Part shown: positions 1 to 64,000 of the stretch, one piece after another
Layout of the letters: each line of letters begins with the position of its first letter
Position numbering within the stretch: the first letter of the stretch is position 1
From: Thunnus maccoyii
Lineage: Eukaryota; Chordata; Actinopteri; Scombriformes; Scombridae
Reading direction: 5' to 3'
NCBI RefSeq assembly: GCF_910596095.1
Contig: NC_056540.1
Coordinates: forward strand, 15,712,501-15,776,500
DNA: 64,000 bases
Position numbers and translations under genes: made by a program
The notes under the pieces: model-generated
What the model was told of the DNA's origin: nothing
The model's database searches: none
The model's input: only the letters and a program-made list of their open reading frames with translations

Positions 1-1600
1 CCAATACACAGCACATACACACAAAAAACGTGCACTAACCTTGGTGTCAGATGAATTTTCCGGTTGAATCACTTTACTTGATATATTGTTGTTGATTTAG
101 TTAGTTGGTAGGCTGCAGTCCATCATATTTTAATAGCTTTTAGTTGTACAGTCTCATTAGCAGCTGAAGTTGTCTACGCTCTGTAAATCCATGAAAAAGT
201 TTTTAAAAATCCAGATTATTAAGAGAGTCGGAAGTGGTTTTCTTTGGTTTCTCAAATGCAGACTCCAGTGATTTTACAGTAAATAATGCTGAGAGGAAAC
301 AGAAGGCAAATCTCAGACTGTTTATTGTATGCACATCCTCTTTTCACTTCCCTTTAATGAACTGTGCAGAGCTTGTTACTAACGGAAACTGTTGATTATG
401 CCTTATGATTAGGTACTTGTTGCATAATTTTATACCAGTATGAAGGCACATTAAAAATATTTTAGTCTATTTTAAATTAAGTTTTCCAATCTTAAATGAA
501 CAAATTAACAACCATAGGGTTATTTTTATACTGTGTTTAAAAGATGTCCATCTTCTGTTCAAAAGGACAATTTGTTTCATCTACTCAAAGAAACAGGCAA
601 CAGATGTATTCATATCAGTGCTTATAAACCTATGATCTAATAACTATGTAATGTCTGTAATATGTCTGACTGTTGTAAGGTTGCTTTGAGTTTCCTGAAT
701 GACAGTCGACATGCAGTTCAGTGTTTTGGAGTTGTCGTTTCTGTAGTATCACAGTGTCCACATTGAGGTCAGTCTGGGTGGTGGATGACCATTTCCCATC
801 TCAAATTACTGTATCCTGGGCAACAATGCTGTTTACTCTAGACAGCTATACACACTGCCTTAATGAAGGAGGATGACAAAGGGGCTTTTTGATGGGCTCT
901 GGCCTTTTTATCATGATAGGAAGGCTTAATCAAAGACAACCGTGTGTTCAGAGAAATGGACAGTCACACACACACCTCCCAGCAATGTTTTTAGTCTAGC
1001 AGCACTGTTGTTTTCTTGAGTCAGTGACAGGAAAGTGGAGCTAAATTGAATAAGATCATATGAGCTGGTGTCATTGTTCTCGCCTTTCATGGTTTGATCA
1101 AATTTTGGGAGAGCCCTGCGGACGTGCTCAGCACCTTCTGACGATAAGATGACAGAGAACAGCATCATGCTGCAAAAACCGTGTTGTCCATCCTGTCAAT
1201 AAATGTGCCGGATATATGTTGAACATGTGAATTCATATAGGACAAATGGAATGAATTAGTTTGAATGAAATGTAAAACTCTTTTTCTTTTTAACACATCC
1301 ACTTCAGGTGGAAAAGATTTAATGAAAATCTTTGTGTGGTGTGTGTTGGAAACAGATAGACAGAAATGTGAACTACGTCTTAGTCATGGAACGTAAGATC
1401 ATAGTACAGGCTAATAATTGACATGAGAACCTTCTTTACAGCAATCAACAGCATGTTTAGTGCACTGTGTGAGCGTGTGTGTCTTCACAGGAATCACTAA
1501 GTCATAGTAAGTGTTGGTTCTCTCTCTTAAAAGGTTTTTTTTTGGTGACACAATAGGAGGAGGAGGAAGTGTTTTTGGAATAGGTAAAAACTTCTCAGAG
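1..1600. other. Intergenic sequence upstream of klb
   Basis: I see no exon with convincing homology and no RNA gene here. The sequence is AT-rich and unique-looking. The only open frame of any length is on the minus strand (926-1168, 80 codons); it is not a protein I recognise and lacks a clear splice context. The right part (about 1480-1600) probably belongs to the klb promoter. Confidence 0.5.
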
Positions 1601-1601
1601 G

Positions 1602-1609
1602 TATATAAT
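1602..1609 (+). promoter_or_regulatory. klb: Candidate TATA box of klb
   Basis: The sequence TATATAAT lies about 320 bases upstream of the klb start codon and would place transcription start near 1630-1640. It is the only good TATA match in the 400 bases before the gene. It is preceded by a purine-rich GGAGGAGGAGGAAG run. The match is seen directly; use as a promoter is inferred. Liver-restricted genes such as klb often have TATA promoters. Confidence 0.35.
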
Positions 1610-1929
1610 ACAAGAGTGCGCAGATATGAGTCAACCTTTGTATGTGTGAACATTATGTGGTAGGGAGGGGCTGAGTGGGAACACAGTGCACCGAAGGAAA
1701 GAAAGAGAAATCTGACCAGGTTACCTCAGATGGACATCAGATGGATACTGCAGCACCACACAGCTTCAAATGTTCCTCTCTCCTGGCTGTGATACTTTCC
1801 CCTCTATCCTCCTGCACCATGGATCTCTTGTTCCTCACAAGAGTTATGATATTTCGCAGAGCATTTGTTCCGTCTGAGGCCACCTGCTCCCTTGAAGTGG
1901 ATTTTTGAAACAAGGTAAACTCCTTCAGC

Positions 1930-4900
1930 ATGCTGAACCATCCTCTTCCTACACTTCAGTGCCTTTTACTTTCCCTTCTGTTGTTGGCATGTGGTTGGAA
2001 CAAGACTGCCGGCTCGCTTGGGGAGGGCAGGAAGATTTGGCAGCAGCCCAAGCCAGAACCCATCATCCAAGACCAGTCTTTTCTTCATGACACCTTCCCC
2101 TCAGGATTCCTTTGGGGCTCGGGGACGTCTGCCTTTCAGACAGAGGGATCCTGGGACCAGGGCGGGAAGGGCGCCTCCATCTGGGACCATTTCACCCACT
2201 CCTCCGTTGGTTATTTGACAACTGAGACTGCCAATGTGGCTAGTGACAGCTACATTCACTGGGAAGAAGATGTGAAGGCACTTGAGTATTTGGGTGTAAG
2301 ATCATACTCCTTTTCTCTCTCCTGGCCTAGACTCTTTCCTGATGGTAATGCCAGGGGTCAGCCCAATACAGCTGTTGTGGAGCACTACAGCCATCTCATA
2401 GGGAGGCTTCTAGAAAAGAAAATCAAGCCCATTGTCACTCTCTACCACTGGGACCTGCCACAGGTCCTGCAGGAGCGATATGGAGGCTGGAAAAATGACA
2501 CACTTGTTGGATTGTTTGAGGACTATGCTGCTTTTTGTTTCCGTACATTTGGGAACCGTGTTAAGTACTGGCTTACTATGCACAACCCATACCTCGTGGC
2601 TGCACAGGGGTATGGAACAGGTGTGCATGCCCCTGGTGAAACAGGGGGACCCGCTGGCTCGCTCATTGTGGCCCACAATCTGATCAAGGTAAGTTAAACA
2701 GAGTCAAGTGATTGGGAGTCTGTTATTGATACTCTGTTATCACAATGTACTTTATCTGTGTGGGCTGTAAACTAAAGTCACAAGACAGTGAAGTAAACAC
2801 AGACTGCACCAGTGCACTGATATTTTGTTGTAATCGAATTAAATCAATAAAGGCTATGAGTTTCCATTTATTGTAAAACAGTAACTCTATAACTGGTTCA
2901 GCCTTAATACTCATTCTTTAAATGTAATCTCTTCAAAGATCAGTCAATCATATTTTATTTTGACAGGCATATGATCAGTAAACAGGACACTAAAAAGAGA
3001 CACTGAGGTCAAAGTCCACCACATCAGCACTTTTGTGCTGGAGAGAAACATTGTGTGACAGGAAGTCATGGAGATATACCTCATTAGTAATCACTTATGT
3101 TTATGCATCTGAGCTTTGCACAGATGGTGTGTGTACAGCTAACATCAAGCAGATAGAATGAGTGAATGGTAATAGATTGTGTACACGATTACTGTATTAC
3201 TTCTGCTAGGGAGGTTAAGTCTTTGGTCTCATGTGTTTGTTTATCTGTTAAAGCAGTATATCTCAAAAACTTGCTTAGAAATGTGAATGACAGTTTGTGT
3301 TTCTCATCAACTTCCCCACTTAATAACACTTGATGCTGAGCGGGATCCAGATATTCATTCAACATTTTTAGTATTAAAATAACAATTTAGAAGATTGTGT
3401 AGACATGGCAGGGTTTTGCAGTCTGTGAGTGCTTTTGCAATGCTTTAAAAGCATGACAGGCTCTTTTCACAGCAGACATTTTGACTTGTCATGGTAGGAA
3501 AAGCACAGGTGTATCTAATAACATTAATGATGGCTTTGTTCTATTGTCTTTGTCCCAGTAAGCCATGAAAGTGAGCCAGCATGCACAATATCAGGACCCT
3601 AAACACCTGTGCTTTTGCTACTTTGACATATCAAAATGTCCTCTGCAAAAAAAGGCCTATTATACTGTTGTGATTATGTTGTAGACATTTGTATAGGGCG
3701 TCATAATTATGTGTCTGCTGTGATTTCCAGGCACATGTCAAAGCATGGCACACCTATAACTCCAACTTCCGCCCTGCTCAGAAGGGTAAGGTTTCCATTG
3801 TTTTGGGTTCCCACTGGGTTGAGCCTCAAAAAGGCCAAGATACAGCTGCCAGTGTTGAGCTTTGCCAGCAGTCGACAGAGGCTGTGCTTGGCTGGTTCGC
3901 CAATCCAATCTTCGGTAATGGGGACTACCCAGTCTCTTTAAAAATCAAGCATGGGTCCCTCTTGCCTGCATTCTCCCCTGAGGAGAAGCTCTGGGTGCAG
4001 AAAACAGCTGACTTCTTTGCTTTGTCGTTCGGGCCAAACAACCTCCGTCTGGGCCGAAACCTGGTCAGCTATGGGCAGTCAGTGACCCCAGACCTGAGGC
4101 GTATCCTGGGCTGGATAAAGCTGGAGTATGGGGACCCAAGGGTGCTGGTGGCTGAGGGAGGCTGGTACTCTGAAGCTAGTGTGGGAAGGGAAGACACAAT
4201 AGCCATTTACCTGATGAAGAAGTTTATCAACCAGGTACTACAAGGTAAGAGGAGAAGTGGAAGGAGTGAACAAATATGATTTTGACAATATAATAATCGT
4301 CAAATAAATATAGTAAATAAGGATGTTCAACTTTCTTACTTTTTCTGTTACAGCTATCAGGTTTGATGGTGTGCAGGTGTTTGGCTACTCTGCCTGGTCA
4401 TTGGTTGATGGATTTGAGTGGAATTATGGCTACACTATTAGGCGAGGCCTTTTCTACATTGACTTCAGTCAACCTAACCGAACCCGGACCCCCAAGACCA
4501 CTGCTCAGTACTACAGGCATGTCATTGCTAACAATGGTTTCCCAAGAGATGAAACCTCCGGAGAGCTCCAAGGTCACTTCCCCTGTGAGTTTCACTGGGG
4601 CATTTCTGACTCCACCTTGCAGGTAAGAACAGGGCCCTAAGAAGACAAAAGAGTGGTTTTATTTAATCCGTTATAGAATAACACCATCAGCACACATCAA
4701 ATGATTTCTCCTCTTTTTGTGTTATTGTAGGTCCACTTCTACCCCTTTTCCCCACAGTTTACTGATCCCCATTTGTACACCTGGAACCTGACAGGAGATG
4801 GATCGTTGCGTCCAGTCCCAGGGGTGAAGCTCAACACCAGACAAGCCCAGTGCACTGACTATTTGGCCATCCATGGTCACCTTCGCCTGTTTGCATCCAC

Positions 4901-6930
4901 TGGGGCATCTCACTACCGCTTCGCCCTAAACTGGTCTCTGATTTTACCCCAGGGAGACCGCTCTAATGTGAACACTGAGGCTCTGAGGTAGAAATGTTCA
5001 CCATTTCAGTCTTCCCAAATTCAACTCAGTTTGATTTTCTTCAATTCAGTACAATTCAATTCAAATCCACAACATAATCAGATTCACACTATAGATTATG
5101 GCAAGATTCAGGTAAATTTAAACATGATAAGCGCTGTCTTTCTGTCTCATGCACTCTTATACACATATTAACTCCTTCTTCTACCGTTTCACATTGTTAT
5201 TACATTTAAAAGGTACTACCAATGTGTCCTGAGTGAGCTCAGGAAGCTGAACCTGGAGGCTGTCGTTATTCTCTACTACCCAACACACAGAGCTCCACAT
5301 CTGGGCTTGCCTGGCCCCCTGCAAGCCTCTGGCGGTTGGCTCAACTACAGCACAGTGGACGCCTTTCAGGAGTATGCAGCGCTATGCTACCGGGAGCTGG
5401 GCTCCGGGGTTCGATACTGGATCACGGTCAATGAGCCAAACAGACTAGTAGATGTTTATTCCAGCGGGAAAGAGAAGCATCAGGCTGCTCATAACCTTCT
5501 TCTGGCTCATGCAAAAGCATGGAGGCTATATGAGCGGGAGTACTCTAGTCAACAGGGAGCAATGGTATCACTTGCACTACATGCCGACTGGGCCGAACCT
5601 GCCAACCCTTTCCTGGAGTCACATGCAGCAGCAGCACAAAGGTTCCTTCTGTTTGAACTTGGTCGCTTCCTGGACCCATTGCTGGGGCCTAGATATGAGG
5701 AGAAGAGCAAAGGGGACTACCCACAAGAAATGAAGGCATACCTAGAAGAGAGAGCTCAAGTAATGGGCCTCACTGGATACCCTCTACCTAATTTTACTGA
5801 GACTGAAAGGGAGGAGCTCAGAGGTGCATTGAGTTTCATAGCATTGAACCATTTTACCACTCGTTTGGTCTCTCCACTTCCCCACATGCAGTCCAATTTT
5901 CAGCAGAGACAACTCCCCGATCATGACTGTATGACCCTTTTTGATCCCACCTGGCCTTCCTCCAGTATGGGGCAGGCTCTTGTCCCCTGGGGATTGCGGA
6001 AGATCCTGAATTGGGTGACTGAGAGATATGGAGGGTCTCTGCCTCTCATCATCACAGCCAGTGGGGTTGATGACCAGGCTCTTGTGGAGGACAAACTGAG
6101 GCAACACTATCTAAGGAGTTATCTGCAGGAGGCCCTCAAAGGTGGGCTCTAAAAGCAATACAGGTTTTATGACCATATTGCCTCCTACTATAAAACCCAG
6201 ATGTAATGAGAAACCATGAAGATCATAAAAAGAGAGAGGAGTCCAGAGAAAAACAGTGGCGCAATAATTGTTGATCAGTGTTGTGTTCATACTTTGCCCT
6301 TTATGGCTGTCAGCTCCCTTGTATTTGCATATGCAAATATGTTGTTTCCTAACACACACATGTATATGTATCCTTAATGTTTGTGTGTCAATGTTTGCAA
6401 AAAGGCTGTTTCTAAAGGCAGTATCGTATAGCCAGGTCATTCATATTGTTGGACGTGAGTAAAGAGAGAATTTCTGAACAATTATTTTTCTCTTAACTTT
6501 TTCTTTGTCTCCAGCTCATCATTTAGATGGCATCAACCTGCAGGGCTTCTACGTGTGGAAGCTTCAAGATCACCATGCCGCCCAGTTTGGCCTCTTCACC
6601 TCAACCCACCACCAATCCAAAGCGAAAGCCTCCCTCGCTGTCTACAGAGAAATCATCACTCATGGCGGTTTCCCTGAGGACAACACCACGCAGACCTGCA
6701 GGCTGAGTGAGTTCCAGCAGCCTTGCTCTGCATGTGCATGGATGTTCAAGAACAAAGCCATGCTGGTGTTTGGAGGCTGCCTCCTAATAACAGCCGTCAT
6801 GCTGGCTGCACTTGTCGTCTTCGTCATCATCACCAGAAACCAAAGAAGAGGCAGAGGGAGGGGGGTGAGCAGGAGGAGAAGAAGGGAAGGAGTATCAGTG
6901 TGTTCATGTCCACCTGTTGTTAAGAGCTAA
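1930..6930 (+). CDS. klb: Beta-klotho, FGF19/FGF21 co-receptor (six exons)
   Basis: Exons 1930-2688, 3731-4244, 4354-4622, 4731-4987, 5213-6141 and 6515-6930 join in phase to about 1047 residues; human KLB is about 1044. KLB is a single-pass membrane protein that presents endocrine FGFs to FGF receptors in liver and fat. The order is a signal peptide (about 1-28, leucine-rich), a first glycosidase-like domain (KL1, about 50-480), a second (KL2, about 500-960), a membrane segment (about 991-1016) and a short Arg-rich tail ending CSCPPVVKS. In KL1 the family NEP motif is HNP (Asn219 replaces the acid/base Glu), while Glu395 is kept. In KL2 Glu674 (NEP) is kept, but the nucleophile is Ala882 (ITASG). 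Each domain therefore lacks one catalytic residue, as in mammalian KLB. Segments such as DPHLYTWN and NEPNRL distinguish it from alpha-klotho. The start at 1930 has A at -3 and directly precedes the signal peptide. Confidence 0.96.
3464..3655. mobile_element. Short inverted-repeat element (MITE-like) in klb intron 1
   Basis: The left arm (from about 3464) and the reverse complement of the right arm (ending about 3655) match over about 48 bases. Both carry GACATTTTGA, then AAAAGCACAGGTGT, with about 90 unique bases between. The architecture is that of a non-autonomous DNA transposon. I also recognise the sequence as a dispersed teleost repeat, though I cannot search for copies. It ends only about 75 bases before the exon 2 acceptor. 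Confidence 0.7.
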
Positions 6931-8340
6931 CTGTGGGAGAGGGTCAGACAGCAGAGCCGCTCATCAAAGGAGAAGAGCCACGATTTCTAATTATGTGTGG
7001 TTCATTAATGCTTGTGTCTGCTCTGTTGTGATAAATGTATAATTGGTTTACCCACAATCACTGTCAAGAGAAATGTCTTAGTCTACTGTGATAACAGGTT
7101 ATTTAGATGAGGGTGATCATTTAAGGGAACTGCAAATGCTACTTTGTTGATATGTTCTACAGTTGGATTGCAATGAAAGGGCAACAGATTTACTGAATGC
7201 CAAAGACTCTTACATACGGTGCATTTTTACAAAAGTTGATAATTGATCATGTGAGCTCTATGGTTTCCAATGAAGGAGAAGAAATATTTAACCTAAATGT
7301 TGAACCTTTCAGCTTTATCATAGAGAAAATATGTCGATATCATTATTCTAGTATTGTAATAAATCCAGTCAGCGATGATAATGTTGTGTCAAAAATGTGA
7401 TGTTGATATTTTAGAATTTCATAGTATGATATGTTTAGATTAGATTTAATTGTGGATTGCACTGTTTTTGAGGGAGGTTTTTTTAAAAAAAAAAAATTCA
7501 ATATATTGGTATCCATTGAAATTCTCTTAGGAGAACTGTGATGTTTCATGGGGCAATGATGCCCCCTAGTGTCATTAATGCTGCTGTGATGAAACATAAT
7601 GTGAACTGCAGGTCTGTCTTTTGTTAAAAAATTGGAAGACTATCAAAAAGTACTGCAGATGCTCATGCGTGTAATTAATGAAACATCATGGCTACAGACG
7701 TTTAGATTTATGTTTGTGATGGTTCACTACTGAGACAACTTTGCATTACTTTGGAGCACAGATAACCATGTGGTACATCTGGATGACTGTATCTCCAATA
7801 CTTTGAATCCCTATATCTAAACTTGTCTTCTGAAGTGGTATGTGCTTCTCTGAGGATTTTCTGGTCACTTGAGAGTAAAGAATTTTCCTTTAATTTAACG
7901 TGATCAAAAGCACACACCCGTGACTTCCATCTTTGATTTTTATTGACGTGTAAATGAGTGACAGACACACTGCTTTAACATGCTTGTATGCTGGTGAACT
8001 TACTTAATGGAGCAATGGGAAGAAACTGTATGTTCACAAGACTGCATTTGATGCATACTTTAGACATTAAAAATGTTATATAGATCAGTGTTGTCTAACT
8101 TTTTAGACTAAATGTAGTTGATCACAAAGTAAATGTATTTGCTTGTTAGTGTGTGAAACCATGTTTACTATTTATGGAGTGTTTGCTTGAATGTGTAAAC
8201 TAAAAGTACAATTAAAAGGGAAACATTGACCTTGTTTTGTTTTTTTAATATACTACATGTATGGAAATATCAATTAATGTAAACCTCCACACCTCGCAGA
8301 GTTTTAATAATAAAAAAATAATAACAATAATAATAATAAA
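6931..8340. other. klb 3' UTR and klb-ube2k intergenic sequence
   Basis: No coding exon is recognisable. The klb 3' UTR should occupy the left part. Poly(A) signal candidates are AATAAA at 7358 and weaker ATTAAA variants near 8066 and 8211. An A-run at 7486-7496 and an ATA-rich stretch at 8305-8342 are the only simple sequences. The ube2k promoter begins near the right end. Confidence 0.5.
7358..7363 (+). terminator. klb: Possible klb polyadenylation signal
   Basis: This is the first canonical AATAAA after the klb stop codon, about 430 bases downstream. It is followed by TG-rich sequence (GATAATGTTGTGTC) of the kind that supports cleavage. Later ATTAAA variants are alternatives. Confidence 0.35.
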
Positions 8341-8362
8341 ATTATTCATCATGCACGAATCA

Positions 8363-8408
8363 ACCAATGACAGGAGGCGTTCAGGATGGCAATACAGGTC
8401 ACGTGACC
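8363..8408 (+). promoter_or_regulatory. ube2k: ube2k promoter: CCAAT box and CACGTG palindrome
   Basis: A CCAAT box (in AACCAATGAC, about 8362) is followed at 8397-8408 by the perfect 12-base palindrome GGTCACGTGACC. Its core, GTCACGTGAC, is the CLEAR/E-box site bound by TFEB/TFE3/MITF and USF factors. The pair lies about 310-350 bases upstream of the ube2k start codon, before a GC-rich leader with a GGAC repeat (about 8661-8675). The sites are seen directly; factor identity and function are inferred. Confidence 0.5.
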
Positions 8409-8713
8409 CCCTCTCCTCCAGACTGCATGCAGTTTGGTATTAAAATGTTTTCGGTACCACCATCCATTCTGTTGTTATACATTGGAGATGATAGTTACAT
8501 ATTGAGCTGTTTTGACGAGTCATAACATAACATTGGTAACCGGAACTGACGGCACTCAAGGTGAACAACATTTGTAGCTGTTATTTTTGAGGTTGTATCC
8601 CCCCAAAAAGGAGCAGAGTTTACTGCAGGCAGGAGAAGCTAGCTAACGTTTAGTCAGGTCGGACGGACGGACGGCGGCGAGGCCCCAACCGGACGGGAAC
8701 ACGGGGGAAAACC

Positions 8714-12574
<3,861 letters not shown>

Positions 12575-13251
12575 ATCTTGACACTCTTCATCTTCCTCTT
12601 GAGCCCTATCTCCCCTCCTCACACATACACACCCTCCTCAAAATTCCTGCTGTCTCAAGGCGTCTCTTCCCCTATCGCACCCTCTGTTTCACAGTGGACT
12701 CCTCACCTCCACACTCCCCCTTCTTCCACCCCCGCCCCCCCCCGTCGTCTCCCTTTTGTGTGGCATCTTATTCCCCCCCGTCCCTCCTCCCATTATCACC
12801 TCTGCTGTACCACACTCCAATCAGTCGCTCCGTGAGCTCCTATCACTGGTTTCTTTAAGATCATTCAACATTCCACTCAGTGCTACAATCAGAAGTCCAG
12901 CCACATCACACCACCCTCTTTTGAAGCAAAATGCCAGACTTAAGACCCCGCCCATGCCCGCTAGTCTCCCAGCTTTCTCTGGCTGTGTCCAAGAAGCGGC
13001 TGTCAGCGGCTTATCCTTGCCTATGCAGTGCATTTACTTTCATTTGTGGAAACCTTTGTAGGAGAGTGTTAAGCCATTCAAGGAGACTCTTTTGGACCTG
13101 GTCATGATTTTTACACACTTCGAGGCCTGTTTCCCACACAGGGAGTAAGCCGAGTCCTACACTAACCACATCTTTAAATTCGTATCACTATTGAAATTTT
13201 CTTCCGCTGCGTCCAAAATAATTACCTTCTCTCATTCACTAATCCTTCCAT

Positions 13252-13257
13252 AATAAA
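13252..13257 (+). terminator. ube2k: Proximal ube2k polyadenylation signal
   Basis: This is a canonical AATAAA about 680 bases after the stop codon, followed by TGTCTGTATAATG. It probably gives the shorter of two 3' UTR forms. Confidence 0.4.
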
Positions 13258-13823
13258 CTGTCTGTATAATGACTTGAACTTGAAATTTCAGACCTCTATG
13301 AATCGTTATCTTGTGCCATCGCTGGAATAATTTGAGGCGTTATAAGGTACATACGTTTTGTAAAAGTAAAGTAAACACCACCAGGCAGCAAACAGAGTTA
13401 TTCAGACACAGGAAAGGAAAAGGCTTATTCCCTGTTCTTGAGACAGCGTTCACACAGAAGTCATACTCACATTCATGTCACAGTTTTCCCCCCTTCGCCT
13501 GTCTGACGAACCCAAAGCTCCCGCAGCAAACCCCAATTCCCACCACCACCACCCCCTCCACACACCTGTTATTGACACAGCTTACTTCGCCTGTCACTTT
13601 CACCACATTTTAAAAAAGATTTTTATTTGGTTTTTGGCCTCCTACAGGAATACATTTGGATTCTTGTTTTTAAACTGAGAGAAAACAAAACAAAAAAAAA
13701 AAAACATGTTCAGCAGTAACACAACCTCTCACAAGTCTGGAAGGAAACAGTACAAAACAAGTGAAAACTATTGCATTATCTAAACAACGCCAACAGATAA
13801 ATATGTCAAATGATTCATCTGTA

Positions 13824-13829
13824 AATAAA
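13824..13829 (+). terminator. ube2k: Distal ube2k polyadenylation signal
   Basis: This AATAAA lies 1.25 kb after the stop codon and is followed within 40 bases by the U/GU-rich TTCTGTCCCTTTTGTGTATT, a good downstream element. It is the better of the two candidate signals for ube2k. Confidence 0.45.
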
Positions 13830-13869
13830 GATATTAAAGTCTGTGTAAATTAATCCATATTCTGTCCCT

Positions 13870-16100
13870 TTTGTGTATTGCCTCTCAGAGACGTGTCTTC
13901 GCTGTGCCGCATGATATTTATTGACTGGAATAATTTTCCTGCAAGGAAGAAATCTTATAGGATTATAACTCAGTCACAATATTAATACATTGAGGAAGTG
14001 TTTCTGTATGCTGTTGTGTAGCATCCAACACTTCTTTATTAGTTTGTTCGGCTGTGCATGCATTTGAATAAAAACTAGGGTGAGGCTCTAAATTTACACG
14101 ACCAACAGAAATTTAACCTACAGGGAATAACATTGCCAGTGAAAATAGAGCAAGCAAGCCAATTTAGATGAAGAATGTGGATGCAGAACTGGAGAATGGA
14201 TTATGCATATTAGAATTTGCCTACAGTGGTACTTTGGACTTGTACAGTAGTGTTGCAGTGCTGTTGCGTTAGATGCCTGGTTGAACAAGCACTTTTTTTG
14301 GGTATATTTAGAGCCTGAACAAAGAAATGATGCAGGCGTGTATCTTGATGTACAGATCACCTTGTGTTAAGTGAGGCAAACTGATTCGAGCATGATAACA
14401 GATGGCCTGATTGGTAGCATGTTGTGCCACGGTGAACCTCTCCAAGAAACACTGGCAACAATCTGAATGCTGCGTTTCAACCTACATAGTTGTACCAAAC
14501 AGGAAAAAAAGCACATCCAATCAACAGCAAGTATGTAGTGTATGTCCAGCATCTGTGACAATAGTATAGTGGATTTGTCTGCACAGCTGCACACTAAAAC
14601 AGCCTTGTCTTTTGGGAATCCTAAAAGACAAAACTTAATTTTGTATTCCTCCACTTTTACTATATTTACAATCTGGAACTCAAAGCATCCCAGAGCAGTG
14701 GAGGACTGTACTACACAAGGCTGGATACAAGATTGAAAGAAATACTGAGCTTCCTGCCTCCCTCAATGGCAGTTAGATAATGAATCTCTTTGCTATTATA
14801 ATTCAAACAAACAAAACCTTCAAAGTGTTGAAGGTTGCACGGGACTGACTTCACCATGGCATATCTCCTTAACTTCTTTGTTCCAGTCGTGTTGGACTGA
14901 GTAGAAAATAAAGACGACTCCCACAGTATTACTATTGGGAATCACAGTGTCTGACTCGCAACAGTAAGGTTGTAGTACCAGCATCTTTATCTTTTATTGG
15001 GCATAATTGTAAGATTCCTGTGGGGATAGCTTATCTAAATACACTTTCATCATTGCTTCCTCAGCACTCCTCTCTCACTGCAACTTGCTTTTGTTATTTT
15101 TTCAAACGGCTCTTTCATGAATCATAAAGGACCCCTGCCATGTGATGTTTAAATGCTGAAAAAACATTTATTAAGATAGAGCATATGTCTGAAATTGGAG
15201 GCATAATGACTTTGTTATGAGAGATCTATGACTTTTTTTTTACAAACGACTAACATTTACAATTGCAGCACAGCTGGAGGGCCTATAAATACTCACTGAA
15301 ATAATGATTATTTATTGATAATGAATTGTTTATAACCACAGATGGCTTAATTTATATACAGAGGGGAAACTAGTTTGGGCACAAATTCAGTTAAACAAGT
15401 CAGACAGGTGGACAACATATGAAGAACATAATGCCACAACAACATCAGCGACAATAAAACACCAAAAAAAGACATTCCTAGAGAACATCAGTGTAGCTCA
15501 GGAGTCAGACTAGCCACTAAATTAAGGAATATTATATTGATACAATTAATCACTTCATGAATAAAAAGCCCATCATAAAGACCAATGAATTCTACAAAAT
15601 GTCATAACAGAAACAATGAGGGAGTCACAACTATCCAGATCCAAAGTGGTTACAAATTTCTGATCAATACTCTGAAATCACCCAGGTATCTGCAAATATA
15701 TTGATTTTGTGTTTAATAATAATATATTTTTTTAATTATAGTGCTCTTCCAGTTCATATCTGGTGCCCCATATTGTTTCTTTATTTTAATTCCTGCTCTG
15801 ACTGGCCTTTACTTTCTGTGGTGCATCAATATCTTGAACACAAAAGATAATTCACATTCAAATAAATAGTTTCTCTATTAAATTGGCCACTTGATGGATT
15901 GGTTTAGATAATAATATTATTAAACTCCCGTCTTTTTCTCCTGCATACCTCCCTGGTATTGGCAGTAATTTGTGGGCAGACGACAGCAGCTCACCTGGCT
16001 GCAGGCGTTTGAATGGCAGGTGAATAACCCAGTGTGTGGTGAGGCAATGATTCGTGGGCATCCTGTTTCTCTCGGTCCCGCTGCTGCTATATGATAGCCG
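13870..16100. other. ube2k-chrna9 intergenic sequence
   Basis: I see nothing coding here. Open frames of 60-95 codons on both strands (for example 14118-14654 minus) lack homology and splice context. PDS5A, N4BP2 and RHOH, which lie between these genes in human, are absent. The last 200 bases hold the chrna9 promoter and leader, without an obvious TATA box. Confidence 0.5.
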
Positions 16101-16326
16101 GAGTTTTATTCCGTGTCTCAGTCAGCAGACATGCTGCCTCCCCTGCCAAGCAGTAAGAGCTGTCCTGACCGCGACGACGACCACATGAAACGGTGTCCTG
16201 CTGTCTGCAGCTGAGTTCAACCGGGGTCGATTGGGCATCATGTAGGGCCCTCAGGGGATGAAACCCGGTACCGTAAGACTGATGCTTGCAGTTACTTTTT
16301 TAATTTCATCTTGGAGGTACTCAGAA

Positions 16327-19300
16327 ATGTTCAAGATGATCCAAATAATCTGTCTGGCGATGCTGCTTCCCAACGGTAAGTTAGACGCTCCTGTTTGAGG
16401 AAAATGAAACGTCTGTGCTGTCAGCTGAAAAGATTGGACTGTTTTAACTTTGTACACTATTTTCTTTTGGTTAAAGAAGAAAGATGCTAGGTTTATCAAT
16501 GTTTAATGCATTACTGTGTGCGTAATTACGCAGTGCGCCTTGCAATTAAAGGTCAGTTACACGTTAAATTTTGCATGCGGCTTTCAAATCATTTAACTAG
16601 GCAAGCTGTAAGTAGAGAATATGCTTTAGGGAAAGTGAAGACTTTTTTTTAGATATATATTTTGATATACAAACCCATATTAAACAAAGTTTCCACTCAC
16701 TTCTTGGGCTTTCTCATATCTCCAATGGGTTTGGAAATGGCCCATACAATATTTCCTGATAATAAAAATATTCAGTTACCGTATAGCATTTATGGCCTAA
16801 AAAGAATTTTCTGAATGCCATGATTTCCTATGGATTTCAGAAAATAATAATAAACGATCATCACAACATCAAAAGAAAATCTCATGAAGTTTCTCCTTAG
16901 TTATGAGCTTAATTGAAAGTCACGATTAGAACAATGTGAAGTAAAACACAGTTTAAACCATGTGACTTCAGGCTCAGAGGTGATTGTTCTGGAAAACAGA
17001 ATAATCTCAGAATTGTTGGTACATCAAACTACATCGAAGAGCCCAACAGTTGTTCTGTCTAAAACTTGAAAACGGCAGATGACCTCATCTTTCTTTCTCT
17101 CCGCAGTGGTTCACTCGGCTCAGGGTCATAATGCTCAGAAGCTGCTGAATGATTTGATGGAGAATTATTCCAGCGCACTGCGGCCTGTGGAAGACACAGA
17201 CAGGGCGCTTAATGTCACTTTACAGATCACCCTCTCTCAGATCAAAGATATGGTGAGTACTACAGATCCTCAAATCTGTTTATATTTACAGTATATAATG
17301 GTAAGATGTTTATTATAGAAATAAACCATATTTTCTTCAGAACAGACAGTAGGGATGTCCATAAGAAAAAAAACTTAGTTGAGTGAAAGTCATAGCACTT
17401 TTTTACAAATTGACTATTTAGTTTAAATGAAGAATTTATAATTTATAAATTTTATAAAAATTCATCATGCACAAAAATTTTGTAAAATCAAGTACATCAA
17501 GACCAAGGGATATTAATGAATATTGTTTTGATGCCTTATATGTGACTATTTTCCAGTAATGACTAAGTGCCTCATTCCCCATTAAAGCACCATAAACTGC
17601 AGTCCTGCTGACAGTAATCCTGCCTTGTTGTAAACTCTTGTACTTTGTTCAAACAGAACCTGGATTTTGGCAAATACACAGCACTGTAGATCATAACCAA
17701 CACTCCAGAACTAAAACATAAAAGAGATGAGATGTTATGTTGAATTTTGGTTAAATTTGTCCTGGGTTTTCATCACTGCAGCAAACAGTAATCATTAAAG
17801 GATATTTGTAGGTGCTGAGGTGTATGAATGACAGGTAGATCTTTTAATGTACTGGACGGGCCTACTGTTACTCAGCTAGATCAGGTTCCCGTTCAGGTTC
17901 AGTGCTGTGTCAGAGCATAGCACTTGTATTGTGCACATGTGTTTGGGTTTGTGTGTGTTTGCAGAGAGAAAACAGCTGTCATACTGAATGAAATGTCTCT
18001 GTGGGATACCAGGTTGTCTGCTCATGTCAGTCTGTCATGTTTAGAAAGGAAAGCGTGAGAGCCAGACAACAAATAAGTGTGTGCGTCGGAGTGTCCTGTT
18101 ACCCAAAGCGGTTATGCTTACTTCAGTTCAGTGCTTCAGTGAAGCTCTGGCAGCGATACCAAAACCGCCCCCACCCACCCTCATCAGCGAGCCACCCTGC
18201 TCATCCACCTGATATTGACAGACAGGTCTGGATTTCAGTGGTTGTGATCATCTGAGGTCTATCTGCCCACGTAATGCTCATAATTAATGAGTATCGCTCT
18301 ATAAGCTGCTGTTTGCGTGTATCCATTGTGAGCAGGCATGTGTGCGTTTGTGTAAATGCATCTATAAATGTGTATGTGTGTGTGTGAAGGACGAGAGGAA
18401 CCAGGTGCTGATCGCCTACCTGTGGATTAGGCAGACATGGCATGATGCTTACCTGAAGTGGAATAAAGAGGACTACGATGGACTGGAGGTAATCCACATC
18501 CCCAGCAGCCTAGTGTGGAGGCCCGACCTTGTCCTCTATAACAAGTACGCCCGTACGTCACACACACGCACGCACACAAACAAACACTATAATTTCCTGA
18601 TCTTCCTTGTCATGTGAGAACACTGGATTTTTTTGGATTTGGGTAAACCCCCATTTTGGCATCTGATGAGAAAAATGTTAAAATTCTCCTCAAACCCATG
18701 TATTGTAGTAGGTTAAGAACACTGTGTTACTACAGTGTAAGCTGAGATTTATTCCAGAAAGAAGCAGGATTACACACACATACACACATGTTAATGTGTG
18801 TGGGAGTTAACCTCTTCCACAGCCTTAACGATATTACTAGAGGGAGCTTCACTAATAATATCATTAGTTGTCAGATATAAATTATATTTTCATGATAAAA
18901 ATCTGCTTAATTTATGTAACACTTTACAACTGCAAAGTTAGAAATTTCTTTAGTCAACAAAATGCAATTTGCATATGTAGTAAAATGTAAATTTATACAC
19001 ACACCTAAAAAAAAGTCTTGATTATGGCCACTGTAATACAGAGTTCATACAGTGTTAAATATACACTATGTTATATAGGTTTGTAATTTAGTATGGCATT
19101 TGTTTTGTTTATCACGTCATGAAACACGTAATATATATGTATGATATTGAGACAAATCTGTATTAAAGTGGCCATAATCATGTAACATACAATAAACAGA
19201 CACTGTATGTGGATACAGTATACACTGAGTTATTAGTTTTTTAAGGATACCCATACAATGTAACACAATCCAGTACAACAGCCCTGTAAAAATATCATAG

Positions 19301-21876
19301 CTGTATAAAACAGTCTTTGAGGCTGTAGTCTGACTATTATAAAGTTCATAAAAGTAATGGCTCATTGCAGGACTGCTGTATTAGCTTGTATTTGATTGTT
19401 CAGGTATGTCTAATAAACTAGTACCTCAGTGTCAAAAGCATACAATATACAAGCAACACAAACAAGCAACTGAGTTTTGGATTTGAGTTTACAACCTACT
19501 GGTTCTCTGTTCACTTCTGTACCAGCAGAAGATGCTGTATAGCAGCTCACCACCATTTAAACAAATGGCTCATGTGACGAGAGCTTTCGTCAGTGTGACT
19601 CTACTTTCTCCTCTCCTCCAGGGCTGATGATGACTTCTCAGGGCCGATGGACACCAACGTGAAACTGCGCTACAATGGAGAGATTACCTGGGACGCTCCT
19701 GCCATCACCAAGAGCTCTTGCGTGGTGGACGTCTCTTACTTCCCCTTTGACAGCCAGGAATGTAACCTGACTTTTGGTTCCTGGACCTACAATGGAAACC
19801 AGGTACGGAGAAACACATGCACATGTGCGAGGGTAAACCAACTCAATTCAGTTTATCCAACCGTGAGGATGATCTGTGTCACCTAAATGTATCAGGCCAG
19901 TTAAATTAGTTCCATGACACATGACTCTGGTCTGGGTTGTGATACTATACCGTCTGTGTTAAATTAGGGGGGTAACTGAGACTAGTCAGCTTAAAAAGCA
20001 GATAGGACACACACACCATCGCCATCAAACTCATGGTATAGAGCTGCCCTCTCTGTGGTCACGCATGGTTTTATGTTGTTGCTGTTAAATTTGGTTTAAA
20101 GTCATTAGACAAAATGAAAAGTCTGCACACTGTGACTAACACTGAAAATGATATTTAATAATTATGGGCATTTTTGGCCGAGTCTTTTCTCAGCATGCTA
20201 ATTATTAGATTTAACAGTTGATAACAGTTAGGGTTAAATCATCTGTGTGTTAAATATTTTCTGCATAAGACAGTGTGCCGTTGTAAAGTTCGTAATACCC
20301 GTGCATGGCATTTAATAGAAAAGAAGAGAGTCAATTGTGAAACTTTACAGTCATGATAAAAGTCATTGCCGTCAGCACTTATCAAAATAGGCTACTGCTG
20401 ACAAATTCCACTCGACGCACTAAATATGGCTGAGTTAAACAGTTTTTGTCCTGGTTGTGTGCTTCCTCTACACCTACTCATCCCTGTCCCTAATTTCAGG
20501 TAGACATCATTATGGGCATGGACAGCGGTGACCTGTCAGACTTTGTGGAAAACGTAGAGTGGGAATGCCACGGGATGCCGGCCACCAAGAACGTCATCAT
20601 GTACGGCTGTTGCTCTGACCCGTATCCAGACATCACCTACACTGTGCTGCTGCAGCGCCGCTCCCGCTTCTACATCTTCAACCTCCTCCTACCCTGCTTC
20701 CTCATCTCCTTCTTGGCTCCTCTCGGATTCTACCTGCCCGCAGACTCCGGGGAGAAGGTTTCACTGGGAGTGACGGTTCTTCTGGCTCTCACTGTGTTCC
20801 AGCTAATGGTGGCCGAAAGCATGCCCCCCTCAGAGAGTGTGCCGCTTATAGGTAAGAGTAGGTGTGTTTAGGGTGGTGTTAAATCCAGTATTTATGGAAC
20901 TTTTATGTGATTGTAGCATTTCTAAAATAATTATAGTGACATGCAATGCTGTCAGTGTGTCTTAAAGTCTTTAAACTACCAGTTCTGAGTGTGAAGGGCT
21001 AAACCATCACTCTGGTTCAAAGTTAACAAAAAACCTGTTAACGTTAACGTGTTAAGAATCTTTCCTTTCTGTCTTTTCTGTTACACAGGGAAGTACTATA
21101 TTGCCACTATGACCATGGTCACAGCCTCCACAGCTCTCACCATCTTCATCATGAACATCCATTTCTGTGGTGCAGAGGCCAAACCAGTTCCTCACTGGGC
21201 AAAAGTCCTTATCATTGACTACATGTCCAAGATTTTCTTTGTGTATGAGGTGGGTGAGAACTGTGCCACTGCCTCCTCTACCTCTTCCTCGTCTTCTCAC
21301 TCCTCCCACGATGACATCCGTCACAAGCACCTCAACTCCCACATTCAGGCGAATGGTAAGCCGGGGAGCCGAAGTAGCCGAAACGAGCGGCAGGGCCACA
21401 AGCACCCTAGGCCCCAGACCCCCAAACCGCAACATCATCCCAGAGTGAAAGCCCAGCACCACATCACCAGGGAGGAGAGGAGCCACCTCTCAAGCTTTGC
21501 ACCTGGGAGGTACGAAGGCTCTAATGGGAAAATTCCTACAGGTGACTGCTGTAAAGAAGACCAGAAAGTCCCATGCTGCCCTGAAGACCAAAAGCTTCCC
21601 TGCTGCCCTGAAGACAAAAAGCCTCCAACCCAAAGCCCCACCGTAACCTTTGGCCCCTGTGTGTTCTGTAGCCACGGCAGCAGCATCCCTGGTGTGGACA
21701 CCAAGCTGGTCCGCAATGTTGAATACATTGCAAACTGTTTCCGAGAGCAGAGGGCCACATGCGCCAAGGGGGCAGAATGGAAGAAGATTGCTAAAGTCAT
21801 GGACAGATTCTTTATGTGGATCTTCTTCATCATGGTTTTCCTCATGAGCATCCTCATCATTGGCAAAGCACCATGA
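16327..21876 (+). CDS. chrna9: Nicotinic acetylcholine receptor subunit alpha-9 (six exons)
   Basis: Exons 16327-16375, 17107-17252, 18390-18544, 19622-19802, 20500-20851 and 21089-21876 join in phase to about 556 residues. Alpha-9 subunits form the calcium-permeable acetylcholine receptor on hair cells that mediates efferent inhibition. Visible parts are a signal peptide (about 1-20), the Cys loop Cys150-Cys164 (13 residues between), the adjacent Cys214-Cys215 pair (YGCC) that defines alpha subunits, and membrane helices M1 (about 234-257), M2 (263-284, [12 protein letters not shown]), M3 (298-320) and M4 (535-553). The M3-M4 loop is about 205 residues. The protein is about 75 longer than the roughly 479-residue mammalian one, with Ser/His-rich sequence and three Cys-Cys repeats. 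[12 protein letters not shown] and GNQVDI fit alpha-9; alpha-10 is the closest alternative but fits less well. Cys200 (WECHG) is an extra extracellular cysteine. The exon 3 acceptor has a TG repeat instead of a pyrimidine tract. Confidence 0.95.
19018..19183. mobile_element. Small inverted-repeat element in chrna9 intron 3
   Basis: The left end GATTATGGCCACTGTAATAC (about 19019) recurs in reverse complement near 19160-19183 (GTATTAAAGTGGCCATAATC) with one mismatch in 20. About 120 AT-rich bases lie between, giving a short hairpin-capable element. It looks like a tiny non-autonomous DNA transposon, but no target duplication is obvious. Confidence 0.45.
21547..21627 (+). repeat. chrna9: Three tandem 27-base coding repeats in chrna9 (Cys-Cys motif)
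   Basis: Three 27-base units (21547-21573, 21574-21600, 21601-21627) encode [18 protein letters not shown] and CCPEDKKPP, residues about 448-474 of the cytoplasmic loop. Units 2 and 3 are nearly identical at DNA level, indicating recent in-frame duplication. CxxC (GPCVFCSHG) follows a few residues later. Nothing similar exists in the mammalian subunit as I recall it. Confidence 0.9.
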
Positions 21877-22002
21877 ACAAGAAGAGATTTTTTTACATTT
21901 GACTTAGTAAACTATTTTTGGTCAAAGAAAAAAAAGTTGTATGTTCAGTGTTTTTGGACATGTAAATACAAAACATGCTGTATTCTTTAACATTAACTAA
22001 AC

Positions 22003-22008
22003 ATTAAA
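22003..22008 (+). terminator. chrna9: Possible chrna9 polyadenylation signal
   Basis: ATTAAA lies 127 bases after the stop codon and is followed by TTTCTTTATAATTTAGTGTTCTGTTG, a plausible U/GU-rich downstream element. No AATAAA occurs closer. Confidence 0.4.
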
Positions 22009-22589
22009 ACAGTTTCTTTATAATTTAGTGTTCTGTTGCTCACCACTCTGCATACATTTTGGCTACTTTGCCTCCTATATAATCCTTAGCATCTCCACTG
22101 ATAGCGTGTTGTAAATATACAGTTTATTGCCCTATCCCCATCAGCCTTGATATACAGCCTTGATGCACACCATCTGACCATTGAATACATGTGAGGAGAT
22201 CTGCTGTCGAGTTAAAATATGACCAGTGGAGACTGCACATGTCTTATTCACTACTGTGAAATCAGATGCCCGGGGCTGAGCGAGAAAGAGAGAGAGAGAC
22301 ACCGTCAGTGCGCACTCAGGATCTGCAGAATCATTTTTCTGTTCAAAATCATCCAGTGTAGTTAATAGTTAATGAGCGAGCTTTGTTTGTAGCGAAGCCA
22401 GGGCAGCGAGGATGTAAGGTAATATGGAGCATCAATTATGCAACACAACGAACACACTCTGACGCCCCTATTCCTCCAAAAGCCCCATACTTTGAACTTG
22501 GGAAAGTCATGAGTTTGTGCGTTTATGTGTGCAGGTAGAGAGGAGAGAAATAAGGAACAAAAAAAGGGTGAAAAAAGAATAAACTTCTA

Positions 22590-23010
22590 ACACTGCTGGA
22601 AAATAACAAGTTACATTAATTCATGTACAGTTTTGAGGTATCTTACTTAAGTATTAACATTTTTGTGCAACTTTAAACTTCTACTTCACTACATTAGAAG
22701 GAACTATTGTACTTTTTTACAAAACATATTGTGAGTTAATAAGACATGAAGATTTAGAGCCATAGATCAAGGTACGCAACTGTATATAAAGTAGATAAAA
22801 ACTGCCACCAGGACAGATTACAACATTAAAGTACTGCTTATGTTAATGTGCAACACTTCCATGACCATTCATCATAATGAGTATTTTTATTTTTGATACT
22901 TTGTGCTACCTTCCATAGATTTTCTTTTTTTTTTTACATCTATTTTTGAATGGATTGACTTCTTGCAACTTTCATTTGATTAAGGGATCTAAATACCACT
23001 TCCACCCCTT
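22590..23010 (+). mobile_element. hAT-like non-autonomous element, copy 1
   Basis: It begins CACTGCTGGAAAATAACAAG and ends TAAATACCACTTCCACC, so the ends are inverted copies of a GG(T/A)GGAA-type terminus. The interior has TTGAGGTATCTTACTTAAGTA, AGTATATAAA-like and ACAACATTAAAGTACTGCTT segments. The same segments in the same order recur at 23914-24417. I recognise it as an abundant teleost repeat; assignment to hAT is from memory. Confidence 0.6.
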
Positions 23011-23913
23011 GCTTAGTGCTGATACACATCGTGAGTGTATTTTCCTTCTTATTCCTCTTTCAAATTGACCCACTAGGTAGGGAATACAATATATAGACCT
23101 ATAAAAGACCTGAAAGCACTCTCAATACCAAACAGTATCTCCCTCCATTTATTATTTTTACCATAATACCTTAATCTTACAGTAGAGGGCGTTCCTTTCC
23201 CACATACCATCCTGATGGCGGCTGCCCCAAGGCTCTCTGTTTGAAGCTGCATGTGGCAACACAGAAGTGCACAAGAAATACGCCACATAATTATTCCCTC
23301 TGTCGTTTCATCATCTACAGTGATCCACTCACAAAATGTCACTACTGAGAGGAGATAAAAAGATTCATAGGCAATTTGTTAGTCCTCCAGGTCACTGTAT
23401 GGCAAGAGACCATTTGTCCTACTCACTGCAATTCCACAATTAAATCTGGAGGCTATTAATGAAAGTGAGTTAGTCAGTGAGATATGTTGGGGTAGCAGGC
23501 AGCACACTTACTGATTGTTCTTTCTGCAGTGTGGACTTCGTTTAGCAGAACTCTGACAGAAATGGGCAGAGGAGTCATGGTTTTTTTATCCTCCCCTCCA
23601 AAGTGTTTGTCATGCTGAGGCACAATGTGTTTGATATAAGAGAGAATATCTTACATTTTCTGTCTGAGGGAAGCCGGCTGCATTGTGTTGTATTGATGCT
23701 CGGTGGGCCGCGGGGGCCACAGCAGGCTATAATCACCATGGGAGACGAGGAGAAGTGGGAACTATGTCATTTGGAAAAGCATAGCAGCTCAGGCACTGAG
23801 GGAAAGACTGCTGGGGAAATTACCAAGTGCTTCTGGACAAGTATTATCTAGGACTACTTAGACACAGAAGGGGAAAATAACTATGATGATACATTGGATT
23901 CAGAAATGATAGA

Positions 23914-24417
23914 TGGAGTGGTGGAAAGGAACTAATTTGCTCAAATAGAGTACTTAAGCACAATTTTTAAGGGACTTTTACTTTCCTGGAGCATTTGCAT
24001 TTAATGCCACTTTATAGCGTGCTTAAACTCCACAGCTTTTCAGAGGAAATATTGTGTTTTACATTTATCTGACAGCGGTAGTATAGTTGCTTGTGCAGAA
24101 TAAGACTTTAAATACAAAGCATATGAACCTCTTAGACTAACCAACAGTATATAAAAAGGGCAAAATGAGCTTCACCAACCAGCTACAACATTAACGTGCT
24201 GCTTAAATGTTAATTAATTCATAGTAATAATCCAATAATATATCACATATAACTCTGAAAGGGGTCAATTTCCCTAATAAGTACTTTAACATTTCATACT
24301 TATGCATATTCCACTGTTGATACTTCTAAATTTAGCTAAATGCAGTACTTTTCTCCCAGTGGAGTATTTTTACATTGTGGCATTGCTATTTTCATTGAAC
24401 ACTTTTTCCACCATTAT
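23914..24417 (+). mobile_element. hAT-like non-autonomous element, copy 2
   Basis: It begins AGTGGTGGAAAGGAACTAAT and ends CTTTTTCCACCATT, so its termini are inverted repeats of each other. The interior shares CAGTATATAAA, CTACAACATTAACGTGCTGC and TAATAATCCAATAATAT segments with the family. It is diverged from the copy at 22590-23010, so the two are separate old insertions in the same orientation. Confidence 0.65.
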
Positions 24418-24689
24418 GACTAACTTTGACTCAAAGTGCACATTACTTGAAGATCCCCTCCAGACATGTATTAAGACATATAAAAATACTCTGCTTGGAA
24501 CAATAATGGGTGTGTTTTTCCACAAAAAAAGTATAATTACCATGTTGAAATCCTTAAAATGACATTTACTTCTCCCTCATTAGAAATTCCAGAGTCAATG
24601 AATATGCGAATATATTTCATTTCAAAAGTTTAACCACTTCCTAGAAGATATCTTCTCAGTGTATGTGCACTGGAGGCTTCAAGTTTCCA

Positions 24690-24955
24690 CATCACACTTG
24701 TGTAAGGGGAAAATTGGACCAGGATTGGCTCCAAACTATTTGTGATGTTACAAATCATGCTTGTAGGCTCATCCCCTTAAAATTGGATTTTCAATGAGCT
24801 CAGAGAAACTTTCCGCTTTCAGCAGATGAAGGTGAAAACAGCTTCTAGTGTCAAACTCTGGACATACATCATTCTGCACAGTGAAGCTCAAACATCCAAA
24901 TGAAGTAACAATAAGCAAAACACAGTTTTGAGTGGAGGTGGACTTTAATATTTTA
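24690..24955. repeat. Dispersed teleost repeat fragment
   Basis: The segment with CAGCAGATGAAGGTGAAAAC, GTGTCAAACTCTGGACATAC and TTTGAGTGGAGGTGGACTTT is familiar to me as a dispersed repeat in perciform genomes. No inverted ends are obvious here, so class and boundaries are uncertain. Confidence 0.4.
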
Positions 24956-25627
24956 ATAAATACAATGAAAAAATGTAAATCTTCGGACTTTGGGCTTTGA
25001 AATCGATTTAAAAAATCAAAACAGAATGACATAGATGTAGTAGGGACACAGACGTGTGTTGACAGAGTGTATAATACTACTTATATTTAACTTTGCTTTG
25101 TTTGTAATAGGTTTGTGTTCAAATATACAAAACTGCAAACAAATGACACATTAGGCTATATAAATCAAAATTACTGAATTATGTGGCACGGGTGCTGAAA
25201 AAAAGAAGAAACAGAAGTCAAATTTGACAGTATTTTTTATGCAGACTTTACGTTTCTCATTTAATAGGCTACAGATTTTAAACAGAGGGCTACTAGTGAA
25301 AGTATAGCCATACTGCTTTCAGTTAAAATATTGTATGTCTGATGTAATGTGTGTAAGTTTGCAGTATCTTTAGATGTTTGGAAAGTAGAGGGCGTCCAGA
25401 GTCCCCTCACTCCTTCACCTATGCTACGCCCCTGCGTTTGGAGGAAACTTACTTCCTTCACTTTTGGACTCTATCTGATTTGGGTTTATGGTCCACCAGT
25501 GTTGTCATTAGCTTTCGACTGACAAAATACTCTGTAAAACTTTAACAAGCCCTAACTTAGAGGACGTCCAACGTTAAGGAGATTAATTCTTGGTCCGTGA
25601 AGAACAGGACCTTGGAATTAGCATACG

Positions 25628-25641
25628 GTTACCATGGAGAC
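25628..25641 (+). promoter_or_regulatory. nsun7: Candidate RFX X-box in the nsun7 promoter
   Basis: GTTACCATGGAGAC matches the X-box layout (GTTRCC, two-base spacer, degenerate RGYAAC half; the right half is imperfect). It lies about 300 bases upstream of the nsun7 leader exon. RFX factors drive ciliary and testis genes, consistent with the sperm-motility role reported for mammalian NSUN7. Occupancy is inferred only. Confidence 0.35.
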
Positions 25642-25923
25642 GGAAACACGCTAAATCCAAAGTGCTCCACAATGTAGACATTTAGAAAGTTTGTTTTTAA
25701 TTGGAAATACAACCCCGCATATCTAAGCATTCTTTTTTTTTTTCAAATACAAATGACCGATAAGGAGACTGAACGGTAGGTGACAGAGGTTACACTTCAC
25801 ATCTGTGGAGGAGACGCCCATCCCTCGCCTCATAACGGACCCAGATTTATAGCTAGTGGGGAATTTATTGGCGGTTGAAACTTTGCGTCGAGTCAAGGTT
25901 TGTTTGAACTATCGTCAGACGAC

Positions 25924-25986
25924 ATGAAGATCCCCGGAAAGGAGAGCTGTATTTCTGGAGGAGAAAACAAGTCGCCCTTCTCATAA
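25924..25986 (+). promoter_or_regulatory. nsun7: Upstream ORF in the nsun7 5' leader exon
   Basis: The leader exon ends at the donor AAG/GTAACA (last base 25987). It contains an ATG at 25924 opening a 20-codon frame that stops with TAA one base before the junction. The main start is on the next exon at 27228. In the main frame a TGA at 25925 closes the reading upstream, so the uORF cannot extend the protein. A short uORF ending at a splice junction could reduce main-frame translation. The exon assignment itself is inferred from the donor, phase and the acceptor at 27198. Confidence 0.45.
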
Positions 25987-26280
25987 GGTAACAAGAAATA
26001 AATCAGGTTTAATGAGGCTAACAGAGATTAACGTCCAGCGGTAGCTTGTTTAAATAAACGTTAACGTTACATCAGTCCGAAAATGTAAGCTAACGTTTGC
26101 TAACTGAGTTTTATTCGCATTATGTGCCACATTTACAGTCAGTCTTAACATTTTTTAAATTAAATTTCTAACATTTGGATTAATCTGGTCATATTCAGTA
26201 TGGTCCTATTTTATTATTATATTTTTACTAAAAAAAAAAAAAAAAAGCAATAGAAAAATACAAAATCAAAGTTTGAGAAT

Positions 26281-26990
26281 TGTAGGGGAGAGCAGGGTTG
26301 ATAGTCACAACTTTCATTTGGATCCCTCAAAAACTGTATCCTTAATAGATTCCTTTTCAATGTGTAATGAAAGCCTGAAGTGTCAGGTATGAATGGAGGG
26401 ACCTTCTGTTAAAAAGATGTGGACTGTCAAATACGTCTTGTGCACTTGTGACAACCATCCCCAACGCTGGGCTGGTAGTCACACACTATGGAGTTGGTTG
26501 TCCCTATGTTATTTTAATGGGGGGGAATAAAAAGTGGAGGCAATCTTTAAATTGAATTTTAAAAGTTCAATTTCATGTTGAATGTTCATGAATGTGACAA
26601 CCAACCCCAGAAAGAATGTGACAAGCATCCCCAACTGGGATTTTTTGCTACCGACAAAGCTAACAACCACATGTTGTAGCGTAGCTAAAAAAAACAAAAC
26701 TATCTAAACTATAGGTCTCCTCTCATACTTTTTAATGGTAATAATTGTTTTATTATAAACCCATTGTATAAAAGCCTAGAAGAGAAACACTGAAGAGCTG
26801 GATATTTACGTTTTGACATGAAAAACACTAAAAGTCCTCTCACCTCAATGTCAAGTGTCTTACACCTGAAATGACCTTGTAGGTGACCTCTGACCCTAAT
26901 TCTGAAAATTTCAATGCCACCATTTTTAACAGCGCCCTCTAAGGAGTTACATCTAATGAATGTGACCACTAACCCTGTTCTCCCCTACAT
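26281..26990. mobile_element. 0.7-kb non-autonomous DNA transposon with terminal inverted repeats
   Basis: The left end TGTAGGGGAGAGCAGGGTT (26281) and the reverse complement of the right end, TGTAGGGGAGAACAGGGTT, differ at one base in 19; similarity continues to about 28 bases. Inside are three more copies of a terminal-like motif, GTGACAA(C/G)CA(A/T)CCCC, near 26448, 26594 and 26619. There is no transposase frame. The superfamily is unassigned. It lies in nsun7 intron 1. Confidence 0.75.
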
Positions 26991-27227
26991 TTTAAAATAT
27001 GGCTATAACTGGGTTGCAGAGAGTCTGCAGTGTATATGGCTGGATATTTACTTCATGCTTACCTATTTTACACTATAGATTTGACTTAGCTAAATGGGTC
27101 AAGTTAAGTAATTTTTATTTATTTAGCCAAAACCACCAATTTTAACCAGGAGGGTCAAGCTTTGAATCTTGAGTGGTGTTTTATGTTGTCTTTTCAGGTG
27201 TCTGAGAGCAAACACAGCCGTGAGAAA

Positions 27228-30200
27228 ATGGTGAAAAACAAAAATATTGGTGAGCGGTCCCATCGCTCTTCCACATGCAAGACGAAAAAGGCCGGCTCCC
27301 AAATCGCAAGTGGCAAAGACCTGACTCCTCTGGATAAACCAGCCGACAGTGACATCCCTCCCGCTTCCCCAGAGCTCTTGACCACCAGCCAAGGTCAGCT
27401 GGGCTTTCCAGACAGAGTCTACCTGCTGGCATCAGTCATCTTCCAGAATAACCACCTGGAGAAGCTGGCTGCCCACCGGCTGGTGAATTATGGCAAAGAG
27501 AGAGGGCTTCCGTTGCCAGAAGTCAAAGATGAGATGCAGCGCACTGCTTATGAGCTTGCCTTCAATACACTTAAATGTGAGTTTGACAGGTAGAGTGAGG
27601 TTATGTTGGATTTATTTCTTTTTCTTCTGTCATTACTTACCTTCATTGCACAAAAAAACACACACATTATACACTTTTAAGTGTGTATGTGTGTGTGTGT
27701 GTGTGTGGACTTTGAAATGAGGACATCAGATAAGGGTATTCAGCAACCCCTATTTTGATTCATTTCAGGTACATTAAATTGCAAGTAAAACCTATTTGAT
27801 ACCCGGCAAACAAACAGCCATTTGAAATGAGAATGAATAGCCCTTGGGAAGTTAATTGACAGGTAGAATTGGATATAGATAGATTGATGAAGGGCAAGTA
27901 GAAGAGAGAAAAAAAAAAGCTTGAATGACCAGGGGGAATTCTGTGTGATGCTACAAATCAATTTGGCCCATAATCTGTTATCTGGAACTAGGGTGGGGTC
28001 TGGGCGGCCGAAGTCACAGGGGTGTGTAATCACCATGGTGACAAGGGAGGGGAGGTGAGCCGACTGTCAGAGTAGGAAGGTGGCTGTAATCGATTTAATG
28101 CACTTTCATAAGATGGAGAGGTCAGGTAGCAGGAACACCCTCGTAAATGATCTTGTTCTTTTTTCGCTATCCATACGCTGAACCCGGATACGCCCCCCGG
28201 CCTACAAGTCCCACAATTAATGCAGATCACCTGAAAATATCCATCATTACATGCCCCAGCAGCTAGTTGCACTAACCTTTATTCGATTTACAGCTGTAGG
28301 TCATAGTACTTACATTAGCAGGCGAAATTGACTAGATTGGAAATTGAAATTGACTAGGATGAAGAATTTAGTGTCACTGTTGGCACATGCGAACAAGAAA
28401 ATTTGGACAAGAACATAAACTTTATCTCTGCTCAGAGATTTCTTTAAAAAAGTGGCTGCTTGAGCTCAGAACAAACACAGTACACTGTATTTCTTCTTAA
28501 ATTTAATCCCCTTTTTGTTGAGAGCTTATTTCAAAAACAAGTATTCCTCTGTTTTATTAGAGCAGTGTTAGTACAGCTCTTATTGTTGTTTCCATCCCCC
28601 ACATGTGACATTTCTGGAATTAGTCCATTTGTAGATTTTCAGCTAGTGGGATAATACAACACAGATAATGTAAAGGAAGGAGGAGCTCAGAGGCATTGGG
28701 TAGCTTACAGGATAATAGACAGATTCATGCGCTGGGTGCAGTATTCTTCATTTTTGATTTGACCTTTTCTTGATATGGGCCATGGTCTAATGGAAAAAAG
28801 TTATGAGTTTAAATGTTGGCATGACTGGTGACTTTCCGTGATCACATATGTATTTTTGTTATATGTGAGATTCTCTGGCACTCGCTGTGTGGTGAAATTA
28901 GGTGCAGATGAAATAACACAGACTGGAAGCCAATGTTAATCTCTCCTCTTCCTCCTCCTACGAACTGGCTGACTTTTGGTGCAGAAATTGATTTGCTAGT
29001 GACACACACCCATGCTGGCACACACACACACACATACACATACACATCATTCGTGCACCGCCTTGGAATGACTGATCCAAAATTGAGCTGAGGTCAGATG
29101 TTAACCTAAAGAAGAAATGCTTCAACAGCGAAAAAATGCACAGAGCAAAATGCCAATGAGCTCCTTTATTGATCTCACGATTATAACTCTTATCTGCTCA
29201 AAACAAAAAAGTGGCTCAGTAAGCTCCGTATCGGTGGCTGACGACACAGACTTGTCTGTTACTGCGATTGTCAGTCGATACGACAACATGGAGTGAGAGT
29301 TGGCAATGATGATGTTTACCCCTGGTGTAGATTTGACATTTCATAAACAAAGACGCAGCTGAGGTCGCCCGAACGACAAATATTAGCAGTCAAGTCCTTT
29401 TCGCCTTCTCTTCTCTCCTTCTTCTCCTCCTCATTTCATTCTGTCTCATATCTTCAGGGCTTTTCTATTTGTTTGACCTCTCCTGTCTCAGTGACTGTCT
29501 GCTTTTTGTTTGCTGCTTGATCGCAGACCTAGAGGCAGTTTATGTCGTTAAGGTTTCATATCTGTCATATGTTCTTCTGATACAATATGTGCAGATGTTA
29601 ACGTATGAATAAGTATGTGTAAGTCATTTTTGTGTGATTTTTTTTGCTGGTAGGAATTTAGTTGACCTTGTTGCTATCCATGAGTGCCCCCCCTCCTCCC
29701 CTCCGCCTTTCCTGCTTCTTTCTTTCTTCCCACTCCTCTGAGTATTTCTGCCTCATTGTCCATACTGCCCAACTGGGTTGCCAGATGCCCTTTGTCAGAT
29801 GACTGCGGCCGCTGTATGTACAACTAGAAAGGTTCTTTGGACCACTTTGTGTTAGGCTGGATTTAGAGCATGAAAGAGAGAAAGGCTGTCTTTTTTTTGT
29901 CCTTGACCACAACCAGAACAGCCACCACCAGCATGCCTCAGCAAATATGAAACTTTCCAGGTGCATAATATGTAAGATAGATTTGCCATTTAGCCCAGAG
30001 GTTATGGTGTAACTCATGTCCAAGTTCCTTTTTTGGCTGATCCGCTGTTAGATTAATGTGCAATCGGGTGCAGTGATGCGGAGCATTGTGAGACAAAGGC
30101 CTCGCTAAAGAGAAGAGGAGCCTGCCCTCAGGTCTGGCTCCTTCACAAAGGATTTGTTTGACTCCAGTCACCATCAGTCACTGCTCGTTGTGTAATACCT

Positions 30201-30682
30201 GGATGGAAGCCACAAACACACAACCTCAACACAAGTCCTGTGATGACTAGCGCCTCCTGCCGGTGAAATCAATCACTTTTTTGCATGTCAATTTTTACAG
30301 TCAGCGCTCAGATTTAAGAAATTATGGCTTGTCCCACAAGTAAAGTGTGTAAAGATGTCTACTGAAAGAGAATTATAGCTGATTTTTTTCTGTGTTTTCC
30401 TCAACCTGCTATGTGTGATTTATAGCACGAGGAAGACTATGACCTCCACAGACCCAACCATCACCATCATGGCCCCTTCTTGGGTCTGCACAGTGTGCAG
30501 TGAGTGGTTATCTCTTAGGGGCTTATCTTTAAGGCCTTCTGCAGTAATGGCCACTATTGTAAACCCCATTGACCCACATCTGCTATAAATTAGAGCACTG
30601 CTGATGATACACTGTTGTTTTCTCAAATAAAGATAAGCTCTATTACTGTATGTGCCAACATTTATCTGTGTACCTGGCTGTT

Positions 30683-30727
<45 letters not shown>

Positions 30728-33700
30728 ATGCATGCAGATGTGTGTGTCTGTCCTGCCCTACAGGCTCTCTATCCAGCATCAATTTGGCTGAGACCCAGAG
30801 TACATGATTTGTGGTGTTGCGATAAGTTAACAGCAGTGTCTGTGGTTTCCATGGTGTCTCAGTGGACAGGCTCTGTCCTGGGTTTACCTCCTATTTGCAG
30901 CTTAAGTGTCTGTCGAGAATAGGAAGACAGCAGCCATGCACGCATGTGGTAGACACACACTGCACATGCATATTAATGTTACTGCAAGTATTCACATTTG
31001 CACACATAATAATCTGCATGAAGAGGCTTTTCTCAACCTTGATAGAAACACATCCACGTTAGAGAAATTATCCTTCTTTCCCGTTTCCATTAGGTAATGA
31101 GCAAACACTGTACCTGTGGAGTGGCTCTGGAAGCAGGTGTTCTTTAATCAGAATGTGATAGACTGGATCGTGATGCCGTCTCTCCATCTCTCTCAAATTG
31201 AAAAGGAGAGCCCACTGATCATGGATAGGAATGAAAAGGGATCAGTCTCTGTGTGTTTTTATGTATATTTCAGAGGCCTCCTATCGGCTAGCGAGACAGA
31301 TGCTGCTTTCATGATATGACAGCCAGTGCATGAGGATGAAATAACGCACTAAAACCAGACATAGATATCTGATAGGCAGCTTTCACCGCCCTTTTTCCGA
31401 CTACTGTCCAGATTTGATAAACGAGGTCACGCAAAGTTTAATTGTGTAGCCAAAGAGTGAAGGAAAACTCACAAAAATATCTGATGTAAGTTTTATAATA
31501 CCTTCTGAAAAAAGTATAAAATAAGACTGCATCTGTATGCAAGTAATGTGTTTTGAATAAAATAAAGAAAATAAAAAGTCGTACAAGCACATGAAATGAA
31601 AGATGAAGTGTGCCTGCTATATTTGGTTTGACTGATCATGCTTATGTGGTCTGTTTATTACTGCAGATGTCATTAATGTCATCAGTCCTTCGATTTCTCA
31701 CTCCAGATACAATAAATGAAAGAAATGAGGCAAATGAAGAATCAGATTAACTCTAATTAAGCAGCGAATAAGCATTTAATCACGGTAAATTAAACCCTTC
31801 ATCTAATTGAATTATCTTTTCAAATTAAATCACGATCACTTGGGGTGCCTCTAGGAGCCTCTCTTGCTCTTTGTCTTAATCTCTTATCTCTCTTTTTTTC
31901 TAGACACGTTCTTGTCATTAGATATGGATTTGTCCTTCACAGCATATATTTTACCAGTTAATGGGTAGGAGTAATTTCTCGTGCCTTCATCTCATGCTCC
32001 GAGTGAAACAGTCGGGATTGGTTTCCAGGGATAATTAGACACCGATATAACGGATGGCGCTAATATGCATCATTATTACTGAGACACATAATTAGTAATG
32101 GAAATCCCCATCGTTCTACCTAACCTTGTCTTACTTTGTTTCTGCACAGATCAAGAACTGCTGGAGGATATCATGATTGACAGCTGCTTTTACCTCACTC
32201 AGCCAATGGTAAGTGAGCTCCATAGAAACAGTTGTTGTTGTTTTTTTTAATGTCCGCACCCACAGCAGCAGTTTAAGAAAAGCAAACATATCTTACTTTC
32301 AATGTGCATCTGAATATTAAAGCCCTTTTGATTCTGAGAGGCTGTACATTAAGTTTGGGAGTTTAGCTTGCTAATCCTTTGTAGCATTGTTTACCACATG
32401 CTGTTCTCTCCAACTCCTTTGACAGTGCTTTACTCAGTGTTCTCCAATATTCATGTCCTGCTGTTCATACTCTAGACCTCTAATCAGTAACAGTAATATT
32501 GATGCATTACACTGATACACTCCTTTCATCAACTCACCAAGCACCTCTCGTCTTTTATATTCCCTCCCCTAATCAATGACAATCACTCCCTTTGGAGTAA
32601 CACATCTTAGAGGTACTATGTGGCAGAACATGTCTGACTGTGTCTATTCCTTTATTGCTCTTCTGAAACAAAAAAACCCCATTAATTAGTGATGAAAGCA
32701 AAATGCTGTAACAGCCAAGCGGCAGTGTATTTGGATGTGTTTGAGTGTATTCTGCACAATGTCTACACTACATCTGTCCTAGAACCATTGTGCTTGATGT
32801 TATTGGTGATACTATGCTGTTTAGTCATAAAAACAAGACTCCCAGCACAGCCGTGAACCTGCGCCTGTTAGTAGAAGAACGCCCTGCTACTTAAATGAGG
32901 AGGTATCCTCTGGAGGAGATTGGCATGTACTTTTGCCCTACTTTTAACACTCCGCATAAAAGAAACAGTGGAAAAACGAGGGCTTTCTTTAGCTGCTTCT
33001 CTAACAGTCTGCATGGTGATAAAACACACACAGAGAGCACAGAGCACAGAGCTAGTCTGTGTGTCTAGTGAGCTGGTAGAGGAGAAGAGTAATGAAAGCA
33101 AGAGGTGTAGAATGTGTAAACAGGAGGCAGAGCTGTCATGGAGTGTACAGATTGTAGACGTTTAATGTCTACAATCTGTACAATGTCTCAATTTCAGTGA
33201 GTGCACAAACCTATATAGACAGATACATTAATACTCATGAATGTGTGTCTGCAAAGCAATGCCCACATACACACACATGCACTCGCACTGTAGCCTCGAG
33301 AAATATGGCCCCGGGTGAAATGAATGGGTCTCCCTATGTGTTGGTGGCAGGTCGTTACTCTGCATCCCTCTAGCGAGACAATAAAGCCCAGACACAATGA
33401 GACAGTCTTTAGAACTCGCTCTCACCTCCTTCTACACTGCTGGCATCTATAAAGTTCAACCTTGATAGAGAGAGGAGAAATAGGAGGGTGAGAGGGAATA
33501 GGCTGGAAAGGGAAGGGGGAATGGGGGTGGGGTTACATGAGGGCACTGGAAAAACAAGGAGAATGAAAAATTAAGATACAGAGAGCCTTAGGCACATTTC
33601 ATCACAATGGAAGAGAAAATGAAGCCAAAATCCTATGAGAATGGAAATAACCTGAGTGACAACGTAGAATCGAGGGAGTATTAGGTAAACTGGCACATTT

Positions 33701-34551
33701 AACGTGGCCCAAGTCCTGTGTGAAACGAGCCATATGAAACTTTCTAATGTACAAATTTACATCCTGAAACTTCTTCAAAATACTTCAAAAATACCTCCCT
33801 GTGTAGATTTGACATCTGTAGTGCATAATTCCAGTGACATTCAATTCAATTATTACAATATAGAGTCGTGCAAGATTTCACCCATCATATCCAGTGGTAG
33901 ACAGAATTAAGGATAACTACCTTTAGTCTGTCTAATGTTAAAAATCAAAGTACGGTTAACTGTCTGTTTGATTTTGCAACAGAAATAATGATACAGTAAT
34001 GCTACCTTTGCCTTATTTGTAAAACTCACCCAATAAATCTAATTTTCCTTTGGCCAACTTGATCTTCAGTTTAACTGACCCAGCTGACAGTCATTTAAGT
34101 TCGAAATGAATCAAAATAAGGTGAAACCAAGTTTCTCATGACAGAATTAGATCTGAAGTGACTAAACACAGTCAGCATGTTTACTGTTGGCCGATGTCCC
34201 ACTGTGGGACGCTGTTGCCAGGCAACCTAATGACAGAGGATTTTTCCCACACCCAGGGGTTTAACCTTGGTGGAGGGCAAGTGGAACTTGAGGTAGAGAG
34301 GGAGGACGAGAGAGGAGAAAAGTGGAGTGCCACAACCTGTCTTTGAAACTGACCTTTACAAAAATCAAATTAAAAGCCTCCGGAATGAATAATAATGGCT
34401 AATTTCTTAGCTGCAGCATAAACCCTTGTAGCGTTCGAGCTTCTCGCCCCATTAGCCCAGTAGTGAAGCCGTGGCAAGCTGTTGCTGCTGCGGAACACCA
34501 TCTGCTACTAATGCGGCTGGTGCCCTCCCAGCCTCAGGGAGAGAGAGGTGG

Positions 34552-34582
<31 letters not shown>

Positions 34583-34755
34583 AACAGAGAGAGAGAGAGG
34601 ACACAGGAAGGTATAGAGAGAAGTAGAGAGTGATGAGGGGAGAGATAATTGTAGAGGAGGAGAGGTGGAGACGTAACCCAGGCTTCCTCCCATGTTTAAT
34701 TAAGTGGCAGAAGTGGGGTCACGGCAGGACATCCTGGAGCTACTGTGTATGTGTG

Positions 34756-34816
<61 letters not shown>

Positions 34817-35936
34817 CGGCTTCTGCAAACTGGATATTTCAATCTCTAAATCTATACAGATAAATATTCTCGCTCCACTGTAGCCCTCATTAGATAACCA
34901 AAATAGCACTATTGCCAGTACACTGTCACTGGATGTCAGCTTGTATTGTCTTGGTTTTGCATACTTGTCTATTCTAGATATGCACCATATCCAGTTGGTT
35001 TTTAGGCGCAACTGTTCAATAAATAACAGCTTGTTTCTCAGTCATGTGACTATTAATCAAATAGCTTCTTTCCTTGTTCTTGTTAAAATGGAAGTCACCA
35101 ATTAACTGTACCCTTTGTTCTGGTGTTCTAGCCTGATGATCAGATGAGCCTGGTTGCCGTCATGCTCTATGACTTCCAGGACAGGAAGTTCCTCCCACGG
35201 GAACGCCAGGGGGAGGAAGAATTCGTACAGGAAGTCAGAGATGTGGAGAACTACCTCCTCAGGTGAAGAAAGAAAAGTAAAAAAAAGAAGAAGCCTAAAC
35301 CAAGAGTGAAATTATAAAAGGGAGAACAAATGGAAGAACAATGGAGAACAAATTATGAAAGGGAAGACGTAATAGAAGTTTTTTTGTTCGTGTGTGTTTT
35401 GTATGTAGGTTTAAAACTAAGCTGGCAGCCTCTCTGGCTCGCTGTAGGATCAAACACGATCTCTTGTCCATTGAGTATATCCTGCCGGAGAGCGTGAAGA
35501 CAAAGCAGGAGAGATCAAGCAGCCTACCGCTTTACGCATGGGTCAACACACTGAAGGGCAGGTCAGCTGAGCACACACACGGACACGCTGTACACACTGA
35601 AACGCTCCCTCTCGCGCACAAAATCAGAGAACACACTCATCCGCTCAGATAGAGACCTGTACATAAACGCGCACACCTACATCAACACACATACCTTTAA
35701 TTTGGGGTGCTGCCCAATGTTTTACGGGCCAGGTGCCCCGCTGACATCCAATTAAACCACCAGAGTGTGTGTGCGTCTACGTGTTGTTGTGCGTATGTGT
35801 GTGTGTTAATGTGTGTTCTTGCACGCGCCCCGACAGGCTGATTCAGTTAGGTGTAAATCCTGCTGCTGTGGACAGATTCAATCAGCAGCAACCCTCAGCA
35901 AGCTCTGGGACTGTAAAGGTCACCTGTTGGGACTAG

Positions 35937-35992
<56 letters not shown>

Positions 35993-38900
35993 GCGCGTGT
36001 GCGCGCCTTAATGGCTTTTACAGCACATACTACCATTAAAGTCTTTTAAAAGGCCACATAGTAATTCTACACACTATTATTATCTATGATGACAGTCTTC
36101 CTCTTCCTTCCAACCCTCACCTTCTTCTCTTCTCCCCTCATCCCTCTTTTCGGCTCCCGCTAATCGGCTCTTTTCTCTCATCCTTTCCTTTATATCTAGT
36201 CTTGATGAGGTCCAAAGGGTGCTGAAGAGTGTGGGCCTCTCGCAGGTGAAATCGATTGGGCAGCTGGAGGGGAAGACCTTCTGCCAGGATCCCCACTGCG
36301 GGGATATGCTGGTATTCCCTGCTCAGCTGAAAGCAGAGTTGCATTCCACCAAGCTGCTTAGCGACCACAAACTCATCATCCAGGTACAGGCTGCACAGAG
36401 AGAGGAGGTGTTTGACAAGAGGAGCCTGCTGCTCTCTATAGACTTGAGTATGGCTGCGGGAATCTGTTCAGCCACATCAATCTTATCTCTGATATTCATG
36501 ACTTCACTTTGGTAATGGACTTGCTCAAATTGATTGTAAGGCTGAGATCCCTTATGCCAACTAAGATTAGTTTACCCAGATACAAAATATTTCACATCAG
36601 TTCCTCTCATCTGGCTATACTTCACTTTGAGCCATAAAGAATTATCCTATCTGGGAGGGAGGAGGAGGGGGGGGGGCACTTATAATCATTTAATTTCTAC
36701 TCCATTAAAGTCAAGCTGCCATACAAAGTGTAAGCAGTGCACAGCAAAACACAACTAAATCGGATTTTGCAGCCAAATTCAATCAAATATTCAACACCAC
36801 CGCCTAATGAGTCACCTCTCCTTCTCTCCGTTTCTTCTCTCTCACATTTTATGAGTCTCCATCACGCTGTCTCTCCTCTATTTCACTGTCGTTTCAAAAT
36901 GTCCTCGCTCTGTTTCTCCTCCCTCACTTGTCTTCCCTGACAAGCCCTGTGATCTGGATACTGACTACAGAAACTCAAGCCAGCCCAGTGTTTCCACAGG
37001 GATACATCTAGCACTATTTCCAGAGGGGACCCTATTGAGTGAAGGACATCTGTGTTGTAATTTGACTGCACTGCTACTCTCATTTTCTGTCTGAGTTTAT
37101 CTTTTCGCTCCCTCTCCTTCTTGTCTCCACTGTGTACCCGCTCTGCAACAGACTCCCTCTCCTCTTTCATCTAATCCCACCATTATACAATATTCCTCCT
37201 AATTTCTCTTGTGTCTCATCAGTTTGCAGAGTGTTGCAGCAAACCTGGATCCTTAAGTCTTAAAGATCATTAAGCCTGTCGGTCTGTTTACCAAACTAAT
37301 GCTTTATTCAATGTGTCTGTAGGATAAATCTTGCAGCCTGGGACCAAACTCAGTGCGCTCCCTGCTGCCAGATGAGGGTGACATTCTCATGGTGGGCTGC
37401 TTCTCTGGCCTCACCGTCTCCCACACCGCCGCCTTAATTGCTGAGAAACACAAAGCCAACAGCAATGACCGGTCCACAGTCTACGTCTGTGTCAGCGATC
37501 GTACAGATGCTCAGAGGGAGGAGCTACAGCAAGTCGTCACCCTTATGGGCTGCAAGAGTAGGATATGGATGGATGGATGAGTATTTGCTGACAATTAGCT
37601 GTCTTTGTTTTCATAGGCTGTCTGTATGGGGAAACTGAATATTGCCTATTGGCCATGTCACACTGATCCACATTTTTTCAGATTGCCTGTTCTTTATTAG
37701 TTAATAGTCAGTTTAGAAAAGTCATTATAAATTGTGGTTGGGTAGAGCAAAAATTCCCAGAGACTCTAATATGCAGCCAGTGTACTTTAACCAAGATAAT
37801 GCGTGCTGAGATTCTGAGCTGTATGTAAACATTATTTGCACATAAGTGGCTGCCACATCAGCTGGTCATTAAAGAAACAATAAAGCACATGTGACAAAGC
37901 TGACATATTTTAGGGTGTCAAGGCAGTGCATCTTTCTACGAAAAAATGTGTGACAGTGTGAATATACTTTAAGCATTGAGCAAATGTGTGTTTGTGATTA
38001 TGCAGGCTGTCACTACACTGTATGTGCATGTCATTTAGATGTGAAGCTGATACCCAAGGTCTTCCAGTCTTTGGACAGTGATGACAAGCAGCTTGAAAAC
38101 GTGCGCGTCATCCTGTTGACCCCCAAGTGTTCCGTGTCTGCAATCAGCAACCCTGTCGAGTTCATACTGCAAGAGAACGGAGGTACATGGTGATCTGTGA
38201 ATACAACAGAGCCGTAAGCTGGATTTCAAATTTTAAGAGAGCAAAGGTTCTACACATTCATAAAAACCCTGTTGGCAAAATATGGAAATAAATGTTTGAT
38301 TTAGGTTTAAAGCAAATCTGTACTAAGATTAAAAGTAAAGCTGTAGTGAACTAGTTTTAATGTTTGATCCACTGGAATTTATTAATAAATAAAGTGATTT
38401 ATTCCCATAGAAGAACGATATGTCACAGAGTTTACTTGATTGCATCTTTTAAAACAGAGGGTGTAGAGCAACGCTATGAATTACGAGTTCCATTTCATCC
38501 ATTTTATTTCTGTTTGATCTCTTGATGATCTACAATCCATGTTGGCCTGCACATCATAACCCTCTAACAAACCTGTCAAATCAAGCTCCTCCATCTCCTT
38601 CTGTGGATGTAATTTATATTAGAGTTGCCTATATATCTCCCACAATTACACAGAGCACACACTCAAACAGAAAAAAATGCTTATTTTTTTTCAGACACAG
38701 ACCTGCTGCAGGATTTATCCCAGGACTCTGTACCCCAGAGCAAACTGGAAGCCCTGGTTGCACAGCAGAGGAAGGATATCGATCATGCCTTGAAATGTGA
38801 GGGTTGAACCACTTCCTGCACACAAACACACACACACACACACACACATCACGCCATCAGAGTGAAGCCTGTGGTGTCCCTGGGAGATCGGCTGAGTCTT

Positions 38901-41900
38901 AATTAGGAATGCTAATGCTGCTCTGCCCCGGTCAGCCACCGTCTGCTGCAGCATTCCTCACGTTTTTTAATTAAGTGATTACTTACTGCCTTGTGTTGTA
39001 TATATTCTGTGTAGAACTTAACATGGCAGAAGGAACCACTTTTTTAAGTGACGCTCTAGATGTTCTTCTATTCTTTTCTGTGCAGATGTTACAGTTACAT
39101 GTCACAAGTTCAAGCTTAGCCTAGTTATAACTTCGATGATTACTAAGTGGAGATTTACACAAACGAACTAGTTCTTACGCAGAGATTAGTTTGGTACTAA
39201 ATGTCCAAATAACAGTGGTTAGTTTAGCATAAAGGGATATTTCCCTCCCACTGTAAACTGCATGAGTACTACTAATTCTAATACAATATTTCTCTAATAT
39301 TTCTCTAGGTATGCAGATAAAAATAAAACAAAGTCAGACCTACATTTAAAAAAGATTGGCAGTTCAGTTAATTTTATCTTTTGGCCCCTAAAACAATTAT
39401 TTTTGGAAGTTATGTTACAGCTTGTGATGCTACAGTGACTTCCTGTTTATATAGTTGGTTGCTTCTTATTGGACAGCGCTTCAGCAACCATGTTACACAT
39501 TACTTAAGTGTTTACTAGCTAAGACATTTCTTAGGTTGTAATGATGCAACCCTGTTTTGAAATCCATGTTATTCTGCTCAGCTGTGTTCTATATATTGTA
39601 TTTTATTCCATTCAATAGTGTGTTAATCTGTGTTTACGAGCAACACTCATTAGCCGCAGTCCGTCTTGTATTGTTCAGTGCTGTTCTTTTTGTGTTGGTC
39701 TGGGTCATGTTCATTAAGCAGGTGAAATCTTTCTGTTAGGGGCACTGAGAGCCAGCTCCTCTAATCACGCTGCCATTGATCGGCCCCATCTCAACATTTT
39801 TGCCAGTGTAGATAGTTTCTAATGGGCCTGTTAATTAATGGTGGGTGCGTATCGAGTGCCTTGGCTCAGTTGAGTCGATGGTCTCATTTCATTGCCTCTA
39901 CGTAGGCGCACGCAAAGACAAATGCTCACACCGACACACACACCTCCGTAGGCCTTAGTGTCTGAGAGGTGGGTGTGTTGTGGAGCAGAACACCTGAATG
40001 ATAAATGTGTCTGCCTCATGCCTCTGTTCCCTCGTCTTCTTGACTCAGTTCCACTTCCTTTACAAGTGATATTTCACATTAGTTTGGAGCTGATTTGCCA
40101 CATCTGAGCAGGTTTTATTTGTTATCAGCTCAGTGTTAATTGTTTCTGTCTGGCTATAATTAGTGAGCAAGAGAGAAATCAAAGCTCAAATGAAGAGAAT
40201 CAAACGGCCGGCAGCCTCGCAAATCTACAAGCCAGCAGCAGTTGAATAAAATGAGCAATTTACGTACATGAACAGTATGAAGAAAGTAATATTCAAGCCC
40301 CCGTTTCTTCAAAGGGAACGCTTGATGAGGAGGATGTCTCAGTTTGAATAATCAAATCTAATTGTCATAAAATGAGAGGGAGAAACACTCGATATGTGTG
40401 TGTGTATGTGCTTGTCTGTCTATCTGATTTAATTGTTCATTAGATTAGTTTGTTGTTAAGACATGTGGTCTCTATTTCAATGTCTTGGTATTATGTGTCA
40501 CAGATTTATTCAAATTTAAAATGCAACACACAGATGTTACGTTTTGTCTGCATTATATGAACATAAAAACATTCATACAGTACATTGACACAATGCACAC
40601 ATGCATGTTTGTGTATAGTCCCCAAGGTTTTAGCAGTGGTGTACTCCACCTGTTCGTCATACCCAGAGGAGAATGAGGAGGTGGTGAGCAGAGCCCTGGA
40701 ACAAGCCAATGCCGGGCCAGAGCAGGAGGGCGAACCAAAAAAATCTAACTTCAGGTCAGCCTCGGCCTCTATCCTTCAGCACCTGGTGCACTTTTTGCAT
40801 CTGTCTCCGTCTGTTGTTTTTCTTTTTCTGTTTGCCTCGCTGTCTGTCAACCTGCCGAGGTGTTTGCCTGTCTCCCTTCAGACAGGTGTCTGTCAGAATC
40901 TCAGCACACCTCAGGCAGGAGCTAAAGATTCACTGAAAATATAATCAAAGGTGCCACTTTATGTCTCTAAATGCTGTGAAAAGGGCAGAAAAAAATATTT
41001 CCAGAAAGCTTGCCTCTCCATAGATGTATTTTATATGTTTCCACAATATTTTTTTTCATTCTGTTTTTGCGTGGGTTTATGTGGTTTGAAGAACACAGCG
41101 TTGAAGTTTACTGTTCCTGTGGACTAAGATCTACCAAGACTGACTCCTCCCTGCAGTAAGCTGGCCTGAGGTGCTGGCAGTGCCTCAGGCAAGCATAAAT
41201 AAAAAACAACTGGTATTATTGGTATGGATCGCACTGACTTCACCTGGACAACTCGTGCACTTGTGTGCATTTGCTAGTTGATGTGTGTTGTGTTAAGTGT
41301 GTCTATGTCTTTTTGCATACAGTGTTAACCACACTAGCCAAGTGGCTTTAGGGACTGATCAGTCCATCATTTGATCAGTCCAACACTTTGGTCCACACAA
41401 ATGTCTCAAGAACTAATGGATCATCATAAAATTTTGTAAAGACAAAATTATCCACAGAGGATGAATCCTCCTGACTCTGTTGATCCCGTCTTTTCATCCA
41501 GCGCCACCAGCAAGTCAACATTTTCACACCTGTGAAATATCTGGACAACTATTGGATGGATTGTCATGATATAACTTTGGAGATCCCTCAAAATTTCATC
41601 TAGTAAACTAAGATGTTGGAGATGGTCAAAATTATTCCTGCTAAACATCTGCATGTTAACATTGTCGTTTTGGGCCTGTTAGTGTGATGATGTTAGCGTT
41701 TAGCTCAAAGCACAAGTACAACCTCACAGAGCAGTAAGTATGGCTGTAGACTCTTAATTTTGCTCAGTTTGTGTGTGTTTCATCCAGGCTGAGCCCATCC
41801 CCGTTCAGCTCTCCTAACCACGCCGAAGGCCCAAAAGAAACAGATCCCTTCTTCACGCTGAAGCCCTCAGAGCAGAGTAATGGCTGCTTCCTGGCTGTTC

Positions 41901-42378
41901 TCATGAGAGAGGTGAGCATTATTAAAGCATAATGAAACCTTGCAGAGTCAAACCAGTGATTAACCCCGGTGAATCGGTAAAGAAGGGACAATATGTGTCT
42001 CACCAATATTCACTTTATTATTTATTTCTACACAAGACTTACTGTATTTGACACAGGTCAGTTTTGTGTTATAATACTTTATTGAGTGTACTAGTAACCA
42101 CAAGAAAGGAAGAGTGATGTAGGAAAGTGCTCCAGCTGGACCAAGAACCAAGGAGCAGCCACCATGACTGAACGTCAAAGCTAATAGTAGTTCCTCTATC
42201 AGCCTCTTTGTGCTGGCACAAAAACTGTAATAAGGAAGATTTGGGAAAAACTCCAACTTCTCTCTTGAGATTTAAATGCAGTACCTTTTTCCTCAGGATG
42301 TCAGGGTCTACATGATACGTTACTACTTAAATAGAATCTGCTTCAGCTAAGCTCTTTCAAAAAAGCAACACCACCAGT

Positions 42379-42409
<31 letters not shown>

Positions 42410-45400
42410 CAGGCAGTACAGCCAAGGAGACAAGCAGGGACAAATTTAGCTCATTTAGTATCCGGTTCTGGCAAGCTTTCTGGTCTCCTGTGATGAAAAA
42501 AGTTCCAACATTAGCGCTGGAACCAGTGACCATGATATCAGGGTGTTATTTGGCTGACTGTTGTATGTTTGCCTGTTGATGTTGTTCAATACTGCTCAGA
42601 GAGAAAGTATCTTATACACGCACCTATATTTGTACAGACAGACACATACAGTGTACACTGAGGTGAAACATTGATCCCATATTTATATCTGATAGAAAAA
42701 CTCCCTTGTCCTTCACCTGCTTTCCTCTGAGTCCTGTAAGCACATCACATAGTTGGCTCGCTCATGGATCCACACTGATGGACACACAAAAGAGACTAGT
42801 TGAAAGGGGTTTAATTGGTTATCCATAAGACGAGTGTGGGAATTATGATGAGGCAGGTACGATGCGCTGCCTGCTATCTGTCAAAAACAAGCATCCACAG
42901 GGAAGCTGAAGCATGGTTGTCTTGTGAGTGTAAAACCAGAGCCTTTGAGTGTGTTTTGGTTTGGGCAGAAAGGGAAAAGTAAGCTGGGAGCCAGGCTACT
43001 GAAGTTAAGATCAGGTGAAAATGAGCATCAGAGTCCTTGACAGGTATTTGGTCAAACTCTTGAGAAAGGAATAAAAGTTTAAGAGGAAAGAGGCCAGACC
43101 GCTAGAAGAGATGAGAATGTTTGGTCACACATGCAGGAGTGTTATTCAAGTCTAATCAGGAAACTAAAAAGAAAGTGTGAGATGTGGAAGGAGGAGGTGG
43201 CGGGGTGAGTGTGAGTGAATGCAGAAGAAATGGGAGGACTGAGGAGGACATTGTCTGGGTCAGCTTAAGAAATAGAAATCAGGTAAGTCAGGATGTAATG
43301 AGAGAAGCGAGAGGGAGGGAGGTTGAAGGCAGCTTCAGAGCACACAGTTGGCCTCAGATTTCATCGCCTAAAGGAGGAAAAGAGGTGAATGATGCCCCTT
43401 GAAAATTAGTCACCGTTGAAAATCATGGATGTAGTGTCTTTGAAGTGATTTGGAACTGAAATTGTTGTATTTTCAGCAATGTCAGTGTGTGAAAGGAGCT
43501 TTCTGATACATTTTCTGACCATTTTCTGAACACTGGTAATTGTGTTGTCTTGTTACAGGCTTCATAAAGTCTCTCTGTCTCTGTCTATCCCTCTTTCCTC
43601 CTCTCCCTCTTTATTATTTTTGTAGGTGGTTGTTAAGCGAGACAGTAAGACTCTTATATGAGGCTGTAGGTGCAGTGTGTTGCAGGGGAACTACATGACT
43701 GGTGAAGGTGCATCAGCAGGTCTCATCAAACCTGTGTGACTGGGGTTCCCCACCTCCTCCTCATAATCCACAGCATCACAGCGTTTATGACACACTCCCT
43801 CTCATTATGAAATCTGCTCTAACGCTTATGATTCCAGTGCAGGGTTATTAAGCCATTTTACCCCCCGCTGGGTGTGACGGAGCTCTCCTGCACTGTAGTG
43901 TCTGCTCCTCTCTGGCTATCCATCATGTTTTATACCTCCACAGATAGGAATGAAAAGATAATCAAACTGCTGTAATGGCGCCTCAAACAGGATTTTTTTT
44001 CTCCGTTCCTCCAATAAACTCAGCTAATCAAAAGTTATTGTGGCACTCTGAAAAGTGCCATAAAAATAGCAATTATATAAGTGTTTGAATGCTGTCTGGC
44101 GCCTAGTAAAGTTCTTTATGAGCCTTCCATACAAGAACAGCTGGGAACAATAAAGACAGTCAAGTGAGATGTTTCTGGCTTCATTTCCAGGAGAAGCGGA
44201 GCAAATTGCAGGTGGACTTCTGGCACAGACCCCAAATGCTGAAGGACAAATTTAAATGATAATGATAAGGGATTCAGAGAATTTGTTCTCTTCATTGTTT
44301 AGGGTGAGTTTCATGAATTTGGATGCTGTTGAAAGGTTTATTGGACATGATGATACATATTTTGGACACAACTACTGAAACAAAATGGGTTCCGGGTACG
44401 CTGTGGTAGCTAAGTTTGGCAGAATGTCGAAGGAAATGAGATTTAAAGAGTATAGCATAGTTGGTTAATGGAGATGGAGAGGAAGTGAGATTTACAGGGG
44501 TGAGGGGGAAGAAAGGAAGGCAAGGAGGCAGAGTGCCTGTTGAATAATTCAGCGCCCCTTGTCCGTATGAGTTAGCATCAATGAAGTTCATGGCGTCCAC
44601 CAAAGACTGCATTACAGCGGTGCTTCTAAAACATGTTTACCTGTGTGCACAGAGTGTACTAATGCACATAAATACGTACACATGTGCAAAACACACACTC
44701 ATTGTATGCACATGCACACTCCCTGTATGCATACATATGTACACATAATTATAGACAGCTTGTACAAACACATTTGCATTAAAGTACAAGCGAGTGCTTA
44801 AAAACAGAATACACACATAAACCCACACAGGCTGCATGTCCTCGTAGTGTACACTGTGCTTGTGAATAATTCAGGTGTTGAGGAGAGCAGTAGGCTGCTG
44901 TGTGGGCTGCTGCTGAGACAGCAGGTGACCCTGCAGCCAGCAACAAGGACATGGTGGCTCTCTCCTCTCCTCTCCTTCCCTCCTCTCCTCTCCTTCCCTC
45001 CTCTCCTCTCCTCTCCTCTCCTCTCCTCTCCTCTCCTCTCCTCTCCTCTCCTCTCCTCTCCTCTCTTCTCCTCTCCTCTCCTCTCCTCTCCTCCCCTCTC
45101 CTCTCCTCTCCTCTCCTCTCCTCTGAGACTCTATTGTTTTTTTGTTTTGTTTCTGTAAACAAATGCATTTTGAGTGTGTCCATTAAATTCAGGTTATATG
45201 ATTATTCTTAGTGCTGAACATTGGACAACGTCAGTATGTGATTGAGATACTTTTTATGGCAGTTAGAGCATTTTATCAGCATACGTTTCTGTGTCTGATG
45301 CCACCATATTTCTTCTTTAATAATGTACAACGTCTTTTACATGGAGTGTCAGGATGGCCTGTTGGTTAATGAAGTCATCTGGTAACTGAAGACCTGGGTT

Positions 45401-46370
45401 TGAGATCTCATGCCATCCGTCCTGCTTAAGTGTATTTTAGCAAGAAGCATAAGCACACCTGTTCCCTCTTGAGAGTGCTGTATGCTCCTGTATACAGTAG
45501 AAAAGAAAAACCTTCATTTTCTTTGCTTCTTTTTTTTAAATCTTGACAGCCTGAGCCAGTGGTCAAAGAGCCACCACAGGAAGTGCTGGCCAGGGCGAAC
45601 GCCAGAGGCATACTGGATAGGATTGGCTCCAACCAGCCAACCAGAAAAGAGCAGCATGGACATACCAACAGGTTGACAAAAGCAACCCATGCTCGAACTT
45701 CTCAGCACCACCTCTCTGTCAGTATGCAACCCAAAAGCCAAGAGAGCAGGGGCAGCAACAGTTCTGCTTTGTGTGGACATCAAGGATTTGCTAACAGGCG
45801 GCAGTCACCACAAGGTAGGCATGATTATTCCAATCCTATATCTTAAATTGGAGTATGTAGTAACAGGTGCAAACGATGGACTAAGGTTTTATTATTTCTC
45901 ATTGCTTTTCGTCTTTGCTTCTGTCTTTCCTCTCTCTCCGACCTCTATCTCATTGTTTTTGTCTCCTAGGAAAAGCCAAAACACTGTGCTTGCAACCCTC
46001 AAAAAACAGTGGGTCCAGCTCCTTCTCTCTCTCCAAACAAGAAAACACCATCTCATCCTCCTCCTCCTCCAAACCAGAAAACAACACACCAACGAAAACC
46101 ACCACTCTGCATCCCGCCCCGCCTCCTGCTACCCCCATAATCCCTGTGGTCCGCGCCCGCAGGGCTCATCAGGAAGTCCTGAAACCTGTGGTACTCGTCC
46201 TGCCTCCCGTTCACTTCCCCAACTTCTTCTCACCCCAGCACAGACGGGCAGCATTCAACCCCAACCTCAACTACAACAGGTGGAGGCCCCCAGCTCAAAC
46301 TGGGCCTGTCTCTCGCTCCAGTGGTAGTCTCTCCAAGGACACTCTGGTCAAAGCCCGGCCTTTTTTTTGA
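27228..46370 (+). CDS. nsun7: NSUN7-type RNA (cytosine-5) methyltransferase homologue (twelve coding exons)
   Basis: Coding exons: 27228-27576 (exon from 27198), 32150-32208, 35132-35262, 35409-35561, 36200-36383, 37323-37557, 38039-38182, 38695-38796, 40619-40754, 41788-41911, 45550-45814 and 45970-46370. They join in phase to about 760 residues; human is about 718. NSUN proteins methylate cytosine-5 in RNA with S-adenosylmethionine. Mammalian NSUN7 is linked to sperm motility and enhancer RNA methylation. Conserved blocks are YELAFNTLKYQ, VMLYDFQDRKF, LAASLARCRIKHD, LPLYAWVNT, SNPVEFIL, YSTCSSYPEENE and the tail LVLPPVHFP. Motif VI keeps TC (Thr463-Cys464). Motif IV is TPKCS (Cys401) rather than the DAPCS of active family members, a degeneracy shared with human NSUN7, so catalysis is uncertain. 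The start has A at -3 and G at +4, with an in-frame upstream stop at 25925. The tail (about 560-760) is Ser/Pro-rich and poorly conserved. Confidence 0.95.
30682..30724. repeat. (TG)n microsatellite
   Basis: About 43 bases of TG with a single TTTG interruption, in the long nsun7 intron. Confidence 0.95.
31650..32110. promoter_or_regulatory. Candidate conserved non-coding (enhancer-like) block
   Basis: This stretch just upstream of the 32150 exon is unusually dense in TAAT/ATTA homeodomain cores (CTCTAATTAAGC, GTAAATTAAACC, CATAATTAGTAATGG) and has no repeat character. Such texture is typical of vertebrate conserved non-coding elements, but conservation cannot be tested here. It is a weak call. 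Confidence 0.25.
33144..33182. repeat. Perfect 16-bp inverted repeat (hairpin)
   Basis: TGTACAGATTGTAGAC at 33144-33159 is followed by the 7-base loop GTTTAAT and then its exact reverse complement at 33167-33182. It lies in an nsun7 intron and has no larger repeat around it that I can see. Confidence 0.9.
34214..34226 (+). promoter_or_regulatory. Perfect RFX X-box palindrome in an nsun7 intron
   Basis: GTTGCCAGGCAAC is two perfect X-box half-sites with a one-base spacer, the optimal RFX dimer site. It sits in ordinary non-repeat sequence. Use as an enhancer is inferred. Confidence 0.45.
34555..34600. repeat. (GA)n microsatellite
   Basis: A purine-only tract of GA dinucleotides with one AAACA interruption, about 46 bases, in an nsun7 intron. 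Confidence 0.9.
34745..34814. repeat. (TG)n microsatellite
   Basis: About 70 bases of TG with a single TTTG break, in an nsun7 intron. Confidence 0.95.
35938..36006. repeat. (TG)n/(CG) alternating tract, Z-DNA prone
   Basis: About 69 bases of strictly alternating purine and pyrimidine. It is mostly TG and ends in GTGCGTGTGCGCGTGTGCGC. CG steps at one end make this the strongest Z-DNA candidate of the window. It lies about 190 bases upstream of the nsun7 exon acceptor at 36200. Confidence 0.85.
36653..36676 (+). repeat. G-run with quadruplex potential
   Basis: GGGAGGGAGGAGGA followed by ten consecutive G in an nsun7 intron. It can satisfy a G-quadruplex pattern using the long run as two G-tracts. 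Confidence 0.6.
38797..40618 (+). other. nsun7: nsun7 intron, 1.8 kb
   Basis: It begins with a short (CA)n run (38823-38849). I see no exon, RNA gene or recognisable repeat in the rest. Confidence 0.5.
41390..41762 (+). repeat. Dispersed teleost repeat in an nsun7 intron
   Basis: ACTAATGGATCATCATAAAA, TATTGGATGGATTGTCATGA, AACTTTGGAGATCCCTCAAA and CCTGCTAAACATCTGCATGT, ending TGGCTGTAGACTCTTAAT, are in the order of a repeat I recognise as very common in percomorph introns and UTRs. The sequence is diverged and its class is not assigned. It ends about 25 bases before the exon acceptor at 41788. Confidence 0.55.
42379..42405. repeat. (CTG)9 trinucleotide repeat
   Basis: Nine uninterrupted CTG units lie in an nsun7 intron, so the repeat is not translated. 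Confidence 0.95.
44961..45124. repeat. (TCTCC)n pentanucleotide polypyrimidine tract
   Basis: About 160 bases of pure pyrimidine on the + strand, built from TCTCC units with a few CTTCC and CTTCT variants near the ends. Long open frames on both strands here are artefacts of the repeat. Confidence 0.95.
45345..45480 (+). mobile_element. Degenerate tRNA-derived SINE-like sequence
   Basis: An A-box-like TGGCCTGTTGG (45355-45365) and a B-box-like GGTTTGAGATCTC (45397-45409) are spaced as in a tRNA promoter. They are followed by TTAGCAAGAAGCATAAGCAC, reminiscent of fish SINE bodies. It does not fold into a clean tRNA. It ends about 70 bases before the exon acceptor at 45550. Confidence 0.35.
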
Positions 46371-46431
46371 CCCCACAAGCACCAATACAAACAGTAAAGA
46401 AATATTAACTTTTGTGCCAAATGCTTACTTA

Positions 46432-46437
46432 AATAAA
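46432..46437 (+). terminator. nsun7: nsun7 polyadenylation signal
   Basis: The first AATAAA after the nsun7 stop codon, 62 bases downstream. It is followed by AGTAGTCTAGTCTAAATC and a GTGTTACTG stretch. This gives a very short 3' UTR. Confidence 0.55.
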
Positions 46438-46993
46438 GTCAGTAGTCTAGTCTAAATCTAAAACAGTGTTACTGATCTGCCACATTACATAAAGCTTGTG
46501 AAAATATAAATCACCTCAAATGCATCTGGAGCCATTATTACTTGTCATTATTACAATGTCATTAGTAGAGTCTTCGTGTGCCATAAAGAACAACCTTGCC
46601 ACCGTCAGAATCTAATCAAACTGCATATATTTATACAGCTGGGCCATTTCAATGTCACTTCATGATGAATAGCTATTATATAGAGTTCCAGTGACCTGAA
46701 AAATTAAAGGACATATTCAAGAATCGGCTCCTTTTTCTTTTGATAATGCATTTATTGTCACAACAGATTACATTTACATGGTGTAGAGATGGGTGAAGAA
46801 CAGAACTGAAATGATTTTACAGCATCTCTCTTGTTTGTTTTGTGTGTATGTGTGTGTGTGTGTGTGTGTTTCATTAGATCAGACTGCATTCACAGAGTTC
46901 ATGTCGAGTGCAGGTGGTGGCCCCGAGCCATAGGAGCAGTGTAAAGATTTTGATAGCAGTGACAGCAGACCTTTTTACTGCTATGTGTGCATA

Positions 46994-47027
<34 letters not shown>

Positions 47028-48197
47028 TCCGTGAGTGGGAGTAGACTGGCTGGATTTTTTCATAGGAAGAGAAAATATAGTTAACCCTTACTGTATGGCA
47101 CAGATTAGATCTTTTTCCAAATCCTCAAGCTCTTTACATCTGCCAAAGTCAAGCTGGATCTGGAATTTCTTGCTACCACATAAATCTCGAGTGTTATGCA
47201 TAAAGGTTCCTGAGGAAATTGTTAAGATGGAAAGTAACATTCTTGAGCTTTTAAACTTTTTTTTTTGTATAATGTATGCAAAAAAATTACAATCTTAACT
47301 AATTTAAAAATACATTAAAAAGTGTTTTAACGTTCTTTTGCAGATCAACTCATCCATCAAGGAATGTAAAGTAAAAATCGTTAAATCTCGCAAACGGGGC
47401 AGAGAATAACCTTCTATTTAGTCGTGGGTGACTGTAGGAATAAGTCAGATTTTTTTTTTGTGCCAGTGTAAAACCAGTCATGGTCAAGTGGAGATGACTT
47501 GTGCTGAGAGCATCGACTTCTTGTGTGTTCACCACTCTTCTTACCGAGACCCTTTTTTAACTCGACATAAAACATATCCCATCAAGATAACATGCAAAAT
47601 CAAAAACCCACATCTGTCCCATTTACTGTCACCAACACCTCCACATCTCTCCCTCATATCTACAAGTTCTGTGCCCTAAATACTCTCTTCCTACATACAA
47701 TCATTTAGATACACTTCATTATTACAATCACTCCATTCATCCTCAAGGGATGTTTTTGTCTGTTTCAGGTTTGTCACACATGTTTTTATGGTGGGAAGTT
47801 GGAGGTTGCTGGCAAGTCTTTCTAGTTTTCCCATTCAGTTGTCAGATTCCCATGACAGCAAAACGACACCTTTTCAGTCCTTGAAGGCTACTGTAGCTTC
47901 TCCGCCGTCCAATCCAGGAGCTCTTACTGTGCCGATGAATGTTTTTACAGAAGGGGACAGAGCATGAAAAAAAATTGAGTAAACCAATAAGTCTGTTAAT
48001 AGAAATTTGGTCATTTTCTTCTGGGTTATCCTGTATCCTTTCTGCAGAGCGCTTGATCAAATAATCCATCCAGACCCAGAAAATCCACATAAAGCCAGCA
48101 GGTGGTTTTCACTTGGACACAGCAGCGTTCAAAGGTCAAAGTTCAACCAGTGACACCAGGTGACAGCAGCGAACACACTGCAGCTTTTACATTCCTC

Positions 48198-48203
48198 TTT
48201 ATT
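48198..48203 (-). terminator. apbb2: apbb2 polyadenylation signal
   Basis: TTTATT on the + strand is AATAAA on the minus strand, about 200 bases after the apbb2 stop codon. Overlapping copies (TTTATTTATTTATTTTT) follow. It is the best candidate for the apbb2 3' end. Confidence 0.5.
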
Positions 48204-48399
48204 TATTTATTTTTTTAAAATCATCAGGCATACTTGAGGATTGCTCTCCTTTCCTTCGTCTGCGGTGGTGTTTGTTAACATATATGTACATCATTGTTTA
48301 CCATGGCTGGTACTGATTAGGTGTTGTCGTGGCGATAGTGTGAGTGGCATCCAGGCGTTGGCCGGGGGAGGGGGTGGGTGCTGTGGTCACTGGTGACGG

Positions 48400-51300
48400 T
48401 CATTGCTGGGGAAGTTCTGACGGCTGTTTCTTGGGTTTCAGAGTGTCTATGAGAGACTGGACGCCGCGCTTCACGCTGGTGGTCACTCGGCGGGTCACAG
48501 AGTCCGCAGCGGGTGAGGAGGAGCAACCAGCGCGTTGGGAGGGCGGCCGTGCCACCAGACACTTCTGATACCGCAGCTGAGAGGGAAGAAGACAGGCTTA
48601 GATGAGTTTTTATCATTTGGGTTTTGTAGAAAAATAAGGCAAGATGTATGTCGCTTCTAGCTTGTTGATCATTTATTAAAGGATCAGTTGAACTTTTTGG
48701 GAAATTTGCTTATTTGCTTTCTTGGCAAGAAAGTGAATAATTTCCTGAAACTATTCTTTTAAATACAAAATTTCCATTAATATTTATGTAGGAAACAAAA
48801 TGACACACGTATACCACATCATGTTTTATCATATGAGCTTACCACACATGCTGCCTGCACAGCCTCAGACACACTGCCTGCGTTGGGGTCACACCAGAAA
48901 ACATGGCATTGAAAGTGCTGGTTTCCGGTGTCCATGATGAAGGCAAATGTGTGTATGTCCCGTCCCACACCCATGAAGGACAAGAAACGGACACGACACT
49001 CCACCAACACCTCCTCTTCCTCCTCCTGCACAGACAGCCAAGAAGAGAATCAGCTAAATTCGGCCTAAATTCTGATCTATTAGACCGACAAGCACATATA
49101 CATCTTTTATCTATCTGTTAGTGGTCAGGATAGCAACAAAAAGTCCCTTGCCTTTTCTTTGATGACAGCCAGAGTGGTGTCAGCAATACTCAGTATGACA
49201 GGAGTCCAGTCTTCTTTGCCTGTGGAGGACACAAGGCTGTCTATGGCCCCATTTATGATGTCCATACCTGGAGACAAAACACAGGAGACAGTGAACAGAA
49301 GGATATATTACAAGGGTGCAGGATGTCTTGTAAAGTGTGTATGGGTGTCAGTGTGGGTTCAGTTTTACCTATGGGGCGAGACACAGATGTCATACCCAGA
49401 TATAGCACATGGAACTTCTGCACCAGCTCGGTCTTTGGCATGGGAAACTCTGCAGAGAGAAAACACACACAAACACACGTTAAAATACACTCAAATCACC
49501 CGTGGGGGGATTTTATCACACGACAACATCTAACGAAGCTCCAGAAGAGAAGTCCACACATGATAATTGGCTTAAACTAGAGAAATAAACAAACGCTTAT
49601 GAATATTTTAATATTTTAGGGTGGCTGTTGACATGATTAGGGCATGAAAAAATATATTCACACACAAGCATGCAAGAATTCAGAGAGATGGATGTTTCAT
49701 GCATGAAAATCAAGCCATGCCTGTTTACACAATGGCCTGTAGGCAGAAAAGATCGTCATACACAGGGAATGGTGATCAAAGATGTATCACCTGCAATCTG
49801 CAAAGGAGTTAACATCTTTTACCCTCAGGATCTCTCTATTAACACGCCATGCAATTAGCTTTAAAAGCTTGAGATGACTTCTGATGGGTAGAATTCTCAA
49901 AATTATATAAAAAGTGGTTAAATATTTTAGTACGCAGTTTGCAGATTGTCAATCCTTGAGTGTGATAAAAAATGAATAACAAGAAAAACAACACAGTGCT
50001 AAAAAGAGAGAGACCCAGAGAGAACCACCATTAAAATGTTGGAAGAAGTTAAGTAGTTAAATATAAAAGTCTGTTCTTGGAAGATTACTTGAATATGAGG
50101 TATGCTCTATATGATCTCCCAAAAAATTAACATTGATTTTAAAGGGGACATCACATGATTTTTGAGATTTTTCTGTCATTTATATACTATTATGATGTCA
50201 GACGTCTATGTTTAACATGGTTAAGTTCCAAAACTTGACACGAATCTATGCGAAAATGCTGCCTTCAAGTCAAAAGCTCAGGTTTCAGCCTGCTGTGATG
50301 CTCCGTTTGCAAAGATACTTAAACTTCCCCATCAAGCTGACGTCAGCACATTAGCACACGCCCACAAACGGCTGTCCATTCCATATATTTTGTTGCTAAG
50401 GTTGTTCTACAAGCTGTTTGTGTTGTCCACTCTCATATTTCAGATCACAATCGGGCTCGAACATTTACGGATTGAGAGGTTTATATTTTGAGTGAAGACT
50501 GTGTGTTGATGTAGCCTCCAAAGGTGGGGTGTATTCCAGAGAGTGGGTTTAGTGAAAACTGAGTTTGTTCAACCTGAGATGAGTTTTCAATTCTAGAAAG
50601 AGAGGTAACTTAAACTCTGTGAACCTTACCTGCTCACTGGCAGGTTTTCTTCAACAAACCCTGAATTTCTCTCAATGTCTCCTCCCTCTTACAGAGCCAG
50701 ACACATTGTTTCATTTCCTCCCTCACTCAGTCCGTATCAAAGTGTGTATCGAAGCACATTAATTAGTGGAGGTTTACTGTCTGTCAGAATCTAAATCCTG
50801 GCTGGATATTAGATTGTTCCCCAAGGACTTTCTAAAGTTATCGCTTTTATAAACATCAGTCATTTCTTCGAACAGCGGGTTTTTGCTCTCACATTGAAAT
50901 ATTACACAGCATGAATTCAGCCTCAGCTCAGAGTAAAACCTCTGCATGTCCTTCTGTTATAACACCGTGACTCTGTGCACGCAAGACAGCTGGCAGTTTG
51001 TTAGAGCAGCTCCTGCACTGAAATGTTTACTGCACATAATGTGTAATCTCAATTTAAATCTAAAAAAATGGTATGAAGCATCATTCCTATAATATTGGAG
51101 ATTATATGTAAATATTTCTGTGTGGGCAGGACTGTGGTGCAGCTGTAGAATGTAGTTTGAAAGTGAGTTTTTAAAATTGGCTGTGTATAGTCTGAACATG
51201 TTTTAACAGCATGTCAGTGACAATGTTTCAATTTACCACATTTATTGAAGTAGCTGAAAGGAAGTCACTGAATGCTGTTGAGCCAAGATACAAACATTTT

Positions 51301-54230
51301 TAAAATCTACTTTATTTTAACCTTGACACCTTTTCAAGTGCAAATCACCAAACACATTATTACTGGATCAGACTGTGAGCTTACAGTCATGCCTCTTTGT
51401 CTTTGATCTATATATTCTTTAAATGTTTAACTATGTTTTTCATCTTCAGTTGCTGCCTCTGTGTTTTGTCCCTGTCAGATTAAAGCTGAACAAATATATT
51501 TAAAATGTAATGTAGGCTACAGCCTGATACATGGATTCCACTTTATCATCATCAAGGAAATGTAAGTCTAGTAAATGATGAATTAATGGACTAGACTGAA
51601 TAAAACTTTATTAATAAATGTGCACTGTCTTCATACACATGCATTAATATTGCTACGTCCACTGGATTAAAATGGAGACCGTCTTTTATTTACTTGTTGC
51701 CATGGTGAATCGTGGTATTAGAACTCCACTGACGATTCATCACACACACAAGCTTAAGTCAGAGTGAACATACTCAGAGTTGATTGAACAAACTCTGATT
51801 AGTTGTTCTGGAACCGAAAACTCTGAGTTTCCCATCTCAGGGTTCATCAATTCAGAGTTCAGGGTTAGAGTCAGAGTTTGTAAAACCTGCTATCTTGAAT
51901 AGACCCCTAACGGAAGTTGGCAGCAAAAGCTGGAAATGTTGGGTTTTCATTGGCGGTAACTTAACACGACTCTGATATGGCTGCCCCTCAGCAGCTTCTG
52001 GAAAGCTAGCCAATCAGAACAGAGTGGGCTCATCGGGCAGGGGTCCTCAAAGAGACAGGAGTTAAAATCCCCTGTTTCAGACAGAGGCTGAACTGAGCTG
52101 CTGCATAAAGGGCCAGTATAAGATAAATAAGGTGTTTTTAACTGTAAATGATGCCAAGATATTCCAGTAGAGCCACAGAATATAAATATAGACCTGGAAA
52201 TGTACATGAGACGTCTCCTTTTAAAGGAATGCTGAATAATGACAGGCCAGGTACTAAAATATCTCTCAGGTAGATTACAAATTGTACACATTAAAGCAAA
52301 CATGTACAATTAAAATATCCAACTTTGTCACCCCCACAGTGGTAGTGTCAGAAAGATACATTAAGATGAAAGGGCTGAAAGCAGCACGAAGACTGCACCA
52401 ATTTTTCTACAAAACAAAAACAGAAAGATACAAAAATCACATAAATATTTCACACACAGTGACTTTAACTTCAGATAAACCTGCCCACTCATTACATCTT
52501 CCTTGTGATGAGTTTCAGCCCATTTTGCACAATCCCCATCTTAATTACTGCATTTCAGAGACTAACAATTCATCATGAACTCATCTCCGTGTGATCGGTA
52601 TGGACTGAATAAGGGAAATCAATCATGGATAATGGCTTTGGCCTGGATTCACCTCATCAGTGTACTCCTTAAAGTCCTTAAAGGAAGGGTTCAGGTACCC
52701 ATATGAACACTGAAGCTGTTTTTTTCTTGCTGTAATCATTCCTCCTGTTCATACTGACCATCAGAAGATCCCTTCCTAATGCACTTTACATGTAATTGAT
52801 GACGGACAAAATCCACAGTCCAGTCCTCGTCTTGTGCAACATTATATTTAAAAAGTTTATCTGCAGCTAATATGAGGCTTCAGCCATCTGATTTAATCAG
52901 TTTTTTTCAGTCAGTTTTGTACAAAATTCCCTCTTTTTGTTTCCCTGTTGAGCTGCAGTGGAGGGATAGTAACAGGAAGAGGGAATTTTGTTCTAAAAGG
53001 CTGTAACTTTGGAAGATATTTTCTTGATTTGACTAACTCAATTAAACTTTGTAATACATTTTTACACAAAATGAGGACTGTGGATTTTGTTCTCCATCGC
53101 TTACATTGAAAGCACATTATGGAAGTGATCTTCTAATAGCCAGTATGAACAGGAGGAATGATTACAGTAAGAAAAACCTTATCAGTGTTCATATAGGTAC
53201 GTGACAGACTTGAAATATTGTGAACCTATCCTTTAATATCTTCCACATTCAGTAGAGACTGATGAGGCTTTGAAAACAGTAGATTTTTAGAGGTTTGTGC
53301 ACTTGAATCCACTTTAAAGTAGATCTCAAACAGCCTAAATCCAGTAGGGACAAACTGAAAGTGTACAGTGAGGCCATTATCCTGGTGTTGGTATTCATCT
53401 CAAATCATTCTGTGCTAATCTCTTCAAATGTGTCCCAACATGGGATTGCACACACCAGGCTACCCTAAAGAGATCTAATCCAGATGAAAACTGTTTTTCA
53501 CTGCAAAGAGAGCGACTGGAAAACCTCTAGAGTGAATGGACCTGTCTATCCGCTGCAAGGGCAAGACCTCTCAGTGGATATCAAATGGTTTTTAAGTTAA
53601 AAGACTATGAGTTCAAGCAAGTTATAGCTGTAAAGGATGTGAGGAATTTTTCACCCATAAATTCTTTGATCCTGGGGTTGGGATGGGGGCTGTGTAGCAC
53701 CAGGCCTCGCCTCAAAGGAACACTAATTGGGTTTTAATGAGGTCAACTGCCTCTGTAAGTGAAGAGCCGATACAGTTCTTTTATATTCTAATGCTGGAGC
53801 TCCTTTCCCCTGCGCTCAGCAGATACACACACCAGCTGAAGTTACAGTCAGGGATGAACCATGCTGGTGCTTTTTCTCTTCCTTCCTATAATTACTTGGG
53901 ACTGAGTGGAACAAGCAGTGGGACTTAGCGAAATGGGAAATGGTGAATAGAATTAGTGCTGCGAGGATAAAGCTCAGTGATTGCAGAGCAAGGAGTTGTT
54001 CTGGAGTCAGCGTTATCTGTGTGTAATTGAACCAAACATTGCTATCTTTTCTATTAACAAATGTTCACAGTTGCTCCTGAGGCGATAAGGTCAATTTTAA
54101 AAAACATATATATGGGTTCAGATGTGGAAAATGCTGTAATATGAGACAAGAAACCACAGCAGGGAAGATAGCGCACGGCTGACAAATCCAATTCTCTCAC
54201 GAGGGAACTACAAAAGAATAAGACTCAAAG

Positions 54231-54313
<83 letters not shown>

Positions 54314-57300
54314 TGTGCATGTGTGTTTGTGTGTCTGTGTGTGTGTGTACCTTGTAGGGGTACATCGGAGCCTGTCTGGGAGGAGCTGCCAGCTGCAGCT
54401 TTGGCACTTTTCCTTTCAGCCATAATCTAGACGAGGGGAGAGGAAAAAAAAAAGAAGAGAGAGGATGGTAAAACACAGGAAGAAACAGGACAAAATGAGA
54501 GAGAGAAAAAAGAAGGGAGAAAAAGAAGACAAGAGATGCAGACAGGATTGTTGAAAGCTGACACAACAGAGGGTCAAGATACTGTAAGCTTTGATTTTCT
54601 CACAAATGAGCAGCTTAAAAACAAATCCCAGCAAAGAATTCCAGCTGAGACACACAAAATATTAACAAAATTTAAAGGATATGGCTAGCGAAATTCGTTT
54701 TGGAGTACTTTCCAACTTCCCTGGCTGTGGCACTCAACCTCAAGTCCATTTGCTCCTACTGCAGTATATATCTATAAAAACAGGTCACAAATATATTACT
54801 TCCTTTTTTCAAAATGGTGGAATTCCAGGAGTAAATAATGTATTTCTCAGGGACTATTTTCAGCAGCGCATTTAGTGCTCTGGTGAGCATTTATGGCAGC
54901 AGGATGGTGTTTGTGGGATCGACTCAAGATGAACTACAGTGGCTGTGTTAATCAGAATGAAGGAACATGTCAGCCAGTTCAACAGTTTGGCTCATTGATG
55001 TGTTTTTAATAGTTTTTGGACAACAATGGAGGTCTACGGGACAGAGGAATAAGCTACATCAGGCTTTGGGTATACAGACAATCAATTCATTGTTGGTTTT
55101 GGTCTTTCTTCAGATTTGTTAACAATAAGAACACTATAGAGTATCACCAGCCTTATCCTTTAAAACCTTTCCAATATTTTACATGTTTGAATTCAACTGT
55201 TTGAAAAAAAGCTGTCTTTTCTTTCCTTCTGCTCTTCTGCTGCAGTGTACATGCTCTTGAAATGTTGAATAGCCTGCATGGCCTCTGCACTGAGCTGCTG
55301 CACTCTCTTCCTGCTAGAGATACTTGATTAATTGAAGGTGCCATTAATCAAAGTCTATGGTGAGTCTGCAACTCTGCTCAGGGGGGAACATGCAAGAAGA
55401 CGCACGCGCACACACACACACAAAGGAAATATCGCTCAGCGTGCTGTGTAGCTGCAGGACTAAGGTCACCAAGTTCCTCTGCTGCAGTAAAGACAAAACT
55501 ACCAGCATGTTTAAAATAGGCGTGAAGTGTGAAGGGTCATTGTCACACACACACAGAAACACACTCCTCTTTCAATTTGTGGTAAGAGATCAGAAGAAAT
55601 TAATGTTACATTCACTTCTCTGTCTAAATGGGTCAACATGCCTCTAAAGGAGGAGATCTGTAGTTCCAGGTGGATTCATCCTTTACAAGGTCACTTTTGA
55701 CCTGAGGACAAACCGGTTTCTCTTTGTGGACACGAGGCTGTGTGTGTGTATGTATGTGTGTGTGTGTGAGAGAGACAGAGGGGGAGAGAGAGCGAGAGAG
55801 AGAAAGTGCGTATGTGTGACTCAAGTGTTGACTTTGCTTTATGCTGCAGCTTTGCACCTTTAAAGATCTGTGTGGCTCCCTGTCCCTGAGAGGGTTAACA
55901 CACTGTCACCAGCAGCTTACTCTTTCTCACACACACACACACAGAAAACTCTTTTTAAGAAACACTGCATGTAACCTGAATCTTATCTCCTCACCTCACA
56001 GTAAAGGCTCTTAAAACTTCCCTCTCCTCTAGTGAACAACACACACACGCAAACACTCTGTACCAAACTCAATTTTTTTTGTTTCTCTTTGTTTCTCACC
56101 CTAATTAAAACTTGATAGCTTGTTACAGCAGCAGATAAGCTTGTTCATGCGGAGACGGTGGTGGTAATGACACCCACCTTAGAGCAGATTTCGTGGAGAC
56201 TTGTGGCGATGGCTGCGGCAGGGGTATCACATCGGAAGACGTGGCACTTCAGCACCCGCGTGTTTTTGTCTCTCGCCACATAGGCAAAGTCCCTGAAGCA
56301 CAGACAGAAGACACAAAAACATGTACAAGAATCATCACACATGAATGACTGAAGCAGTTATGAAACAAACTCATTGTTTACCTTGATGCACCTTCATGAC
56401 GTTTGTAAAAGGGGCAGTAAGTAAGAATCTCTGTTGTCCTGTAATACAGGTGACTCTAGAGCTGCAACGGTTATTTGATTAATTGATTAGTTGCTCACTA
56501 TTATATCAATCTACAACTATTAATAATATGGATACGTTTGGAGCCATTCTTTGAGAAAAAAATGTCCAAATTCTCTGCTTCCAGCTTCTCAAATGTGAAT
56601 ATTTTCTGGTTTATATTATAGTAAACTGAATATCTTTTCTGGGTTTTGAGTTGTGGATTGTTGGTCGGGACAAAAAAAGACATTTGAGGACCATTTTCTG
56701 ATATTTTACAGACCAAACAACTAATCAATTAATTGATATAATAATTGACAGATTAATCGCTAATGAAAGTAATTGTTAGTTGCTTTCCTAGATGACTCAG
56801 TGATTTTCCAGCATGTACACTTGTATTGTATTTAAATTTGATCTACTTGTACAATTTTCTTTCCACATTATAAGCTGCCTTCATAAGGATTCTAACTTTT
56901 ATGAAGAAAAGAAAGATGAAAGAACTACAATTGATCTCACAATTTACTGATCAGGAGGAGAAATACTCAAAAATATGACAAAAAGGGAAGGAAAGACACT
57001 GTTACCTCCACAAGAGGTAAATTCTTTTAGCATATAGGAAGTAAATGATGAATAACCTCATTGTGTTAATAGGTCCATTACAGGATCCCATCTCTTTTTA
57101 AATGTGCATTTTTGTATTGATGTTATTTGTTCCATCTCATAACACTTCTTGATACCACATATTGTATGTGGGAGATTCAGGCAATTAATTTTAATACACT
57201 TAACGGGTGCCAATAACTGGTATTACTCCTTGGAGAGCCACCTTTGGACATCACTGGATATTGAGATGAAACACTTTTTGAAGAGCTTCAATCTCCTTCT

Positions 57301-59110
57301 CCTAGAAGGCACTTAGCTTAGGGCCAATATGTGGATATAATTGCCTATTTGTGTTCTACATTTTCTTCAGCAGTTTTTTTTTCAGATTTTGCCAATATCT
57401 ACAGCGTCTGGAAATATCTTGTTTACTTTCCATTTGAAATCCCTCCTGGTGTTTGAGCCCAAATTTTATTCTCATTCCTTTTATCAAGACTTTTTCGGTT
57501 GGAGTGGATTTCACATCTTTTCCCAACCCAATACTGTATGTGTTGTTAGAAAGTGACTCACTGCAAAAAAAAAAAAAAAAGTCTGTCCTTGGACCTTGGT
57601 CTGCAATAGTAACTTTTCATTCTCCTCCCTGCTCCTGTTTGCATTCTCAGCTGTTCAGCAGCGGAATAAGAAGCCATCAAAACATCATGTTGCACAACAT
57701 TTCATGCACAAGTAAAAAAAAAAAATCCACACGACAAAGCAGAATTATTATTACGCCATTTTGCATCATAATATATTTACCTCTTCTCCAGACATTTATG
57801 GTGGTGCTCTACCCTAATTAGTTCACTCATCTACTGTGAAATTGTTGCTTCATTATTCGTGTCATTTACAGGCCGCTATAAGCTTTGCTGTGTTGCTGCA
57901 ATTCCTTTTTCACCAATCAAGTTTTATATGACAAAGAGATTACTTAAAGCCCCTTTAATCTGCTTTGTTGGATGCCGTTGCTAAACAACAGGTGAATGTT
58001 TACCTGTCCTTAGGCATTTTTTGACTGAAAACGGTGTCGGCTAATTCTGGCTACAATGACACACAGGCACGTATGCATACACAAAGGCAGATGTGTGTCC
58101 CAGTGCCCGAGGAAACCGAATGCTGAAAGCTCTCTCACAGTGGTGCCACATGCCAAAGAAAAATGAAGAGGAGGAGGAGGGTGAGACTGAGAAAGGAAAG
58201 CTCCGCAGAGAAGGAAACTTTGTGCAGAGAGTGGGTGGAAGATGAAACACAGCTGAGATACTACACAGACACACACACACATACACAAGATGAAATATAG
58301 ACGCTTCTCGACCTCATTAACAGGTGAGACGAGTGGCAGAACAAAAGGTAGGAGGATGTGTGTGCAGCCAGGACTGAAATGACTGAGTAAACAGAACGCA
58401 GAGGGAAAGGGGGAGTGGGGACATGCAGAGAAGCCAACTGGATGGCAGCGTCACACACACACACACACACACACTCATATACAACGCACACTCCCAAATA
58501 ACCACAGACACAAACAGAATTATAGCATATACAGTCGACATTTATCACAGCAAGCTCTTTGTGTTTATGAGTCCATTATCCGGCCTGTCTCCTCTGCTTA
58601 ATTGTGTGCTCACACACTTTTAGGTCAATAATGCCTACCGCCTGTGGCCAGCAAAGAAAAGTGTGACAGGACGGTGTATGTGTGTGTGTGTGTTTGGAGT
58701 GTGTGTGTATGCGTCCAGTGCACTCCGTTCAGGGACATTTGAGCAGTGTGTCACCAAAGCAGCATGAGTGGCCTTGCCTCGCATACTACAAATGGTTCTT
58801 TTATGACTTCTGTGCCCTCTCTGGGGGATCAAAACGCTATAAAACAGCATGCAACTCTTAATAGGAAATAGCCTGTGGTCAGTCTGGCTCGCTGATGATT
58901 TAACACCAATGATTTAGTCCTTCAGCGGTCGCTGCTGCACTCCTGTAAAGAGCAACAGTGACTCTGGGCATACCAAAGCCACTGATTTGATGCCTACTGA
59001 CAGATGATGTGATTGCACAGGGGGAGTGGATGTCTTGACACAACGATTACTGAAAACAATGGAGAGGCACGATCACACTTGAGCACACCGCGCAGAGCAG
59101 TTACCTTTCT
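48400..59110 (-). CDS. apbb2: Fe65-like adaptor APBB2, 3' half (seven exons, 5' end outside the window)
   Basis: In transcript order the exons are 59110-59105, 56292-56178, 54426-54351, 49449-49369, 49267-49152, 49025-48843 and 48576-48400. They join in phase to 250 residues plus a partial first codon. APBB2 is a cytosolic/nuclear adaptor that binds the cytoplasmic tail of amyloid precursor family proteins. The fragment covers the end of the first PTB domain ([37 protein letters not shown]), the linker (IMAERK) and the whole second PTB domain ([34 protein letters not shown], ending [15 protein letters not shown]). The tail is [28 protein letters not shown] and the tail identify APBB2 rather than APBB1 or APBB3. 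Which teleost duplicate (a or b) cannot be told. The intron after 49152 uses a GC donor. The WW domain and the start of PTB1 must lie right of 64000. Confidence 0.95.
48675..48760. repeat. Fragment of a dispersed teleost repeat in the last apbb2 intron
   Basis: TTAAAGGATCAGTTGAACTT followed by TTTGGGAAATTTGCTTATTT and GCTTTCTTGGCAAGAAAGTG is the start of a repeat I recognise from many percomorph introns. Only one end is present, inside the 266-base intron between 48576 and 48843. Confidence 0.45.
50141..52221. mobile_element. Outer DNA-transposon-like element, split by a nested insertion
   Basis: The left end AAAGGGGACATCACATGA resembles the reverse complement of the right end, AAAAGGAGACGTCTCATGT. 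The right arm (51910-52221) is a diverged, inverted match to 63251-63560, sharing GTTCTGATTGGC, GTTAAGTTAC and AAACCCAACATTTCC. The left arm stops at 50525, where a different inverted-repeat element begins. Class is not certain; there is no transposase frame. Confidence 0.55.
50526..51907. mobile_element. Inner nested inverted-repeat element (1.4 kb)
   Basis: The left terminus GGGGTGTATTCCAGAGAGTGG and the reverse complement of the right terminus, GGGGTCTATTCAAGATAGC, are similar. Both ends carry repeated AACTCTGA/CTCAGAGTTT-type motifs (for example 51773-51880). It resembles a common fish Harbinger-type non-autonomous element from memory. No transposase is visible. Confidence 0.6.
52675..53240. 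mobile_element. Foldback MITE with long inverted arms
   Basis: The left arm (about 52675-52850) and the reverse complement of the right arm (53060-53240) share TTAAAGGA, ATATGAACACTG, GTAATCATTCCTCCTGTTCA and ACAAAATCCACAGTCC in the same order, over about 170 bases. The outer ends are TTAAAGGAAGGGTTCA and TTAAAGGATAGGTTCA. The arms can form a long hairpin. I recognise this as a very abundant percomorph repeat. Confidence 0.8.
54237..54348. repeat. (TG)n microsatellite abutting an apbb2 splice donor
   Basis: There are 74 pure bases of GT (54237-54310), then an interrupted TG stretch to 54348. On the apbb2 strand it is a CA repeat beginning within the donor GTACAC of the exon ending at 54351. 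Confidence 0.95.
54671..55164. mobile_element. Short inverted-repeat element (MITE-like)
   Basis: The left end TTTAAAGGATATGGCTAGCG and the reverse complement of the right end, TTTAAAGGATAAGGCTGGTG, differ at three of 20 bases. The interior has CAATGGAGGTCTACGG, also familiar from fish repeats. It lies in an apbb2 intron and has no coding capacity. Confidence 0.65.
56458..56780. mobile_element. Diverged hAT-type MITE with TTAAT-rich ends
   Basis: It starts AGAGCTGCAACGGTTATTTG, runs through GCTTCCAGCTTCTCAAATGT and ATAGTAAACTGAATATCTTT, and ends CTAATGAAAGTAATTGTTAG. This matches a widespread teleost repeat I know. Both ends carry alternating ATTAATTGATTA stretches in inverted orientation. 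It lies in the apbb2 intron upstream of the exon at 56178-56292. Confidence 0.65.
58452..58473. repeat. Short (CA)n microsatellite
   Basis: About 11 CA units in an apbb2 intron; similar short runs occur at 58262-58283 and 58678-58693. Confidence 0.85.
59105..59110 (-). CDS. apbb2: Six-base microexon in the first PTB domain of apbb2
   Basis: On the minus strand a pyrimidine-rich run (CCTCCTTCTGCTTCCCGGG) leads to AACCAG, then AGAAAG, then the donor GTAACT. Spliced to the exon at 56292, which starts G-GAC, and after an upstream codon ending in two bases, it yields Glu-Arg in ...R-E-R-D-F-A-Y. This matches the alternative two-residue insert known at this exact place in Fe65 proteins. Skipping leaves the frame intact (R-D-F-A-Y). 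Inclusion is probably neural. The call rests on site, length, phase and residues, not on transcripts. Confidence 0.75.
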
Positions 59111-59664
59111 CTGGTTCCCGGGAAGCAGAAGGAGGTAGGAGGAGGAAAAGAAAGGGGGTTGTTGAGGGGCAGGAGGGTTTAATTAAGAGACAGGAAAAAT
59201 TATAGATGAAAAGGGAAAAGAAAATGAGAGAAAGTAGGGAAAGCAGAGGGAAGGAAAAAAGAGAGAAATGTTATTATAATAAGTCAGAAACAGACACAAT
59301 GCTCTTTCACCTCAATCACTGTCTTCCTGTGAGGTGTGTGTGTGTGTCACATGTGTGCACTACAGCTCAGCTCGGTGTACTTTTCATTTCAGTGGCTTAT
59401 CGTTCCACTACATTATGACACAGCACACCTTTCCTGTTAGATGTGCCAACATACTTGCACACACACACACACACACATACACACACATCTTGTTGTTACA
59501 GTACTGCAGCTCTCCCTATTCACACTCCCCCCTTTTCCCCATTTTCCCTCCCAATCTCTCTTTCATCCTCTCGCTCTTTAATCTTCCTTTCGCTCCTCAG
59601 CTCTCTCTCTATCTCTCACCCCTCCACTCACTCGCTTTTCTTCCCACAACAGGAGAAGCCCTCA

Positions 59665-59714
59665 CAGAAGAAGAAGAAGAAGAAGAAGAAGAAGAAGAAG
59701 AAGAAGAAGAAGAG
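59665..59714. repeat. (GAA)n trinucleotide repeat
   Basis: About 16 uninterrupted AGA/GAA units on the + strand (TTC on the apbb2 strand), in an intron. The Glu/Lys-rich open frames across it are artefacts. Confidence 0.95.
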
Positions 59715-60040
59715 ATGCAACACAGAGGGATTCATATCAGCAGTGCAACTCATCAGAGCCGCTCTCTCTTCCATACAGTCTGTGACACTTGTCATCAGGA
59801 GCACTACAAAGGAGGCGCTGGCTGAATAAAGAACAGAGGGTTAATTCAAACATTGACTGCCTTTGATTCTTTGATGATCCACTTAGTAAGAAGCAGTTGG
59901 TGTGTGTGTGTGGGTGTGTGTGTGTGTGTGTGTGTGGTAGCAGCTGGCAGATTATTTCAAACAGGGATCTTCAGAGTATCAGAGCTGCTGCTTCATCTTA
60001 CTCTCCGAGCAGCCGGTGGTCGCCACATGCACACTCTCTA

Positions 60041-60102
60041 ACACACACAGACACACACAGACACACACAGACACACACAGACACACACACACACACACAC
60101 AG
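60041..60102. repeat. Ten-base minisatellite of ACACACACAG units
   Basis: Four or five regular 10-base units (CA repeats broken by a G every tenth base), ending in pure CA. The even spacing shows tandem duplication of an interrupted CA repeat. Confidence 0.85.
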
Positions 60103-61000
60103 ACATATGGAGACTGGTAATATCAACACATGTATAAAATGCCTAAAAGCCCTCATTCGCCACAAATAAATACATCTGCCCATGCTGTATTAAAATGTAA
60201 CTCTTTCTCTCTGTGTTTCACTTTGTTTGAATTTCATTCATGATTTTTTATTTTTACTATGAGTCCATTTGCTTCCCATTCCACTTCCCTCTGCTCCATT
60301 TCAAATTCAGACTCCAAGCTTTATTCACTGTCAGTCACTTTGGTGGAATTGGATTTCGGTGTCAAAATTCTGAATAAGCGCAAAAGCTGCCCTCCATTAA
60401 CCTCTACACTGTGCCCCTTTCTTCTCTTTCTGCAGCTAGTTTGCATGAAAGTGCCACATTCAAAGTATTTCAACTGCTTTATTACTGATGGAAGAAATCC
60501 AGATCAGACTCCAGTCTCCCCCACATCCTACACTACTGTCATCATCACACTGATCTTATTTCAATTTGACAGCGCGAGACTGAGACTAAGCCAGTCTAAC
60601 TTCTGGAAATGCTACATTTTTACACCTGAAAACTGAGCTTTTCAAAAATGGAGAAAATTAATATTTGGGAATACAATGACTTAAGTCTGGTCAGGCAGTA
60701 AAGTTAGGAAGCCAACTTTCTGGTGCTTCTAACTTCCTCTATGATTTGGCTGTATTACAACACAACGGAGAGCGGGAGGGGACAGAACAGAGGTTTGGCC
60801 AGCAGAGACTCAGCAGAGTAACCAGGCCATGTCTGAAGCCAAGATATTAGAAATCCTGAGGTCATAAGTTCAAAGTCCTCCAGCTGAACCCCACACACCA
60901 GAGACATTGTTGACCAGCCAACAACCCAACTCTGTACAGTTTTCAGTGTATTTTTAAAATCATGTAACTATTATATATTCTATTATTATATAATCTGCAA

Positions 61001-61001
<1 letters not shown>

Positions 61002-61032
<31 letters not shown>
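61002..61032. repeat. Poly-C homopolymer of 31 bases
   Basis: Thirty-one consecutive C on the + strand between AT-rich flanks, in an apbb2 intron. Poly-C of this length is rare in vertebrate DNA. The exact length may be a sequencing or assembly estimate. Confidence 0.85.
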
Positions 61033-63250
61033 ACCTACATTATGGTCTGGTCCCAGGAATGTTAACTAAATTATTTTCTTGCCTACAAAACAGACTAATT
61101 TTGTCTAAAAAGGTCAGCTTTAAATAACCTTGCATATGTAATATGTGTGTAATCATAGAATTAACTTCTCATCACCAAACCTCAAATTTCCAAAAAATAT
61201 TTGCAAGGTCATGACCTCAGTGCCCTTTCAACACAAAATTAGGAAAAAGAAGAGCAGATTTAGCAATTTTTCTGCTTTTTTGGCTTTTCAGTGTAAACAA
61301 AGATCTTTACGAAAACAGCCTAATGTGAATGCAGCTTCCTTTGATCTTCTCCTTAATCTAATAGGCAGTTTGGTGTGGAGATAGTTGAAGAGACAGAAAT
61401 AGAGGAAAAAGGAAGAGAGAGAGTTGCTGGGTTTAAGGAGCAGTCATCCTGACCTGAGTTAATGCAGGGAGATGACACATTATAGAGAGAGACACGCAGC
61501 GGATCAACCAACAACTGAGGATGAGTGACAGATAGAGCTCAGAGATGTATGAAGAGTGTTTGGCAGAAGAGTAGATGAGGAGAGAGAGAGAGGATAGATT
61601 GATAGAGTGTCAAGAGAAGGGAGTCATAAAGGCCAGAAATCCAAAAGGAAAAGGTGGGAGTGTATAATGGAGGAATGGGAACGAGGTGTGAGACCCAGTG
61701 GGGAGGGGGCTGGATGGAGGAGGAAAGTGGTGAAGAGGAAAAGATGAAAGGTATACGAAAGCACCAAAGCAGCGAGATGAGTTAAAGCAAAACTCCCACT
61801 ACTCATGTGTTTTTTTTCCCTCTCTGTGTGCTCCACATATTTCCAGAGCTGAATAAAGGATGACTGACTCACTACTACCAATCCCTCTTTGATCCTGATG
61901 GCTATGAAGCAGACTTGGCTGGAGAGGATGCGTACAACCTGAGATTAAATGAGGTCACAGCTGTAGATGTATGGTGAAAGTCACACATACCCGTCAACTT
62001 CTGCCCCTCTGACATCAGTCACCCACCATAAGTAGTACTAACAGCACTGTATGTGGTAGTAACATTTGTACAGTTGAAGGAAAACTCCACCTTTGCACAC
62101 ACAAACATGGCTGCAGTTTGTGATATTCAGTGTTAAGATGCATTCTCACATTTTTATTTAGGATTATTACATTCGTTTCAGTGATGCAACTGTTTCCCTA
62201 CATTGATTTTCTCATTTATTCAAATTACAAGAGATGAGGGTGTAAAAATGTAGTACGCTGCTGATGACAAATGCAAAAAGAAGAAATGTGAAAAAAAATC
62301 AGTAAATGCAAAGCAATGATGCCTTCTAGACCACTGATGCTTTGCTTGTTTGTAACATTGATGTCTTTGCCTCCTTTATTACGGATTGACATATGACATA
62401 TGCATGACATATGACAAATGGGTGTTGCTGATGAAATGCAACCCAACACAGATTTTTCCCACATGTTTGAGATATGCTCCCTAATGTTTTAACTCCAATA
62501 TAGATATAATGAGCTATGACAAAGTCTTGAAAGTGCGTGTAAAATGGACAAGAGAGCTTTTCCACTTTGTGTCAACCGTTATCTCATTTTCTTTTCATGG
62601 ACACTCAAAAACAGCTTTATTTGGTGTGGACCTCCTCCTGTTAAATGCACAACCTCCTGTTGACTTGTATTTTCCCTCTGTTAAAGACCCTCGTTCTATT
62701 TACATCATTCATTTCCACCTGGACCATTTGCAATTACACAGATTTTATTTATTTTTACATTTAATTTTCTTTATTTTTTGAAATTATGTTTTGTTATTTG
62801 GTATGGTTACAACTGTTTAAAAATGTTTAAAACAAGAAAATGAAGCAACAAGTTCAGTTAAAAATCTGAAAACACATACCAATACAGATATTTCTGTGAA
62901 ATAAACAGATACAGATAGTAACTTTACACCCTTACATCAGATTATGTCAGTGAGTTTATTTAACATTTATTGGCATAGGGACAATATAGCATGAACTAAT
63001 GCCACATACCACAGCATATATAGCCTGAGCTAGTTTGCAATGCCCGTCACCAGATGGTCCTTTATTTTTGGCCCATTATCCACAAAAATAGGAAATTTAC
63101 AAAAGAAAACTGTAAAACTAAATAGTCCCAGAAATTAAGGTACATCATCCATAATTGCTTTTAAAAGTGTTGATAGATTTGTTGTGTATTTTTCCCTTTT
63201 CATTTTTTTTCATCAGCATTAAAATTAACAAATATAAGGTTTAGTAGTTT

Positions 63251-63560
63251 AAAGAGGACCTATTATGCTCATTTTCAGCTCTATATTTTTATTTTGGGAC
63301 TTCAACAGACTAGCTTTGCATGATTCACAGTTCAAAAAACTCCTTATTTATCTTACACTTGCCCTTTATGCAGCCCCTCAGTTCAGCCTCTGTTTCTAAC
63401 AGACAGGCAGTTTTAGCCTAGTTTCTTTAAGGCCCTCCTCCCAATGAGCCTACTTTGTTCTGATTGGCCAGCTTCAGGAAGCCTGCCGATGGGCAGCCGT
63501 ATCAGTCGAGTTAAGTTACTGCTGATGAAAACCCAACATTTCCTGCTTTACTGCTTCATA
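63251..63560. mobile_element. Arm of the same transposon family as 51.9-52.2 kb
   Basis: AAAGAGGACCTATTATGCTC at the left, then CTTTATGCAGCCCCTCAGTT, TTGTTCTGATTGGCCAGCTT and AAACCCAACATTTCC, parallel the reverse complement of 51910-52221. The other end of the element was not found before 64000, so it may be truncated or incomplete. Confidence 0.55.
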
Positions 63561-64000
63561 TTAAAAGCTTTTAAATGACTAAGTAATGGGAGACTTCTAT
63601 TGTCAAGAATTTATAGGAAATTAGACATGTTCCTTGTCAAATTAGCAAAGTTTCATTAGCGGTGCTAAAAACCAGTCGACACAACAACATATGGAGATAT
63701 TTGGAGCTCTTTGTTAAGTGGATAAGTTAGAAATAATGCAGGGAGGAATAGTACAAGCAGAAACAGCCATAGTGATGATGATGTTTGGTGAAGAGCTGCA
63801 GACGACTAGCACACCTCCAACAGGTAAACAACTTATTTTACTTCATGGTGCTGTGTAATGGAAAAACATTCACAGTTCGACTGGAGTCACGGCTCGGCAT
63901 GACTACCCCCAAAACAATCGAAAAATGCCATAATGTTCATGCGCCAGTTCACTACTCCGCTTCAGAGATGTGTGTGGAGCAGATGAGCATATAAAGAAAT

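Follow-up and report, generated by a model that had tools for sequence, protein, structure and literature searches.

The hexanucleotide AGAAAG at positions 59105-59110, on the minus strand of the window (the whole 64,000-nt stretch of DNA analyzed, C8:15712501-15776500, within a 782-Mb genome), is with a probability of about 95%, as judged from sequence, an alternative 6-nt microexon conserved in the Fe65/APBB family, located in one of two apbb2-like copies. The analysis reveals a cassette exon whose phase is compatible and whose splice sites look usable, and the microexon is very probably real.

Gene identity and exon layout

The gene lies on the minus strand of the window and, by its second PTB domain, is an apbb2. 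The following coding features were used:

48822-49049, minus strand: open frame containing the PTB2 exon; splice sites approximate; best PDB match APBB2
54351-54426, minus strand: probable next apbb2 exon; ends placed by eye
56178-56292, minus strand: downstream exon of 115 nt, belonging to PTB1

Among PDB chains, the PTB2 exon within 48822-49049 fits best to 1WGU/2ROZ (APBB2), with scores of 119 bits for APBB2, 90 for APBB1 and 77 for APBB3. Because APBB2 is the closest of the three, the gene was identified as apbb2, in agreement with the original prediction. The exon at 56178-56292 matches 3D8D (APBB1), which we take to be the PTB1 of human FE65, with 58 bits, and 1WGU/2ROZ (APBB2) weakly, with 16 bits. 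The upstream exon lies outside the window; its sequence, taken from elsewhere in this genome, terminates in ...GAC CAT GAC AG at C8:15788205, which is 16,594 nt from the microexon, and a further 2812 nt separate the microexon from the PTB1 exon at 56178-56292. The whole intron spans 19,412 nt.

Position, phase and product of the microexon

The microexon and its 5' splice site are positioned as follows:

59105-59110, minus strand: 6-nt microexon AGAAAG; with the flanking exons it reads R-E-R-D, adding Glu-Arg
59099-59104, minus strand: 5' splice site GTAACT, directly after the microexon

As originally described, AGAAAG is preceded by an AG, here within CAG, and followed by GTAACT on the minus strand, and the pyrimidine tract was recovered as well, with 81% pyrimidine from -40 to -4 relative to the exon. 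AGAAAG was placed between ...GACAG of the upstream exon and GGACTTTG of the downstream exon, whose first base completes an Arg codon (G/GAC TTT GCC TAT). As the upstream exon ends with ...GAC CAT GAC AG, the predicted phase, with Glu-Arg before Asp-Phe-Ala-Tyr, is correct, and both the skipped and the included form are in frame when joined to the fetched upstream exon. The exon is thus 6 nt long, lies between an exon ending ...IRVWGVGRD... and an exon opening DFAY, retains the frame and adds an acidic residue plus Arg. The insertion point of Glu-Arg is in PTB1, between ...GRDHDR and DFAYVARD, and the gap-free alignment of 3D8D (FE65/APBB1) with the included form covers 83 of 83 query residues, including GRERDFAY. 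Inclusion would therefore insert Glu-Arg into PTB1 with the frame unchanged, and skipping would yield a shorter PTB1.

Paralogous loci in the same genome

A genome search with the PTB1 exon returned at least four APBB loci, and all four of those found carry a 6-nt exon in the same intron and phase. The original prediction had regarded the hexamer as the two-residue insert of Fe65-family PTB1 domains, which is borne out by these counterparts at the other three loci, each ranking first by splice-site score in its intron:

C2, second apbb2-like copy: AGAGAG, Glu-Arg; top of 22 AG-6-GT sites
C6, probably apbb1: GGAAAG, Glu-Arg; top of 2 AG-6-GT sites
C13, probably apbb3: GGACAG, Asp-Arg; top of 12 AG-6-GT sites

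The assignment of C6 to apbb1, C13 to apbb3 and C2 to an apbb2 copy is our assumption, made partly from recall of the family; the PTB2 scores of C6 are a tie (APBB2 100.8, APBB1 100.5), and those of C13 are 87.7 for APBB2, 81.6 for APBB3 and 72.4 for APBB1. The spliced products read RER-DFAY in C2 and C6 and RDR-DFAF in C13. The 6-mers of the window, C2 and C6 differ only synonymously, and C13 has Asp for Glu. Conservation of the flanking intron among the paralogs is weak apart from the splice sites: in the upstream flank, the window copy is identical to C2 at 28 of 60 positions, to C6 at 17 of 60 and to C13 at 21 of 60. The retention of length and phase in 4/4 loci, with these small changes in sequence, speaks strongly for a coding microexon.

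Acceptor region and regulatory motifs

Upstream and downstream of the microexon, the intron contains three features of potential relevance for splicing:

59111-59301, minus strand: acceptor AG and the preceding 189-nt AG-free, pyrimidine-rich run; coordinates derived from the run length
59125-59127, minus strand: UGC, an SRRM4-type motif, starting 17 nt before the exon; not above chance
58848-58853, minus strand: TGCATG, an RBFOX-type motif in the downstream intron, about 252 nt past the microexon

The acceptor of the window microexon scores only 3.8 bits, a point against the exon, and its AG is the first to follow the AG-free run, which at 189 nt is the longest among the 1274 AG gaps in the 19.4-kb intron. 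Since this run is pyrimidine-rich, its length and the pyrimidine content of the window copy are not independent. An AG-free run of 101 nt before the C6 microexon is also the longest, among 37 gaps, but the runs in C2 (70 nt, a length reached by 9 of 221 gaps) and C13 (58 nt, reached by 4 of 129) are not. A long AG-free run before the microexon may reflect a distant branch point. A GAA/AAG simple repeat was noticed by eye in the intron at about 59665-59714, preceding the microexon by some 550 bases in gene direction.

The TGC that had been reported about 20 bases upstream of the acceptor is present, although its true start is 17 nt before the exon. As an argument for SRRM4 control of the exon, it is weak. 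Three of the four APBB copies have UGC in the 40 nt upstream, compared to 671 of 1648 intronic AG sites (41%), a frequency that is not above chance (P of about 0.19, assuming independent copies), and the C2 microexon has no UGC within 99 nt upstream. GCAUG, as a plain count, is located within 300 nt downstream in three of the four copies and is absent within this distance of the C2 microexon. As the window copy has UGC 17 nt upstream and UGCAUG downstream whereas the C2 copy has neither within these distances, the two apbb2-like copies could have split the control of their microexons, one being SRRM4/RBFOX-dependent and the other not, but we consider such a division quite improbable.

Published microexons and probable neuronal inclusion

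According to the accessible text of Li et al. 2015 (PMC4317164), APBB1, APBB2 and APBB3 carry 6-nt micro-exons at paralogous positions within the first PTB domain, and these are alternatively spliced. This kind of microexon is thus already known, having been published in 2015 in APBB genes, fish included. Genes, size and PTB1 position are the same as here, and the cDNAs mentioned in that text include Oreochromis niloticus and Metriaclima zebra; in contrast, the present case comprises two apbb2-like copies, known from genomic DNA alone. In the closest described counterpart, E462-R463 of FE65 are encoded by mini-exon 9, the same Glu-Arg directly before DFAYVARD, as stated in the accessible part of PMC8304848. 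However, this is a paralogous gene, and the cell-type pattern is reported there for FE65. A 2025 zebrafish study deleted the apbb1 microexon (VastDB EX0013846), a fish paralog that was picked among conserved neural srrm3/4-regulated microexons; apbb2 is named 0 times in the main text of that article (PMC12626424). In the portion of PMC8627023 available to us, the listed microexons include 6-nt cases in APBB1 and APBB3 and one of 21 nt in human APBB2.

By analogy with this literature, the window microexon would be alternatively spliced, probably with higher inclusion in neurons. Neural inclusion was taken from the literature and not from the window sequence, because the frequency of UGC is not above chance. 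The lack of enrichment also speaks for another reading, in which the microexon of the window copy is real but its inclusion is broad or constitutive and not neural-specific. This is unlikely, though to be taken seriously, as both isoforms are reported for all three APBB genes in mammals, chicken and fish (accessible text of PMC4317164), and FE65 isoforms without the mini-exon are described as predominantly non-neuronal (accessible text of PMC8304848).

PMC4317164, in its accessible text, assigns the microexon to the first PTB domain and yet maps it on PDB 2ROZ. 2ROZ looks like PTB2, because it scores 119 bits with the later PTB exon and 16 bits with the exon next to the microexon. The placement near APP given in that text may derive from the homologous loop in the other PTB domain.

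Chance occurrence and alternative exon borders

The possibility that AGAAAG is a chance hexamer with splice-like borders in the intron that is never used was assessed by AG-6-GT sites in the same intron. With splice scores from approximate position weights set by hand, the microexon ranks second of 71 sense sites (12.2, versus 12.8 for TAAATT), and the best of the 70 sites on the antisense strand scores 13.2, so that two unrelated sites exceed it. The microexon is the sole sense-strand case in the intron with R[DE]R between AG and GT, a class defined only after the hits had been seen. As the antisense strand of this intron harbors three such 6-mers, the hexamer alone is not unusual, and dinucleotide shuffling of the window intron produces R[DE]R sites, whatever their score, in 176 of 1000 cases. 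However, an R[DE]R site scoring at least as high as the microexon is found in only 5 of 1000 shuffles. Taken alone, the chance statistics of the window intron are suggestive. In the paralogous introns, the observed score is reached by an R[DE]R site in 8 of 1000 shuffles for C2 and in 0 of 1000 for both C6 and C13. The suspicion of chance is removed because each of these three introns holds the equivalent exon, top-ranked and with identical phase, and APBB micro-exons in fish are on record in the accessible text of PMC4317164. A chance origin is thus very unlikely.

A 4-nt exon (CAGAG-AAAG-GT), for which the further AG formed by the exon's first two bases would speak, and a recursive splice site acting as a mere intermediate in the long 19.4-kb intron are both hardly credible, since the former would break the reading frame, and paralogous introns of only 0.8, 1.8 and 3.7 kb hold an equivalent 6-nt exon, so that intron length is not the reason for its presence.

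Implications for the APBB family

A conserved alternative microexon at this position would add a charged pair to PTB1 and might thereby act as a switch that tunes partner binding. In APBB1, inclusion of the microexon is stated to strengthen binding of Kat5/Tip60 and, to a lesser extent, of APP (review, PMC8911335, accessible text); an effect on binding in fish apbb2 would be an extrapolation from APBB1. The finding opens no new question, and its practical value is in annotation, because 6-nt exons are easily missed. It adds a further clean case of an exon that ranks among the smallest and oldest under regulation in vertebrates; in this one fish genome, all four APBB loci that were found have kept it with synonymous or conservative changes only.
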